64,000 nt of DNA from Sphingopyxis microcysteis (GTDB taxonomy: Bacteria > Pseudomonadota > Alphaproteobacteria > Sphingomonadales > Sphingomonadaceae), in contig NZ_JAANYY010000002.1 in assembly GCF_012274265.1 (NCBI RefSeq), positions 1,178,001 through 1,242,000 of the forward strand, given 5' to 3'. The notes under the pieces were generated by a model. The model did no database searches. It was not told where the DNA came from and worked only from the letters and a program-made list of their open reading frames with translations. Shown one piece after another: positions 1 to 64,000 of the stretch (the first letter of the stretch is position 1; each line of letters begins with the position of its first letter). Made by a program: the position numbers and the translations under genes.

Positions 1-220
1 GGAAATTGCGCTTTTCGCGGCGCCAGCGGTCGAGCACCGTCAGCCCGTCGATTTCGGGCAGGCCCAGATCGAGGATCGCGGCATCGTAATTTTCGGTCGA
101 ACCGAGGAAATGACCATCCTCGCCATCGGTCGCCAGATCGACGGCATAACCTGTCGCTTCCAGCGTCGCCTTTAGCTGCGGGCCGAGGGTGGGTTCGTCT
201 TCGACAATCAAGATCCGCAT
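1..220 (-). CDS. OmpR-family response regulator, N-terminal part (cut by window edge)
   Basis: Only the first 73 residues of the receiver domain lie in the window. The protein opens MRILIVEDEP, the usual beta1 strand with the acidic pair, and the phosphoacceptor Asp lies in AILDLGLPEIDG at about residue 51. This is the layout of the QseB/PhoP/TctD type regulators. The gene runs leftward out of the window, and a PepSY-protein gene lies just upstream in the same direction. That arrangement often continues into a sensor kinase gene, which would be off the left edge. The DNA-binding half is not visible, so the subfamily is inferred. Confidence 0.88.
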   Translation of the reverse strand, partial: MRILIVEDEPTLGPQLKATLEATGYAVDLATDGEDGHFLGSTENYDAAILDLGLPEIDGLTVLDRWRREKRNF

Positions 221-335
221 TCGGACGCCTTTCCTTGGCGGACCGGTGACCCCGGCCGCATGTTTCGACTGTGTATCAAGTCCGAACGATCATCGCAAAA
301 TGTCGTTGCGAAGCGCGTCGGCGATTTCGGAAGCT

Positions 336-644
336 TCAGGGTTTGCGGCCGACGATCCGGCCGGTGCGGGCATCGACATAGACGACGACGACCTGGCTGC
401 CGTCCATGAACTTCAGCGCATAGATCATCCGGCCCGCGTCGAACTGCGGCCCGCCGAGATAGGTCATCTCGCTATAAGGCGCGCGCGAACGGACTTCGGC
501 GATCAGCCGGTTGAGCGGAATGACCTGCCCCTGCGCCGCCGCATCGCGCAGATGATCCTGATCGCGATTGCCGCGCGCGGCCGCGGGTGCGCCTGCGGAC
601 AGTAGCAGGGCCGAAATGAGCGAGAAGATCAGGGTACGGGTCAT
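336..644 (-). CDS. PepSY domain-containing exported protein
   Basis: This is a 102-residue protein with an N-terminal signal peptide (hydrophobic stretch about residues 4-18, AxA-type site near residue 23). One PepSY repeat follows, recognisable from the pattern IAEVRSRAPYSEM then MIYALKFMDGSQVVVVYVD and the ending ARTGRIVG. PepSY proteins act in the periplasm, where they are thought to inhibit peptidases or to sense signals for neighbouring two-component systems. It precedes the response regulator by about 115 nt in the same orientation, so it is probably co-transcribed with it. The exact function is not shown by the sequence. Confidence 0.82.
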   Translation of the reverse strand: MTRTLIFSLISALLLSAGAPAAARGNRDQDHLRDAAAQGQVIPLNRLIAEVRSRAPYSEMTYLGGPQFDAGRMIYALKFMDGSQVVVVYVDARTGRIVGRKP

Positions 645-732
645 GGCCGTCTCTCTAATGCAAAGGCATTGAATAGGCGATGAATGGTCCGGTCAGCTGG
701 CGTTTCGCTTGTGCGTCGGGTCGACCGGGCCA

Positions 733-807
733 TGGTGGGCGCGGCAGGGATTGAACCTGCGACCCCACCCGTGTGAAGGGTGTGCTCTACCACTGAGCTA
801 CGCGCCC
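733..807 (-). tRNA. tRNA-Val (anticodon CAC)
   Basis: On the minus strand a complete cloverleaf can be drawn: acceptor GGGCGCG pairing with CGCGCCC, D stem GCTC/GAGC, anticodon stem CACCC/GGGTG with loop TTCACAC, and T arm GCAGG-TTCAATC-CCTGC. Loop positions 34-36 are CAC, which reads GUG valine codons. The 3' CCA is encoded. The gene lies downstream of hup and lon in the same direction, a neighbourhood common in alphaproteobacteria. Confidence 0.96.
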
Positions 808-967
808 GTCCGGGGATCGACCGAATGTCCGACGCCCGAAAGCCGGACGTCCATAGCCGCTGCGCCGATGATTGCAACGGCGATTTCGCCGAAATGGCCG
901 TCCGGATGCAAATCAGGCCGCAGCTTGCGCCGCGGCCTGAAATATTCTCACCCAAAGGGCTGGCCAA

Positions 968-1240
968 TCAGTTGACCGCGTCCTTGAGCGCCTTGCCGGC
1001 CTTGAACTTGGGCTGGTTCGATGCCGCAATAGTCATCGTTTCGCCGGTGCGCGGGTTGCGACCGGTCGATGCCTTGCGCTTGCTGACTGCGAACGTGCCG
1101 AAACCAACGAGACGAACTTCGCCACCCTTTTTCAGCGAACCCGTGATCGCTTCGAAAACGGCTTCGACCGCCTTGCTCGCGTCACCCTTGGTCAGGCCGC
1201 TCGAGTCAGCGACGGCGGCGATCAGGTCTTGTTTGTTCAT
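968..1240 (-). CDS. hupB: HU family DNA-binding protein
   Basis: This 90-residue protein is the standard size for HU. It starts MNKQDLIAAVADSSGLTKGD and carries the DNA-binding beta arm with GFGTFAVSKRKASTGRNPRTGE, the HU signature. HU binds DNA without sequence specificity as a dimer, bends it and helps compact the nucleoid. The gene follows lon by about 167 nt on the same strand. An AGGGG-type ribosome site stands just before the ATG. The HU call is firm; the alternative IHF is unlikely because the IHF-specific sequence features are absent and the lon-hup neighbourhood is typical of HU. Confidence 0.95.
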   Translation of the reverse strand: MNKQDLIAAVADSSGLTKGDASKAVEAVFEAITGSLKKGGEVRLVGFGTFAVSKRKASTGRNPRTGETMTIAASNQPKFKAGKALKDAVN

Positions 1241-1407
1241 GCCTAAGGAACCCCTGCTTTTGGTTGATTGAATGATTCATGGTCATGCCATGGGGCGCCA
1301 CTAACGCCGTTTCGCCCCGCCTTGTCAAAGCAAAAAAGGGCGAAAACGGCGGTTAAACGACGATTTTGCGACGAAAAGCAGGGCTGCGAGACGTCGATCC
1401 GCCGCCG

Positions 1408-3804
1408 TCAGTGGCGAATCGTCGTCTCGGGGTCCGTTCCCGGCGCCAGCGGCGGCGAAGCGGCGAGTTCGTCCGCCTCGGTCCATTCGATCGGCACGAC
1501 CGGGCTGACCAGCGCTTCCGCCAGCACCTGATCGACGTGGCTGACCGGAATAATCTTCAACCCGCTGGTGATATTCGCCGGGATTTCGACCAGATCCTTT
1601 TCATTTTCTTCGGGGATCAACACGGTCTTGATCCCGCCGCGCAGCGCCGCGAGCAGCTTTTCCTTGAGGCCGCCGATCGCCAGCACGCGGCCACGCAGCG
1701 TGACTTCGCCGGTCATCGCGACATCGCGGCGCACCGCAATGCCGGTCAGCGTCGAAATCATGGCGGTGACCATGCCGACGCCCGCCGACGGGCCATCCTT
1801 GGGCACCGCGCCTTCGGGCAAGTGGATATGGATGTCCTTGCGCGCGAACAGGCTCGGCTTGATCCCGTAACTCGGCGCCCGCGCCTTGACGAACGACAGC
1901 GCCGCCTGGACGGATTCGGTCATCACTTCGCCGAGCTTGCCGGTGGTCCGCACCTGGCCCTTGCCCGATGCGGTCACCGCTTCGATCGTCAGCAATTCGC
2001 CGCCGACCTCGGTCCAGGCCAGGCCGGTGACGGCACCGATCTGGTCCTCCAGATCGCCCATGCCGTGGCGATATTTGCGCACGCCCGAGAAGTCCGAAAG
2101 ATTGTCGGGCGTAATCGTAACGCTTTCCACCTTGCCTTCGAGAATGCGGCGCAGCGCCTTGCGCGCAAGCTTGGCGATCTCGCGCTCCAAGGTGCGAACC
2201 CCCGCTTCGCGCGTGTAATAGCGGATCAGGTCGCGCAGGCCTTCCTCAGTCAGCTCGAATTCGCCGTTCTTCAGCCCGTGCGCCTCGATCTGCTTGGCGA
2301 TCAGGTGACGCTTGGCGATCTCGACCTTCTCGTCCTCGGTATAGCCTTCGAGCCGGATGATCTCCATGCGGTCGAGCAAAGGCTGCGGCAGGTTCAGCGA
2401 GTTCGCGGTGGTCACGAACATCACGTCGCTGAGGTCGACGTCGATTTCCAGATAATGATCCTGGAACTTCGTATTCTGTTCGGGGTCGAGCACTTCGAGC
2501 AGCGCCGACGCGGGATCGCCGCGGAAATCCTGGCCCAGCTTGTCGATTTCGTCGAGCAGGAACAGCGGGTTCATCGTCCCCGCCTTTTTCAGGTTGGTGA
2601 CGATCTTGCCCGGCAGCGAACCGATGTACGTGCGGCGGTGGCCGCGGATTTCGGCCTCGTCGCGCACGCCGCCCAGCGACTGACGAATGAATTCGCGCCC
2701 GGTCGCCTTGGCGATGCTCTTGCCAAGGCTGGTCTTGCCGACGCCCGGCGGGCCGACGAGGCACAGGATCGGCCCCTTCAGCTTGTTGGTGCGCGCCTGC
2801 ACGGCCAGATATTCGACGATCCGATCCTTGACCTTTTCGAGCGCATAATGGTCGTCGTCGAGCACGGCCTGCGCCGCGGCGATGTCCTTTTTCAGCTTCG
2901 ACTTCTTGCCCCACGGCAGGCCGATCAGCGTGTCGAGATAATTGCGCACCACCGTCGCTTCGGCCGACATCGGCGCCATGGCGCGCAGCTTCTTCAGCTC
3001 GGCGTTCGCCTTGGCCTTTGCCTCCTTCGACATTTTCATGCCGTCGATCTTTTGCTGCAATTCAGCGAGGTCGTCGCCGCCCTCGCCATTGTCGTTGCCG
3101 AGTTCGCGCTGAATCGCCTTCAATTGTTCGTTGAGGTAATATTCGCGCTGGCTCTTTTCCATCTGGCGCTTCACGCGGCCGCGGATCTTCTTTTCGACCT
3201 GCAGCACGCCGAGTTCGCCCTCCATGAAGGCGAACACCATTTCGAGCCGCTTCGACGGCGTATCTTCGACGAGCAGCGCCTGCTTGTCGGACACCTTGAT
3301 ATTGAGGTTGCCCGCCACCGAGTCCGCAAGGCGCGAAGCGTCGTCGATCTGCGACAGCTGCACCGCGGTTTCGGCGGGCATCTTCTTGTTGAGCTTGGCG
3401 TAATTTTCAAACTGATCGACCACCGAACGCATCAGTGCGGCGGTATCGACGCTGTCGTCGACGGTGTCGGCGATCGGCTTCACGCTCGCCATCACCGTCT
3501 TGTCGTCATTCGTCAGCGCGACCAGCTTGGCGCGCTCCTTGCCTTCGACCAGCACGCGAACCGTGCCGTCGGGCAGCTTGAGCAGCTGCAGCACGGTCGC
3601 GATGACGCCGACGTCGTACAGGTCTTCGCGCTGCGGATCGTCCTCGCCCGGATCGAGCTGGGCGACAAGGAAGATTTCCTTGTCGCTTTCCATCGCGGTC
3701 TCGAGCGCGGCGACCGAGCGGTCGCGCCCGACGAACAGCGGCACGATCATGTGCGGGAAAACGACGATGTCACGCAGCGGCAGCAGGGGAAAAGATTGCG
3801 TCAT
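1408..3804 (-). CDS. lon: ATP-dependent protease Lon (La)
   Basis: The 798-residue protein matches full-length bacterial LonA. The N-terminal substrate-binding domain covers about residues 5-205. A coiled-coil linker follows, then the AAA+ module with Walker A GPPGVGKT at 351-358 and Walker B FLLDEID near 415. The C-terminal peptidase domain has the catalytic dyad Ser673 (PKDGPSAG) and Lys716 (GGLKEK), 43 residues apart as in E. coli. Lon degrades misfolded and regulatory proteins in the cytoplasm. A heat-shock-like promoter lies upstream (3868-3894), and hup and tRNA-Val follow downstream. Confidence 0.98.
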
Positions 3805-3867
3805 TACGGCTCCTGGACGGGCGCCACGACCGGACGCACCGCCCCTCTTATAGGGTGTTCCTCGCTA

Positions 3868-3894
3868 ATATGGCGTAACTTCGCACGCATTCAA
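3868..3894 (-). promoter_or_regulatory. candidate sigma-32 (RpoH) promoter of lon
   Basis: Read on the minus strand, TTGAAT and CGCCATAT are separated by 13 nt. This is close to the heat-shock consensus TTGAAA-N(11-16)-CCCCAT. It ends about 64 nt before the lon ATG. Lon is a classical RpoH target, which supports the reading, but the match is by eye only. Confidence 0.45.
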
Positions 3895-3932
3895 TGTCGG
3901 AGTGCTGAACGGGAAGAGCATAGAACCCTTCC

Positions 3933-4048
3933 CCGTTTGTCCTGAGGAGCCATTGAGCTCGTCGATATGGCGTCTCGAAGGATGCTCGCAGCGCGGGATC
4001 CTTCGAGACGGGCCTTCGACAGGCTCAGTCCCTCCTCAGGACGAACGG
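3933..4048. repeat. imperfect inverted-repeat element between lon and ybaB
   Basis: The 116-nt segment begins CCGTTTGTCCTGAGGA and ends TCCTCAGGACGAACGG, so its ends pair. Inside, GTCTCGAAGGAT and ATCCTTCGAGAC form a second inverted pair. It lies between the ybaB 3' end and the lon promoter. Its outer ends resemble those of the element at 31492-31570 (CCGTTCGT/ACGAACGG). It looks like a non-coding palindromic repeat and could fold in RNA downstream of ybaB. Confidence 0.75.
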
Positions 4049-4054
4049 TTGAAT

Positions 4055-4390
4055 TCAAAACGGCAGCTTGAAACCCGGGGGCAGCGGCAGGCCGCTGGTC
4101 ATCTTGCCCATTTCTTCGTTGCTCGCCCGGTCGGCCTTTTCGCGTGCGTCATTGAACGCGGCGGCGAGCAGGTCTTCGAGCATCTGTTTGTCCGAAGGAA
4201 CGATCAGGCTGTCGTCGATGCTGATCGACTTGATCCGGCCCTTGGCGCTCGCCAAAATCCGCACGAGCCCGCCGCCCGAGACGCCTTCGACCTCGACGCT
4301 GTCGAGCTTCGCCTGCGCCTCCTGCATCTGGGCCTGCACGGTGGCAGCGGCTTCCTGCGCCGCCTTCATCATTTCTTCGATCGATTTCAT
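4055..4390 (-). CDS. ybaB: YbaB/EbfC family nucleoid-associated protein
   Basis: At 111 residues this has the family length. It starts MKSIEEMMKAAQEAAATVQA, a helical N-terminus, followed by the conserved core VEVEGVSGGGLVRILASAKG and a helix with DLLAAAFNDAREKA. The family forms small dimeric DNA-binding proteins. Its ATG overlaps the dnaX stop by 4 nt, so the two are translationally coupled. The dnaX-ybaB pair is widespread in bacteria, often followed by recR, which is not adjacent here. Confidence 0.95.
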   Translation of the reverse strand: MKSIEEMMKAAQEAAATVQAQMQEAQAKLDSVEVEGVSGGGLVRILASAKGRIKSISIDDSLIVPSDKQMLEDLLAAAFNDAREKADRASNEEMGKMTSGLPLPPGFKLPF

Positions 4391-6099
4391 GCGTTCGACT
4401 TATGGCGATTGTCGGCGGGGTCTTCAAGACTGGCGTCGGGAAAAGCCGCCAGTGCGGCCTTCACCACCGGCAGTTCGCGAATCCGCGCATCATTGTCGGC
4501 GGCGGTCGCGGCGCGCACTTCGCCCAGGCTGGGCCGCGCATCGCCCTCCCCCGCCCTGACATGCCAGCGGCTGCCCGTCGCGGCAAACAGCGCGTCGCCC
4601 AGATCGCGCGGAAAAGCGGCGGACAGCGCCGGGTCGGCGGCAAAGACCAGCTCGCCCGGCGCAAGGTCGATGACCCGCACATGATCGTGCACCTGCACCG
4701 CCAGCCGATGATTGCCGCTGCTCTCAAGCAATTGGTGAATCTGCGCGATCGTCAGCGACGTGGCCGGACTTTCGGTCAGCGGTGCCGCCTCGGCGACCGG
4801 CGCTGCGAGGGCAGCCGTCTCGCCCCCGGGCGCAGCGGCGGGCGCCGCGAGCGGCATCGTCGGTAGCCGCCCCGATTCCAGCAACTTCGCCAGTTCGCCC
4901 GGATCGGGCATCGACGCGGCATAGATCACCCGCAGCAACAGCATTTCCAGATGCTCGAGCGGATTGTTCGCGCGCAGCACCTCGTCATGGCCCTTGAGCA
5001 GCAGCTGCCACAACCGGTTGAGCGGCGCGAACCCCAGCTTCTGCGCCCAGTCGCCGATGCGTTCGCGGTCGGCCTCGGCCAGCGCGGGATCGTCATGGCG
5101 CGACACCTTGGCCAGCGTCACCGCGTGGGTCAGGTCCATCAGCCCGCGCACCATCGCCACCGGCTCGATCCCCAGCGCATATTGTGCGCGCGCCAGATCG
5201 ATCGCACCGCCGCTGTCGCCGTCCAGGATCGACGCCATCAGATTGGCAATTGACGAACGATCCGACAGCCCGAGCATCACGCGCACCTGCGCCGCGCCGA
5301 TCATCCCGCCGCCATCTAGATCGGCATGCGCGATTGCCTGATCCAGAATCGACAGCCCGTCGCGCACCGAGCCCTCGGCGGCATTGGCGATCAGCCAGAT
5401 CGCCGGTGCCTCGGCCTCGACGCCTTCCTTCTGCAAGATCGCGCTGAAATGCGCGAACAGCATATCGGGGGTGATGCGGCGGAGGTCAAAGCGCTGACAG
5501 CGGGACAGCACCGTCACCGGCACCTTGTTCACTTCGGTCGTCGCGAACAGGAATTTGACGTGCGGCGGCGGTTCTTCGAGCGTTTTCAGCAATGCGTTGA
5601 ACGCGTTACGCGACAACATGTGCACTTCGTCGATGATGTAGATCTTGTAGCGCGCCGACACCGCGGCGTAGCGCACCGCCTCGATGATCTCGCGCACATC
5701 GTCGACGCCGGTGTTCGACGCAGCGTCCATTTCGATCACGTCGATATGGCGGCCCTCGGTGATCGCACGGCATGGTTCGCACACGCCGCACGGATCGATC
5801 GTCGGCCCGCCCTGGCCGTCGACGCCGATACAGTTCAGCGCCTTGGCGATCAGGCGCGCGGTCGACGTCTTGCCGACCCCGCGCACGCCGGTCATCAGAA
5901 ACGCATGCGCCAGCCGGTCGCGCGCGATCGCATTGCCCAGCGTGCGCACCATCGCATCCTGCCCGATCAGCTCGGCAAAGGTTTGCGGGCGGTATTTGCG
6001 GGCGAGGACGCGGTAGGGGCCCGAGGACGCGGCGGGCGCGGGCGTCTCCGGCAGGTCCATGCCCAGCATCGTCGGTTCGTCGTCGGCGGAATCGCTCAT
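4387..6099 (-). CDS. dnaX: DNA polymerase III subunits gamma/tau
   Basis: The 570-residue protein has the clamp-loader AAA+ core: RKYRPQTFAELIGQ near residue 34, Walker A GVRGVGKT at 71-78, a four-cysteine zinc module (ALNC then CGVCEPC), and Walker B IIDEVHMLS. An Ala/Pro-rich linker and a tau-like C-terminal region follow from about residue 410. DnaX organises the replisome and loads the beta clamp. No obvious A-run frameshift site like that of E. coli was seen, but this was not exhaustively searched. The gene overlaps ybaB by 4 nt. Confidence 0.97.
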   Translation of the reverse strand: MSDSADDEPTMLGMDLPETPAPAASSGPYRVLARKYRPQTFAELIGQDAMVRTLGNAIARDRLAHAFLMTGVRGVGKTSTARLIAKALNCIGVDGQGGPTIDPCGVCEPCRAITEGRHIDVIEMDAASNTGVDDVREIIEAVRYAAVSARYKIYIIDEVHMLSRNAFNALLKTLEEPPPHVKFLFATTEVNKVPVTVLSRCQRFDLRRITPDMLFAHFSAILQKEGVEAEAPAIWLIANAAEGSVRDGLSILDQAIAHADLDGGGMIGAAQVRVMLGLSDRSSIANLMASILDGDSGGAIDLARAQYALGIEPVAMVRGLMDLTHAVTLAKVSRHDDPALAEADRERIGDWAQKLGFAPLNRLWQLLLKGHDEVLRANNPLEHLEMLLLRVIYAASMPDPGELAKLLESGRLPTMPLAAPAAAPGGETAALAAPVAEAAPLTESPATSLTIAQIHQLLESSGNHRLAVQVHDHVRVIDLAPGELVFAADPALSAAFPRDLGDALFAATGSRWHVRAGEGDARPSLGEVRAATAADNDARIRELPVVKAALAAFPDASLEDPADNRHKSNA

Positions 6100-6138
6100 G
6101 GCATCGTCTTAGCCACGACCGCGCGAAAGACGAAGAGC

Positions 6139-7173
6139 TTAATCCAGTGCGACACCCAACCGTGCGGCCTCTGCCGTCCAGACCCCCGCAAGGGCTTTCG
6201 AGCGCGCGGTTCGCTGGAGCAGGTCGCTCGCGAGCAAGGTCGCGGTTTCGGCATAAGCTTCACATATTCGGCGAGAATCGTTGGATTTCCGGGCCTCCTC
6301 GAGCTGCGGCATCGATATGATCAGCCCCAGTACCGCGGCGAGCGGGTCGGCGGGCGCATCGTCGCGGCTCGCATCCTCCGCCGCAAACTGCAGTTCGTCG
6401 AGCTGTGCGGCATCGGCTTTGCCCGACTTCTCAAGCCGCCAGCGGAGCCATCGTGCCAGCCGGTCCCAATAGGCACGCTGGTCGGTCACCTGATCGACAT
6501 AGGGGTCGGCGCCGCCATCGAACACCGCCGCTGTCAGATCCCGTGTTGCCGCGTCCTTGCACTGGTCGGCGGTAATCGGCGTTGCCGTTACGGGCGGCGG
6601 CGGCACGGGGCGCTGCGCGTCATCGGGCAGAAAGCCTTCCGCTTCGCGTCTGTCGAGCGCCAGCAAGTCCGCCCGCGCGCACGCCAGCGTCAGCCGCCCG
6701 CCACGCCAGCTCAATCCTGCGTAGAGTAGCTCCGACGCTCCGTCGCCGCCGATCATCCTGCTGTAGAGGCGGTTGGCGTCGGCAATTTCGGGGGCAGAGG
6801 GTGCGGGCTCGCGAGGCGCATCATTGTCAAGGATCCAACCGGCCTTTTCGAGTGCCGATGCGACGGCCGCCTCGGCTGCAAGTCCCGCTTCCGGTTGGGC
6901 GATCTTGGCACGAAATTCGACCAGCATGAGCGCATCGGACCAGCTTGTCCTCACGAGATTCGCGCCCGTGAAAGGGGCATAGGCAGGGCCGAGCCTCACG
7001 GCAGCGGGACTTGGCTCCGCGGCAGTCCTTGCCGCGCCGAACCGATACGGTCCCGCTTGTGCCAACCCGCACAGCTCCGGCAATGCCGATCCCATGACGA
7101 TCGGTTCCGCCGCCACCGCCCGCCCCGACACCATTGCCAGCACCGCCGCCACGACAAGTCCGCACAGACGCAT
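6139..7173 (-). CDS. secreted protein of unknown function
   Basis: The reading frame is open further upstream, but the ATG at 7173 is chosen because the protein then starts MRLCGLVVAAVLAMVSGRAVA, a good signal peptide with AxA cleavage, and a GGTGGGGG stretch precedes it. The mature part (about 320 residues) has no domain I can name; its composition is Ala-, Arg- and Asp-rich and the pattern suggests helices. It is exported to the periplasm. The gene sits between the SRP RNA and dnaX, on the same strand, where many bacteria have those two genes adjacent. Confidence 0.72.
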   Translation of the reverse strand: MRLCGLVVAAVLAMVSGRAVAAEPIVMGSALPELCGLAQAGPYRFGAARTAAEPSPAAVRLGPAYAPFTGANLVRTSWSDALMLVEFRAKIAQPEAGLAAEAAVASALEKAGWILDNDAPREPAPSAPEIADANRLYSRMIGGDGASELLYAGLSWRGGRLTLACARADLLALDRREAEGFLPDDAQRPVPPPPVTATPITADQCKDAATRDLTAAVFDGGADPYVDQVTDQRAYWDRLARWLRWRLEKSGKADAAQLDELQFAAEDASRDDAPADPLAAVLGLIISMPQLEEARKSNDSRRICEAYAETATLLASDLLQRTARSKALAGVWTAEAARLGVALD

Positions 7174-7271
7174 GAATATCCCCCACCAAGTCCGAGAGGG
7201 GCTTGGCGGGCCTTTTGGGTCAACGCAAGGCCCGGCATGTACCGGACAGGTGGCGGTGCGTTTTGGAGGGT

Positions 7272-7360
7272 GGGAGCCGGAACGACCCGCAGCGAATTCG
7301 TTGCGGCTGCTTCCTTCCGGACCTGACCGGGTTGGCGAAGACTGCGTCCGCCCGACTCCC
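7272..7360 (-). ncRNA. ffs: signal recognition particle RNA, small bacterial type (4.5S)
   Basis: The minus strand carries the diagnostic loop-and-bulge segment GGTCAGGTCCGGAAGGAAGC followed by AGCC, which binds Ffh. The ends pair over nine positions, GGGAGTCGG with CCGGCTCCC (one T-G pair), closing a single long hairpin of 89 nt. Further pairs surround the apical AGGAAGCAGCC. The RNA partners Ffh to target membrane proteins co-translationally. Ends are set from the pairing and may be a few bases longer. Confidence 0.95.
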
Positions 7361-7450
7361 GCGGCGCATATGGCGGGGGTCGAGGGGAAATGCAAGATCG
7401 GCTCGATCGTCCGGGGTTAGGTCGGCTTCGGGGTGGAAAGCGGACGGAGC

Positions 7451-7641
7451 GATCCTCCCCGGAACGGGGAGGGGGACCAGCGAAGCTGGTGGAGGGGCAC
7501 CATCGGTTTGCCTTGCCGCCGAAGTCGTGATCCATTGCGACGTTCCCCGAACGCTTGGCTCTTCCAGCCCGGCGCTGCGGTAACCTCCTGTGCCCCTCCA
7601 CCACCCTTCGGGTGGTCCCCCTCCCCCGTTGGGGGAGGATC
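7451..7641. repeat. long inverted-repeat element upstream of moaC
   Basis: Two arms of about 50 nt face each other: one contains CTCCCCGGAACGGGGAG and GACCAGCGAAGCTGGTGGAG, the other CTCCACCACCCTTCGGGTGG and CTCCCCCGTTGGGGGAG. The ends GATCCTCCCC and GGGGGAGGATC pair. About 85 nt of unrelated sequence lies between the arms. The 560 nt from 7174 to 7733 hold only this element and the SRP RNA; I see no gene there. A related arrangement is at 37591-37766. Confidence 0.7.
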
Positions 7642-7733
7642 GGCTACGTCCGCAATCGGTCGTTTGTGGCCATTTGGCGCCACCCCCCCCATCTCCCCTT
7701 GCCTTTCCCACCCCACCTTGCTTCGCTCCTCCC

Positions 7734-8207
7734 ATGACCCTCAAACCGACTCATCTCGACGAAACCGGCGCCGCGCACATGGTCGACGTCGGTGCGAAAC
7801 CCGCCACCCAGCGCCGCGCCGTCGCCAGCGGCCGCATCAGCATGGCGGCGGACGCGCTGGAGGCGATCCGCAGCGGCAACGCGCCCAAGGGCGACGTCCT
7901 CTCGACCGCGCGCATCGCCGGGATCATGGCGGCCAAGCGCACCGCCGACCTCATCCCGCTCTGCCATCCGCTCGCGCTCACCAAGGTCGGCGTCGATTTT
8001 GCATGGGAAGCCAATGGCATCGCGGTCACCGCGACCGCCGCAACCAACGGTCCGACGGGGGTCGAGATGGAAGCGCTCACCGCCGCGTCGGTCGCGCTGC
8101 TCACGCTTTACGACATGGCGAAGGCGCTCGACCGCGCGATGGTGATCGGCGATATCCGGCTGCTCGAAAAGAGCGGTGGGCGTTCGGGCGACTGGCGCGC
8201 CGAATGA
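7734..8207 (+). CDS. moaC: cyclic pyranopterin monophosphate synthase
   Basis: The 157-residue protein shows MoaC hallmarks: [19 protein letters not shown] at the N-terminus, then [13 protein letters not shown] with the active-site His, and [20 protein letters not shown] with KALDRAM near the C-terminus. MoaC acts after MoaA in molybdenum cofactor synthesis, forming cyclic pyranopterin monophosphate. The ATG at 7734 is the first that gives the usual N-terminus; no strong Shine-Dalgarno is seen before it. The stop overlaps the moeA start (ATGA), so the two are coupled. Confidence 0.96.
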
Positions 8208-9394
8208 GCGCGTTGCTGCCGGTCGAAGCGGCGCAAGCACGATTGCTGGCGCTCCGCGAACCGCTGCCGACAGAGAAAATATCCTTTTCCGAATGTGTTG
8301 GTCGCTACACCTCGGACGATATTCTCGCGGCGCGCGATCAACCTGCCGCGCCGCTTTCGGCAATGGACGGCTATGCGATTCGCTTCGAAGACCTGCCCGG
8401 CCCCTGGACAATCACCGGCGAAAGCGCCGCGGGTACCGCGCCCGATCGCGGGGTGAACGCAGGCGAAGCGATGCGGATCTTCACCGGCGCGATGCTTCCC
8501 GACGGCGCCGATACGGTGGTCGTGCAGGAGGACGTCGCGGCCATTGACGCCGCGCTGGTGCTAACCGGCGACGGCCCGGGCGCCCACGGCCGCCATATTC
8601 GCGCGCGGGCCAGCGATTTTGCCGCGGGCGATTGCCTCCTCCCTGCGGGAACCCGCCTGACCCCCGGCGCGATTGCCGCCGCGGCGATGAGCGGCGCGGG
8701 CCAGCTCGCGGTCGGGCGCCGCCCCCGCGTTGCGATCCTGACCACGGGAGACGAACTCGTTCAGGCGGGGCGACCGCTCGCCCCGGGCCAGATCCCCGAC
8801 AGCAACAGCCCGATGCTCGCCGCGATGCTCGCCGGCGAACCCGCTATCGTCAGCCTGCCGCATCACGTCCGCGACGACCGCGCCATACTTACCAAGCTTT
8901 TGAACGAGTTGGCGCGACGTCACGACGTCATCGTCACCGTCGGCGGCGCGTCGGTCGGCGATCATGACCATGTCCGCGGCGCGCTTGCAGACGCGGGCGG
9001 GACCATTGATTTCTGGAAGATCGCGATGCGCCCCGGCAAGCCGCTGATCGCCGGAACGATCGGTGACGCCGCGCTGCTCGGCCTGCCCGGCAACCCGTCG
9101 TCGGCGTTCGTCACCGCGACGCTGTTTCTTCTGCCCCTCGTCCGCCATCTCGCCGGCGCGCGCGATCCCTTGCCCGCGATCCACCAAGCGCCGCTCGCAA
9201 TCGCGTTGGACGGCGGCGGCGCGCGCCGCGACTATCTGCGTGCGCGACTCGAGAGGGGCCGTCTCACCCCGCTGATCGGCCAGGACAGCGGCAGGACGTC
9301 GCCGCTCGCCGCCACGAACGCGCTGCTGATCCGCGAGATCGCTGCCCCGCCGCGCGATGCGGGCGCCTTGGCTGACTATATCGTCATCGCTTGA
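8204..9394 (+). CDS. moeA: molybdopterin molybdenumtransferase MoeA
   Basis: Starting at the ATG that overlaps the moaC stop, the protein has 396 residues, typical of MoeA. Visible signatures are [11 protein letters not shown] (domain I), [16 protein letters not shown], the MPT-binding domain with [17 protein letters not shown] and [11 protein letters not shown], and [10 protein letters not shown] near the end. MoeA inserts molybdate into adenylylated molybdopterin. It forms an operon with moaC, and lexA follows after 66 nt with its own promoter. Confidence 0.96.
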
Positions 9395-9433
9395 CAAGTT
9401 CCGCTCTGTTCCACTATCGTTCTCATTATGTCC
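9391..9433 (+). promoter_or_regulatory. lexA promoter with candidate SOS boxes
   Basis: TTGACA at 9391 and CTATCG at 9414 are spaced by 17 nt and fit a sigma-70 promoter. Across the -10 and start region lies GTTC-N7-GTCC (9419-9433), one base off the alphaproteobacterial LexA site GTTC-N7-GTTC. A second GTTC-N6-GTTC (9398-9411) lies in the spacer. LexA binding here would give autoregulation. Confidence 0.6.
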
Positions 9434-9460
9434 GGTTCTGGTCCTGACGGAGGATGATCG

Positions 9461-10144
9461 ATGTTGACCGCCAAGCAGCATGAACTGCTTCACTTCATTC
9501 AGCAAAAGCTCGACGCAGGCGGCATTTCGCCCTCGTTCGAGGAGATGAAGGAAGCGCTCGGACTCAAGTCGAAATCGGGCATACATCGCCTGATAAGTGC
9601 CTTGGAAGAAAGGGGTTTCCTCCGCCGCCTACCCAACCGCGCCCGCGCGCTCGAGGTGATCAAGCTCCCCGAAGGCAGCAAATCCGCTGTGGGCAATGAT
9701 CGCGACAATGTCGTCCCGCTGCGCAAGCCCGCCCCCGCGATGCGGCCGATTGCCGCGAACGACATCGTCGAGGTGCCGCTGCACGGCAAGATCGCGGCGG
9801 GCGTCCCGATCGAAGCGTTCGAGGATTACAACAACCTCGCCGTCCCCGCCGCGCTGCTCGGCGCGGGCGAACATTATGCGCTCGAAGTGTCGGGCGACTC
9901 GATGGTCGAAGCGGGGATTTTCGACGGCGATTATGCGCTGATCCAGAAAGCCAGCACCGCGCGCGAGGGCGACATCGTCGTCGCGCTCGTCGACGGGCAG
10001 GACGCGACGCTCAAATATTTCCGCCGCGAAGGCCCGATGATCCGGCTCGACCCCGCGAACAGCGCCTATGAGCCGCAGCGCTATCCCGCCGATCGCGTCA
10101 TCGTGCAAGGACGTCTGTCGGGATTGCTTCGTCGTTACCACTAA
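9461..10144 (+). CDS. lexA: SOS repressor LexA
   Basis: The 227-residue protein has an N-terminal winged helix ([14 protein letters not shown] to SALEERGFL) and a C-terminal S24 peptidase fold. The self-cleavage bond is Ala113-Gly114 in HGKIAAGVP. The catalytic Ser147 is in SGDSMVEAG and Lys185 in DATLKYF. LexA represses DNA-repair genes until RecA filaments trigger cleavage. A GGAGG ribosome site stands about 8 nt before the ATG. The last 47 nt overlap the end of comEC, which is read from the other strand. Confidence 0.98.
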
Positions 10145-12257
10145 GCTGTTGCGGGCGGCGCCACGGATGCGCATCGGCTCGACGCAGTGCGCTGACGGCG
10201 GTGGGCGGATCGTCCAGATAGAGCGCCAGCCCACCGGTTTCGGCCAGGCTGTCGCGATCGATCGTCATCCAGCGTCCGACGCACTCGCGCGGTAACCAGC
10301 GGTCGCTGATCACGACATCGGCGGCGGCGCAAGCGGCGGCCATATCGGCGCCCTCGATCCGATCACGCCCGCGCGATGTGAGGATGATCCGCCGCGCGGG
10401 GCCCTCGCCCTGGCTCCAGCGGCAAAAATCGCGGTTGCATTCGACATGGTCGAGCTCGGCGAGCGCCGCCAGCGGCGTATCGATCCCCGCCGCCTCGGAC
10501 AGCGTATCGCGGACATAATCGCCCGCCCGGTCACGCAGCAGCGCGTAGCCGCCATCGGGCAAGGCCGCGGCGATATGCTTGCCGTCGCCCGTCACCAACA
10601 GATCGGGGCGCGGCTGGGCAAGCAGCGCCGCCATGCCGACCGCCACCGGGATCAGCCCCGCCCGGCGCCAGCGCGTTTGCCAGAGCAGAAACCACAACCC
10701 GCCGAACACCGTGATCGCAAATCCCCATGGCGGAAACACAGGTAACGTAGCGACGGCGCCTGGGGCAGAGGCCACCCAATGCGCCAATCCAATCAGTGCG
10801 TTAAGGGCTTCTTCGGCAATCCACCAGAAAGGCGCGCCAAGACCGATGCTGTCGAACATCAGCGCCAAGGCTTCGGCGGGCATGATGACAAAGGTCGTCA
10901 GCGGGATCGCGACCACATTCGCAAGCGCGCCATAGAGGCCCGCCTTGTGGAAATGGAACAGCGCTATCGGCGCCAGCGCGGCCTCGACGACCAGTCCGGT
11001 CAGGATCAGCGCTCCCACGCCGCGGCCCAACCGAAACACCCACGGCTCCTCGCGCCGCGCGACATAGGCGCGCATCCAGCGGCTTTCGTGGAGCGCCACG
11101 ATCGCGGTGACCGCGGCAAAGCTGAGCTGAAAGCTCGGCCCCGCCAGCGCCTCTGGCCGCCACAGCATCACCAGCAACGCCCCCGCCGCCACCAGCCGCA
11201 GCGTCATTGCCTCTCGCCCCATCAGAAAAGCTACCATCACCAGCAAAGACGCGATGAACGACCGCAGCGTCGGCACTTCGGCCCCGGCAAGCAGCGTGTA
11301 GCCGCCGCCCGCCAGCGCTGCGGCGGCGGCGGCGAGCGGCAGCACCCAGCCCCGCAGCGCCAATCGCCGACTGAGTGCGAGCAACCGCATCGACAGCAGC
11401 ATCGTAAAGCCGACCACTGCCGTCACATGCAGTCCGCTGATCGACAGCAAATGGGCCAACCCGCTGCGCCGCATCGCCTCGTCATCGGCCTCGCTGATCG
11501 CGCCGCGGTCGCCCGTTACCAGCGCAGCCGCGACGCCCCCAGCCGACCCGTCGACCTGCTCGTGGATATGCCGTGTCAACCGCGCCCGCAGCGGCGGCGG
11601 CCCCTGGCCCGCACCGGGCGCGCGGCCGATGTCGCCGATCACCGTCCCGACCGCGCCCAGTCGGTCGAACCAGGCGCGCTGGGCGAAATCATAGCCGCCG
11701 GGCAGGCTGGCGGTCGGTGGCGGCATCAATCGCGCCCGCAGGCCGATCCGCTCGCCCGGGATGACCCCGGCGGCCTGCTCTTCGCTCGCCGTCACGCGTA
11801 ATCGCGGCGGTAGGTCGGCGCGCGCGTGGGGACGGACGATCAACCGCACCTGTCCGCGCGCCGGTTGCGCGTCAACGCGCTCGACCTCGGCTGAAAAGCT
11901 GGTGGTGACCGGCTGCGCCAGCACCGGCGCCGCAACCCACAGCGCACGCCCCCAGATGAGCAGGATACCGGTCGCCATGACACCGCAGCCGATGACGATT
12001 GCGCGGCCCAGCCGCCGCTCCCAGCCGATCATGCCGCCTGCCAGCGCCCCTGCGCCCAGCGCCAGCAGCGACCCGATCCAGTGCATCGCCGTCGGCAGCG
12101 CCAGCCACAGCGCGATCCCGGCGCCAAGCGCGGCGGGAAGCCACAACGCGATCCGCTCGCGCTCTGCCTCGAGCCGCAGCTCGATGGTGTCGCCCAGCGC
12201 TTCCCAGCGACTGCCACGGCGCGGGGCAATGGGCGTTTGAAGCTGTCTTGTCGCCAT
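10098..12257 (-). CDS. comEC: ComEC/Rec2 family DNA-uptake channel protein
   Basis: With the ATG at 12257 the protein has 719 residues ([15 protein letters not shown]). Paired membrane segments near the N-terminus are followed by a DUF4131-like soluble region, then the Competence domain with [15 protein letters not shown] and several more membrane helices. ComEC proteins carry single-stranded DNA across the inner membrane. The C-terminal part is soluble, but I do not see the HxHxDH zinc motif of the usual metallo-beta-lactamase domain, so that domain is absent or degenerate. The frame remains open upstream to 12446, but that stretch overlaps divergent gltX. Confidence 0.88.
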
Positions 12258-12315
12258 GCTAGGGGCTCCCCGAACGCCGCCGCGACGCGCGGCAAATTGA
12301 GTGAAAGAGGCCGTG

Positions 12316-13782
12316 GTGGCAACCGATATTGAAACCGATATGACCGCGAAAACCCCGGAGGCAACCGGCGCCGATGTCGTAACCCGTTTTGCTCCGTCGC
12401 CGACCGGTTTCCTGCATATCGGCGGCGCGCGCACCGCGCTGTTCAACTGGCTGTTCGCGCGCCATCATGGCGGCAAATTCCTGCTCAGGATCGAGGACAC
12501 CGACCGCGCGCGATCGACCGACGCCGCAATCGACGCGATCATCGACGGGATGCAATGGCTGGATCTCGATTGGGACGGCGAGACCGTGTTCCAGTTCGCA
12601 CGCGCCGATCGCCATGCGGCGGTCGCCGCTGAATTGCTGGCGAAGGGCGAGGCCTATCGCTGTTATCTGACGCAGGACGAGCTCGCCGCGATGCGCGCCG
12701 AAGCGCAGGAAAAGCGCCTGCCCTTCCGCGTCCGCAGCCCCTGGCGCGACCGCAGCGACGGCGATCCGTCGATCCCGCACGTCGTTCGCCTGCGCGCGCC
12801 GCAGGAGGGTGCCGTAACCATTGCCGACAAGGTGCAGGGCGAGGTCACCGTCCAGAACGCCGAACTCGACGATTTTGTCCTGCTGCGCAGCGACGGTACG
12901 CCCACCTATATGCTCAGCGTCGTCGTCGACGATAACGATATGGGCGTGACGCACGTCATCCGCGGCGACGACCATCTCAACAACGCCTTCCGCCAGCTCG
13001 CGCTGATCCGCGCGATGGGCTGGCGGGAGCCGACCTATGCGCATGTGCCGCTGATTCATGGCGCCGACGGCGCGAAATTATCGAAACGCCACGGCGCGCT
13101 CGGCGTCGACGCTTACCGCGACGAAATGGGCTATCTCCCTGAAGCGGTGAACAATTATCTGCTCCGCCTCGGCTGGGGCCATGGCGACGATGAAATCATC
13201 AGCCGCGAACAGGCGACCGAATGGTTCGACCTTGCCCATGTCGGCCGCTCGCCATCGCGCTTCGACTTCAAAAAGCTCGAAAATCTCAACGGACATTATC
13301 TGCGCGAGGCCGACGATGCGCGGCTCGCCGCGCTGGTCGCGCCGCGCGTCGAAAAGCTTGCTGGCCGCGCGCTCACCGACGCCGAACGCGCTACGCTGAC
13401 CCGCGCCATGGAATCGCTCAAACCGCGCGCCAAGACGCTGGACGAAGTCGCCGACGGCGCGATGTTCCTGTTTCAGGGCGATCCGTTGCCGGTGGACGAA
13501 AAGGCTGCCGAGGTGCTAAAGGCTGCGCCCGAAGGCTTGCTGGCTGCCGTGACGCAGCGGCTGCGCGGGCTGGACCAATGGACGATAGAAGAGCTGGACG
13601 CCGCCGTGCGGGCCGAGGCCGAAGCCGCCGAATTGGGACTCGGCAAATTGGCTGGACCGTTGCGCGCTGCCTTAACCGGCCGCACCGTTTCCCCAGGGAT
13701 TTTCGACGTGCTGTTGTTGCTCGGGCGTGATGTCAGTCTGGCCCGACTTGACGCAGTGCAACATTATCCGGCAGGGGCGTAG
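12316..13782 (+). CDS. gltX: glutamate--tRNA ligase
   Basis: The protein (about 488 residues) shows class I synthetase motifs: [17 protein letters not shown], with the HIGH-type site, and KLSKRHGA as the KMSKS loop. C-terminal helical anticodon-binding sequence follows. It charges tRNA with glutamate; many alphaproteobacteria also misacylate tRNA-Gln with this enzyme. The start is uncertain: GTG at 12316 has AAAGAGG just upstream and is preferred, but GTG at 12301 and ATG at 12340 are in frame. Confidence 0.95.
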
Positions 13783-13820
13783 CCACGCTCTCTCCTCGCC
13801 GTCATAACAGGGAAAAAAAT

Positions 13821-15107
13821 ATGACCGACCAACCCGCAAAAATCACCCTGGGCGACAAGACTGTCGAAAGTCCGGTATTGTCGGGCACCATCGGCCCCGA
13901 TGTCGTCGACATCCGCAAATTCTATGCCCAGACCGGCGCCTTCACCTACGACCCCGGCTTCACCTCGACCGCCAGCTGCGAATCGCAGATCACCTATATC
14001 GACGGCGACGAGGGCGTGCTGCTCCATCGCGGCTATGCCATCGGCGATCTTGCTGAACATTCCAGCTTCATGGAAACCTGCTACCTGCTGCTGAATGGCG
14101 AACTGCCGAACGCGCAGGAACTGGCCGACTTCGACAATACGATCACCCGCCACACGATGCTGCACGAGCAGCTGGCGACCTTTTACCGCGGCTTCCGCCG
14201 CGACGCGCATCCGATGGCGATCATGTGCGGCGTCGTCGGCGCGCTCTCGGCCTTCTACCACGATTCGACCGAGATCCACGATCCGCACCAGCGGATGATC
14301 GCCAGCCACCGCCTGATCGCCAAGATGCCGACGATCGCCGCAATGGCGTATAAATATTCGGTCGGCCAGCCCTTCGTCTATCCCGACAACAAGCTCAGCT
14401 ACACCGGCAATTTCCTGCGCATGACCTTTGGCGTTCCGGCCGAGGAGTATGAGGTGAATCCGGTCGTCGAGCGCGCGCTCGACCGCATCTTCATCCTCCA
14501 CGCCGACCATGAACAGAATGCGTCGACCTCGACCGTCCGCCTTGCGGGCTCGTCGGGCGCAAACCCGTTCGCGTGCATCGCGGCGGGCATCGCCTGCCTG
14601 TGGGGGCCGGCGCATGGCGGCGCCAACGAAGCCGCGCTCAACATGCTGCGCGAAATCGGCCGTCCCGAACGAATCCCCGAATATATCGCGCGCGCCAAGG
14701 ACAAGGACGATCCGTTCCGCCTGATGGGCTTTGGCCACCGCGTCTACAAAAACTACGACCCGCGCGCGACGGTGATGCAGAAAACGGTGCGCGAAGTTTT
14801 CGACGCGCTGAAGGTCAATGACCCGGTGTTCGAAGTCGCGCTGCAGCTCGAGGAAATGGCGCTCAGCGACCCCTATTTCGTCGAGAAGAAGCTGTTCCCA
14901 AATGTTGATTTCTATTCGGGCGTCATCCTGTCGGCGATCGGTTTCCCGACGACGATGTTCACTGCCCTCTTCGCGCTCGCCCGCACGGTTGGCTGGGTCG
15001 CGCAGTGGAACGAAATGATCTCGGACCCCGCACAAAAGATCGGCCGTCCGCGCCAGCTCTACACCGGCCCCGCACCGCGCGATTATGTACCGGTAGGTCA
15101 GCGCTAA
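13821..15107 (+). CDS. gltA: citrate synthase
   Basis: The 428-residue protein matches the hexameric type of citrate synthase. Active-site segments are [27 protein letters not shown] and [14 protein letters not shown], with the catalytic His and Asp residues in place. It condenses oxaloacetate with acetyl-CoA in the first TCA-cycle step. It lies 38 nt after gltX, a neighbourhood seen widely in alphaproteobacteria, and an AGGGAAAA stretch precedes the ATG. A strong terminator follows at 15127. Confidence 0.98.
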
Positions 15108-15126
15108 TCGGGTCCGAAACCGAAAA

Positions 15127-15156
15127 GAAAAGGGGGCGCTAGACCGCCCCTTTTTT
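15127..15156 (+). terminator. rho-independent terminator of gltA
   Basis: GGGGCG and CGCCCC pair around a short loop (about CTAGAC) and are followed by six T residues. It starts 20 nt after the gltA stop. A-rich sequence before the stem would let it work on the other strand too. Confidence 0.9.
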
Positions 15157-15217
15157 GGCCTGTTACGACCGATTGCGGACATTGCGACCAGATGTTTTCT
15201 GATGCATCTCCGGTCAT

Positions 15218-15529
15218 ATGGAAACCAGTCGCGCCATCGTTTCGCTATCGCTTACTGCTGTACCAGTTGCGGGTGAGCCATTCGATTTCGATCTGTCGAT
15301 TGAGCAGCCTTATCTTGAAACAGAGTTTGTTTGGCGCTGTATCGTGACAACAGGCCAATTCCAAACACCGCTAAGAGTTGCAGGAGGCGATGGTTTTCAG
15401 GCGCTTTGCCTAGCTATCGATTATGTTCGGTGGACATTTAAGACGTTTGAAGAGGGCGGCGGCAGATTCCTCTGCGCAGGAGATGACTTCAGTTTGGTCG
15501 AAGCCTATCACTTCTTGGCACCAAACTAG
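15218..15529 (+). CDS. hypothetical protein, 103 residues
   Basis: The frame starts METSRAIVSLSLTAVPVAGE and ends YHFLAPN. It is acidic and probably soluble, with alternating hydrophobic segments that suggest beta strands; no signal peptide or membrane helix is seen. I do not recognise the family with certainty; it has some look of small DUF6968-type proteins. Codon and base use are visibly less GC-rich than in the flanking genes, which fits acquisition by transfer. It stands alone between the gltA terminator and the end of a convergent kinase-like gene. Confidence 0.6.
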   Translation: METSRAIVSLSLTAVPVAGEPFDFDLSIEQPYLETEFVWRCIVTTGQFQTPLRVAGGDGFQALCLAIDYVRWTFKTFEEGGGRFLCAGDDFSLVEAYHFLAPN

Positions 15530-15610
15530 CTACGCGTCTCATGTCTGCTATTCGCCCCTCAAGCTCGAAAGCCGACTGTCCGCTTCCCGCTCCAAAGCTG
15601 ATGCCATCCC

Positions 15611-16993
15611 TTAACCAAAATCCCGCGCCGGCAAACTCAACGTAAACCGCGCCCCCTGCCCCGGCGCGCTTTCGACCGTTAGGTCACCGTCCATCGCCCG
15701 CGCCAGGCGCCGCGCGATATAGAGGCCCAGCCCCGAACCTCCGCTGTCGGTGCGCCCCAGCCGCTCGAATTTTTCGAACACCACCGCCTGCTGTTCGGCA
15801 TCGATCCCCTGCCCCTGGTCGGCGACCGTCACCATCGCGCGGTCGCCGTCGCGGTCGACGCGGATCCAGATTTGCGAATTGTCGGGCGAATAGCGGATCG
15901 CATTGCCCAAGAGGTTGAGCAGCACCTGCAACACGCGACGGAATTCGCCGGTCGCGGGGGCCTTGTCGTCGACCTTGGGCGCGTCGATGCGGATGCCCTT
16001 TTCCTCGGCCTTCATGCCGAGCAGACCGACCGCGCGGCGCGCCAGATCGCCGAGATCGATTTCGTCGGCGGCCGCCTTGAACCCCGGGCGCTCGATATTC
16101 TGCAAATCGGCGAGGTCGTCGACCAGACCCAGCAGATGCCGCCCGGCGTGGGCAATATCGCCCGCGTAGCGCGCATAATCGGCACGGATCGGTCCATCGA
16201 ACTGACCCGAGATCGTCTCGGCGGTCGCGATGATCCGGCTCAGCGGACCGCGCAGCGCACCGTCGATGCGGCGGCCGAATTGCGGATCGGACAGCGGCAG
16301 CGATCCGAACGCCGGGTCGATCAGCGTCGCCGCGGGGATCGCTTCAACCGCAGGGTCCGTTTCTGCCGCCATCGCCGTGCCGCGAAATCCGGTGAAGCGC
16401 CCGACGCCGTCGAACAGCGCATCACCCGACAAGGTCATGGACAGCCGTTCGGTCCCGGCATCCGCCCGGACCAGCTGGCCATCGAACCGCGATTGCCGCG
16501 CCAGCGCGCGCAGGACCGGAAAGCGACCGTCGCCGTCGGGTTGCAGTTCGAACAGCTCGGACAGCGACCGTCCTTCCCAATCGGCAGGAACCGACGGCGC
16601 GTCGGGCGCCGCGCGCAGCGCGACCATTCGCAGCTGCTGGTCGCACTCCCACGTCCACCCGTGCGGTGCTGCGATAGGGTCGGTGATCACCGGAATCTGC
16701 GGCTGGGTCATCGGACGCGTCCGCCAATCGCTGATCTCGAGCGCCGCCCCGTCGGCATCGGGAATGATGCGGACCAGAGCATGAATATCGCTATGGTCGT
16801 CGGCGGCGTGCAGCGGGCGGCTGACGTCGCGGTGCAGCCGCTGCGCCAGCGCGACCAGTCGCGCCAGATGCGGCAACGCCAGCGGCTTGCCGAGCCCCGC
16901 GCCCGCGCGCTGTTGCAGACGCAGCAGCGGCGCGTCGGCGCTAACCAGCGCGCCCGACCGGTCGATCCGGCCGCGGACGATCCGTTCGCTCAT
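15611..16993 (-). CDS. histidine-kinase-like protein lacking the phosphoacceptor His
   Basis: The 460-residue protein has a PAS-like region at about 100-210, a HisKA-like helical hairpin at about 235-300 and a HATPase domain with N box LLNLLGNAIRYSP (358-370), DQGQGID (392-398) and GGSGLGL (418-424). The H box should read SHELRTPL, but here it is DGALRGPL: Gly245 (codon 16259-16261) replaces His. The helix after it (YAGDIAHAGRHLLGLVDDLADL) resembles the PleC/DivJ/DivL group, in which DivL also lacks His. No membrane segment is seen. It probably cannot autophosphorylate; a scaffold or allosteric role is inferred. It overlaps the upstream gene by 1 nt. Confidence 0.88.
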   Translation of the reverse strand: MSERIVRGRIDRSGALVSADAPLLRLQQRAGAGLGKPLALPHLARLVALAQRLHRDVSRPLHAADDHSDIHALVRIIPDADGAALEISDWRTRPMTQPQIPVITDPIAAPHGWTWECDQQLRMVALRAAPDAPSVPADWEGRSLSELFELQPDGDGRFPVLRALARQSRFDGQLVRADAGTERLSMTLSGDALFDGVGRFTGFRGTAMAAETDPAVEAIPAATLIDPAFGSLPLSDPQFGRRIDGALRGPLSRIIATAETISGQFDGPIRADYARYAGDIAHAGRHLLGLVDDLADLQNIERPGFKAAADEIDLGDLARRAVGLLGMKAEEKGIRIDAPKVDDKAPATGEFRRVLQVLLNLLGNAIRYSPDNSQIWIRVDRDGDRAMVTVADQGQGIDAEQQAVVFEKFERLGRTDSGGSGLGLYIARRLARAMDGDLTVESAPGQGARFTLSLPARDFG

Positions 16994-17898
16994 TATGCGG
17001 TCAGCCCCGACATCGGCAACGCGCCATCGTCGGTGACCGCACGGGCGGGCAACATCGTCAGCGACGCTTCCAGCGGCGCCATTGCAGCGCGATCGAGGCC
17101 CAGCGGCGCCAGCAACGACGGCAGCGCCGCGGTCTCCGCGGTCAGCAGCGCCAGCGCCATGTCGCCATAGCTGCGGCGGTGCGCGGCTGCCGCCAGCGCG
17201 ATCAGCGTCGGCCAGTCATGGCGAAGGATCGCGTCGCGCGCGGCATCGGCCAGTCCGGACCCCAGCTGGTCGCGATACGCGGCGCCCGCCTGGGTGATCC
17301 CTTTCTCATCGGCATGGCGCTCGGTGGCGATCCGCACCGCGTCGCCCAGCTCGGCGGCGCGTTTATGGTCGTGACTGACCTCGGACAAACGCCAGCCCGC
17401 AATATCCAGCAGCAGGGCGCGAAAGATGTCGTCGTCCAGATCGGCAACGGCAAGCGCGGGATGGCCCAGCGCATCGAACCGGCGGCGGTCGGCGATCTGC
17501 AACGCCAGATAGGCACGATCGACGTCGGACAACGGCGCATCGATTGAAGGCGCGTCCGCCACTGCCTCGTCGGTCTCCGGCAAAATGGGCGGCGGGCTGC
17601 TACGCAGCATCGACAAGTCGCGCCAGCGATGCTCCTCAGCGCGCGCAAAGCAAATGCGCGCCAGCCGTTCGGCCCCCGGCAACCCGCCGCGCAGCCATTC
17701 GCGCCACAAACGGTCGGTATCGATCGCGCGATCGAGCCGCGTCGCAACGTCGATGACCAGTCGCCGCGCGATGCCCAGCGACAAGGCGCGCTGTTCCTCG
17801 GTCAACCGCGCGACCGTCGGCGCCGCCAGATAGCCGGCGAGTTCGCGCAAGCGCGCGGACAGCGGATCGATGCCGGACGAGGAGGCGGAGTCAGTCAT
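16993..17898 (-). CDS. hypothetical helical protein co-transcribed with the kinase-like gene
   Basis: The 301-residue protein is Ala/Leu/Asp/Arg-rich with heptad-like helices throughout, and has neither a signal peptide nor membrane segments. I cannot name a domain; it could be a helical-repeat protein in the style of DUF2336, but that is a guess. Its stop codon overlaps the ATG of the histidine-kinase-like gene (TAATG), so the two are translationally coupled and likely work together. A CtrA-like box lies about 27 nt upstream of its ATG. Confidence 0.75.
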   Translation of the reverse strand: MTDSASSSGIDPLSARLRELAGYLAAPTVARLTEEQRALSLGIARRLVIDVATRLDRAIDTDRLWREWLRGGLPGAERLARICFARAEEHRWRDLSMLRSSPPPILPETDEAVADAPSIDAPLSDVDRAYLALQIADRRRFDALGHPALAVADLDDDIFRALLLDIAGWRLSEVSHDHKRAAELGDAVRIATERHADEKGITQAGAAYRDQLGSGLADAARDAILRHDWPTLIALAAAAHRRSYGDMALALLTAETAALPSLLAPLGLDRAAMAPLEASLTMLPARAVTDDGALPMSGLTA

Positions 17899-17924
17899 GC
17901 ACGGTCGCGGATAGCAGGATGACG

Positions 17925-17939
17925 TTAATACGCGCTAAA
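17925..17939 (-). promoter_or_regulatory. CtrA-like box (TTAA-N7-TAAA)
   Basis: On the plus strand TTAA at 17925 and TAAA at 17936 are separated by 7 nt, one base off the CtrA consensus TTAA-N7-TTAA. It is placed immediately in front of the two-gene unit 17898-15611. The match is imperfect and could be chance. Confidence 0.35.
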
Positions 17940-17956
17940 CCTTGAAGCGCTTTGTA

Positions 17957-19171
17957 TTAGCGCGCTTCCGGACGACGCGCCAATCGCAGCCAGACCAATA
18001 TCTGGAGCAGCGCGAGCAACGGCAGGATCGCGAACATCAGCGAGGAGAAACCGAACAGCAGCGCCGGGGCCAGCATGATCCACGCCTGATCGGCATCGGG
18101 CAGCAGCCAGTGAAAGCGCCTGCGCTCGCCCGAATCTTCGTACAGCGATCGCGCGACGAGGATCGTCGCGGCGAGGCATGTCGCCAGCGCAGCCTCTGAA
18201 AACGGCGGCATCTGGTGCCCCGGTCCCGCCAGCGACACCAGCCACGGAAACACCGCGAGCAGAAGCCAGGCAAAAATCCGGATGACGTCGCGCGCCCGGT
18301 CTTGCGCGGCACTTTCGGCCCGAAATGCCGACAGGAAACGCATCGCGGTCAGCCCCAGGCCGCCAAGGATGGCGACCAGCGCGCCCGCGGCGGCCAACCC
18401 GCTCGCCGCCAGCGCCGCGACCGCCACCCATAAAAGCGCCGTGACATAGGGCAAATAGCGCGCCGTGGTCGGCGATTTGACCAGCAGCGGCCCGGCGAGC
18501 CGGATGATCGGCATCATGATCGCCGACCGCCCGAACCCCATCCCGCCATATTCGACCTGCTGGAGGCTTGACTGCTCGATCAGCGCCGCGGTCGGGCGAT
18601 CGGTGACGATGGCAATCTCACCCTGCTCGAACAAGGCCGGTTCGCAATAGAGCCGCCGTGCACCCGATTGCACCGCGAGGCGCAGCAGGGTGAGCATCAT
18701 GTCCCATTCGCCCGGCATCGCGGCCAGCTCGGCGACCATCGGCTGTGAGATACTCGCGAGCCCGCCCCAGCGCCGCGTCGCGTCAATGCGCTCGAACCCC
18801 TGCGTCAGCGGCGTATCGCCGGTGACGAGGATCGCGGGCGCTCCGGGTTTGGCGATCGCCGCATAATGCGTCCCGCCTGCGCGCAGCCCGTCGGTGACCA
18901 ATATGATCCGGTCATCCTCCTGCACCAGCCCCATCAGGTCGGTGGCCGCGCGCACGGGGGTTATCTTCAGCCCGCGGCGGCGGATCCGGTCGCACGTCGC
19001 GAGCAGGTCGGCGGGGACTGCGGCCACCGCGACCGCGATATGTGTCACCCCGACATCGGCCAGCCGCGCCGCCTGCCGCTCGATCAATGTTTCGCCCGCG
19101 ACGGTCACGAGCGCGCGCAGCCCGCCGTCGGGCAAGACTTCGCTGGCGCCAATCAGCGCGATCAGGGCCAT
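17957..19171 (-). CDS. nucleotidyltransferase-like membrane protein
   Basis: The ATG at 19171 gives 404 residues starting MALIALIGASEVLPDGGLRA. Residues 1-230 look like a sugar/NTP transferase fold (GETLIERQAARLADVGVTHI, then DDRIILVTDGLRAGG). The C-terminal 170 residues hold at least four hydrophobic membrane segments with short loops. In related bacteria such an N-terminal domain can be joined to CDP-alcohol phosphatidyltransferase, but the DG-x2-AR-x8-G-x3-D-x3-D motif of that enzyme is not seen here. A role in envelope lipid or polyol metabolism is only inferred. The frame is open to 19258. Confidence 0.75.
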   Translation of the reverse strand: MALIALIGASEVLPDGGLRALVTVAGETLIERQAARLADVGVTHIAVAVAAVPADLLATCDRIRRRGLKITPVRAATDLMGLVQEDDRIILVTDGLRAGGTHYAAIAKPGAPAILVTGDTPLTQGFERIDATRRWGGLASISQPMVAELAAMPGEWDMMLTLLRLAVQSGARRLYCEPALFEQGEIAIVTDRPTAALIEQSSLQQVEYGGMGFGRSAIMMPIIRLAGPLLVKSPTTARYLPYVTALLWVAVAALAASGLAAAGALVAILGGLGLTAMRFLSAFRAESAAQDRARDVIRIFAWLLLAVFPWLVSLAGPGHQMPPFSEAALATCLAATILVARSLYEDSGERRRFHWLLPDADQAWIMLAPALLFGFSSLMFAILPLLALLQILVWLRLARRPEAR

Positions 19172-19279
19172 CGACGGGCAGGAAAAAGCAGGTTGGTCAC
19201 GGCGCACCGTCATATGGCGCACAGCCGGTTTGGCAAGCATCGCTTGTCGCGGCGGCAACCGGCGTGATACGCCGCCACG

Positions 19280-19987
19280 GTGACAGACGCTGGTTCGGCA
19301 GTAATCATCGGCGCTTCAGGCGGGATCGGCGGCGCCCTCGCCGAAGCTTTGCACGCCGATGGACGCCATGACGTCATCCACCGCTTCGCTCGCTCATTCC
19401 CGGCAACACATCGCATCGATCTCACCGACGAGGCCTCGGTCGCGGCCGCGGCGGCGCTGGTGCGTGACAGCGGCTCGCCGCCACGGCTGGTCATCGTCGC
19501 GACTGGCCTGCTCCACGCCCAGGGACGCCAGCCCGAACGCAAGCTCGCCGACATCGATCCCGACTGGATGGCGCGCAATTTCGCCGTCAACACGATCGGT
19601 CCTGCGCTGGTGGCCAAATATTTCCTTCCGCTGCTGCCGCGCCACGGGCGCACACTGTTCGCGATGCTGTCCGCGCGCGTCGGCAGTATCGGCGATAACC
19701 GCAGCGGCGGCTGGTACAGCTACCGCGCCTCAAAAGCCGCGCTCAACCAGCTGGTGCGCAGCTTTGCGATTGCCGAGGCGCGCCGCAATGCCGACGCCCT
19801 TGTCGTCGCGCTGCATCCCGGCACCGTCGACACCGGCCTGTCGGCGCCATTCCAGCGCGGCGTCCCTCCCGAAAAGCTTGCCAGCGTGCCGACCGCAGCC
19901 GCCAACCTGCTGCGCGTGCTGGGGGCGCTGACGCCGAGCCAAAGCGGCCGGATTTTCGCGTGGGACGGCAGCGAAATCATTCCCTGA
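19280..19987 (+). CDS. short-chain dehydrogenase/reductase (SDR)
   Basis: The 235-residue protein has the NAD(P)-binding glycine motif GASGGIGGALAEAL near residue 11, the active-site YxxxK in SYRASKAALNQL and a preceding Ser region (MLSARVGSIGDN). The pattern resembles the CsgA / C-factor-like SDR subgroup. The substrate is unknown. It starts with GTG at 19280 and is divergent from the neighbouring membrane protein gene. gyrA follows after 82 nt. Confidence 0.9.
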   Translation: MTDAGSAVIIGASGGIGGALAEALHADGRHDVIHRFARSFPATHRIDLTDEASVAAAAALVRDSGSPPRLVIVATGLLHAQGRQPERKLADIDPDWMARNFAVNTIGPALVAKYFLPLLPRHGRTLFAMLSARVGSIGDNRSGGWYSYRASKAALNQLVRSFAIAEARRNADALVVALHPGTVDTGLSAPFQRGVPPEKLASVPTAAANLLRVLGALTPSQSGRIFAWDGSEIIP

Positions 19988-20069
19988 AAACCCACCGAAT
20001 CGCTGGCATTTCCCGCCACCGTCGGCTAGGTAAAAGCCACTTCCCGAAAAGCAGAAAAAAGGCCGGGTC

Positions 20070-22795
<2,726 letters not shown>

Positions 22796-22799
<4 letters not shown>

Positions 22800-23104
22800 C
22801 CGCCGCGACCGCCTTCAAGATACTGACCCAGCAGCAATGGGCCGATTTTGAACGCGAGCGCGTGTTCCGCGGCGCCCCCGTGGACATTGCCGACGGTTAT
22901 ATCCACCTGTCGACCGCCGAACAGCTGGAAGGCACGATCGCCAAATATTTTGCCGATTGCCGCCCGCTCATGATCGCCGAGGTGGACCTGTTCCTCCTCG
23001 GCGACGCCGTCCGTTGGGAGCCAGCGCGTGGCGGCGACCTGTTTCCGCATATCTATGCCGAACTGCCGATCCATGCGGTCGTGAGCCTGCAAAAGCGCGA
23101 CTGA
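22796..23104 (+). CDS. DUF952 domain-containing protein
   Basis: The 102-residue protein covers a single DUF952 domain: FKILTQQQWADFERERVF, ADGYIHLSTAEQLEGTIAKYF, then HIYAELPIHAV near the end. DUF952 proteins are small cytoplasmic proteins of unknown activity with a fold related to ADP-ribosyltransferases. The ATG overlaps the gyrA stop (ATGA), so it is translated with gyrA. Confidence 0.92.
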
Positions 23105-23242
23105 CGATCTTCGCCCCCGCGTCCGGCGCGGCGGTGGCCGACACTCATCGACAATTTTTCGCCGCCGGTCGGTTCTTGCTTCGGCTGCCCCCATGCGCCT
23201 ACCACTGTCGGTCATCGCACAACATATTGGGGGAAATCGACA

Positions 23243-25312
23243 ATGCGCCTGATTCTTGCCGCCGCTCTGCTGGCCTCGACTGCCCTGCCCGCCGCTCACG
23301 CGCATGAAACCGCCGCACCCGCCGCGGCATCGACGCCGGTTCCCAAGGAAGACCTGCTCAAACCGCCCGCCGACGCGGTCCGCTATCTCGTGGTGTCGGA
23401 AGCCGGTCAGCATGGTACCCAGTGGCAATGGCAATTGCCCGATGGCCGCACCGCCTATCGATGGTCGCAGGAACTTCGCGGCTGGATCACCGAGATGGAT
23501 CAGGTCACGACCTTTGCCGCGGACGGCACGATTGCGGCGACGACCGTTCGCGGCGTCACGATGTCGGGCGACGCGGCGGAGGATTATCGCGTCGCGGGCG
23601 GCCGTGCGACCTGGAAAACGGCGACCGACGCGGGCGAAGCCGCAGCAGGCGGCTGGTATATCCCGGCGGGCGGCGTCGGCATCGCCAATGCCCCGCTGAT
23701 CAACGCGCTCGCTGCCGCGGGCGACAAGGGGCTCGATTTCCTGCCCAGCGGCAAGGGCCGTATGAGCTTTGGCCCGACCCAGGTGATCAATGGCCCGAAC
23801 GGCCCTAAAACCGTCCAGCTCGCTTTCATCAGCGGCATATTGCCCTCGCCCTATCCGGTCTGGCTCGACGAGCAGAAGCGCTATTTTGCCGACGTCAGCT
23901 TCTTGTCGGTGATGCCTGCGGGCTATGAAGGCGCGCTCCGCCAGCTGCGCGATGCGCAGGACGCCGCGACCGCCGACACCGTGGCCGCGATCGCCAAACG
24001 CTTTCAGTCCCCCGCCGCCAGGGCGCCGGTGCTGTTCGACAATGTCCGGCTGTTCGACGCCGACAAGGGCGTGTTCCTGACCGATCGCGCCGTGCTCGCG
24101 CAGGAGGGCAAGATTGCCGCGATCGGCGCCGCCGGATCATTGAAAGCCCCCGCGGGCGCGCAGGTCATCGACGGCGCCGGCAAGACGCTGGTCCCCGGCA
24201 TCTGGGACAGCCATCTGCATATCGGCGACGACTGGAGCGTGCTCGCCAACATGGCGAACGGCATCACCAGCTTCCGCAGCCCCGGCACCACCTTCGACCG
24301 CGCAGTCGATGCGACCAAGCGCCGCGCCGCGGGAACGCTGCTCATGGGCGAGCCCTTCATCTCGGTCATCATCGACAAAAAGGATCCCCTCGCCGCGCAG
24401 GGCGCCGAAGTGGTCAGCAGCGAGGCCGAAACGATCGCCGCGGTGCGGCGGGTCAAGGATGCCGGGCTGTGGGGGATCAAATTCTACACCTCGATGAACC
24501 CGGCGTGGATCGCCCCCGCGGCCAGTGAAGCGCACAAGCTCGGGCTGCACGTCCACGGCCACGTCCCCGCCACGATGAAGCCCAGCGAAGCCGTCGCGGC
24601 GGGCTATGACGAGCTCACCCACCTCAATTTCGTCGTGATGGAATCGATGCCGCGCGACGTCATCGACCGCGCCAACACCCGCCAGCGGATGGAAGGACCG
24701 GCGCGCTACTTTAAGGACGTCGACCTCGACGCGCCGCTGATGTCGGGCTTCATCGCCGACCTGGCGAAAAGGAAGACGCTGGTCGACCCGACGATCGTCA
24801 TCTTCGAAGGCATGCTGACACAGGACGGCGGCAAGCCGCACCCGGCCTATGCCCCCTATATGGGCATCGTCTCGCCGGTCATCGAACGGTCGAACTTCAT
24901 CGCGGGCGGCTATCCGCTCGTCGAGGGGCTGACCCGCGACGATTACCGCAAAAGCTATGCGAAGATGGTGGAACTGGTGGGCCGCCTGCACAAGGCGGGC
25001 GTGCCGATCGTCGCCGGGACCGACGGCTGGGGCATCGAACTCGTCCGCGAACTGGAAATCTACGGCCAGGCCGGCTTCACCCCCGCCGAAGCGCTCCAGA
25101 GCGCAACGATCATTCCCGCCCGCGTCGTCGGCGCCGACAAACGCACCGGATCGATCGCGGTGGGCAAGGAAGCCGATATGGTGCTGGTCGATGGCGACGC
25201 ATCGACCGATCTCGGTGCGCTCCGCCGCGTGGTGACCGTGGTGAGCGACGGCTATGTGATGGATGCCGACGCGCTGCGGACTGCGGCGGGGTTCAGCGGG
25301 CGCCCGAAATAG
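23243..25312 (+). CDS. secreted amidohydrolase-family metalloenzyme
   Basis: The 689-residue protein opens with a clear signal peptide (MRLILAAALLASTALPAAHA). A 250-residue N-terminal region of unknown fold precedes an amidohydrolase barrel: metal-binding HxH in GIWDSHLHIGD near residue 325, further His in LHVHGHVPATM and ELTHLNF, and the Asp in VAGTDGWG. The C-terminus has the return of the beta-sandwich (SIAVGKEADMVLVDGDA). It is probably a periplasmic imidazolonepropionase/prolidase-like hydrolase; the substrate cannot be told from sequence. Confidence 0.9.
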   Translation: MRLILAAALLASTALPAAHAHETAAPAAASTPVPKEDLLKPPADAVRYLVVSEAGQHGTQWQWQLPDGRTAYRWSQELRGWITEMDQVTTFAADGTIAATTVRGVTMSGDAAEDYRVAGGRATWKTATDAGEAAAGGWYIPAGGVGIANAPLINALAAAGDKGLDFLPSGKGRMSFGPTQVINGPNGPKTVQLAFISGILPSPYPVWLDEQKRYFADVSFLSVMPAGYEGALRQLRDAQDAATADTVAAIAKRFQSPAARAPVLFDNVRLFDADKGVFLTDRAVLAQEGKIAAIGAAGSLKAPAGAQVIDGAGKTLVPGIWDSHLHIGDDWSVLANMANGITSFRSPGTTFDRAVDATKRRAAGTLLMGEPFISVIIDKKDPLAAQGAEVVSSEAETIAAVRRVKDAGLWGIKFYTSMNPAWIAPAASEAHKLGLHVHGHVPATMKPSEAVAAGYDELTHLNFVVMESMPRDVIDRANTRQRMEGPARYFKDVDLDAPLMSGFIADLAKRKTLVDPTIVIFEGMLTQDGGKPHPAYAPYMGIVSPVIERSNFIAGGYPLVEGLTRDDYRKSYAKMVELVGRLHKAGVPIVAGTDGWGIELVRELEIYGQAGFTPAEALQSATIIPARVVGADKRTGSIAVGKEADMVLVDGDASTDLGALRRVVTVVSDGYVMDADALRTAAGFSGRPK

Positions 25313-25401
25313 GGAACGGCGCTGGCCGCCTGTTTCGGGCAGGCGCTACCGACGTCGGCACGGTCGTCCGCTTTGGGGTGGCGAGTGGGCCTACCTAGAT
25401 G

Positions 25402-25489
25402 GTCGCCCCCGCGAAGGCGGGGGCCGCCAGCCGCCTATTCCTGCGCCGCCGAGTAAACCGACAGCGGCCCCCGCCTTCGCGGGGGCGAC
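25402..25489. repeat. 88-nt REP doublet (copy 1)
   Basis: The element runs from GTCGCCCCCGCGAAGGCGGG to CCCGCCTTCGCGGGGGCGAC, so its two ends are inverted copies of one palindrome-bearing unit. A conserved GTAAAC core lies 51 nt from the left end. Copies of the same length and layout are at 29872 and 35393. It lies between the convergent amidohydrolase and peroxiredoxin genes. Confidence 0.9.
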
Positions 25490-25533
25490 GTCTGACTTCG
25501 GGCGCAAACAGACCTTGCCCCGCCAGCCCAAAC

Positions 25534-26094
25534 CTACCGCCGCTTCGCCTTCCACGCCCGCACTGCCGCGATCGTCTTTTCGACATGGGCCTGCGGTTTG
25601 CTGTCGGTATAGCGCAGCAGGATCGTGCCGTTCGGCGCGATCACGAAGGACGTGCGGTTCGACAACCGGGTGCCGTCGGGACGCTGCATCACGGCGTCAT
25701 AGCGCGCCGCGACCGTGGCGCCGGGGTCCGCCGCCACCGCAAACTTGTCGCGGCATTCGGATTTCGAAAATTCGGCGACGCGTTCGATATTGCCCGCGGT
25801 CACCCCGACGACGCGGGCGCCCAGCTTGTTGAAATCGTCGCTCGCCTCGGCAAACAGATGCGCCTCCATCGTGCAGCCGGGGGTGAAGGCGGCGGGGAAG
25901 AAATAGAGGACGACCGGCCCCTTTTTCAGCATCTGGCCGAGCGACAGGCGAACCGGCTTTCCGGCCAGCGCCGCGCTCAACGTAAAGTCGGGCGCCTTGG
26001 CGCCTTGCTGGAGGGCCGCGGTTCCCTGCACGGGAAGCACCGCCAGCGACAGGCCAGTGCTCAGCCCAATCGCCAATTTGATCAGCATTTTCAT
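25534..26094 (-). CDS. exported peroxiredoxin (AhpC/TSA family)
   Basis: With the ATG at 26094 the protein has 186 residues and a signal peptide (MKMLIKLAIGLSTGLSLAVL). The thioredoxin fold has the peroxidatic Cys in AAFTPGCTMEA, matching the bacterioferritin-comigratory (PrxQ) type, which reduces hydroperoxides. The resolving Cys that PrxQ proteins place five residues later is not there; the only other Cys is in KSECRDKF. It may act as a one-Cys enzyme or use that distant Cys. Export to the periplasm is inferred from the signal peptide. Confidence 0.9.
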   Translation of the reverse strand: MKMLIKLAIGLSTGLSLAVLPVQGTAALQQGAKAPDFTLSAALAGKPVRLSLGQMLKKGPVVLYFFPAAFTPGCTMEAHLFAEASDDFNKLGARVVGVTAGNIERVAEFSKSECRDKFAVAADPGATVAARYDAVMQRPDGTRLSNRTSFVIAPNGTILLRYTDSKPQAHVEKTIAAVRAWKAKRR

Positions 26095-26184
26095 CTGCGG
26101 CCTCCGTCCGGGTGGCGGGACAACCACCCGCGCGGCCATAGTATCGCCTGCTGAGCAGACTTCAATCACCGGCGGTCAAAGGCT

Positions 26185-26227
26185 CTGAACGGAACCGTCG
26201 CGGCCAAGCGGCTCCGGTTCCGTTCAG
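26185..26227 (-). terminator. 13-bp perfect inverted repeat, probable terminator
   Basis: CTGAACGGAACCG and CGGTTCCGTTCAG pair perfectly around a 17-nt loop, 13 nt after the end of the glycine-zipper gene. No T run follows, so it may terminate with Rho help or stabilise the mRNA end. Confidence 0.55.
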
Positions 26228-26240
26228 TGGCCGACGCCGA

Positions 26241-26615
26241 TCAGCAGCGACGCCCGCCGCGATCGATTTCGCGGCCGATCAGCGCGCCTGCGGCGGCACC
26301 AATGATCGTGCCCGGCGCGCGATCGCCGTAACGATCGACTTCGCGACCGAGCAACGCGCCCGCGGCGCCGCCGACGATCAGGCCGGTGGTGCCGCTGTCG
26401 CGGCGGCAATAATAGCGGCGGTCGCGATAATGGCTGCGGCGATAGTCGCGGCGATCATCGCGCCGATAGTCGCGCCGGTAATCGCGATAGTCGCTGCGGT
26501 CGCCATAATAGCCATGGCGGTGGTGCCGGTCGCGCGCGTCGGCTTCGGTCGGCAGCGCGGTGATCGTACCGGCGCCGATCAGCGCCGCGAGCGCGAGTTT
26601 CTTGAGCTGGAACAT
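26241..26615 (-). CDS. glycine-zipper 2TM domain lipoprotein-like/exported protein
   Basis: The 124-residue protein starts MFQLKKLALAALIGAGTITA, a signal peptide with the site near ADA. The middle is rich in Arg, Tyr, Asp and His (many YRDYRR-type units). The C-terminal half has two glycine-zipper helices, TTGLIVGGAAGALLGREV and GTIIGAAAGALIGREI. Such domains insert in membranes; related SlyB/Rcn-type proteins sit in the envelope. The ATG at 26615 is chosen because GGAG stands at the right distance; an upstream TTG at 26627 would start inside that ribosome site. Confidence 0.87.
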   Translation of the reverse strand: MFQLKKLALAALIGAGTITALPTEADARDRHHRHGYYGDRSDYRDYRRDYRRDDRRDYRRSHYRDRRYYCRRDSGTTGLIVGGAAGALLGREVDRYGDRAPGTIIGAAAGALIGREIDRGGRRC

Positions 26616-26780
26616 ATTCTTCTCCAAATTCGACCCCTTGGCGCAAAATTAGGAAAACAAAGATGGCGCTGGGCTGAACTGCGAGCACCATCGCGCGGCG
26701 CTCGCATCGTTTCAGCGACGATTCCGGGCAGTCCGCCGCGCCCGATTGACCGCACCGGCCAATCGGCGCAGCATGGCGGT

Positions 26781-27623
26781 ATGACCCTGACCATCACACC
26801 CAGCGGGCAGGCCTGCGGCGCGCGCGTCACCGGCGTCGATTTGACCCTGCCGCTCGCCCCCGCGACCGTCGCCGCCATCCGCGCCGCCTGGCTCGACCAT
26901 CACGTCCTCGCCTTCCCCGACCAGAAGATGAGCGACGATGATCTGGAACGCTTCACCGGCTATTTCGGCGGTTTCGGCGACGATCCCTTCATCCGCCCGA
27001 TCCCCGGCCGCGATCATGTCATCGCGGTCCGGCGCCGCGCCGACGAGACCGCGCCGCTGTTCGCCGAAAACTGGCACAGCGACTGGAGCTTTCAGGCGCG
27101 GCCGCCCGCAGGCACCTGCCTCTTCGGCATCACCATCCCGCCTGTCGGCGGCAACACCGAATTTGCCAACCAGCACGCGGCGCTCGACGCGATGCCAGCC
27201 GCACTACGTTCACGGATCGAAGGTTTGCAGGCCGTCCACAGCGCCCGCGCCGGCTATGCGCCGTCGGGCATGTATGGCGCGAACGACAAGAACCGCAGCA
27301 TGGACATTCGCTCGGGCGACGAAGCGCTGGAAACCCAGCTCCATCCCTACATCCGCGCGCACCCCGAAACCGGGCGGCTCGGCCTGTTCGGTTGCGCGGG
27401 TTATATTATCGGCTTCGATGGTCTGGACGATGCCGAGGCGCTGCCTTTGCTCTACGAACTGATCCAGTGGCAGGGGCGCGAGGAATTTCGTTACTCGCAC
27501 CCTTGGGAGCCCGACATGCTGGTGATGTGGGACAACCGCTCGGTCCTGCACCGCGCCACCGGCGGCTACGATGGTTACGACCGGCTGCTCCACCGTACGA
27601 CGATTGCGGCGTGGGAGGGGTAG
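26781..27623 (+). CDS. TauD/TfdA family Fe(II)/2-oxoglutarate dioxygenase
   Basis: From the ATG at 26781 the protein has 280 residues, the family length. The iron ligands are His and Asp in ENWHSDWSF and the distal His in SVLHRATGGYDG; the 2-oxoglutarate-binding Arg is in LHRTTIAAW. These enzymes hydroxylate sulfonates, phenoxyacids or related small acids. The substrate here is not clear. The gene stands alone, with a palindromic repeat downstream. The frame is open upstream to 26430 but that part overlaps the divergent glycine-zipper gene. Confidence 0.93.
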   Translation: MTLTITPSGQACGARVTGVDLTLPLAPATVAAIRAAWLDHHVLAFPDQKMSDDDLERFTGYFGGFGDDPFIRPIPGRDHVIAVRRRADETAPLFAENWHSDWSFQARPPAGTCLFGITIPPVGGNTEFANQHAALDAMPAALRSRIEGLQAVHSARAGYAPSGMYGANDKNRSMDIRSGDEALETQLHPYIRAHPETGRLGLFGCAGYIIGFDGLDDAEALPLLYELIQWQGREEFRYSHPWEPDMLVMWDNRSVLHRATGGYDGYDRLLHRTTIAAWEG

Positions 27624-27672
27624 TGAGGAGGGGCAGAGCGGCTGCTTGGGGTTGAGGAGCCACCCCTTTTTT

Positions 27673-27750
27673 CGTCATCCCGGCGCAGGCCGGGATCTCA
27701 CCCTATCGTTTCGCTGCACCGGCGAGATCCCGGCCTTCGCCGGGATGACG
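27673..27750. repeat. 78-nt palindromic repeat doublet
   Basis: The element begins CGTCATCCCGGCGCAGGCCGG and ends with the near reverse complement CCGGCCTTCGCCGGGATGACG. Each end is itself a small palindrome. It lies between the convergent dioxygenase and YhhN genes. It is a different family from the 88-nt element. Confidence 0.85.
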
Positions 27751-27776
27751 ATGTCATAGTTGGCGGCTTTTACCGC

Positions 27777-28445
27777 TCAGCCACGCCCCTCCCTCGCCAA
27801 CACACTCACCACCCCCCGGGCAATCAGCGCCTGCCCGCCAAAATACAGCGGCCACACCAGCCACAAGGTCACATCCTTGCTCAGCGCCCCGCCCTCCCCG
27901 GCAAAGATGAACAGGTCGCTCGCCAGGAACATCATCGCGCCGACGCCGGTCCGGTAGCGCGGAAAACGGCTCGTCCACGCCGTCGCCGCCATGATCGCTA
28001 CCCCGCCGGTATAGGCGATCGCCGCGGCCATCAGCGCCGCCTCGGCGCCGCGCGTCAGCCCCCAGGCCATCAGCAGTGCCAGCGGCACCAGCACCCACGC
28101 CAGCAGTTTCTGCGACGCGGTCAGGCTGGGCCGCCGGTTGCGCAGATAGAGGATGATCGCGATCAGATGCCCGGTCGCGAACGCCGCCGCGCCCGCGAGC
28201 ATCCCGACCGCATCGAGCAGCCAGTCGCCGAGCGCCCCGAACGCCAGCACCGCCGCGATCAGCTTTCCGTCCGTGCTCCGTGCGTTCATCGCGGCCCAGA
28301 TCGCGAGCAGCCCGACCCCCGATGCCTTCCACGCCCAGATCGCCGGCCCGTCGAGCCGCATATAGACCGCCGCGAAATAGCTGATCCCGCCAACCAGCGC
28401 CGCGAGCCACAGCCACCGCGCCCGATCCCAACCCTGCTCACTCAT
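27777..28445 (-). CDS. YhhN family membrane protein (lysoplasmalogenase-like)
   Basis: The 222-residue protein is almost all hydrophobic, with about seven or eight membrane segments. It carries the YhhN/TMEM86 pattern with FGALGDWLLDAVG and GVGAMMFLASDLFIFAGE, where conserved Asp and Ser residues sit in the membrane. Animal members hydrolyse lysoplasmalogens; the bacterial substrate is not established. The ATG at 28445 is chosen; the frame is open to 28502. It is divergent from trmFO. Confidence 0.88.
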   Translation of the reverse strand: MSEQGWDRARWLWLAALVGGISYFAAVYMRLDGPAIWAWKASGVGLLAIWAAMNARSTDGKLIAAVLAFGALGDWLLDAVGMLAGAAAFATGHLIAIILYLRNRRPSLTASQKLLAWVLVPLALLMAWGLTRGAEAALMAAAIAYTGGVAIMAATAWTSRFPRYRTGVGAMMFLASDLFIFAGEGGALSKDVTLWLVWPLYFGGQALIARGVVSVLAREGRG

Positions 28446-28519
28446 GCCCGCCCCTTTGCATCTTGTTCCCAACGCGCCTAGTGCGCGGCAGATTGGTCGC
28501 AAGTCAACGGATAGGGTAA

Positions 28520-29869
28520 ATGGCGGAATACGACGTACACATCATCGGCGGCGGCCTCGCCGGGTCCGAGGCCGCGTGGCAGCTCGCCGAGGCTGGGTAT
28601 CGTGTACGCCTTTCCGAAATGCGCGGCGGCGGCGACATGACGCCGGCGCATCAGGGCGACGCGCTCGCCGAAATGGTGTGCTCGAACAGCTTCCGCAGCG
28701 ACGACGGCGACAGCAATGCCGTCGGCTTGCTCCACCGCGAGATGCGGTCGCTGGGCTCGATCATCATGCGCGAGGCCGACGCGACCAAGGTGCCCGCGGG
28801 ATCGGCGCTGGCGGTCGATCGCGACCTGTTTGCAGGCGGCGTCACCCGCGCGCTCGAAGCGCACCCGAACGTCACGATCGTCCGCGAACGCATCGATACG
28901 CTACCGACCGAAGGCCTCACCATCGTCGCCACCGGTCCGCTCACCGCCGCCGCGCTTGCCGACAGCATCGGCACCGCGACGGGCAAGGACGCGCTTGCCT
29001 TTTTCGACGCGATCGCCCCCATCGTCTATCGCGACAGCATCGACATGGACATCGCGTGGATGGCGAGCCGCTGGGACAAGGTCGGTCCGATCGGTGACGG
29101 CAAGGACTATATCAACTGCCCGATGGACAAGGATCAATATCATGCCTTTGTCCAGGGGCTCATCGACGGCGACAAGACCGAATTCAAGGAATGGGAAAAG
29201 GACACGCCCTATTTCGAAGGCTGCATGCCGATCGAGGTGATGGCCGAACGCGGCGTCGAAACGCTCCGCTTCGGCCCGATGAAGGGCGTCGGCCTCGACA
29301 ATCCGCGCACCGGGCGCTGGCCCTATGCGGTCGTCCAGCTCCGCCAGGACAATGCGCTCGGCACGCTGTGGAACATGGTCGGGTTCCAGACCAAGCTCAA
29401 ACATGCCGCACAGGTCGAGCTGTTCCGCACCATCCCGGGGCTCGAAAAGGCCGAGTTCGCGCGCCTCGGCGGGCTTCACCGCAACAGCTTTATCCGCTCG
29501 CCCGAACTACTCGATCATCAGCTCCGCCTCAAATCGGCGCCGCATATCCGCTTCGCCGGCCAGATCACCGGCTGCGAGGGCTATGTCGAAAGCGCCGCGA
29601 TAGGCCTCATCGCCGCCCGCTTTGCCGCCGCCGAACTCGCGGGCCGCACGCTGCCCCCGCCGCCGCCCGAGACGGCGCTGGGCGCGCTGCTCGGCCATAT
29701 CACCGGCGGCGCCGATGCCGCCAGCTACCAGCCGATGAACGTCAACTTCGGCCTGTTCCCGCCGCTGGCCGAAGAGGTTCGCAAGAAAGACCGCAAGCTC
29801 GGCTATACCCAGCGCGCGGGCGCCGCGCTGGCGGATTGGGTAAAGGTCGCCGAGGGCGTCGCGGCCTGA
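28520..29869 (+). CDS. trmFO: folate/FAD-dependent tRNA (uracil-54-C5)-methyltransferase
   Basis: The 449-residue protein begins with an FAD dinucleotide-binding motif, [13 protein letters not shown], and has the TrmFO segments [11 protein letters not shown] (with a catalytic Cys) and [12 protein letters not shown]. The C-terminal part has [14 protein letters not shown]. TrmFO makes ribothymidine at position 54 of tRNAs with methylenetetrahydrofolate, in place of the SAM-dependent TrmA. It is a single-gene unit followed at once by a palindromic repeat. Confidence 0.96.
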
Positions 29870-29871
29870 CC

Positions 29872-29959
29872 GTCGGCCCCGCGCAGGCGGGGGCCGCTGG
29901 AGGCCTGAACCAGCCTCGTCGCGTAAAACGACGGCGCCCGCCGCCTCCGCGGGGGCGAC
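29872..29959. repeat. 88-nt REP doublet (copy 2)
   Basis: It runs from GTCGGCCCCGCGCAGGCGGG to CCGCGGGGGCGAC with the GTAAAAC core at offset 51, exactly as in the copies at 25402 and 35393. It starts 3 nt after the trmFO stop and ends 8 nt before the stop of the convergent EF-hand gene. Confidence 0.9.
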
Positions 29960-29966
29960 GAGCAGG

Positions 29967-30434
29967 TCAACAACTACACTTCGCCTTCACCGTCCGTTTC
30001 GGCGCCGTCGTCGCGAACTCTGCGCGCGTCAGGTCGCCTGATTTGTCGCCGTCGGCCCCGGCAAAGCGCGCGCCCGTCGCCGCCGCCCATTCCTCAAAGG
30101 TCAGCAGGTTATTGCCGTCCTTGTCGAGCTTGCGAAACGCTGCGGTCCGCGACGACATCAGTTCGACGCGGCTGATCCGGTCGTTGCGGTCGCGGTCGAA
30201 GCGGTTGAAGCGCCGTTCCTCGCGCGACGCCTCCTTCGCGGCGGGCAAGGCGGGCGGCGCTGGTCCGCGCGTCGGGGCATTCGGCCCGGCCACCGGGATC
30301 GCGGCGAGCGCGGGCGGCGGATCGGGCAGCAGCTCCTCCTCGGCAACCTGCGTATAGCCCGCCCACAGGAACAGGCCGCCGGTAAGCAGCAGGGCGCTGG
30401 CCACGCCGCCAATCAGAAAACGGGAAATTGCCAT
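29967..30434 (-). CDS. membrane-anchored EF-hand calcium-binding protein
   Basis: The 155-residue protein has an N-terminal hydrophobic segment (FLIGGVASALLLTGGLFLWA) acting as signal or anchor, a Pro/Ala-rich linker, and three EF-hand loops: DRDRNDRISRVE, DKDGNNLLTFEE and DGDKSGDLTRAE. It probably binds calcium on the periplasmic side. A Cys-rich tail (KAKCSC) ends the protein. It is divergent from oxyR, with a shared intergenic region of 135 nt. Confidence 0.9.
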   Translation of the reverse strand: MAISRFLIGGVASALLLTGGLFLWAGYTQVAEEELLPDPPPALAAIPVAGPNAPTRGPAPPALPAAKEASREERRFNRFDRDRNDRISRVELMSSRTAAFRKLDKDGNNLLTFEEWAAATGARFAGADGDKSGDLTRAEFATTAPKRTVKAKCSC

Positions 30435-30499
30435 CCGCCCCTCCGCTTTGTCCGATCCTGTTGGCTATCACGGCGCCGCCGATAGCGGCAACAATCGCC

Positions 30500-30527
30500 A
30501 CCGATATGGCGACGAATATTTATCGGT
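30500..30527. promoter_or_regulatory. inverted repeat in the oxyR upstream region
   Basis: ACCGATA and TATCGGT form a perfect 7-bp inverted repeat with a 14-nt spacer, about 43 nt before the oxyR ATG. A second pair, GCTATC and GATAGC, lies just upstream. LysR-type regulators commonly bind such dyads in front of their own gene, so these are candidate OxyR sites. The spacing does not match the E. coli OxyR consensus exactly. Confidence 0.4.
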
Positions 30528-30569
30528 AAAACCATTCAAAACGACCCGGTTCATGGCTATATCCGATCA

Positions 30570-31475
30570 ATGTCGAACTACCTCCCTACGCTGAAGCAGA
30601 TGCAATATCTCGTCGCGCTGCACGACCATGGCCATTTCGGCCGCGCCGCCGACGCATGCAACGTCACCCAGTCGACGCTGTCGGCAGGAATCCGCGAGCT
30701 CGAAACGCTGCTCGGCCAGACCCTCGTCGAACGCACCCGCCGCGTCGTCCGCTTCACCGTTCTGGGCAATGCGATCGTCGACAAGGCCCACCGCGTGCTG
30801 CGCGAGGCCGAGGAGCTGGCCGACATGGCTGCCGCCGCCGCGGCGCCGCTCGTCGGCGAACTGCGGATGAGCGTGATCCCGACCATCGCCCCGTTCCTGC
30901 TGCCGAACATGCTGCGCTTGCTGCGCCGCGAACGCCCGGCGCTCAAGCTGTTCCTGCGCGAAGAACCGAGCGCGCAGGCGTGCGAGTCGCTCCATCATGG
31001 CACCGTCGATTGCGTGCTGCTCGCGCTGCCCTACGCGTGCGGCGACGTCGAGAGCGAGCCGCTGTTCGACGACGCGCTGTTCGTCGCCTTCCCGGGCGAC
31101 CAGTCCGAAGAGCTGCCCGCGATGGTCAGCGCCGACCAGATCGACCCGGCGCAGATGCTGATGCTCGAGGACGGCCATTGCCTGAAAGACCACGCCCTCG
31201 CCGCGTGCAACCGCCCCGAATTGCGCGCCGGGGCGCGGATGATGGGAACCTCGCTGCACACACTGGTGCAGATGGTCGACAATGGGCTAGGCATCACCAT
31301 GCTGCCGCAAATGGCGATCGAGGCCGGTATCCTCGACCACACCGACATCGACACTCGCCCGCTCGATTCGGATCACGACTGGCGCACGATCGCGCTGGTA
31401 TGGCGCAAGGGCAGCCCGCGGGCGGACGAGTTCCGGATGCTGGCGGATATATTCCGGAAGCATCGGGCGGGGTGA
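30570..31475 (+). CDS. oxyR: LysR-family peroxide sensor OxyR
   Basis: The 301-residue protein has a LysR winged helix (FGRAADACNVTQSTLSAGI) and a substrate-binding-like domain. The redox pair Cys204 and Cys213 lies in EDGHCLKDHALAAC with nine-residue spacing, as Cys199/Cys208 in E. coli OxyR, so this is OxyR rather than a general LysR protein. Oxidation forms a disulfide and turns on catalase and peroxidase genes. No catalase gene lies in the window; the nearest peroxide-related gene is the peroxiredoxin at 25534. Confidence 0.94.
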   Translation: MSNYLPTLKQMQYLVALHDHGHFGRAADACNVTQSTLSAGIRELETLLGQTLVERTRRVVRFTVLGNAIVDKAHRVLREAEELADMAAAAAAPLVGELRMSVIPTIAPFLLPNMLRLLRRERPALKLFLREEPSAQACESLHHGTVDCVLLALPYACGDVESEPLFDDALFVAFPGDQSEELPAMVSADQIDPAQMLMLEDGHCLKDHALAACNRPELRAGARMMGTSLHTLVQMVDNGLGITMLPQMAIEAGILDHTDIDTRPLDSDHDWRTIALVWRKGSPRADEFRMLADIFRKHRAG

Positions 31476-31491
31476 TCTAGCGCCAAATACC

Positions 31492-31570
31492 CCGTTCGTG
31501 TCGAGCGAAGTCGAGACACGCGAAGGCACGCGCGAACCGCGCGTCTCTCGACTTCGCTCGAGACGAACGG
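31492..31570. repeat. 79-nt palindromic repeat doublet
   Basis: The ends CCGTTCGTGTCGAGCGAAGTC and GACTTCGCTCGAGACGAACGG are near reverse complements. It lies between the convergent oxyR and moaE genes. The outer CCGTTCGT/ACGAACGG ends are shared with the element at 3933-4048. Confidence 0.85.
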
Positions 31571-31578
31571 ACGTTAGT

Positions 31579-32019
31579 TTAGCTCCATCTTTCGGCCCGC
31601 ACCGCATCCCCCACCCGCGCCTCAACCCACGCCGCGCGCCCGTCCTCGAACGTCTCGCGCTTCCACAGCATCACCTCGGTCTTAAGCCGGTCGATCAGAA
31701 ACTCGCACGCCGCCAGCGCCTCGCTGCGGTGCGGGCTGCTCGCCAGCACCAGCACGATTGTGTCGCCCGGCGCCATCGCGCCGACGCGGTGGATCAGCGT
31801 CAGCGCTGCGAGTTGCCAGCGCTCTGCGGCGACCTGCGCCAGATCGCGCAGCCCCGCCTGGGTCAGCACCGGATGATGCTCGAGGAACAGTTCGGTCAGT
31901 CCACCATCGCCGCGCACCCGCCCGATGAAGCTGGCGCTCGCACCATGGCCGCCCGCATCGTGCCGGTCGAGTTCGGCGCCGACATCGATCGCCGCAGCCT
32001 GCACTGCGACGCGGATCAT
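31579..32019 (-). CDS. moaE: molybdopterin synthase catalytic subunit
   Basis: From the ATG at 32019 the protein has 146 residues. MoaE signatures are ASFIGRVRGDGG, LEHHPVLTQAGLRDL, IHRVGAMAPGD, SSPHRSEALAACEFLIDRLK and WKRE near the end, with the active-site Lys in that block. With MoaD it adds the dithiolene sulfurs to the pterin. It overlaps moaD by 4 nt. moaC and moeA are 22 kb away in the window. Confidence 0.95.
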   Translation of the reverse strand: MIRVAVQAAAIDVGAELDRHDAGGHGASASFIGRVRGDGGLTELFLEHHPVLTQAGLRDLAQVAAERWQLAALTLIHRVGAMAPGDTIVLVLASSPHRSEALAACEFLIDRLKTEVMLWKRETFEDGRAAWVEARVGDAVRAERWS

Positions 32020-32273
32020 CCGCCCGTCACCGGCGGGAACAGCGCGATCTCGCGCGCCTCGCCCAGCGGCGCCCCCGCTCCTGCCATCACGCCGTCGATC
32101 GCGGCGCGAATCCGGTGCGGCTCGGCAAAGGCCAACGCCCCGCGCGCATCGCGCGCCGCGAGCCAAGCCAGCAGCGCGGTCAGGTCGGTTATGTCGGCGG
32201 GCAGGTCGACGACCTCTTCGGCCGTCCCCATCCGCTCGCGCACCCAGGCGAAATAGGAAATGTTGAGCGCCAT
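32016..32273 (-). CDS. moaD: molybdopterin synthase sulfur-carrier subunit
   Basis: This 85-residue beta-grasp protein ends ALFPPVTGG; the Gly-Gly tail is the site of thiocarboxylation. The N-terminal strand reads NISYFAWVRERMG. It delivers sulfur to MoaE. It follows pgsA by 4 nt and overlaps moaE by 4 nt, so pgsA-moaD-moaE form one transcription unit. Confidence 0.93.
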   Translation of the reverse strand: MALNISYFAWVRERMGTAEEVVDLPADITDLTALLAWLAARDARGALAFAEPHRIRAAIDGVMAGAGAPLGEAREIALFPPVTGG

Positions 32274-32277
32274 CGCG

Positions 32278-32850
32278 CTAGTCCATGTGCTTCAGGCCGA
32301 CGCGCAGATAATCCCAGCCGGTGATCAGCGTCAGCACCGCCGCGCCCCACAGCGTCGCCAGCCCGACCGTCTTGACCCACTCGAACGCAGGGAGCGCTCC
32401 GGCGAGGATCAGCGCGCCGAACGACACGAGCTGGAACGTCGTTTTCCATTTCGCCAGCTGGGTGACCGGCATCGACACCTGCAAGGTCGCCAGAAACTCG
32501 CGCAGCCCCGACACGATGATCTCGCGCAGCAAGATCATCAGCGCGGCAATGACATGGTAACCCGCGATGTCGCGAGTGAACACCAGCAGCAGGATAACCG
32601 CCGCGATCATGATCTTGTCGGCGATCGGGTCAAGGAAAGCCCCCAACCGCGATACGATGCCGCGCGAGCGTGCCACATAACCGTCAAAATAATCGGTAAT
32701 GCCCATCAGGCAGTATAAACCGAACGCCAGCGCATAATCGATCGGCTTGGGCTGGTGCGATCCCTCGACCACCCCCGGCCACAGCAGGAACAGCAGGATG
32801 GGCACCGCCAAAATGCGCGACAATGTCAGGATATTCGGAAGACTCAGCAT
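32278..32850 (-). CDS. pgsA: CDP-diacylglycerol--glycerol-3-phosphate 3-phosphatidyltransferase
   Basis: The 190-residue membrane protein has four or more hydrophobic helices and the CDP-alcohol phosphatidyltransferase motif, DG-x2-AR-x8-G-x3-D-x3-D, in the segment starting YFDGYVARSRG and ending LDPIADK. PgsA makes phosphatidylglycerol phosphate, the committed step to phosphatidylglycerol and cardiolipin. It is the first gene of the unit with moaD and moaE and is divergent from the transporter at 32998. Confidence 0.95.
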   Translation of the reverse strand: MLSLPNILTLSRILAVPILLFLLWPGVVEGSHQPKPIDYALAFGLYCLMGITDYFDGYVARSRGIVSRLGAFLDPIADKIMIAAVILLLVFTRDIAGYHVIAALMILLREIIVSGLREFLATLQVSMPVTQLAKWKTTFQLVSFGALILAGALPAFEWVKTVGLATLWGAAVLTLITGWDYLRVGLKHMD

Positions 32851-32997
32851 GACCCCTGATTCCCGCCGGCGCGGCGCGTTAAACCCAAAATGGGCTTTGA
32901 CCCTGCCTGCCCTAACCGATAAGCCCCCCGCGCGACAACAATATTGCCGTGACGTCGCGGCGTTGTCCGATTGTCAGGCTGCAAAAGTGGATTTTCA

Positions 32998-34269
32998 ATG
33001 ACCGGTTCCTTTGCGCTGATGAAGCAACGCCGGTTCCTGCCCCTGTTCGCGACCCAGTTCCTCAACGCGTTCAACGACAATTTCTACAAGATGGCGATGG
33101 TGATCCTTGTCACCTTCACCATCTACAAGGATCCGGAGACCGAGGCGTGGTTCAACGCGCTGGCGGGCGGCCTGTTCATCCTGCCCTTCTTCCTGTTTTC
33201 GGCGCTCGCCGGACAGCTCGCCGACAGCACCGACAAGACGCGGATGATCCGCCTGATCAAGACCGCCGAAATCTTCATCATGATCGTCGGCGCCATCGGC
33301 ATCTGGCTGCATCTGGTGCCGGTCATGCTGCTGGCGCTGTTCGCGATGGGAACGCACTCGACCTTTTTCGGCCCGATCAAATATGCGATCCTGCCCCAGC
33401 ATCTGGAGGAGGACGAGGTTCTGGCCGGCACCGGCTGGGTCGAGGCGGGGACCTATATTGCGATCCTCGGCGGCACCATCGTCGGCGGGCTGACCCCGCC
33501 GCACATCGCCATCCCCGGGATCATCATAGTCGCCGTCATCGGCCGCCTGACCGCGAGCTACGTCCCCGCCGCGCCGCCCGAGACCGAGGCGCAGGGACTG
33601 GTCATCGACCATAATGTCTTTCGCTCGTCGTGGCGGCTGGTCAATTCGACGATGCACATCCCGCGCCTGTTCCTGGCGATCGTGTCGATCAGCTTCTTCT
33701 GGGCGATCGGCGCGATTCTCGCCGCGCAATTTCCGCCCTTGGTCAAGAATGCGCTCGGCGCCGACAATACCGTCGCGACACTATTCACGGCGATCTTCTC
33801 GGTCGGCGTCGCGATCGGCTCGATCATCGTCAACCGGCTGCTGAAAGGCCATGTCTCCGCGCGCTATTCGCCGGGATCGGTGATCGTGATGGGGCTGTTT
33901 GTCCTCGACCTGTGGTGGAACGTCAAAGGGTGGGACCATATCGGTACCGAGTTGATGAACTGGCGCGACTTTCTGGCGCTGGCGACCGGCGACCGCATCA
34001 TCCTCGATTTGCTCGGCATCGCGGTCGCGGGCGGCATGTTCGTCGTCCCGCTCTACGCCTTCCTGACCACCACCGTCGCCAAATCGCAGACCGCGCGCAC
34101 CGTGGCGGCGAACAATATCGTCAATTCGGGCTTCATGGTGGCGGCGACGTTGTTGCTCAGCCTGTTGATAGGCATCGGGCTGACGATCGACGACACGCTG
34201 CTGATGGTGGCGGCGATGTGCCTGGTATCCGCGGTGCTGGCGTGGAAGCTGCACAAGGCGTGCGATTAG
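32998..34269 (+). CDS. MFS transporter, LplT-like
   Basis: The ATG at 32998 gives 423 residues with about twelve membrane helices. The start KQRRFLPLFATQFLNAFNDN closely resembles LplT and the transporter part of LplT-acyltransferase fusions, which flip lysophospholipids into the cytoplasm for re-acylation. No acyltransferase domain follows here. Its position next to pgsA, divergent, fits a role in phospholipid handling, but that is inference. An in-frame TTG lies at 32971. Confidence 0.85.
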   Translation: MTGSFALMKQRRFLPLFATQFLNAFNDNFYKMAMVILVTFTIYKDPETEAWFNALAGGLFILPFFLFSALAGQLADSTDKTRMIRLIKTAEIFIMIVGAIGIWLHLVPVMLLALFAMGTHSTFFGPIKYAILPQHLEEDEVLAGTGWVEAGTYIAILGGTIVGGLTPPHIAIPGIIIVAVIGRLTASYVPAAPPETEAQGLVIDHNVFRSSWRLVNSTMHIPRLFLAIVSISFFWAIGAILAAQFPPLVKNALGADNTVATLFTAIFSVGVAIGSIIVNRLLKGHVSARYSPGSVIVMGLFVLDLWWNVKGWDHIGTELMNWRDFLALATGDRIILDLLGIAVAGGMFVVPLYAFLTTTVAKSQTARTVAANNIVNSGFMVAATLLLSLLIGIGLTIDDTLLMVAAMCLVSAVLAWKLHKACD

Positions 34270-34320
34270 AGCGCTAATGGCGCCTGCTTCTGGTGTGGTG
34301 AGCCGACGTTCCGACTGACC

Positions 34321-34346
34321 GTCGTCCCCGCGCAGGCGGGGGCGAC
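34321..34346. repeat. single REP palindrome related to the 88-nt doublets
   Basis: GTCGTCCCCGCGCAGGCGGG continuing to GGCGAC is one palindromic unit of the same family as the 88-nt elements, without the inverted partner. It is between the convergent transporter and small membrane protein genes. Confidence 0.75.
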
Positions 34347-34368
34347 GTCTTGTTTCGGACGTCAGCCC

Positions 34369-34590
34369 TCAGATCAAAAACATCATCGTCGCGGTAAAAA
34401 ACACCGCGAAACTCTGCAAGAACAGCCTCAGGTCGTTCCCGGCAAAAATCGTCACCGGCTCGCGGTGCGCTGCCAGCGCCGTGCGCAACTCGCCCTGCCA
34501 GTCGGTGGGCGCAAGTAGCCGCGCGATCGTCAGCTGGCGGGCGCCATGAGCCTGAAGACGGCGGCGAATGTCGATGCGATCCGAGTCCAT
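34369..34590 (-). CDS. small C-tail membrane protein, 73 residues, unknown function
   Basis: The ATG at 34590 is used (another at 34599 is in frame). The soluble N-terminal 50 residues are rich in Arg, Leu and Ala (DSDRIDIRRRLQAHGARQLT). The last 20 residues are hydrophobic (LFLQSFAVFFTATMMFLI), so the protein is probably tail-anchored in the inner membrane. I do not recognise a family. A perfect CtrA-type box lies 39 nt upstream, which suggests cell-cycle-linked expression. Confidence 0.7.
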   Translation of the reverse strand: MDSDRIDIRRRLQAHGARQLTIARLLAPTDWQGELRTALAAHREPVTIFAGNDLRLFLQSFAVFFTATMMFLI

Positions 34591-34628
34591 GCCCGGCAAG
34601 CTATGCCGGTCTTAACGACTTGGTAAGG

Positions 34629-34643
34629 TTAAAAGATCGTTAA
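34629..34643 (-). promoter_or_regulatory. CtrA-type box (TTAA-N7-TTAA, exact)
   Basis: TTAA at 34629 and TTAA at 34640 are separated by exactly 7 nt, the full CtrA recognition pattern, with a further TTAA at 34612-34616. In such GC-rich DNA an exact match is expected far less than once per window by chance. It stands 39 nt before the start of the small membrane protein gene. Confidence 0.6.
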
Positions 34644-34673
34644 CAGAAGCGACGTATCAAAGCGGCACAGCGG

Positions 34674-35510
34674 CTAATCCTTTGGGATAGGTCGGACCCG
34701 CACCGTTCGCGCATCGCGCGCGCCGACCTGAAACGGTTTGCAGCGCTGCGGCCGCATCCGCGGGCCCAGGCACAGGCGGACTTCCTTCAGCCAGCCCTGC
34801 CGGTCGGTGGTCACCGCGATCATCGGTGCGGTCACGCCTTGGTTGCTCGCCGCAAAGGCGCGGCGGATGCTGCCCGCGGTCTGTGGCCGTGCCGCCAGCG
34901 CCGCCATGTCGGGGAAACGCACGGCGCGGAACAGTATCGCGGCGGAGCGGAAGTAGGCCGCGGGATGCGGGCTCATGCATGTGCCATGCTTCGCCCATTC
35001 ATGCTGGAGCAATTGCGCCGATGGCGTCATGCACATATGCTGTTTCAGCACCGGCTGCGGCACGATCTTGGCCGGGCGGCACCATTGCGGATAGTCGCGG
35101 CTGTCGGTTTCGGGCCACAACCCGTGGAGCACCCAGCCGAAACGGCCATTGTCGCCCGCGCACTGGAACCGGTCGCGCGCGTCGCGGGGATTGCGGACAT
35201 TGGCGCAATGTTGCGGCGACCAGCTCATGCTGAGCAAATAGCCGGTGGTCGGCGTCTTGCGCACCGGTTCGCCGCGCTTGGGCTGTTCCAGCCGCGGGAC
35301 CGGGATCCGATCGGGGATTTGGCAGGCGAGCGCCTGCGCTTGGGCTGCGGTGGGTGCGAGGAGCAGCGCGAGTGCGGTCGCGGCCCTCCACCGTCGCCCC
35401 CGCGCAGGCGTGGGCCGCCGTCGGCCTTTTCCTCCGTCGCTGGGTAAAACGGCAGCGGACCCCGCCTTCGCGGGGGCGACGGTAGAATCTTCAAACCAGC
35501 GCAAAATCAA
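34674..35510 (-). CDS. secreted ribonuclease T2
   Basis: The catalytic domain has both RNase T2 active-site blocks: CAS I in WVLHGLWPE and CAS II in HEWAKHGTC, with several Cys for disulfides. It is a periplasmic endoribonuclease without base specificity. A signal-peptide-like stretch (RRWRAATALALLLAPTAAQA) comes only after about 40 residues encoded by the 88-nt REP element. No ATG, GTG or TTG is in frame between that element and the signal peptide, so the start is taken as TTG at 35510 (or 35504), inside the end of nadC. The start is therefore uncertain. Confidence 0.85.
   Translation of the reverse strand: MILRWFEDSTVAPAKAGSAAVLPSDGGKGRRRPTPARGRRWRAATALALLLAPTAAQAQALACQIPDRIPVPRLEQPKRGEPVRKTPTTGYLLSMSWSPQHCANVRNPRDARDRFQCAGDNGRFGWVLHGLWPETDSRDYPQWCRPAKIVPQPVLKQHMCMTPSAQLLQHEWAKHGTCMSPHPAAYFRSAAILFRAVRFPDMAALAARPQTAGSIRRAFAASNQGVTAPMIAVTTDRQGWLKEVRLCLGPRMRPQRCKPFQVGARDARTVRVRPIPKD
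35393..35480. repeat. 88-nt REP doublet (copy 3), inside the RNase T2 reading frame
   Basis: It starts GTCGCCCCCGCGCAGGCGTG, ends CCGCCTTCGCGGGGGCGAC and has the GTAAAAC core at offset 51, the same as the other two copies. It begins 11 nt after the nadC stop in the nadC direction and lies over the 5' end of the RNase T2 frame without closing it. Confidence 0.9.
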
Positions 35511-36339
35511 GCCCGATGTCCGCCGCGGGTGCCGACTGGGTCAGCCGCCCGACCGACACATAGGTCACTCCCGTCGCGCCGATCGCACCGATCGTGTCGA
35601 GCCGCACCCCGCCCGACGCCTCGGTCGGCACCTTGCCATCGACCAGCGCCACACATTCGCGCAATTCATTGAGCGTCATGTTGTCGAGCAAGAGATGCGT
35701 CGCCCCGGCGGCGAGCGCGGGCTCGACCTGCGCCACCCGGTCGACCTCGACAATGATGTCGGCGATTCCGGCGACAACCGCACGCCGCACCGCTTCCTCG
35801 ACCGATCCGGCGACCGCGACATGATTGTCCTTGATCATCGCCGCGTCCCACAGGCCCATGCGGTGGTTTTTTGCGCCGCCCATCCGCGTCGCATATTTCT
35901 CCAGTACCCGCAGGCCGGGGATCGTCTTGCGCGTGTCGAGCAACGTCGCGCCGGTTCCGGCCAGCGCGTTCACATATTGCCGCGTCATCGTCGCGATGCC
36001 TGACAGATGCTGTACGGTGTTGAGCGCCGACCTTTCGGCGGTCAGCATCGCGCGGGCATTGCCCGACAGCCGCATCAAATCGCTGCCCGCGCCAACTTCG
36101 GCGCCTTCGGCGACCAGAATTTCGATCTCCATAGCTGGATCGAGCGCGCGAAAGAAGGTTTCGGCGATCGGCAGCCCCGCGACGATGATCGGATCGCGGC
36201 TGTCCATCACCCCGCCAAAGCGGGCGTCGGCGGGAATCACGGCCATTGAGGTGATGTCACCGCCCGACCCCAGATCCTCGGCAAGGGTAGTGCGAACAAA
36301 GGCGTCGATGTCGAAGTCAGGAAGGGAAAACTGGGTCAT
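35491..36339 (-). CDS. nadC: nicotinate-nucleotide pyrophosphorylase (carboxylating)
   Basis: The 282-residue protein shows QPRTase motifs: EDLGSGGDITS, TAERSALNTVQHLSGIAT, DTRKTIPGLR, the Lys and His in MGGAKNHRMGL and IKDNH, and TEASGGVRLDTI near the C-terminus. It makes nicotinate mononucleotide from quinolinate, feeding de novo NAD synthesis. nadA and nadB are not in the window. Its 3' end overlaps the presumed start of the RNase T2 gene. Confidence 0.96.
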   Translation of the reverse strand: MTQFSLPDFDIDAFVRTTLAEDLGSGGDITSMAVIPADARFGGVMDSRDPIIVAGLPIAETFFRALDPAMEIEILVAEGAEVGAGSDLMRLSGNARAMLTAERSALNTVQHLSGIATMTRQYVNALAGTGATLLDTRKTIPGLRVLEKYATRMGGAKNHRMGLWDAAMIKDNHVAVAGSVEEAVRRAVVAGIADIIVEVDRVAQVEPALAAGATHLLLDNMTLNELRECVALVDGKVPTEASGGVRLDTIGAIGATGVTYVSVGRLTQSAPAADIGLDFALV

Positions 36340-36371
36340 CGGACTGCGATAGTGGGCGACCGCAGCAAATC

Positions 36372-36395
36372 AACTTGACGTTTACGTTAACTAAC
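36372..36395 (+). promoter_or_regulatory. candidate promoter/operator of the nitronate monooxygenase gene
   Basis: TTGACG begins at 36375 and overlaps TTTACGTTAAC, an imperfect palindrome similar to the TTTACGTTAACG-type operators described for MerR-family (LiuR-like) regulators of acyl-CoA degradation. It lies about 50 nt before the ATG. The match is by eye and low in confidence. Confidence 0.3.
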
Positions 36396-36444
36396 GCTGA
36401 CATGCACGCTACGTGGCACTTTGGTCCACATCCGGAGAGGCTCA

Positions 36445-37581
36445 ATGCAATCACCCATCTGCGCGATGCTTGGCATCGAATTCCCCCTGCTCGCCTTCTC
36501 GCACTGCCGCGACGTCGTCGTCGCCGTGTCAAAGGCGGGCGGCATGGGCGTCTTTGGCGCCGCGGCGCTGCCGCCCGAACGGCTAGAGGAAGAGCTGCAG
36601 TGGATCGACGCGCATATCGGCGGCAAGCCCTATGGCGTTGACCTGATCGTCCCCAACAGCTTCGTCGGCAAGGGCGAGGCGCCCTCGTCGGTCGCGGCGA
36701 AAGTCCCCGAAACGCATCTGCAATTCGCCGCCGACCTGCTCGGCAAATATGACGTCGATGCCTCGGGGCTCGAAGCCGCGATGGAAAGCCGCCAGAGCTT
36801 TGGCGACAATATGCACGAGGATGGCGCGGCAAGACTGCTCGAAGTCGCGTTCCGCCACCCGATCCGCCTGATCGCCAACGCGCTGGGCGTCCCCCCGCCG
36901 CTGATGCTGGAGCTTGGCAAGCGCCACAATGTTCCTGTCGCCGCGCTCGTCGGCACCCGCGATCATGCGCTGGCGCAGGTTCGCGCGGGAGTCGACATCC
37001 TGGTCGTCGCGGGCGGCGAAGCGGGTGGTCATTGCGGCGAAGTCGCAACGATGGTGCTGGTCCCGGAGGTCGCGGCGGCGCTCGACGCAATCGGCGACAC
37101 GACGCCGATCCTCGCAGCGGGCGGTATCGTCACCGGGCGCCAGATGGCGGCGGCGATGGCGATGGGCGCGCATGGCGCATGGTGCGGGTCGGTCTGGCTC
37201 ACCACAGCCGAGGCCGAAACCAATCCGGTGGTGAAAGAGAAGATGCTCGCCGCGTCCGCGCGCGACACCGTGCGCTCCAAGAGCCGCACCGGCAAACCCT
37301 CGCGCCAGCTGCGTTCGCCGTGGACCGACGCATGGGAAGCCGACGGCGCGCCCAAACCGCTGCCGATGCCGCTACAATCGCTGGTCAGCGAGCCCGCGCT
37401 GCGCAAGGTCGACAAATTGTCCGAGGGCGGCCACGAAGGCGCCAAAGCGCTGGCGACCTATTGGGTCGGTCAGGGCGTCGGATTGATGAACGAAGCGATG
37501 GGCGCCGGACAGGTCGTGCAGGAATTCAAGCAGGACTGGGTCGCCGCGTGCGAACGGCTGAACGGCTTTATCGGGGAATAA
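36445..37581 (+). CDS. nitronate monooxygenase (NPD-type flavoprotein)
   Basis: The 378-residue protein is an FMN-binding TIM barrel. It starts MQSPICAMLGIEFPLLAF and has the NMO signature GGEAGGHCGEV near residue 195, followed by ILAAGGIVTGRQMAAAMAMG for phosphate binding. The family oxidises alkyl nitronates such as propionate 3-nitronate; many members have unknown substrates. GGAGAGG precedes the ATG at the proper distance. Confidence 0.9.
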   Translation: MQSPICAMLGIEFPLLAFSHCRDVVVAVSKAGGMGVFGAAALPPERLEEELQWIDAHIGGKPYGVDLIVPNSFVGKGEAPSSVAAKVPETHLQFAADLLGKYDVDASGLEAAMESRQSFGDNMHEDGAARLLEVAFRHPIRLIANALGVPPPLMLELGKRHNVPVAALVGTRDHALAQVRAGVDILVVAGGEAGGHCGEVATMVLVPEVAAALDAIGDTTPILAAGGIVTGRQMAAAMAMGAHGAWCGSVWLTTAEAETNPVVKEKMLAASARDTVRSKSRTGKPSRQLRSPWTDAWEADGAPKPLPMPLQSLVSEPALRKVDKLSEGGHEGAKALATYWVGQGVGLMNEAMGAGQVVQEFKQDWVAACERLNGFIGE

Positions 37582-37590
37582 TGCACCAAA

Positions 37591-37766
37591 TGCCTCCCCC
37601 GCCATGGGGGAGGCAGCGAGACTTGGCAGCTTGCCGCCTAGTCGCAGCGGTGGGGGTGCGCTCTCGGCCTCAGATGATGGTCTAAGGACGCACCGTCACC
37701 CCCATCCAACTCCGCCTAATCGCTTTGCGATAAGGCTCCATATCCTTCCCCCATCAAGGGGGAAGC
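37591..37766. repeat. inverted-repeat element between nitronate monooxygenase and cyclophilin genes
   Basis: The left end is a perfect 10-bp hairpin (TGCCTCCCCC/GGGGGAGGCA) and the right end an 8-bp one (CTTCCCCC/GGGGGAAG). Between them GGTGGGGGTGCG and CGCACCGTCACCCCCATCC form a further inverted pair. The layout resembles the element at 7451-7641. No gene lies in it. Confidence 0.7.
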
Positions 37767-37774
37767 ATCGGCGA

Positions 37775-38221
37775 TCAGCTGACGGTCGCCTTGACGATCT
37801 TGCCGGGCTCGCGCGGCGGCTCGCCCTTGGGCAGCGCGTCGACATTCTCCATGCCTTCGATCACTTCGCCCCAGACGGTGTACTGGTTGTCGAGGAAACG
37901 TGCATCGTCGAAGCAGATGAAGAACTGGCTGTTCGCGCTGTTCGGGTTCTGCGCGCGCGCCATCGAACACACACCGCGGACGTGCGGTTCGCTGTTGAAT
38001 TCCTGCGGCAGGTCGGGAAGCTGGCTGCCGCCCATGCCGGTTCCCGTAGGGTCGCCGCCCTGCGCCATGAAGCCCGGGATCACACGGTGGAACACGACGC
38101 CGTCGTAAAAACCTTCCTTGGCGAGCGACGAGATGCGTTCGACATGTTGCGGCGCGAGGTCGGGGCGGAGACGAATAACGACATCGCCGGTCGAGAGCGA
38201 AAGGGTGAGCGTTTCGGACAT
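37775..38221 (-). CDS. cyclophilin-type peptidyl-prolyl isomerase
   Basis: The 148-residue protein starts MSETLTLSLSTGDVVIRL. It has the cyclophilin core FYDGVVFHRVIPGFMAQGGD with the catalytic Arg, and CSMARAQNPNSANSQFFIC with FLDNQYTVWGEV. There is no signal peptide, so it works in the cytoplasm. It speeds cis-trans isomerisation of prolyl bonds in folding proteins. The frame extends upstream to 38317, but the ATG at 38221 fits the family start. Confidence 0.95.
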   Translation of the reverse strand: MSETLTLSLSTGDVVIRLRPDLAPQHVERISSLAKEGFYDGVVFHRVIPGFMAQGGDPTGTGMGGSQLPDLPQEFNSEPHVRGVCSMARAQNPNSANSQFFICFDDARFLDNQYTVWGEVIEGMENVDALPKGEPPREPGKIVKATVS

Positions 38222-38377
38222 GGTTGAACTCCTGCGGTCTGCGTTGGCGGTCCCATAGCCGCCGCCGCGATCAAAGCCACGCACTAAATGCCAAAAAGGC
38301 GTTCGCAGCGTTGCCATCGGCGGGTCGCGGCACTAGGGAAAACTCGGACGCCGCCAGAAACCAGGGAGGACCGCGCG

Positions 38378-39832
38378 ATGGACAAACGCGAAGAATCCCT
38401 GCCGCCGGACGACCTCATCGCCGCCGATGACCGCGACCGTGATCAGCCGCTGCGTGAGCCCGAAACCGAACTGGACGAAGACGATCGGCTGAAGCCCGAA
38501 TTCGTCCGCGACGTCATCGAACTGGCCGAAGCGGGCGAAGGCGAAGCGGCGCGCGAACGGATCGGGCGCCTGCATCCCGCCGACATCGCCGACCTGTTCG
38601 AACTGGCGCGCAGCGACGAGCGCCCGATGCTGGCTGCGGTGCTGGGCAATATGCTGTCGGCCGACGTGCTGGCGGAAATGAACGATTATGTTCGCGAGGA
38701 GCTGATCGACCTGCTCGCGCCCGAACAGGTCGCCGAACTCGCGTCCGAACTCGATACCGACGATGCCGTCGCGATCATCGAGGATATGGAAGCCGACGAG
38801 CAGCAGGCGGTGCTCGACGCGATGGAGCCCGAAGATCGCGCCGCGATCGAAGATGCGCTGTCTTTCCCCGAGGAATCGGCCGGGCGCCTGATGCAGCGCG
38901 ATCTTGTCGCGGTGCCCGAACATGTGACCGTCGGCGACGTGATCGACCGGCTGCGCGAAGACACCACGCTGACCAGCGATTTTTGGGAAATCTTCGTCGT
39001 CGATCCGATGCACCGCCCCATCGGCACCTGTCAGCTCAGCTGGATCCTGCGCACCCCGCGCGACATCGCGATCAGCGACGTGATGAAGCGCGAGCAGACG
39101 TTGATCCCGATCGACATGGACCAGGAAGAGGTCGCGCTGCGCTTCCAGAAATATGCGCTGATTTCGGCCGCGGTCGTCGACAAGGGCGGACGGCTGGTCG
39201 GGATGATCACGGTCGACGACATCGTGCACATCATCCAGGAAGAGGCGGGCGAGGATATATTGCGCCTGTCGGGCGCCGGCGACGGCGACATCAACGAACC
39301 GATCCGCGAAACATACAGCGCGCGCGTGCGGTGGCTGGTCGCCAACCTTGGCACCGCGTTGCTCGCGTCGTCGATCGTCGGATTTTTCGGCGGCGCGATC
39401 GAACAGATGGTCGCGCTCGCCGCGCTGATGCCGATCGTTGCCGGGGTCGGCGGCAATGCCGGAACCCAGACGCTGGCGGTGACCGTGCGCGCACTCGCGA
39501 TGAACCAGCTCACCGATTCGAACAGCTGGCGCGCGATCTGGCGCGAGATGAAGATCGCGCTGCTCAACGGCGGCACGATCGCGCTGATCGCCGGCTGCGC
39601 CACCGCGCTATGGTTCGCGAACCCACAGCTCGGCGCGGTGATCGCCGCAGCGATGGTCGTCAACATCTTCGTCGCCGGGGTCGCCGGCGTCGCGATCCCG
39701 CTGTTGCTCGACCGGCTCGATCAGGATCCGGCGGTGGCAAGCTCCATTTTTGTCACCATGACCACCGATTCCATGGGCTTTCTGGCCTTCCTGGGGCTGG
39801 CGGTACTCAGCGGACTGACCACGCTGACGTAA
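38378..39832 (+). CDS. mgtE: magnesium transporter MgtE
   Basis: From the ATG at 38378, preceded by GGGAGGA, the protein has 484 residues. It has the MgtE N domain (LHPADIADLFELAR and following superhelical repeats), two CBS domains (FVVDPMHRPIGTCQL and MITVDDIVHIIQEEA) and a C-terminal pore of five helices with GVGGNAGTQTLAVTVRA. Magnesium ions bound by the cytoplasmic domains gate the channel. It is a single gene with no visible riboswitch in the 156 nt upstream. Confidence 0.96.
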   Translation: MDKREESLPPDDLIAADDRDRDQPLREPETELDEDDRLKPEFVRDVIELAEAGEGEAARERIGRLHPADIADLFELARSDERPMLAAVLGNMLSADVLAEMNDYVREELIDLLAPEQVAELASELDTDDAVAIIEDMEADEQQAVLDAMEPEDRAAIEDALSFPEESAGRLMQRDLVAVPEHVTVGDVIDRLREDTTLTSDFWEIFVVDPMHRPIGTCQLSWILRTPRDIAISDVMKREQTLIPIDMDQEEVALRFQKYALISAAVVDKGGRLVGMITVDDIVHIIQEEAGEDILRLSGAGDGDINEPIRETYSARVRWLVANLGTALLASSIVGFFGGAIEQMVALAALMPIVAGVGGNAGTQTLAVTVRALAMNQLTDSNSWRAIWREMKIALLNGGTIALIAGCATALWFANPQLGAVIAAAMVVNIFVAGVAGVAIPLLLDRLDQDPAVASSIFVTMTTDSMGFLAFLGLAVLSGLTTLT

Positions 39833-40064
39833 TCAAGCCATTGGAATCCAAATTCGATTTTCTCGACGAAGAAAAAATCGAAAATTATTTCGCTGCGATC
39901 ACTTTTTTCGGGAACTTATCGGACATCTGGCTCGTTTCCCGTTCGAGCAGCGATCATCGCCCCCCCGCAGCGCTGCTCAGCAACATTGGCCCGGCCCGCA
40001 TTCCCTCCCCCCCCCTCGAAGCGCGCCGGGCCATTTTGCATCGAGTTCAGAGAGGTTGGATTCC

Positions 40065-40193
40065 ATGACCAGTTTTCGAGCAATCATCCTTGCCATCTTG
40101 GCCAGCGTCGTCGTCACCGGTTGCAATACGGTGAAGGGTGCAGGCCGCGACATCGAATCGGTCGGTCAGGCCGGCAGCGACGCGATCAACTGA
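40065..40193 (+). CDS. entericidin A/B family small lipoprotein
   Basis: This 42-residue frame begins MTSFRAIILAILASVVVTGC. The hydrophobic signal peptide ends in a lipobox with the lipidated Cys at residue 20. The mature part NTVKGAGRDIESVGQAGSDA is the typical entericidin tail. Such lipoproteins sit in the outer membrane; in E. coli they form a toxin/antidote pair linked to stationary phase, but single copies are common and their role is unclear. An AGAGG site precedes the ATG, and a terminator follows. The 232 nt before it hold an AT-rich stretch but no supported gene. Confidence 0.88.
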   Translation: MTSFRAIILAILASVVVTGCNTVKGAGRDIESVGQAGSDAIN

Positions 40194-40213
40194 TCGGGCG
40201 AGTAGAGCTTACC

Positions 40214-41023
40214 CTAAGCCTCTTCGAGAGGCTCGACAGGCGCCGCTTCGGCGCCTGTTTTGCGTCGGCGCTGGGTAAACCAGATGGCAAAGATCGACAG
40301 CTCGTAAAGCAGGATCAGCGGAACCGCGAGCAGGAACTGGCTGAGAATATCGGGCGGGGTCGCAACCGCCGCGATCGCAAAGGCGGCGACGATCATGTAG
40401 CGGCGCGCCGATACCAGCTGCGCGCGCGTGACCAGCCCCGATCGTTCGATCAGCATCAGGAAAATCGGCAGCAGGAAGGCAATGCCGAACGCCATGATGA
40501 ACTGCATGATGAAGCTCAGATAATTGGCGACCGACGGCAGCGCTTCCTGCTGGATACCGCCCATATCGCCCTGATAACCGAGCAGGAATTTCAACGCGAC
40601 GGGGATGGTGACAAAATAGGCAAGGCACGCCCCCGCCGTGAACAGGACGGGCGTCGCCAGAATGAACGGCAGCAGCGCCCGCTTTTCCTGACGATAGAGG
40701 CCCGGCGCGACGAATTTCCACAACTGGTTCGCGATCACCGGAAAGGCGATCATCATCGCCGCGAACAGCGCGACCTTGATCTGGACAAAGAACGCCTCGA
40801 ACAACTGGGTATAGATGATCTTGCCCTGCCCCGCTGCAACGAGCGGCTGGACGAGGATGCTGAAGATCGGCTCGGCAAAATAGAGGCAGACGCCAAAGGC
40901 GAGACCAATGGCGACCAGTGATTTCAGAAGCCGCGAGCGCAATTCGATCAGATGGTCGAGCAGCGGCATCTTGCCGCCCGCGCCATCCTCTTCACTCGCA
41001 ACAGAAACGGGTTCGGCGGTCAT
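40214..41023 (-). CDS. tatC: Sec-independent protein translocase subunit TatC
   Basis: The 269-residue protein has six membrane helices and the TatC pattern: LLDHLIELRSRLLKSL at the start, PVIANQLWKFVAPGLYRQEKR and ILLYELSIFAIWFT near the end. TatC binds the twin-arginine signal of folded exported proteins. It overlaps tatB by 4 nt. Its last codons form the hairpin that ends the opposite entericidin transcript. Confidence 0.97.
   Translation of the reverse strand: MTAEPVSVASEEDGAGGKMPLLDHLIELRSRLLKSLVAIGLAFGVCLYFAEPIFSILVQPLVAAGQGKIIYTQLFEAFFVQIKVALFAAMMIAFPVIANQLWKFVAPGLYRQEKRALLPFILATPVLFTAGACLAYFVTIPVALKFLLGYQGDMGGIQQEALPSVANYLSFIMQFIMAFGIAFLLPIFLMLIERSGLVTRAQLVSARRYMIVAAFAIAAVATPPDILSQFLLAVPLILLYELSIFAIWFTQRRRKTGAEAAPVEPLEEA
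40236..40261 (+). terminator. terminator of the entericidin gene inside the tatC tail
   Basis: ACAGGCGCC and GGCGCCTGT pair perfectly around a short GCTTC-type loop and run into TTTT. It starts 43 nt after the entericidin stop. The same bases encode the C-terminal residues of TatC on the other strand. Confidence 0.75.
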
Positions 41024-41421
41024 GGCAGCGGCCCATCACGCGGAGGCACGGCATGCGTTTCGGGCGGTGTCGCGGCGGCCGCCTGATCGACATCGGCGTC
41101 GCTCGGCGGTCCCGACGTGCCAGCCGGGGCGCTCGTGTCCGGTGCCGACGTTGGGGATGGCGCTGGAGCGTTTGCATCATCGATGCGCGGAAATTCGCGC
41201 ATGATCGCGTCATTCTGCGCGCGCCACTGTTTCTCGAGCTCTTCAAGCTCAGCCTCGCGCATCATTGTGTCGAGTCCGGATCGAAAGTGGCGCGCCATCC
41301 CGCGCGCCTTGCCCATCCACTTGCCCACAAAGCGCATCGCCTTGGGCAAATCCTTGGGACCGATGACCACCAGCGCAACCACGATGACGAGCAGCAGCTC
41401 GGTAGGCGCGACGTCGAACAT
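41020..41421 (-). CDS. tatB: Sec-independent protein translocase subunit TatB
   Basis: The 133-residue protein has one N-terminal membrane helix with TatB sequence (MFDVAPTELLLVIVVALVVI, then GPKDLPKAMR), an amphipathic helix, and a Pro/Ala/Asp-rich tail. TatB works with TatC as the signal receptor. It overlaps tatC by 4 nt and lies 29 nt after tatA. Confidence 0.95.
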   Translation of the reverse strand: MFDVAPTELLLVIVVALVVIGPKDLPKAMRFVGKWMGKARGMARHFRSGLDTMMREAELEELEKQWRAQNDAIMREFPRIDDANAPAPSPTSAPDTSAPAGTSGPPSDADVDQAAAATPPETHAVPPRDGPLP

Positions 41422-41450
41422 GACCTAATTTTCCCGCGCGCCGAAAAGGT

Positions 41451-41684
41451 TCAGAGCTTGTCGCGCTCGCCCGTCGGCGTGGAGACCGGGGCGCCGTCGG
41501 GCGCGCGCTGGCCTTCGATATGCTTCGGCGTGCCGGGCGCTTCCTCGTCGTCCGCCATGCCCTTTTTAAAGCTTTTGATACCCTTGGCGACATCGCCCAT
41601 CATATCGGAAAACCGGCCCTTGCCGAACAGCAGCAGCACGAGGATGCCGACGACCAGCCAATGCCAGATGCTGAAGCTACCCAT
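41451..41684 (-). CDS. tatA: Sec-independent protein translocase subunit TatA
   Basis: The 77-residue protein starts [20 protein letters not shown], a single membrane helix, followed by [19 protein letters not shown], the amphipathic helix. TatA multimers form the export pore. The Tat-exported candidate in this window is the 137-residue protein at 59885. It is 25 nt after scpB. Confidence 0.96.
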
Positions 41685-41709
41685 ATCAAATTCTCCTTGC
41701 GGCGCTCAT

Positions 41710-42303
41710 CTAAGCTTCTTCGCCGTCTTTTACTAGGTCTAGCTCGCTCATCGCATCGTCAAAAGCGAGATCGACGGGGTCGAGCAAACCCGCCGCGCGC
41801 AGATCGTCGATGCCCGGCAGATCCTTGCGGCTGCTAAGTCCGAAATGCTGCAAAAATGCGTCGGTCGTCTTGTAGATGAGCGGCCGCCCCGGCACCTCGC
41901 GACGCCCTGCGGGGGCAATCCATTCGGCCTCCATCAGCACGTCCAGCGTCCCTTTCGACGTCTGGACGCCGCGGATCGCCTCGATCTCGGCGCGGCTGAC
42001 CGGCTCGTGATAGGCGACGATCGCCAGCACTTCGGCGGCGGCGCGCGACAGCTTGCGCGGATCGTCGCGCTCGCGGCGGAGCAGATGCGCCAGATCGGCG
42101 GGGGTCTGAAAATGCCAATGACCGCCGCGTTCAACCAGTTCGATGCCGCTGCCCGCGTGGCGCGCGGCGATCGCCTCGATGATCGCCCGCACCTGCCCCG
42201 GCGTCATTTCATCGGCCAGCCGCGCGGCAAGCTGGCGCGGGTCGAGCGGCGCGTCGCTCGCAAACAGCATCGCTTCGATGGCGCGTTCCAGATCGTCAAT
42301 CAT
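41710..42303 (-). CDS. scpB: segregation and condensation protein B
   Basis: The 197-residue protein has the two winged-helix domains of ScpB: LERAIEAMLFASDAPLDPRQLA at the start, then LSRAAAEVLAIVAYHEPVSRAE and IEAIRGVQTSKGTLDVL. With ScpA and SMC it compacts and segregates the chromosome. It overlaps scpA by 4 nt. Confidence 0.95.
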   Translation of the reverse strand: MIDDLERAIEAMLFASDAPLDPRQLAARLADEMTPGQVRAIIEAIAARHAGSGIELVERGGHWHFQTPADLAHLLRRERDDPRKLSRAAAEVLAIVAYHEPVSRAEIEAIRGVQTSKGTLDVLMEAEWIAPAGRREVPGRPLIYKTTDAFLQHFGLSSRKDLPGIDDLRAAGLLDPVDLAFDDAMSELDLVKDGEEA

Positions 42304-43088
42304 GCGGTAGCTTGTCCCGTTTGCGCGGCTTTCAGATAAAGCGGCTCGAATGCCCCGGCCTGTTTCAGGTCGACGCGACCCTGCCGCGCCAGTTCGAGCG
42401 CCGCGACAAAACTCGACGCAATCGCCGAGCGGCGCAGCGGCCCGTCATAGTCGGGCGGCAGGAAATCGGCGAGTTCGGCCCAGTCGAGCTTGACCCCGAT
42501 CATCCGTTGCAAATGATGAAGCGCGGCATCGAGCGTCACCACCGGGCGGCGCGACACCATGTGGACGACAGGTTCGCTGCGCAGCTTGACCTGACCATAG
42601 GCGGCCAAAAGATCGTACAGGCTGGCATCCCAGCGCCGCACCCGGACGTCGCGCAGTCCTTCGGGTTTGGTGCGCAGAAACACGTCGCGCCCAATGCGAT
42701 CGCGCGCGAGCAGCCGCGCCGCCGCCTCGCGCATCGCCGCCAGCCGCTGCAGCCGCAGTTGCAGGCGCAACGCAAGTTCGTCGGGCGACGGCTCCTCGAG
42801 CGGATCCTTGGGCAGCAGCAGTGCCGATTTGAGATAGGCGAGCCACGCTGCCATCACCAGATAATCGGCGGCGACCTCCAGCTTCAGCTCGCGCGCCTCG
42901 GTGATGAACGCCAGATATTGCTCGACGAGCGCGAGGATCGAAATCTGCTTGAGGTCAACCTTCTGGCTCCGCGCGAGCGCGAGGAGCAGGTCGAGCGGCC
43001 CCTCCCAGCTTTCAAGCGTCAGTTGCAGGGCGTCGTCGCGCTCGGGCGCCGCTGGCGCAATGTCGAATTCGAGCGCCAGCTCGTCCAT
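42300..43088 (-). CDS. scpA: segregation and condensation protein A (kleisin)
   Basis: With the ATG at 43088 the protein has 262 residues. It has the kleisin N-terminus TLESWEGPLDLLLALARSQ and KVDLKQISILALVEQYL, and a helix ADYLVMAAWLAYLKSALLLP. ScpA bridges the SMC heads. The ATG is 7 nt after the nagZ stop; an upstream start at 43142 would overlap nagZ more heavily and is less likely. Confidence 0.95.
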   Translation of the reverse strand: MDELALEFDIAPAAPERDDALQLTLESWEGPLDLLLALARSQKVDLKQISILALVEQYLAFITEARELKLEVAADYLVMAAWLAYLKSALLLPKDPLEEPSPDELALRLQLRLQRLAAMREAAARLLARDRIGRDVFLRTKPEGLRDVRVRRWDASLYDLLAAYGQVKLRSEPVVHMVSRRPVVTLDAALHHLQRMIGVKLDWAELADFLPPDYDGPLRRSAIASSFVAALELARQGRVDLKQAGAFEPLYLKAAQTGQATA

Positions 43089-43095
43089 CGACCGC

Positions 43096-44103
43096 TCAGG
43101 CGACCGCGAGCAGCGCGTCGCGCTGATCGACCAGCGTGGCAAAGGCGCGGTCGTCGCCGACTCCCGCGATACGGTCCATCGCGCCTTCCAGCCGCGCGCG
43201 CGACACGGTGCTGATCGGGTCGAGCCGGTTCGCTATTCCGACCATGTCGTCCATCTTGCCCCAGCAATTGAGCGCAATGTCGCACCCGGCCGCCACGGCG
43301 TCGGCGGCGCGCGAGGGGACATCGCCCGACAAGGCCTTCATATCCAGATCGTCGGACATCAGCAGGCCGTGGAAACCGATACGCTGGCGGATCACGCTGT
43401 CGATGACGATCGGCGACAGCGTTGCGGGCCGATCCGGGTCCCAGGCGTCGAAAATAACATGGCAGGTCATCGCCATCGCCGCATCGCGGAGCGCCGCGAA
43501 CGGTGCGAGATCGGTTTGCAGATCGCGGTCGGACGCGGTTACGACGGGCAGCGCCTCGTGCGTGTCGAGCAGCGCGCGCCCGTGGCCGGGAATATGTTTG
43601 ACGACCCCGAGCACGCCGCCGTCCTGCAGTCCGCCAAGGATCGCGCGGCCGAGTGCCGCGACGCGCATTGGTTCGCTGCCCAGCGCGCGGTCGCCGATGA
43701 TGTCGCTGGCGCCCGGCTGGCGCACGTCGAGCAGCGGCAGACAATCGACGTTGATGCCGACCTCGGCCAGCATCGCGGCGAGCGCCATCGCATTCAATCG
43801 CGCCGCCTCGATCGCGCTCGCCGGGGCGCGATCATAGAGCGCGTCAAAGGTCGCGCCGCTCGGGAACAGTGGCCATTCGGGCGATTTCATCCGCGCGACG
43901 CGGCCACCCTCCTGATCGATCAGGATCGGCACGTTGGTCCGCCCGTCGAGCGCGCGCAATTCGTCGGTCAACCGCCGCAGCTGCTCGCGATTTTCGATAT
44001 TGCGTCCGAACAGGATATAGCCCGCGGGGTCGCTGTCGCGAAAAAAGGCGCGCTCGTCGTCGGTGAGGGTCAGTCCCGACAGGCCGAAAATGGCGGGTAT
44101 CAT
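43096..44103 (-). CDS. nagZ: beta-N-acetylhexosaminidase
   Basis: The 335-residue protein is a GH3-type barrel. The NagZ signature is VKHIPGHGRALLDTHEALP with the catalytic His-Asp region, and LLMSDDLDMKAL carries the nucleophile Asp. It has no signal peptide, so it acts in the cytoplasm on GlcNAc-anhydro-muropeptides in wall recycling. Its start MIPAIFGLSGLTLTDDERAF is preceded by 108 nt after the SPOR gene. Confidence 0.95.
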   Translation of the reverse strand: MIPAIFGLSGLTLTDDERAFFRDSDPAGYILFGRNIENREQLRRLTDELRALDGRTNVPILIDQEGGRVARMKSPEWPLFPSGATFDALYDRAPASAIEAARLNAMALAAMLAEVGINVDCLPLLDVRQPGASDIIGDRALGSEPMRVAALGRAILGGLQDGGVLGVVKHIPGHGRALLDTHEALPVVTASDRDLQTDLAPFAALRDAAMAMTCHVIFDAWDPDRPATLSPIVIDSVIRQRIGFHGLLMSDDLDMKALSGDVPSRAADAVAAGCDIALNCWGKMDDMVGIANRLDPISTVSRARLEGAMDRIAGVGDDRAFATLVDQRDALLAVA

Positions 44104-44211
44104 CGTATCTCAAACTCCCTTGGCCGCCGCCCCCTCACGCAGCCGCCACGCCGCGCAACATGCCATAGCGGCGCGATTGTACCAACGGAGTCTGCGGCCA
44201 GACGGGCCAAA

Positions 44212-45000
44212 TCAGCGAACGACGACGCAATTTTCGCCCGCGACGCGCAATTTTCCGCACAAATTCGCGGCGTTAGCTGCCGTTCCGGCCGCAACGCGCA
44301 GGCGATAGACCGTACCATCGCCAACTTTGGCCGGTGACACCGATTTGTTGAGATCGGCCAGATAGGCAAAACGCTTCGACAGGTTCGTCCATGCCTTCGC
44401 CGCGGCGGCATCGCTGCTGAACGCGCCGAGTTGGATCATCGCAGATCCGGTAGCGGCAGGCGTCGGCGCCGACTTCGCTGTCGTGGCGGGAGCCTTGGCG
44501 GAGGCCGCAGCGACCTTCGGCTCGGACTTGGCGGTCGTCGGCGCAGGCTTGGCTTTCGCCATCGCCGCCTTGTCCGCAGCGGCCTTGGCCGCCGCTGCCT
44601 TTGCCGCTTCGCGCTCCTGCGGCGTGACGGCAGGTTCTTCGGGCATCCGCGTCGGATCGACCTTGCCCGCGGGTTCGGCGCCTTCGCTGGCCGAGAAGCT
44701 GGCATCGCCCTCGCCTTCGAAAGTCTTCGCGCCATCATTCTTCGGCGCGACCTTGTAATTGCCGTCCTGCGCCGCGATCAGTTCGCCCTTGCCGCGCGCG
44801 CCGCCATTCTGGACCCACCACAGGCCGCCGAGCACCGCGCCGATCAACAGCAATCCGCCCAGCACCATCACCAGCAGGCGCGCGGGCGATACTTCGCCAT
44901 CTTCCTCGACCCCGTCGGCGGCTTCGAGCCACGGCAACCGGTCTTCGCTTTCCAGCCCCAGCCCCGCTTCGCCCTGCTCGGCGTTCTTGTCCTCGGCCAT
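44212..45000 (-). CDS. SPOR domain-containing membrane protein
   Basis: The 262-residue protein has an acidic cytoplasmic N-terminus, one membrane helix (LLVMVLGGLLLIGAVLGGLW), a long Ala/Lys/Pro-rich linker and a C-terminal SPOR domain (MIQLGAFSSDAAAAKAW to LRVAGENC). SPOR domains bind denuded glycan strands at the division septum, so a role in cell division is likely. It overlaps argS by 1 nt and lies between argS and nagZ, its usual alphaproteobacterial place. Confidence 0.93.
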   Translation of the reverse strand: MAEDKNAEQGEAGLGLESEDRLPWLEAADGVEEDGEVSPARLLVMVLGGLLLIGAVLGGLWWVQNGGARGKGELIAAQDGNYKVAPKNDGAKTFEGEGDASFSASEGAEPAGKVDPTRMPEEPAVTPQEREAAKAAAAKAAADKAAMAKAKPAPTTAKSEPKVAAASAKAPATTAKSAPTPAATGSAMIQLGAFSSDAAAAKAWTNLSKRFAYLADLNKSVSPAKVGDGTVYRLRVAAGTAANAANLCGKLRVAGENCVVVR

Positions 45001-46727
45001 CAGTTCATCTCCTCGAGCGCCTCTACCCCCATCAGGTGCAGCCCGTTTCGGATAACCTGCCCGATTCCATCGGCCAAATAAAGGCGCGTCGCAGTCAATT
45101 CGGGGTCATTTGCCAAAATGACACGGGCGTCGGGACGATCGTTACCAAGGTTCCACCAGGCGTGGAACGCCGCCGCAACGTCGCCGAGGTAGAAAGCGAT
45201 CCGATGCGGCTCACGCGCCAAGGCCGCCGCCTCGACGATACGCGGGAATTGCGCCAGCAGCTTGACGAGGCCCAGTTCATAGTCGTCCAGGCGCGCGGCA
45301 TTCGGCGCAGCGGATGCGACCCCCGCCTCGGCGAGCTTGCGCTTGAGCGAAGCGATGCGCGCATGGGCATATTGGACATAAAAGACCGGATTGTCGCGCG
45401 AGGCCTCGACCACCTTGGCGAAATCGAAATCCATCTGCGCGTCGGCTTTGCGCGTCAGCATGGTGAAGCGCACGGCGTCCTTGCCCACCTCATCGACAAT
45501 GTCGGCGAGCGTGACGAAATTGCCCGCGCGCTTCGACATCTTGAACGGTTCGCCATTTTTAAGCAGGCGGACCATCTGGACCAGCTTGACGTCGAATTTC
45601 TTCTTGCCGTCGGTCAACGCCGCCACAGCGGCCTTGATCCGCTTGACCGTCCCGGCATGGTCGGCGCCCCAGATGTCGATCAGCTCGTCGGCCTGCTCGG
45701 CCTTCTGGAAATGATAGGCAAGGTCGGCGCCGAAATAGGTCCAGCTGCCGTCCGATTTCTTGATCGGGCGGTCCTGATCGTCGCCGAACTTGGTCGAGCG
45801 GAACAGCGGCAGCTCGACCGGTTCCCAATCCTCGGGGGTTTCGCCCTTCGGCGCTTCGAGCACGCCGTCATAGACGAGGTCGTGATCGCGCAGCCATTTT
45901 TCGGCGTCGGCGGGCTTGCCCGCAGCCTGCAATTCGGCTTCGGACGAAAACAGGTCGTGATGAATGCCAAGCTTGGCAAGGTCGGCGCGGATCATGTCCA
46001 TCATCGCGCTCACCGCCTCAGCGCGGAACAGGCCAAGCCAGGCGCTTTCGGGCGCCTCGACGAAACGGTCGCCATATTCGGTCGCCAGCTTACCTGCGAC
46101 CGGGATCAGATAATCGCCGGGGTAGAGGCCTTCGGGGATCGCGCCAATATTCTCGCCGAGCGCCTCACGGTACCGCATATGCACCGACCGCGCGAGAACA
46201 TCGACCTGCGCCCCGGCATCGTTGACGTAATATTCGCGGGTGACCTGATGCCCCGCAAATTCGAGCAGCGCCGCCAGCGCGTCACCAACGACCGCACCGC
46301 GGCAGTGGCCGACGTGCATCGGGCCGGTCGGGTTCGCCGACACATATTCGACATTGACGCGCCGCCCCCGGCCCATCGCCGACCGGCCATAATCGGCCGC
46401 TTCGATGTGGATCAGCGCCAGTTCGTCACGCCAGCTGCCATCGGCAAGGCGCAGGTTGATGAACCCCGGACCGGCGACGCTGGCCTCGGTCACTTCGTCG
46501 AGCGCCGCCAGCTCGGCGACCAGCAGCTCGGCGAGCGCGCGCGGGTTCATGCCCGCGGGCTTGGCGAGCACCATCGCGGCGTTGGTGGCAACATCGCCGT
46601 GCGCCGGATCGCGCGGCGGCTCGACGCTGATCGCGGCGCGGTCGAGCCCGGCAGGCAAGGCTCCCTTGGCGGCGAGCGTATCGAGCGCGGCGCCGATATG
46701 GTCGGAAAAACGGCTGAACAGGGTCAC
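45000..46727 (-). CDS. argS: arginine--tRNA ligase
   Basis: A GTG at 46727 gives 575 residues starting VTLFSRFSDHIGAAL. The class I motifs are GPMHVGHCRGAVVGD (HIGH-type) and EPFKMSKRAGNFVT (KMSK). The C-terminal DALR helical domain ends in HLMGVEALEEMN. It charges tRNA-Arg. It is the first gene of the operon that runs through SPOR, nagZ, scpA, scpB, tatA, tatB and tatC. The frame is open to 46787, but GTG 46727 gives the family N-terminus. Confidence 0.95.
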   Translation of the reverse strand: MTLFSRFSDHIGAALDTLAAKGALPAGLDRAAISVEPPRDPAHGDVATNAAMVLAKPAGMNPRALAELLVAELAALDEVTEASVAGPGFINLRLADGSWRDELALIHIEAADYGRSAMGRGRRVNVEYVSANPTGPMHVGHCRGAVVGDALAALLEFAGHQVTREYYVNDAGAQVDVLARSVHMRYREALGENIGAIPEGLYPGDYLIPVAGKLATEYGDRFVEAPESAWLGLFRAEAVSAMMDMIRADLAKLGIHHDLFSSEAELQAAGKPADAEKWLRDHDLVYDGVLEAPKGETPEDWEPVELPLFRSTKFGDDQDRPIKKSDGSWTYFGADLAYHFQKAEQADELIDIWGADHAGTVKRIKAAVAALTDGKKKFDVKLVQMVRLLKNGEPFKMSKRAGNFVTLADIVDEVGKDAVRFTMLTRKADAQMDFDFAKVVEASRDNPVFYVQYAHARIASLKRKLAEAGVASAAPNAARLDDYELGLVKLLAQFPRIVEAAALAREPHRIAFYLGDVAAAFHAWWNLGNDRPDARVILANDPELTATRLYLADGIGQVIRNGLHLMGVEALEEMN

Positions 46728-46790
46728 GGGGTTTGGCCTATCTTCGATCGGAGAAAGTCTGGCGCGCCCTATCGCAGCTTGGCGCACGCG

Positions 46791-46824
46791 AAAAGCCCTG
46801 CGTCACCGGAACGGCGCGCAGGGC
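46791..46824 (-). terminator. terminator between the lipoprotein gene and argS
   Basis: On the minus strand GCCCTGCG and CGCAGGGC pair (8 bp) around a 14-nt loop and are followed by TTTT. It lies 37 nt after the stop of the lipoprotein gene and shortly before argS, so it would keep the two transcripts apart. Confidence 0.7.
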
Positions 46825-46861
46825 AAACGGTTGCGAACGACGCCGAAGCGCCGCCGCGAAA

Positions 46862-47533
46862 CTATCGTCGGACGTTATATTCGAGCTGTTCCTGCGTCAG
46901 CTGGAAACCGATGAGCAGTTCAAAGCTGGCACGCTGTACCGCGGCGCGCACCTCGGGCTGGCTCAGCGGATCGATCGCGGCATCCTGGTCGCCTGCCTTG
47001 CGGCGGCGCGTGATGCGTTCCTGAATATCGGCGGGAAGCGTCGCGGCAGCGCGGTCGACATAAGCCGACGCCTGCCCGCGGCCCGTGCCGCGGGTCTGTC
47101 CTTCGGGAAAAGTCACCACGACATTGCCGAGGCGCTTGGCAACGACCGCCGTGCCGCCCTGCAACACGGTGCCATAATAAGGCAGGGTTACCGAACGCGC
47201 CGGACCGGCATCGCGGCGCGTGGCGATGACGTCGAAACTGGCAAGTTGGTAAACCTTCTCGCTCGCATCGTTGCATACTGGCGTCACATTGGTGATCGCG
47301 GCGACCACGTCGATCGCGCTCGCATCGCGGCTGGTCGCCGGGTCGAACAGCGTGATGTCGCCGGTGTGCAGCGGGACAGCGACCGCAGGGCACGCGCTGC
47401 GGGTAGCGGTGATGCCGACGCCGCCCGACACGTCGATGTCATTGTCCTTCGCACAGCCCGCGACCGTCGCCATGGCCGCCGTGCCACAAAGCACGGTCAG
47501 AAGTTTACGCGACGGGAACGAAATGGACATCAT
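46862..47533 (-). CDS. lipoprotein of unknown function
   Basis: With the ATG at 47533 the protein has 223 residues and a lipoprotein signal peptide ending TVAGCAKD, the Cys being the lipidation site. The mature region is beta-strand-like with SVTLPYYGTVLQGG and VVVTFPEGQTRG; I recognise no domain. It is probably attached to the inner leaflet of the outer membrane. GGAAAG stands at the proper distance before the ATG; a TTG at 47551 would start inside it. Confidence 0.8.
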   Translation of the reverse strand: MMSISFPSRKLLTVLCGTAAMATVAGCAKDNDIDVSGGVGITATRSACPAVAVPLHTGDITLFDPATSRDASAIDVVAAITNVTPVCNDASEKVYQLASFDVIATRRDAGPARSVTLPYYGTVLQGGTAVVAKRLGNVVVTFPEGQTRGTGRGQASAYVDRAAATLPADIQERITRRRKAGDQDAAIDPLSQPEVRAAVQRASFELLIGFQLTQEQLEYNVRR

Positions 47534-47693
47534 GATAATCGGGCTTTCCAAACAGGCGCACTAACCAGTTCAAGTCAGTCGGGACGGTTGATCCCGCTTC
47601 ATGCGCGCCGCTTCTTATCGGTGCGATGAACGCGGCGCAACGGTGTGAAGCCGCTTTACGCTATATGGCCTGCTGCGCTAGAGCGCCTCCATC

Positions 47694-48680
47694 ATGAACG
47701 CTCCCCATCCGACACCGCGCCCGAACGGCGACGAAATCGCAGAACTCAGGGTTTTGATCGCCGCGCCGCGCGGCTTTTGCGCCGGCGTCGATCGCGCCAT
47801 CCGCATCGTCGAACTCGCGCTCGGGCGTTTTGGCGCGCCGGTCTATGTCCGCCACGAAATCGTTCACAACCGCTACGTCGTCGACACGCTGAAGGCGCAA
47901 GGCGCAATTTTCGTCGAATCGCTCGATCAGGTTCCCGATGGCGTGCCGGTTGTTTTCAGCGCCCATGGTGTGCCCAAAGCGGTTCCCGCGAAGGCGGAAA
48001 TGCGCGGGCTCGATTACATCGATGCGACCTGCCCCCTGGTATCGAAAGTCCATCGGCAGGCCGAACGCGCGCATGAAGCGGGCCGCCACATCGTCTTTGT
48101 CGGCCACGCCGGTCACCCCGAGGTCATCGGCACGCTGGGCCAATTGCCCGACGGCGCGATGACATTGGTCGAATCGGTCGATGATGTCGCCGCGCTGACA
48201 CCGCCCGACCCCGACAGGCTGGCATTTTTGACCCAGACCACGCTGTCGGTGGACGACACCCGCGACATCATCGCCGCCCTGCAGCACCGTTTCCCGGCCA
48301 TTTCGGGGCCGCGCGGCGAAGATATTTGTTACGCCACCTCGAACCGGCAGGATGCGGTCAAGGCAATTGCCGGTGACTGCGACCGCATGATCGTGATTGG
48401 CGCGCCGAACAGCTCGAACAGCCTGCGCCTGGTCGAAGTGGCCGAACGCATGGGAACCCCGGCGCATCTGGTGCAGCGCGGCGGCGATGTCGATCCCGTC
48501 TGGCTCACCGATATCGCGACACTGGGCATCACTGCGGGCGCCAGCGCGCCCGAAACGCTGGTCCGCGAAGTCATCGATGCGGTTGCGGCGCACCGACGCA
48601 TCGTCGAGGATGTCGTCGTCACCGCCGAAGAGAATATGGTGTTCAAGCTGCCGCGCGGGCTCGAACCGGCAGCCGCCTGA
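47694..48680 (+). CDS. ispH: 4-hydroxy-3-methylbut-2-enyl diphosphate reductase
   Basis: The 328-residue protein has the three Fe-S-binding Cys of Isp[25 protein letters not shown] and [24 protein letters not shown] and SAPETLV complete the pattern. It performs the last step of the MEP isoprenoid pathway. Its stop overlaps the thrB start by 1 nt. The unit ispH-thrB-rnhA is common in alphaproteobacteria. Confidence 0.97.
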
Positions 48681-49642
48681 TGGCGGTGTATACACATGTC
48701 GATCCCGCCGACCTGGCTGCGCTGGTCGCACGCTATGACATTGGCAGCGTCCTGTCGTGCAAGGGCATTGCCGAGGGGGTCGAGAACAGCAATTTCCTGC
48801 TCGAAACGACCGCGGGCCGGTTCATCCTGACGCTTTACGAAAAGCGCGTCAGCGCAGGCGATCTGCCGTTCTTTGTCGACCTGCTCGACCATCTCGCGAA
48901 CAGCGGCTCGCCGGTGCCGGCAATGATCCGCGATCGCAGCGGTGTCGCCGTCCAGCAGATTTCGGGCCGTTCCGCCTGCATCATCCAGTTTTTGTCGGGC
49001 ATATCGCTCACTCATCCCAACGCCGCGCAGTGCGAGGCGGCGGGCGCCGCGCTCGGCGCGATGCACCGCTCGCTCGCCGGATATGACGGCGCTCGCGACA
49101 ACAGCATGGGCCACCGACATTGGCGCGGTGTCGCCGACGCGACCGGAAACCTCGACGCAGTACGCCCGGGCTTGCAGGCGATCGTCGATGCGGAACTCGC
49201 CTTCGTGGAGGCGCATTGGCCCGCCGACCTGCCTGCCCATGTCATTCACGCCGACCTGTTTCCCGACAATGTCCTGATGCTCGGCGACCGGGTGACGGGG
49301 CTGATCGACTTCTATTTCGCCGCCACCGACTTTCGCGCCTATGATCTGGTGATCACCCATGCGGCATGGACCTTTTCCGCCGACGGCAGCACCTGCGACC
49401 CCGCGCTCGCGGGGGCGCTGATGCGCGGCTACGCGCGCGAAATCACTTTGACCGAGGCCGAGCGCGCCGCATTGCCGACGCTGGCGCGCGGCGCCGCGCT
49501 GCGGTTCCTGCTGACGCGCGCGCACGACTGGGTACATACGCCAGCGGACGCGCTGGTTACGCGCAAGGATCCCTCGCCCTTCCTCGCCCGCCTGCTGCGC
49601 TATCGCGCCGCCGATGCTGCCAGCCTGTTTGCCGCCGCATGA
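48680..49642 (+). CDS. thrB: homoserine kinase, ThrB2 (APH-fold) type
   Basis: The 320-residue protein starts [20 protein letters not shown] and belongs to the phosphotransferase-enzyme family: [14 protein letters not shown] at the nucleotide site, [13 protein letters not shown] with the catalytic Asp and Asn, and GLIDFYFA for metal. It makes homoserine phosphate for threonine synthesis. It overlaps ispH by 1 nt and rnhA by 4 nt. Confidence 0.95.
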
Positions 49643-50097
49643 GCGACGAACGGACGAAGACGGTGATCGTCGCCACCGATGGTGCGTGCAAGGGCAACCC
49701 CGGCCCCGGCGGCTGGGGCGCGGTCCTGCGGTGGGGTGATGTGGTCAAGAAACTATCGGGCGGCGAGCCCGATACCACGAACAATCGCATGGAGTTGCTT
49801 GCGGCGATCGAGGCGCTGGCGGCGCTCAAACGAGGCTGCAAAGTCGAACTGTCGACCGACAGCGTCTATGTGCGCGACGGCATCACCAAATGGATATTTG
49901 GCTGGCAGAAAAACGGCTGGAAAACCGCTGCCAAAAAGCCCGTGGCCAATGCCGACCTGTGGCAGCGCTTGCTGGCCGAAGCCAAGCGGCACGACATCGA
50001 ATGGCTGTGGGTCAAGGGCCACGCCGGGCATGGCGACAATGAAATCGCTGATCAGCTCGCCAGCGACGCGGCGCTCGAGGTAGCGCGGGCGCGCTGA
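49639..50097 (+). CDS. rnhA: ribonuclease HI
   Basis: From the ATG overlapping the thrB stop the protein has 152 residues. The DEDD catalytic residues lie in [34 protein letters not shown] and the final Asp in [11 protein letters not shown]. It removes RNA from RNA-DNA hybrids. The C-terminal part after the domain is short. Confidence 0.96.
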
Positions 50098-50114
50098 ACG
50101 CCCGCGCCGTCGCT

Positions 50115-50291
50115 CTATTCGGCTTCGCGTATCTCCGCGCCCGGTCCGTTTTTCTTGATCGATTCGATGGCGTTGAGCGCCGACGCCTTGCTGGAATAGC
50201 CTTCGGTCCAGAAAATCGTTTCGCTGTTATATTTGAAATAGGCGACATGCTCGCCCGCCTTGTTCTTCTTGATTTCGAAATAATGGGCCAT
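50115..50291 (-). CDS. YegP/DUF1508 family protein
   Basis: The 58-residue protein starts MAHYFEIKKNKAGEHVAYFK and has one DUF1508 unit, ending with EGYSSKASALNAIESIKKN. The family is small, soluble and beta-rich, with no known activity. A GGAGGAT site precedes the ATG at 50291; the frame runs on to 50321. It is convergent with rnhA. Confidence 0.88.
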   Translation of the reverse strand: MAHYFEIKKNKAGEHVAYFKYNSETIFWTEGYSSKASALNAIESIKKNGPGAEIREAE

Positions 50292-50381
50292 CGGATCCTC
50301 CGCCGGTCGTTGGCGCGCCACGGTGACGCGACAAGCCTATGGTAAGCAGACGGAGGCGGCGTGCAAGCCGCCAGATTGATA

Positions 50382-51512
50382 TCAGGCGAAGCGCGAGGGC
50401 GCGAAGGGCAACGGATCGACGTCCCCGATCATGCCTGAGGGTGGCGGCGCCCCGAGCTCGGCCGCCAGCAGCGCCGCAATCGCGGGCGAGGTCTGAATCC
50501 CGACGCCGCCCTGCCCCGCGCACCAGATAAAGTCGGGCTGGTGCGGATCGGCGCCGAACACCGGAACACGGTCGGGTGCAAAGCTGCGCAGCCCCGCCCA
50601 TTTGCGTTCGACGGCGGCAACGGGCCAATCGACGACGGCCTGCAAGCGATCGATCGCGATCGCCACATCGACGTCTTCGGGTGCCGCGTCATGCGGCTCG
50701 ACCGGCGTTTCATCATGCGGGCTGAGCCACACCCGCCCTTCGCTCTCGCCCTTGAAATAGAAATCGCCGCCGACGTGAACGATCAGCGGCAGTTCGGCAG
50801 GCACAGCCACCCCGAGCCGCAGCTGGACGACGGTGCGGCGATAGGGACGGATGCCCACCGGCGCGACCCCGCACGCCGCCGCAACGCGGTCCGCCCAAGC
50901 CCCCGCGGCATTGACGATCAGCGCCGCATGGATGGTCTCCCCCCCCACCCGGACGTCCCAGCCGTCGGCGGTCCGCCGTGCCGATTCCAGCGGTGCTCGG
51001 ATCGCGAGAAGCGCTCCGTCTCGCTTGGCCGCCCGCAGATAGGCGGCGTGAAGCGCGCCAACGTCGATATCGCTGCACGCCGCCTCATAGGCCGCTTCGC
51101 TCCAATCGGCACGAACGCCGGGGATGTTTCGCGCGATATCGGTGGCGCCAATCCGCACGACATCGACGCCCCTGGCCGCAAATTTGGCAGCAAAAGCGTC
51201 GACGGCCGTTGCTTCGGACCGACGGCCGATGGTCAGCGCCGAGCGCGGCGAAAGAAAGGCGCGTTCGGAAAAGTCGGGAGCCGGGTGCGCAAGCATATCG
51301 AAGGACGCGATGGACAGCGGCTGGACCGTCGCCCCGCCATAGGTTTCGTGCCAGAAAGCCGCCGATCGGCCAGTGGCGTGGTAACCCGGCGTATCTTCCG
51401 CCTCGATCAGCATCACCCGGCGCCACGGCGCGAGCGCCGCGGCCAGACTGGCACCCGCGATGCCCGCGCCGACGATCAGCACGTCGATGGCAGAAGGCAG
51501 CGCGGCGGTCAT
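50382..51512 (-). CDS. FAD-dependent amino-acid oxidase/dehydrogenase (DadA/ThiO-like)
   Basis: The 376-residue protein has the FAD Rossmann motif VLIVGAGIAGASLAAAL near residue 12 and the C-terminal FAD segment WCAGQGGVGIQTSPA. It is a member of the DAO family, which oxidises amino acids or related amines. Start could be ATG at 51512 or at 51530; the shorter gives the usual short N-terminus. It is divergent from the Tad pilus genes and has no clear functional link to them. Confidence 0.88.
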   Translation of the reverse strand: MTAALPSAIDVLIVGAGIAGASLAAALAPWRRVMLIEAEDTPGYHATGRSAAFWHETYGGATVQPLSIASFDMLAHPAPDFSERAFLSPRSALTIGRRSEATAVDAFAAKFAARGVDVVRIGATDIARNIPGVRADWSEAAYEAACSDIDVGALHAAYLRAAKRDGALLAIRAPLESARRTADGWDVRVGGETIHAALIVNAAGAWADRVAAACGVAPVGIRPYRRTVVQLRLGVAVPAELPLIVHVGGDFYFKGESEGRVWLSPHDETPVEPHDAAPEDVDVAIAIDRLQAVVDWPVAAVERKWAGLRSFAPDRVPVFGADPHQPDFIWCAGQGGVGIQTSPAIAALLAAELGAPPPSGMIGDVDPLPFAPSRFA

Positions 51513-51608
51513 GCCCCGCCGCATATCCATTGGCCCACGGAATGCAAGCCGCGCCGTCGGCTGTGCATGGTTACCGTTTGGTAAGCCATATTGCGTAGGA
51601 GGCCGCCG

Positions 51609-52091
51609 ATGGACAGCGGCAATATCTCCCTTGGCCTGATGGTCATATTAGGCCTTTTGATGATCGCTGCGGCGATCAGCGACCTGCGATCGCGGACAAT
51701 TTCCAACGAGCTCAACGCGGCGATCGCCCTCCTCGCTATCCCCTTCTGGATTGCCAGCGGCCTCGCGCTGTGGCCCGACATGCCCGTTCAGTTCGGTGCG
51801 GCGTTTGCGGTCTTCCTGGTTTTTGCCGGACTCTTTGCGATCGGCGCAATGGGCGGCGGCGACGTGAAGATGATCGGCGCGGTGATGCTGTGGATCCCGC
51901 TGCCGCTGTTCCTGCCGATGCTCACGGTCATGGCCGTGGGCGGCGGCATCCTGTCGGCCGTCATGTTGATTCATATGAAAATTCGTCGGTCCGAAACGCC
52001 GGTCGAGGTGCCCTATGGGGTCGCGATCGCCGCCGCCGGGCTTTGGGCGCTTCACCAACAATATCTTAACCAGTTTCAGGCTATCGGTTGA
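51609..52091 (+). CDS. cpaA: Tad pilus prepilin peptidase CpaA/TadV
   Basis: The 160-residue membrane protein belongs to the A24 aspartic peptidases. Catalytic Asp residues lie in AISDLRSRTISN and GAMGGGDVKMIG. It cleaves the Flp prepilin leader and pseudopilins. AGGAGG precedes the ATG. It is the first gene of the cluster; the pilin itself is not found upstream. TTACC and GGTAA form an inverted repeat about 45 nt before the ATG. Confidence 0.92.
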   Translation: MDSGNISLGLMVILGLLMIAAAISDLRSRTISNELNAAIALLAIPFWIASGLALWPDMPVQFGAAFAVFLVFAGLFAIGAMGGGDVKMIGAVMLWIPLPLFLPMLTVMAVGGGILSAVMLIHMKIRRSETPVEVPYGVAIAAAGLWALHQQYLNQFQAIG

Positions 52092-52145
52092 GCCTGAGGG
52101 CAAACACCGCCGTGTCTGGCTGGTGTTAGGAGGCGAAAAATCGTC

Positions 52146-53183
52146 ATGGATACGCGAAAGATTATGCTGATCGTTGGCGCGCTGGTCATTGCGATCGGCG
52201 CGGCATTCGGGGTCAACCAGATGATGCGCGGGGCTTCGGCTCCGGAAGCTCGGGCCGCTGCGGCGCCGGAGATTACCGGTCCGATGATCCTGGTCGCAAC
52301 GCGGCAGCTGCCGGTCGGCACGATCATCGGCCCCGACAGCTTCCGTTTCCAGCCCTGGCCGAAAGAGCTGGTCGAAAAGGCGTATTTCATGAAGGAAAAG
52401 ACCGACGTGAACACGTTGGTCGGCACCGTCGTGCGCTATCCGATCACCGCCGGCCAGCCGCTGACCCAAGGCGCGCTGGTCCATCCCGACGATCGCGGCT
52501 TCCTTGCTGCGGCGCTCGGCCCCGGCATGCGCGCCGTGACGGTCAAGGTCAGCCAGGAACAGGGCGTCGCCGGCTTCGTCTTCCCGGGTGACCGCGTCGA
52601 TGTCCTGCTGGCGCAGACGATCGAGGTCAAGGAAGGCAGCGCCTATCCCGACGATCAGATTTTCACCGCCGAAACGATCGTGCGTAACGTCCGCGTGCTT
52701 GCGACCGACCAGCGCTACGATGCCGAAGACGAAACGGGCAAGACGCCGGTTCGCACCTTTGGCTCGGTTACGCTGGAAGCCACTCCGGAACTCGCCGAAC
52801 GTATCGCGGTCGCGCAGAGCATGGGCAAATTGTCGCTGGCGCTCCGTCCGCTGGCCGAAAGCAGCGGCGAACTCGAAGCCGCGATCGCCTCGGGCGACAT
52901 CAGCGTCCCCGCAAAGGGCGGCACCGAAGCCGAACGCCGCATGCTGGCGCAGGCCCAGGCCCGCCCGGTTACTGCAAAGACCGCGACAACCGGCGGCGAC
53001 GTATCGCGCTTCTGGATCCCGGTCAGCGGCCGTGTCGGCGGCGGCGGATCGCGTCCGCAGCAGCAGGCAGTCGGAATGCCGGCACCTTCAGGGGGCAATT
53101 ATGGACCGGCGGCGCGCAGTGGACCCGTGGTCCGCGTGACGCGCGGCGACAAAGTGACCGAAGTTTCGGTTGGGGGTAAGTAA
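52146..53183 (+). CDS. cpaB: Flp pilus assembly protein CpaB/RcpC
   Basis: The 345-residue protein has a signal anchor (MLIVGALVIAIGAAFGV), a SAF domain (ILVATRQLPVGTIIGPD) and an RcpC-type domain (VSQEQGVAGFVFPGDRVDVL). It sits in the periplasm and is thought to support the secretin. The ATG has TTAGGAGG upstream. cpaC follows after 1 nt. Confidence 0.94.
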   Translation: MDTRKIMLIVGALVIAIGAAFGVNQMMRGASAPEARAAAAPEITGPMILVATRQLPVGTIIGPDSFRFQPWPKELVEKAYFMKEKTDVNTLVGTVVRYPITAGQPLTQGALVHPDDRGFLAAALGPGMRAVTVKVSQEQGVAGFVFPGDRVDVLLAQTIEVKEGSAYPDDQIFTAETIVRNVRVLATDQRYDAEDETGKTPVRTFGSVTLEATPELAERIAVAQSMGKLSLALRPLAESSGELEAAIASGDISVPAKGGTEAERRMLAQAQARPVTAKTATTGGDVSRFWIPVSGRVGGGGSRPQQQAVGMPAPSGGNYGPAARSGPVVRVTRGDKVTEVSVGGK

Positions 53184-53184
53184 G

Positions 53185-54750
53185 ATGAACAGCAAACCCA
53201 ATTTCAAGGCAGCGGCCCTGGCCCGCACCCTGGCCATTGGCCTAGTCGCAGCGACGCTGGTTTCCGCGCCGGTACAGCCGGTGGCTGCCCAGGCAACCCA
53301 GAACGCCAGCAGCAGCATCGACCTGTCGGTGGGCCGTGGCCGCCTGATCAGCCTTCCGGCTGCCATGACCGACATCTTCGTCGCCAATGACGAAGTCGCC
53401 GACGTCCAGGTCCGTTCGGGGCGCCAGCTTTACATCTTTGGCAAAAAGCCGGGTGAAACCAGCATCTATGCCACCGATGCCAGCGGCCGCGTGGTGTTCT
53501 CGACCGTCGCCCGCGTCGGCAACAATATCGAAACGATCGATCAGATGCTGTCGCTGGCAATGCCCGACGCCAGCATCTCGGCGAACACGATGAACGGCTT
53601 TGTGCTGCTCACCGGCACCGTCCAGTCGCCCGACGACGCGGCCGAAGCCGAAATGCTGGTTCAGGCCTTTGTCGGCGAGGGTACGAAAGTGTTGTCGCGT
53701 CTGCGCACGGCAACGCCGCTGCAGGTCAATCTGCAGGTCCGCATCGCCGAAGTGAATCGCACTTTGGTCAAGGAAATGAGCGGCAACATTCTGACTCGCG
53801 ATCGAGACGGGGCGCTGGGCAACGGCTTCCTTGGTGGAGTTTTCGGCGGTCGGTCGGCTGGCGAAATTACTTACCCCCAAGCGCCGACGGCGGTGTTCCC
53901 CCCCGGCACGGTTCCGATTCCCTATGACCCGGCTACCGGCCTTCCGCTCGGCAACGGTCGTACGACTATCGGGACAAACTATCAGTTCAATCAGCCGGCA
54001 GGTCGGCGCAGCCTGGCCGGTGCCGGTCGCCTGTTCGGGCTCGACCTGATGGCGTCGCTCGATATCGGCGAACGATCGGGGCTGGTCGCCACCTTGGCGC
54101 AGCCCAATCTGACCGCGATCTCGGGCGAAACCGCCGACTTCCTGGCGGGCGGCGAATTCCCGGTTCCGATCCCCGGCAACCTTGCCGGGACGACGATCGA
54201 GTATCGCAAATATGGCGTCAGCCTGGCCTATACGCCGACGGTGCTGTCGAACGGTCGTATCAGCCTGCGCGTTCGCCCCGAGGTTTCGGAGCTTTCGACG
54301 GAAGGCGCCATCGAGCTCGACGGTTTCCAGGTTCCGGCCCTGACGGTTCGCCGGGCCGAAACGACGGTCGAACTGGGGTCGGGCGAAAGCTTCATGATCG
54401 CCGGCCTGATGAACAACCGTTCGATCGGCGCCATCGACAAGATGCCCGGCCTTGGCGACGTGCCGCTGCTCGGCACGTTGTTCAAATCGGACAGCTTCCG
54501 GCGTGGCGAGACCGAACTGGTCATTGTGGTGACCCCCTATCTGGTCCAGCCGGTGTCGGCGAACGACATCAAGCTGCCGACCGACGCCTATCAGGACGCG
54601 AACGATCTGCAGCGGATCCTGCTCAATCAGACCGGTGACGGCGTGACGGGCGGCGATCGTCCGAAGCCGCGGCTCGACACCAGCGTCGGCGACGCGGATC
54701 GCCCGCGCGGTAGCAGCGCCGACGTCGCCCCCGGCTTCAGCATCAAGTGA
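53185..54750 (+). CDS. cpaC: Flp pilus secretin CpaC/RcpA
   Basis: The 521-residue protein has a signal peptide (LAIGLVAATLVSAPVQPVAA), an N-terminal pilus-and-N1/N0 region (LSVGRGRLISLPAAMTDIFV), a BON-like segment and the type II/III secretin domain with LVATLAQPNLTAISGETA and VPLLGTLFKSDSFRRGETEL. It forms the outer-membrane ring for the pilus. An in-frame TTG is at 53170, but ATG 53185 has the GGGGGTAAG ribosome site. Confidence 0.95.
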   Translation: MNSKPNFKAAALARTLAIGLVAATLVSAPVQPVAAQATQNASSSIDLSVGRGRLISLPAAMTDIFVANDEVADVQVRSGRQLYIFGKKPGETSIYATDASGRVVFSTVARVGNNIETIDQMLSLAMPDASISANTMNGFVLLTGTVQSPDDAAEAEMLVQAFVGEGTKVLSRLRTATPLQVNLQVRIAEVNRTLVKEMSGNILTRDRDGALGNGFLGGVFGGRSAGEITYPQAPTAVFPPGTVPIPYDPATGLPLGNGRTTIGTNYQFNQPAGRRSLAGAGRLFGLDLMASLDIGERSGLVATLAQPNLTAISGETADFLAGGEFPVPIPGNLAGTTIEYRKYGVSLAYTPTVLSNGRISLRVRPEVSELSTEGAIELDGFQVPALTVRRAETTVELGSGESFMIAGLMNNRSIGAIDKMPGLGDVPLLGTLFKSDSFRRGETELVIVVTPYLVQPVSANDIKLPTDAYQDANDLQRILLNQTGDGVTGGDRPKPRLDTSVGDADRPRGSSADVAPGFSIK

Positions 54751-54775
54751 TGTCCAGGATTTCAGGAGCAAAGTG

Positions 54776-55420
54776 ATGAAAAAAATTGCAACTTGGACGG
54801 TCCTGGCACTGAGCGCTTCGCTCGCGGGATGCACCGGCACCGCCTACAGCAACCGCAGCCTCGATTCGGTGCATCAGCCGGTCGTGCGCAATGCCATCCA
54901 TCAGTTCGACGTCGCCGCTTCCAGCGGCGAGCTGGCCCCCAGCGAGCAGAGCCGACTGCAAGGTTGGTTCGACGCGATGGGCGTGCGTTACGGCGACCGC
55001 ATTTCGATCGAAGACCCCTCGGTCTATGGCGCCACGTCGGCGCAAGCGACTGTGCGGTCGATGGTCGCCCGTCGCGGACTGCTGGTGAGCGACGTTGTTC
55101 CGGTAACCACGGGTGCAGTGCCGCAGGGCCATTTGCGCGTGATCATCACCCGCGCGTCAGCCTTCGTCCCCGGCTGCCCCGATTGGTCCAGCAAGTCTTC
55201 GATCAATACCGCCAATGCGACGTCGGCCAACTATGGCTGCGCGACGAACAGCAACCTCGCTGCGATGGTCGCCGACCCCAATGATCTGATCAAGGGCGCG
55301 CGCAGCGACGGCAACGATCCGTCGATGGCGACGCGCGCGATCAAGACTTTCCGCGAAAAGCCGCCAACAGGGGCCGGTGAACTGCGCGGTGAAAAGACCA
55401 ACGAAGGAGGTGGCCAGTGA
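54776..55420 (+). CDS. cpaD: Flp pilus assembly lipoprotein CpaD
   Basis: The 214-residue protein starts MKKIATWTVLALSASLAGCT, a lipoprotein signal with Cys at the mature start. The CpaD domain shows NAIHQFDVAASSGELAP and ASAFVPGCPDWS, with NYGCATNSNLAAMVADPNDL near the C-terminus. It is an outer-membrane partner of the secretin. Its stop overlaps the cpaE start by 4 nt. Confidence 0.94.
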   Translation: MKKIATWTVLALSASLAGCTGTAYSNRSLDSVHQPVVRNAIHQFDVAASSGELAPSEQSRLQGWFDAMGVRYGDRISIEDPSVYGATSAQATVRSMVARRGLLVSDVVPVTTGAVPQGHLRVIITRASAFVPGCPDWSSKSSINTANATSANYGCATNSNLAAMVADPNDLIKGARSDGNDPSMATRAIKTFREKPPTGAGELRGEKTNEGGGQ

Positions 55421-56691
55421 ACGCGCCGTTCAAATCCGCAGGCTTGCGTGACCCGTTCAGCGCCTTCGTGTGCGACGACGACACGCTTGAGCTGATCCGC
55501 GCCGCCGCCAACGACATGGGCTGGCCGATCGAGAAATGTAACAAGGGCGGTCTGCGCAACGCGGTCCAGTCGCTGTCGGTGTCCGCCAGCCCGAACATCC
55601 TGTTCGTCGACATGTCGGAATCGGGTGACCCGATCAACGACATCAACGCGCTGGCCGAAGTCTGCGAACCCGGCACCGTCGTGATTGCGGCGGGGCAGGT
55701 CAACGATGTGCGCCTGTACCGCGATCTGCTGTCGAGCGGCATCCAGGATTATCTGCTCAAACCGTTGTCGCTGGAACAGGTTCGCGAATCGCTGACCATG
55801 GCGCAGGCGATGCTGACCGCGCCGAAACATGCCGATATGCAGGACGACAAACCGCATCACATGATGGCGGTGGTCGGGGTGCGTGGCGGCGTCGGCGCTT
55901 CGCTTGTCTCGACCTCGCTCGCCTGGGCGATGAGCGAACAGGCGAGCCGCCAAACGGCGCTGCTCGACCTCGACGTCCATTTCGGGACCGGCGCGTTGAC
56001 GCTCGACCTGGAACCGGGTCGCGGCTTGATCGACGCGATCGACAATCCGAGCCGCATCGACGGCCTGTTCATCGAACGCGCCATGGTGCGGGCGTCGGAC
56101 AAGCTCAGCCTGCTGTCGGCCGAGGCGCCGATCCATCAGCCGGTAATGACGGACGGATCTGCCTTTTTCCAGTTGGAAGAAGAATTGCGCGGTGCGTTCG
56201 AAATGACGATCGTCGACATTCCGCGCCAGGTGCTGATCCCCTTCCCCCATCTGGTGGCGGAGGCCGGAACGATCCTGCTGGTCACCGATGTCACGCTGGC
56301 GGCCGCACGCGATACCATTCGCCTGCTGTCCTGGTTCAAACAGAATGTGCCCGGCGCCCGCGTCGTGCTGGTCGCCAACAAGTTCCAAAGTGCCGTCGGT
56401 GAACTGTCGCGCAAAGAATTTGAATCCTCGATCGAACGCCAGATCGATGTCGTGATCCCGTTCGACCCGAAACTGGTCTGCCAGTCAGCGAAGCTTGGCA
56501 AATCCTATGCCGAAGTCTGCAAGGGCACCAAAGCCGCGCAGGTGTGGAACAATCTGATGCGCCTGATCCTCGACGGCGCCGATGTCGAAGCCGAAGAGGC
56601 GCAGGCAGCAACGGCCAAGGGCAAGTCGGGCGGTTCGTTGCTCGGCAAGCTCGGGTTGATGACGAAAAAGGGTGCGAAGCAGGCGGCATGA
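55417..56691 (+). CDS. cpaE: pilus assembly ATPase-like protein CpaE/TadZ
   Basis: The 424-residue protein has an atypical receiver-like N-terminal region (about 1-130) and a ParA/MinD-like domain with a deviant P loop, VRGGVGASLVSTSLAW, lacking the usual Lys. This is common in CpaE/TadZ, which marks the pole for pilus assembly. It starts with GTG and has AAGGAGG upstream. In other Tad clusters cpaF comes next, but here tadB follows after 57 nt. Confidence 0.93.
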   Translation: MNAPFKSAGLRDPFSAFVCDDDTLELIRAAANDMGWPIEKCNKGGLRNAVQSLSVSASPNILFVDMSESGDPINDINALAEVCEPGTVVIAAGQVNDVRLYRDLLSSGIQDYLLKPLSLEQVRESLTMAQAMLTAPKHADMQDDKPHHMMAVVGVRGGVGASLVSTSLAWAMSEQASRQTALLDLDVHFGTGALTLDLEPGRGLIDAIDNPSRIDGLFIERAMVRASDKLSLLSAEAPIHQPVMTDGSAFFQLEEELRGAFEMTIVDIPRQVLIPFPHLVAEAGTILLVTDVTLAAARDTIRLLSWFKQNVPGARVVLVANKFQSAVGELSRKEFESSIERQIDVVIPFDPKLVCQSAKLGKSYAEVCKGTKAAQVWNNLMRLILDGADVEAEEAQAATAKGKSGGSLLGKLGLMTKKGAKQAA

Positions 56692-56748
56692 CGGTCCGCC
56701 AGACGGACCTTCACCACCAAAAAGCGATAGAAGCGGACATCTGCTGAC

Positions 56749-57717
56749 ATGAATCTGCCAGTCATCCTTATCATCGCCGGGGCCGTGCTGGCCTTTGCCC
56801 TGCTCGTCGTCTTGCTGGGCGGGCCTTCGGCCGGCAAAGCCAAGACGCGCCGACTGGCGATGGTCAAGGACCGTCATGCCGCTTCGACCGAAGCGGTCGT
56901 GGCGGCTCAGATGCGCAAGACGATCCAGTCGGGTGTCCAGGGCAACGCAACGCTGGCCAGCCTGATGCCGCGCCGCGAAGAGATGGAAAAGCGCCTTCGC
57001 CGCACCGGCAAGGGATGGACGCTTACCCAATATATGTTCGCCTCGATGGGCCTTTTTGTCGTCGTCACCGGCGGCATGCTGGCCATGCGCGCGCCGATCA
57101 CCATGGCCGGGCTCATCGGCTTGCTGTTGAGCCTTGGCCTGCCGTATCTGATCGTCGGGCGCGCGATAAAAAAGCGCGTCGCCCAGTTCAACACCCGCTT
57201 TCCCGATGCGATCGACCTGCTCGTCCGCGGCCTGCGGTCCGGCCTGCCCGTCACCGAGACGTTTCAGGTGGTGAGCCAGGAGCTCCCCGGTCCGGTGGGT
57301 GAGGAATTCAAGGGCATTGTCGAACGCATCCGTATCGGCAACACGATGGAAGCCGCATTGCAGGAATCGGCTGTGATGCTGGGGACGCCCGAGTTTCAGT
57401 TCTTTTGCATCACCATCCAGATTCAGCGCGAGACGGGCGGCAACCTCGCCGAAACGCTGTCCAACCTGTCGGATGTGCTGCGCAAGCGCGCCCAGATGAA
57501 ACTCAAGATCCGGGCCATGTCGTCGGAAGCCAAGGCATCGGCGTACATCGTCGGCGCCTTGCCCTTCTTCGTCTTTGGCGTCGTGTGGTCGATGAATCCC
57601 AGCTATCTTGAGGGCTTCTTCTACGAGCAGCGGCTGATCATCACCGGGATCGGTGGCCTGATCTGGATGAGCATCGGGGCCGGGATCATGGCCAAAATGA
57701 TCAGTTTCGAAATCTGA
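56749..57717 (+). CDS. tadB: Tad pilus inner-membrane protein TadB (GspF-like)
   Basis: The 322-residue protein has an N-terminal membrane helix, a cytoplasmic part and a type II secretion F domain: FPDAIDLLVRGLRSGLPVTE and IQRETGGNLAETLSNLSDVL. With TadC it forms the platform that a TadA/CpaF ATPase drives. It is preceded directly by cpaE; the 57-nt gap holds GGTCCG/CGGACC, a 6-bp inverted repeat, and only a weak ribosome site. Confidence 0.93.
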   Translation: MNLPVILIIAGAVLAFALLVVLLGGPSAGKAKTRRLAMVKDRHAASTEAVVAAQMRKTIQSGVQGNATLASLMPRREEMEKRLRRTGKGWTLTQYMFASMGLFVVVTGGMLAMRAPITMAGLIGLLLSLGLPYLIVGRAIKKRVAQFNTRFPDAIDLLVRGLRSGLPVTETFQVVSQELPGPVGEEFKGIVERIRIGNTMEAALQESAVMLGTPEFQFFCITIQIQRETGGNLAETLSNLSDVLRKRAQMKLKIRAMSSEAKASAYIVGALPFFVFGVVWSMNPSYLEGFFYEQRLIITGIGGLIWMSIGAGIMAKMISFEI

Positions 57718-57730
57718 AGGGGCGGAACCA

Positions 57731-58765
57731 GTGAACAGCAGCCTCCTTCTCACCACCTTCACCGGCGCCCAGGCTGGACCGACGCTGATGGGCGTCGACG
57801 TGATCTGGGCCGGTACCATGCTGGCCGCGGTCGGCGTCTTTGCCGTTCTGTTCGCCATTTATGGCGCGCTGACGGTGCGCAATCCGATGACCAAGCGCGT
57901 CAAGGCGCTCAACGAACGCCGCGAACAGCTGAAGGCCGGTATCACGGCATCGACCGCGAAACGCCGCGCCAAGCTGGTGCGCAAGAACCAGCACGCCGAC
58001 AAGATGCGGACCTTCCTGGGCAAGCTTCAGGTGCTGCAGGAAGGCCAGGTCAAAGAGGTTCAGCAAAAGCTGGCGCAAGCGGGGATCCGGTCAAAGGATC
58101 TGGCGGTTGCGGTGATTTTCGGCCGCCTCGTGCTGCCGATCGTGTTTGGCGGTCTTGCCGCGTTTCTGATTTACGGCCTCGACATGTGGCCCGATCTCAC
58201 GCCATTCAAACGCTCGGGCGCGACGATGGCGGCGCTGATCCTCGGCTACAAGGCACCCGACCTGTTCGTTCAGAACAAGCGGACCAAGCGAACCGACGCG
58301 ATCCGCAAGGGCCTGCCCGACGCGCTCGACCTCCTGGTGATCTGCGCCGAAGCCGGTTTGACCGTCGACTCCGCCTTCGCGCGCGTGTCGAAGGAATTGG
58401 GCCGGGCCTATCCCGAACTCGGCGAGGAATTTGCGCTGACCTCGATCGAGCTGGGCTTTTTGACCGAACGTCGTCAGGCGTTCGAAAATCTGGCCTATCG
58501 CGTCAATCTGGAGTCGGTGAAGGGCGTGGTCACGACCATGATCCAGACCGAAAAATATGGTACGCCGCTCGCCAGCGCGCTGCGCGTGCTGTCGGCCGAG
58601 TTCCGTAACGAACGCATGATGCGCGCCGAGGAAAAGGCCGCACGCCTGCCGGCGATCATGACGGTGCCGCTGATCCTCTTCATCCTGCCGGTGCTGTTCA
58701 TCGTCATTCTCGGCCCGGCGGCCTGTTCGCTCTCCGACGCGATGTCCGGCGGCAGCTTCGGCTGA
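57731..58765 (+). CDS. tadC: Tad pilus inner-membrane protein TadC (GspF-like)
   Basis: The 344-residue protein has three or four membrane helices and a GspF domain (GLPDALDLLVICAEAGLTVD, IQTEKYGTPLASALRVL). It starts with GTG and GAAGGGG is upstream. It is the last gene of the cluster; a strong terminator follows at 58793. TadD, TadE, TadF and TadG genes are not found downstream. Confidence 0.93.
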   Translation: MNSSLLLTTFTGAQAGPTLMGVDVIWAGTMLAAVGVFAVLFAIYGALTVRNPMTKRVKALNERREQLKAGITASTAKRRAKLVRKNQHADKMRTFLGKLQVLQEGQVKEVQQKLAQAGIRSKDLAVAVIFGRLVLPIVFGGLAAFLIYGLDMWPDLTPFKRSGATMAALILGYKAPDLFVQNKRTKRTDAIRKGLPDALDLLVICAEAGLTVDSAFARVSKELGRAYPELGEEFALTSIELGFLTERRQAFENLAYRVNLESVKGVVTTMIQTEKYGTPLASALRVLSAEFRNERMMRAEEKAARLPAIMTVPLILFILPVLFIVILGPAACSLSDAMSGGSFG

Positions 58766-58792
58766 TCAGGCGGCGGTTCACCCATCGGAAAC

Positions 58793-58821
58793 AAGGGGCG
58801 GGATCAATCCCGCCCCTTTTT
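58793..58821. terminator. bidirectional terminator between tadC and the FAA hydrolase gene
   Basis: AAGGGGCGGGAT and ATCCCGCCCCTT pair around a short loop, with TTTTT after the stem on the plus strand and an A-rich start that serves the minus strand less well. It closes the convergent tadC and FAA hydrolase genes. Confidence 0.88.
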
Positions 58822-58824
58822 CAT

Positions 58825-59826
58825 TCAGGCAACCTGCTGTTCGATTGCGCCAAAGATGCTGTGGTGGCGTTCGTCGTCCATCCAGATGCGGACCGTGTCG
58901 CCCTTTTGCATGAACGGCGTCTTGGGTTCGCCCTGCTGGATCGTCTCCACCGTCCGCACCTCGGCCAGACAGCTATAACCCAGACCGCCCTCGGCGATCG
59001 GCTTGCCGGGGCCGCCATCGGCGTCGCGATTGGACACCGTCCCCGACCCGATGATCGTCCCGGCGCCGAGATCGCGCGTCTTGGCCGCATGGGCGATCAA
59101 AGCCCCGAAATCAAACGTCATGTCGACGCCGGCGTCGGCGCGGCCGAGCGGTTGTCCGTTGAGGTCAACGCACAGCGTGCCATGCAGCTTGCCGTCCTGC
59201 CAGCGCGCGCCGAGCGCCTCGGGCGTTACGAACACCGGCGACATCGCGCTCGACGGCTTCGACTGGAAAAAGCCGAACCCCTTGGCGAGTTCGCCCGGGA
59301 TCAACCCGCGCAGCGACACGTCGTTGGTCAGCCCGACCAGCAAAATCTTGTCGCACGCCGCGACCGCGTCGATGCCCGCCGGGACGTCGCCCGTCACGAC
59401 GACGACTTCGGCCTCCATATCGCAGCCCCATGCCGGGTCGGCGAGCGGGATCGGGTCGCGCGGGGCCAGAAACGCATCGCTGCCCCCCTGATACATCAGC
59501 GGATCGTGCCAGAAGCTGTCGGGCATTTCGGCGCCGCGCGCCTGCCGGACGAGCGCGACATGGTTCACATAGGCGCTGCCGTCGGCCCATTGATAAGCGC
59601 GCGGCAACGGCGAGGCCGCGTCGCGCTCGTGAAATCGCTCCTTGGGAATCGCGTCGTGATTCAGGTCTTCGGCCAGCGCCGCCAGCCGCGGCGCCGCATA
59701 GGCCCAATTATCGAGCGCCGCCTGCATTGTCGCCGCGATCTGACCAGCGTCGGCATACCAGGCCAGATCGTCCGAAACGACAACGAGACGGCCGTCACGG
59801 CCGTGCTTGAGCGAAGCTAATTTCAC
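58825..59826 (-). CDS. fumarylacetoacetate hydrolase family protein
   Basis: The 333-residue protein starts with GTG (VKLASLKHGRDG). The FAH fold shows the metal-binding Glu/Asp region WGCDMEAEVVVVTGDVP and LVGLTNDVSLRG, with TIIGSGTVSNRD near the C-terminus. It is of the longer two-domain type related to the tyrosine-degrading fumarylacetoacetase-like group. The substrate cannot be set here; no hppD or hmgA lies near. Confidence 0.9.
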   Translation of the reverse strand: MKLASLKHGRDGRLVVVSDDLAWYADAGQIAATMQAALDNWAYAAPRLAALAEDLNHDAIPKERFHERDAASPLPRAYQWADGSAYVNHVALVRQARGAEMPDSFWHDPLMYQGGSDAFLAPRDPIPLADPAWGCDMEAEVVVVTGDVPAGIDAVAACDKILLVGLTNDVSLRGLIPGELAKGFGFFQSKPSSAMSPVFVTPEALGARWQDGKLHGTLCVDLNGQPLGRADAGVDMTFDFGALIAHAAKTRDLGAGTIIGSGTVSNRDADGGPGKPIAEGGLGYSCLAEVRTVETIQQGEPKTPFMQKGDTVRIWMDDERHHSIFGAIEQQVA

Positions 59827-59884
59827 GAAAACTCCTTTGGCTAGCGACGCGGCTGAACCGACATCGCCTGCGAAAGAGCGAAAA

Positions 59885-60298
59885 TCAGCGCGACGTCGTG
59901 ATCGAGGCGAAACAGGTAAAGCCGCTCTGCCCCGCCTGCAAGCGCCGGATGTACTGCAGATACGCTTGCGACTGATTATAAGTCGTACCGGGGAGCGTCT
60001 GGCCCCGGAAAGCGCGTTTCACTTCTTCGCCCGTGAAGGGCCGCAGAGCGCCCGGAAACGCCCCCTTGGTGCCCGGCGGCACCAGCTTGCCCTGCGCATC
60101 GATAAATTGACCCGCGCCGCCCGGACCCGGCACAGGGATCTGGCAATTCATCACCGATACCGCCGTCTGTGCAAAGGCGGGACGGATCGTCAGCGCCGCC
60201 GATACGCCCACTGCGCCAAGCGCCAGCATGCGCCGCCGCGAGGGAATGGCGTCGTCGGGGCGGGCGGCGTTCTCGGTTGGAATTTCGCGATTATCCAT
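59885..60298 (-). CDS. Tat-exported small protein of unknown function
   Basis: The 137-residue protein has a twin-arginine signal: IPSRRRMLALGAVGVSAALT with the RR pair at residues 21-22 and an AxA site (AFA). The mature part is about 90 residues with Cys residues in VMNCQIPVPGPGG and GFTCFASI that could form a disulfide. I know no family. Since its export needs tatABC, present at 40214-41684, the signal is likely real. It is divergent from the PhoR-like gene. Confidence 0.75.
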   Translation of the reverse strand: MDNREIPTENAARPDDAIPSRRRMLALGAVGVSAALTIRPAFAQTAVSVMNCQIPVPGPGGAGQFIDAQGKLVPPGTKGAFPGALRPFTGEEVKRAFRGQTLPGTTYNQSQAYLQYIRRLQAGQSGFTCFASITTSR

Positions 60299-60446
60299 GC
60301 GCCGCGCATAACCCAATGACGACGCAAGGAAAAGCAAAACACCGCGCACGACCGCCTGCATCCCGGTTTGGGACATCCGCCGCCCAAGCGTTAACGCCCG
60401 CAAACGGCCTTGCGCCTGCCCCTTGCTTCGTGCGAGGCGGCAGACG

Positions 60447-61679
60447 ATGTTCGATCGCCTATCCAGCCTCGTCATTGCGCTCACCATGATCGTCATCGCG
60501 GCGATCTTTGCCGCATTGACTGGTGGCGACCTGTTGGCGATCGCGATCATGGCGATCGTCGGCTGCATCGCCGCGTGGACCGTTTATAGCGCGCTTCCCG
60601 CCAGCATCGCCGAACCTTCGACTGCTCCGCCTCCTCCCGCCACCATTGCCCCGGCGTCACTCCTCCGCCATCCCGATTTCGCGCATTGGGTCGATCAGGA
60701 AAAAGAGCCCCTGCTCGGTACCGCCGACAATATCGTGACCATCGCCAACGACGCGGCCGTCCGACTGCTTGGGCGGCATATCGTCGGCGCCGATGTGCGG
60801 ACCGCGATCCGGCATCCGGCAGCGACCGAATGGCTGTCGCATATTCAGGGCGGCACGCCGCTGGAGCCGGTCAACCTGGTCGATTTTCCGCGGCCGGGCC
60901 AGCGCTGGACCATGCGGATTGCCGCCTTGTCGGGCAGCGAGAATGTCATCTTCCTGTCCGATCGCTCGGCGATCGACGCCGCCGACCGGATGCGGTCGGA
61001 CTTTGTCGCCAACGCCAGCCACGAGCTGCGCACACCGCTCGCCGCGATCCTTGGCTATGTCGAGACGCTGCAGGAAATGAACGGCGACACCGACGCGCCA
61101 ACCCGCGACCGTTTCCTGTCGATCATCGAGCGCGAGGCGCGGCGGATGCAGCAACTCGTCATTGACCTGCTGTCGATCTCGCGCGTCGAGGCCGACCGCT
61201 TTCGGCGCCCGACGACGACAGTCGATCTGGGCGCAATCCTACGCACCACCGTCGCACAGCTTGGCGACAGCGAACCGGTGCGCGCCAAGGACGTCGTCAC
61301 CCGGTTCGGCGACGACCCCGCACTGATCCTGGGCGACGAAGCGCAGCTGAAACAGCTTGCCCACAACATCGTGTCGAACGCGATGAAATATGGCCATGCC
61401 GATACCCCCGTCACCGTCGAGCTCGCGCGCGAAGGGCGCCGCATACGCCTGTCGGTCAGCGACCAAGGCGATGGCATCGCACCCGACCACCTGCCGCGCC
61501 TGACCGAGCGTTTCTACCGCGTCGACGAGGCGCGCAGCCGATCGGTCGGTGGTACCGGGCTTGGCCTTGCTATCGTCAAGCACATCAGCGAGCGCCACCA
61601 GGGCCAACTCGACATCGAAAGCGAGGTCGGCAAGGGAACGCGGGTTTCGGTCACCTTCCCGCTGGCGAGCGAGGACTGA
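60447..61679 (+). CDS. PhoR-like sensor histidine kinase
   Basis: The 410-residue protein has two closely spaced N-terminal membrane helices with almost no periplasmic loop, a PAS-like segment (about 85-180), HisKA with the complete H box ASHELRTPLAAI, and HATPase boxes QLAHNIVSNAMKYG, DQGDGIAP and GGTGLGLAIV. The arrangement is that of PhoR, which answers phosphate starvation through PhoB; neither phoB nor pst genes are in the window, so the name is not assigned. AGGCGG lies before the ATG. Confidence 0.87.
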   Translation: MFDRLSSLVIALTMIVIAAIFAALTGGDLLAIAIMAIVGCIAAWTVYSALPASIAEPSTAPPPPATIAPASLLRHPDFAHWVDQEKEPLLGTADNIVTIANDAAVRLLGRHIVGADVRTAIRHPAATEWLSHIQGGTPLEPVNLVDFPRPGQRWTMRIAALSGSENVIFLSDRSAIDAADRMRSDFVANASHELRTPLAAILGYVETLQEMNGDTDAPTRDRFLSIIEREARRMQQLVIDLLSISRVEADRFRRPTTTVDLGAILRTTVAQLGDSEPVRAKDVVTRFGDDPALILGDEAQLKQLAHNIVSNAMKYGHADTPVTVELAREGRRIRLSVSDQGDGIAPDHLPRLTERFYRVDEARSRSVGGTGLGLAIVKHISERHQGQLDIESEVGKGTRVSVTFPLASED

Positions 61680-61812
61680 CAGCGGGCGCGTCCTGCCACC
61701 CGCATCTTGAAATTTGTCGGCCCCGTCACCATTTCCCGATCGGCGAGCCGCCCTGCGGGGCATATCGCCGACCTTTCTTCAATCTGAAAACAAAAGAAAA
61801 CCAAAGGACAAT

Positions 61813-61953
61813 ATGTACTTCAAATTAAATGCGTTCCCTTCCCTTCTCCGCCCCTATAGCGCCATCGAAGCGCAGGCCGAAAAACCAGCGCGGCGGTCGC
61901 CGACGCTGTCGCGACGCGAACTGCGGCGCGTGATTGCAGATATGCTGGACTGA
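61813..61953 (+). CDS. small hypothetical protein, 46 residues
   Basis: The frame reads MYFKLNAFPSLLRPYSAIEA and ends SRRELRRVIADMLD. It is basic, without membrane segments, and resembles the short helical proteins of sphingomonads with a conserved C-terminal ELRRVIADMLD-type end. AAAGGA stands 5 nt before the ATG, which supports translation. It could also be a chance frame. It is convergent with the aminotransferase gene. Confidence 0.6.
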   Translation: MYFKLNAFPSLLRPYSAIEAQAEKPARRSPTLSRRELRRVIADMLD

Positions 61954-61962
61954 CCGAATTCG

Positions 61963-63279
61963 TCAGTCGATACGATCGACAAGATCGCCGATCTTTCCGA
62001 ACATTTCGTCGATCTGATTTTTCTCGACGATCAGCGGCGGCGACAGCGCAATGATGTCGCCGGTCGCGCGCACCAACAGGCCATTGTCGAAACAGGCGTG
62101 GAACAGCTCCATCGCGCGCGCCGTCGGCGCGCCGGGGCGCGGCTCCAGTTCGACACCGGCGACCAGACCGATGGTGCGGATGTCGATGACATGGCGTCGC
62201 CCTTTCAGGCTGTGCGCCGCTTCCTCCCAATAGCTCGCGAGTTCCGTCGCCCGGTCGAACAAACCGTCGCGCGCATAGAGATCGAGCGTCGCGATCCCGG
62301 CGGCGCTCGCCAACGGGTGTCCCGAATAGGTGTAACCGTGGAACAGCTCGATGCCCGCATCGACGCTGTCGAGCACCGCATCGTGCAGTTCGCGCTTCAC
62401 CGCGACGGCACCCATCGGCACCGCGGCGTTGGTCAATCCCTTGGCCATGGTGATGATGTCGGGCGTCACGCCCCATTGCCCTGCTGCCGTTGCGCCGCCG
62501 ACGCGTCCGAAGGCGGTGATGACCTCGTCGAAAATCAGGATGATGCCGTGTCTGTCGCAGATCTCGCGCAGCCGCTGCAAATAGCCGACCGGGGGGATCA
62601 ACACGCCGGTCGAGCCCGCCATCGGTTCGACGATCACCGCCGCGATCGTTTCGGCGCCGTGCAGGTCGACTAGGCGCTGGAGATCGTCGGCCAGCTCGGC
62701 GCCATGCTGCGGAAAGCCGCGCGTGAAGGCGTTGCGCGTAAGGTCGTGCGTGTGGCGCAGATGATCGACGCCGGGCAACCCACCGCCAAAGGCGCGACGA
62801 TTATTGACCAGACCCCCGACGCTGATCCCGCCAAAGCCGGTGCCGTGATAGCCGCGCTCGCGCCCGATCAGCCGGGTGCGCGTCCCCTGCCCCTTCGCGC
62901 GCTGGATCGCCAGCGCGATTTTCAGCGCCGTATCGACCGATTCGGACCCGCTGTTGGTGAAGAATATCCGGTCGAGGCCGTCGGGCATGAGCGCCGCGAG
63001 CCGCTGCGCCAGTTCAAACGGCAGCGGGTGGCCGAGCTGGAATGTTGGCGCGAAATCGAGCGTCGCCGCGGCCTTTGCGATCGCTTCGGTGATCTCGGGG
63101 CGGCAATGCCCGGCATTGCTGCACCACAGGCCGGACGTGCCGTCGAGAATGTCGCGCCCATCGCCCGACTGGTAGTACATGCCGCTCGCCGAAACGAGCT
63201 GGCGCGGGTGCGCCTTGTAGGCCTTATTCGCGGTAAACGGCATCCAGAAGGCTGCCAGTGGATCATTTTCGCCCTTCAT
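61963..63279 (-). CDS. class III aminotransferase (omega-amino acid/putrescine:pyruvate type)
   Basis: The ATG at 63279 gives 438 residues starting MKGENDPLAAFWMPFTANKA, the usual start of omega-amino-acid:pyruvate transaminases. PLP-binding features are FTNSGSESVDTALK, ILIFDEVITAFGRVG and the catalytic Lys in IITMAKGLTNAAVPMG. The family includes SpuC, which transaminates putrescine with pyruvate. The divergent glutamine-synthetase-family gene at 63526 makes a polyamine-breakdown role plausible; beta-alanine is an alternative substrate. Confidence 0.93.
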   Translation of the reverse strand: MKGENDPLAAFWMPFTANKAYKAHPRQLVSASGMYYQSGDGRDILDGTSGLWCSNAGHCRPEITEAIAKAAATLDFAPTFQLGHPLPFELAQRLAALMPDGLDRIFFTNSGSESVDTALKIALAIQRAKGQGTRTRLIGRERGYHGTGFGGISVGGLVNNRRAFGGGLPGVDHLRHTHDLTRNAFTRGFPQHGAELADDLQRLVDLHGAETIAAVIVEPMAGSTGVLIPPVGYLQRLREICDRHGIILIFDEVITAFGRVGGATAAGQWGVTPDIITMAKGLTNAAVPMGAVAVKRELHDAVLDSVDAGIELFHGYTYSGHPLASAAGIATLDLYARDGLFDRATELASYWEEAAHSLKGRRHVIDIRTIGLVAGVELEPRPGAPTARAMELFHACFDNGLLVRATGDIIALSPPLIVEKNQIDEMFGKIGDLVDRID

Positions 63280-63306
63280 CGCGTACCGCCTTCCGCTGCC
63301 ATTTAC

Positions 63307-63389
63307 CGTCATTGCGAGAAGCGAAGCGACGCCGCAATCCAGAGCAGGCGTAAGCCGCCCTGGATTGCTTCGCTTCGCTGGCAATTACG
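63307..63389. repeat. 83-nt palindromic repeat between divergent genes
   Basis: CGTCATTGCGAGAAGCGAAGCG on the left faces CGCTTCGCTGGCAATTACG on the right, with CAATCCAGAGCAG and CTGGATTGC as an inner pair. It is yet another element family. It lies upstream of both the aminotransferase and the glutamine-synthetase-family gene, unlike most repeats here, which sit between gene ends. Confidence 0.8.
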
Positions 63390-63525
63390 CGTTGTAATGT
63401 GGCTAGCAAACGCGGGGCTGGCAACGCCGAAAATGGCCGATAACGGCCCCTCTGGCGCTTCGTCCCGGCTTGCGATACGCTGGCCTTCCACAAACGGGCC
63501 AGCTCTTTGGCCCAATCGGGGGCGC

Positions 63526-64000
63526 ATGTCAGTCAATCTGGAACAATGGATCAGCGACCATAAAATCGACGAAGTCGAATGTATCGTCCCCGACATCAAC
63601 GGGGTCCAGCGCGGCAAGGTGCTGCCGGCCAAGAAGTTCCTTTCGTCGGTCAAGGACAAGTCGCTGCGTATTCCGGGCAGCGTGTTCATCTGCACGATCG
63701 ACGGCCACTACCCCGAGGACATCGACGACATCTGGGACAAGGATCCCGACAAATATCTGATCGCCGATCCCGACACCATCTGCGTCGCGCCCGGCTTCAC
63801 CTCGCCGACCGCCTTCGTCATCGCCGACGCCTTCAATGGCGACGGCAGCGAAGTCGACATCGCGCCGCGCACGATCCTGAAAAAAGTCCTCGGCCTCTAT
63901 GCCGAAAAGGGCTGGAAGCCGATCATCGCGCCCGAGGTCGAATTCTATCTCGTCTCGCAGAATGCCGACCCCGATTTCCCGCTGACCCCGCCGGTCGGCC
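63526..64000 (+). CDS. glutamine synthetase family protein, N-terminal part (cut by window edge)
   Basis: The visible 158 residues start MSVNLEQWISDHKIDEVECI and have the beta-grasp domain with VPDINGVQRGKVLPAKKF, then APEVEFYLVSQNADPDFP, the first metal-binding Glu region of GS. The sequence is of the gamma-glutamylputrescine synthetase (PuuA/SpuI) type rather than GlnA, judged from the N-terminus and from the divergent transaminase. The C-terminal part is off the window. Confidence 0.85.
   Translation, partial: MSVNLEQWISDHKIDEVECIVPDINGVQRGKVLPAKKFLSSVKDKSLRIPGSVFICTIDGHYPEDIDDIWDKDPDKYLIADPDTICVAPGFTSPTAFVIADAFNGDGSEVDIAPRTILKKVLGLYAEKGWKPIIAPEVEFYLVSQNADPDFPLTPPVG

Follow-up and report, generated by a model that had tools for sequence, protein, structure and literature searches.

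The Tad pilus genes of Caulobacter crescentus are arranged as pilA-cpaABCDEF-cpaG-cpaH, and the locus described here has the same gene set in the same order, cpaF and the pilin gene aside. Unlike in Caulobacter, the cpaF, flp and tadE/G genes stand at separate loci, and the CpaF encoded away from the operon (the orphan CpaF) is of another lineage; it matches the solved Caulobacter CpaF structures 9e24 and 8rkd. The canonical eight-gene operon, which is the arrangement in other families of the Sphingomonadales and in the Sphingomonadaceae genomes G087, G005, G042, G058, G013 and G054, is syntenic in cpaA-E and tadBC but retains cpaF between cpaE and tadB. In Sinorhizobium meliloti, with its flp-1 and flp-2 clusters and orphan flp loci, Tad genes lie partly at orphan loci as they do here, but each main cluster has its own cpaF (PMC10934763).

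The scatter of Tad genes observed here is the same as that in Sphingopyxis granuli TFA, and such a layout is already on record in the paper on that strain (PMC6472365), where Table 1 gives cpaABCDEtadBC as loci 1907-1901, flp as 3632, tadGE1E2 as 0765-0767 and cpaF as 3775. According to the RNA-seq values of that paper, expression dropped 4- to 13-fold in anoxia across all of these scattered loci (cpaABCDEtadBC, -4 to -13; flp, -9; tadGE1E2, -4 to -5; cpaF, -5). This joint repression provides independent support for the scattered genes being one regulon. Its authors also observed that cpaA follows flagellar genes, for which they suggested control by CtrA. The sections of the paper that concern these genes list the loci but do not remark on the lack of an operonic cpaF or on how this evolved. 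Our literature search on orphan or duplicated CpaF in sphingomonads found this paper alone, and the replacement of one paralogue by another appears to be undescribed in the searchable literature.

We analyzed a stretch of 64,000 nucleotides (the window) from a Sphingopyxis genome of 3.46 Mb (10 contigs, completeness of 100%), the closest named relatives of which are Sphingopyxis. Seven genes in the order cpaA-B-C-D-E-tadB-tadC, all on the plus strand, occupy positions 51609-58765 of the window and are followed by a terminator-like structure:

51609..52091, plus strand: cpaA, TadV-type prepilin peptidase (Peptidase_A24, E = 2.8e-14)
52146..53183, plus strand: cpaB, RcpC, with SAF and RcpC domains (PF16976, E = 1.6e-34)
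53170..54750, plus strand: cpaC, RcpA-type secretin (PF00263, E = 1.7e-38; PF13629)
54773..55420, plus strand: cpaD (PF09476, E = 3.2e-51)
55417..56691, plus strand: cpaE, TadZ, MinD/ParA-like localization protein (ParA/MinD matches below cut-off; synteny with cpaE of relatives)
56749..57717, plus strand: tadB, CpaG, inner-membrane platform protein, T2SSF (PF00482, E = 8e-27)
57731..58765, plus strand: tadC, CpaH, inner-membrane platform protein, T2SSF (PF00482, E = 1.1e-18)
58793..58818, plus strand: terminator-like stem-loop at the operon end (11 pairs, then a T run)

Six of the seven products matched Pfam profiles above the curated cut-off, CpaE being the exception. The block thus holds parts that define a Tad/Flp (type IVc) system, namely a prepilin peptidase, RcpC/CpaB, a secretin and CpaD side by side, together with the two T2SSF platform proteins TadB and TadC. 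All seven reading frames are intact, including those of tadB and tadC, for which the initial annotation had already claimed as much, and the gene calls and profile matches agree with its seven-gene order lacking cpaF and a pilin gene. From cpaA to tadC, the intergenic distances are +54, -14, +22, -4, +57 and +13 nt. Starts farthest upstream are those given in the list of open reading frames. The cpaA frame is open from a TTG at 51591, and its more likely start is the ATG at 51609, 3' of an AGGAGG, which is where it had originally been placed; cpaC likely starts at the ATG at 53185.

The absence of the motor gene from its usual place, between cpaE and tadB, was examined at two features of the junction:

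56692..56748, plus strand: cpaE-tadB gap of 57 nt, a position that cpaF occupies in other Sphingomonadales and in the family's early-branching members
56689..56713, plus strand: intercistronic stem-loop with GGTCCG/CGGACC arms that begins at the cpaE stop codon and recurs in relatives

The 57-nt length claimed for the gap is exact, and no ATPase gene lies within it; a cpaF at this position is typical of the Tad arrangement, not required for Tad membership. An error of assembly, or a frameshift, could in principle create such a gap, and the first of these had been raised as a caveat, but we found no evidence supporting an artefact. A near-identical genome (G228) has a gap of 56 nt, and in all 30 Sphingopyxis loci examined, which come from separate assemblies, the junction measures 40-69 nt and lacks cpaF; in other genera, it measures 16-109 nt. 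This recurrence rules out an assembly error, and we give an artefact of either kind practically no credence.

The inverted repeat in the gap had been proposed to mark an old deletion. In a covariation test across 18 aligned junctions, with 500 shuffles as a control, 85% of the pair cells held, and two-sided changes were found in 11 cells, a number reached by none of the 500 shuffles; sliding of the partner arm destroyed the pairing. The pairing is thus maintained by compensatory changes while the sequence varies, and stem-loops with other sequences occupy the cpaE-tadB junction in many other genera, which identifies the hairpin as a kept element and rules out a deletion scar. This claim rests on the covariation, since the single-sequence folding z-scores of the junctions were only modest (median of about -1.5). 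Among the genomes with a complete operon, a clear stem-loop was seen only in G087, between cpaE and cpaF. The hairpin is likely a maintained element whose putative function is to divide cpaABCDE from tadBC in the message. Just 5' of tadB, a GATAGAAGCGGACA-type block (window positions 56725-56745) is near-invariant in Sphingopyxis despite the variable hairpin before it; this block is perhaps a translation-initiation signal.

The genome encodes only three ATPases of the T2SSE family. Two of them belong to secretion operons, GspE to one of type II and VirB11 to one of type IV, whereas the third stands by itself:

contig 4, 147431-148990: orphan cpaF, alone, behind atpC

The orphan CpaF is intact and aligns along almost all of its length with the solved Caulobacter CpaF (E = 1.3e-138). 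It carries a Walker A motif (GGTGSGKTT), an Asp box and arginine fingers, with equivalents of K287, T288, E312, R217, R223, R347 and D215, the catalytic and arginine-finger residues named for CpaF in PMC12019362. When compared with PilT- and VirB11-like ATPases, it scored best as CpaF (466 bits versus 143 for the next group), and TIGR03819 (TadA family) was its top NCBIfam model, yet below the cut-off of that model. An assignment to GspE, PilB or VirB11 is ruled out by these profiles, and the genome thus has a CpaF/TadA-type ATPase. A non-coding block 5' of the orphan start codon is strongly conserved in 32 Sphingopyxis loci, as expected if the gene has its own promoter. It reads GCATTAGGACAATGTCAAAGTTTCC..TTATTCACC (locus L011, about 10990-11060, minus strand) and lies at homologous positions in L114-L153. 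On contig 5, a VirB-type type IV secretion operon (L012, 1900-10200) lies beside a region of lower third-codon-position G+C, possibly a mobile element.

The other parts that the cluster lacks were likewise located elsewhere. All six frames of the entire window were searched for the Flp cleavage signature without a match, in agreement with the reported lack of a pilin gene by the cluster; two flp genes lie on contig 4 near 499 kb, the product of the first above the profile cut-off (E = 2.2e-14) and that of the second below it (E = 7.7e-6). TadE matches above cut-off were obtained at two places, on contig 1 at 932.7 kb and on contig 3 at 584.5 kb, each with TadG-like neighbors, and the contig 3 locus (583-587 kb) holds tadG-tadE and a second, weak TadE-like frame. 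The tadE/tadG-type pseudopilin genes noted as missing from the cluster are thus present at these two loci. The genome-wide search for cpaF/tadA, flp and tadE-G that had been proposed located cpaF, flp and tadE/tadG-type genes at separate loci, bearing out the suggestion that the missing parts are encoded elsewhere. Scattered as it is, the predicted Tad machine is complete as to cpaF, flp and tadE/tadG, the parts that the searches covered. Near the flp genes, at the end of contig 4 (L013, 12786-15129), a serine-recombinase-like gene suggests an integrative element. Elsewhere, the congeneric genomes G120 and G037 carry 10 and 8 Flp pilin genes, compared with 2-4 in most others.

An 11-mer chosen because it is common to two of the scattered loci has only two copies in the whole genome:

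51576..51586 of the window, plus strand: GTTTGGTAAGC upstream of cpaA
contig 3, 586763-586773 (L015), minus strand: second copy of GTTTGGTAAGC, upstream of tadG

As a lead only, GTTTGGTAAGC may be a control site that the scattered Tad loci have in common. G044 carries CTTTGGTAAGC at cpaA. No shared CtrA-like TTAA-N7-TTAA sites were found upstream of the scattered loci, and a single TTAACC half-site was present, before flp1.

We then surveyed 151 Sphingomonadaceae genomes, counting orphan-type cpaF matches at 71-100% identity. Orphan-type cpaF was found in 126 genomes and tadB of the type in the window in 124. The orphan accompanies this tadB in 122 of the 124, always away from the operon, and the other two (G013 and G054) lack the orphan and have cpaF inside the operon; the co-occurrence is associated with a Fisher p value of 6e-21, which overstates independence because the genomes share ancestry. 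Orphan and tadB share a contig in 69 genomes, never with less than 14 kb between them (median, 287 kb). At the 80 named orphan loci, no cpaE, tadB or tadC was found in the flanks covered (up to 10 kb on each side). Forty-five of the 80, including most of those in Sphingopyxis, lie downstream of ATP-synthase genes. Flp was found in 137 of the 151 genomes, by the listed positions usually not adjoining tadB. The layout with the motor away from the operon is family-wide. A mundane explanation foreseen by the initial annotation, that relatives share the seven-gene order and have a second locus carrying cpaF and flp, holds for the shared order and the location elsewhere, but not for a single locus, as cpaF and flp are separate. 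A further CpaF, strongly diverged (about 43-50% identical), is encoded by some family members (L270-L273 and L278); its gene at least sometimes adjoins a diverged tadB-type gene and constitutes a second Tad system.

With motor, pilin and minor pilins all outside the cluster, the operon could be taken for a decaying relic, its motor deleted and the machine dead, and the orphan CpaF could serve something else; a machine that was rewired or had lost a gene had also been among the options considered earlier. However, the seven frames are intact, tadC is present in 40 of 40 Sphingopyxis genomes, the orphan accompanies the operon almost without exception, and expression is coordinated in S. granuli, as reported in PMC6472365. 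No sign of a non-functional machine emerged from the evidence assembled, and we regard a dead relic as highly improbable.

Comparison of the junction in relatives, as had been advised, showed cpaF to be present there in some and replaced by a short gap in Sphingopyxis. Orphan and operonic cpaF coexist in four genomes (G087, G005, G042 and G058), within which their products share only 49-54% identity. In G087, contamination is excluded because both copies are on one contig, ∼60 kb apart. In a maximum-likelihood tree of 76 CpaFs, all 27 orphans formed one clade (support of 100/100) apart from operonic CpaF, and this clade was joined (100/99) by CpaFs of G152, G162 and G164 from other families, which have no detectable tad neighbors, on contigs so short that the context is uncertain. 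The operonic CpaFs of the family mostly clustered with their operonic counterparts from other Sphingomonadales families (98/96). Those of G014 and G032 are divergent and were placed among other Alphaproteobacteria.

These results bear on whether a rearrangement simply carried the operonic cpaF to the atp locus, the orphan being the relocated original. The orphan does retain the full CpaF architecture and is the sole Tad ATPase of the genome, but the separate orphan clade, its affinity to CpaFs without detectable tad neighbors in other families, the grouping of family operonic CpaFs with those of other families and the coexistence of two divergent copies in four genomes all oppose such a move. 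The CpaF tree rules out the orphan as a relocated operonic copy, and relocation overall is very unlikely.

A tree built from CpaE, TadB and TadC indicated at least two losses of operonic cpaF. One affected the large crown group and another G101, which has the orphan only, whereas both copies are present in its congener G005. The orphan, too, is absent at least twice, in G054 and in G013 with G023, the latter pair resting on incomplete drafts (91% and 67%). In the simplest history, a single machine would have been served by two CpaF lineages, both old, with differential loss afterwards; to judge from this loss pattern, the two lineages are probably interchangeable. Judged by these gene phylogenies, the 57-nt gap is the mark of a gene lost long ago and offset by a paralogue, and the suspicion of an old deletion was right in substance, related genomes having retained cpaF between cpaE and tadB.

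The orphan might instead have begun as a second, specialized motor, e.g., for retraction, beside a general operonic CpaF and later taken over both functions where the operonic copy disappeared. Consistent with this, G005, G042, G058 and G087 combine both copies with one operon, and orphan and operonic CpaF have become fixed as separate lineages, each with residues specific to its type. However, neither needs the other, since each occurs alone elsewhere (only the orphan in most members, only the operonic copy in G054 and G013), and the only Tad motor that has been characterized in depth serves both functions (PMC12019362). We consider such an origin doubtful. Similarly doubtful is its broader form, in which Sphingomonadales once ran one Tad machine on two CpaF motors with distinct roles, after which most of the family came to rely on the non-operonic motor alone, for both functions, and a few lineages on the operonic one alone.

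We are confident that the seven genes are instead the main block of a conventional but scattered Tad/Flp (type IVc) pilus, with an orphan CpaF of an old lineage as the motor in trans after loss of the operonic copy. Gene content, residues, trees and co-occurrence are the basis of this assignment, together with the co-regulation published for S. granuli TFA. In the proposed machine, CpaA would process both Flp pilins, CpaB/C/D would form the outer-membrane channel, CpaE would position the machine, and TadE/TadG-like proteins from the other loci would complete it. A hexamer of the orphan CpaF would drive extension and retraction via TadB/TadC; both its physical cooperation with this platform and its performing both functions are predictions from these data. 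The orphan lineage would once have coexisted with operonic CpaF, and deletion of the operonic copy in most of the family would have left the short junction.

At the level of function, this explanation is ordinary; the evolutionary story beneath it is modestly interesting. Annotation by cluster alone would wrongly yield a "motor-less pilus." Should the two-motor reading be true, this would be, to our knowledge, the first two-motor Tad system. The family provides a natural experiment, with closely related operons served by an operonic motor, an orphan motor or both. It thus allows a test of whether CpaF motors can still replace one another on a given TadB/TadC platform after long divergence, and of whether there may be separate extension and retraction motors in the Tad pilus, so far described as a single-motor system (PMC12019362).
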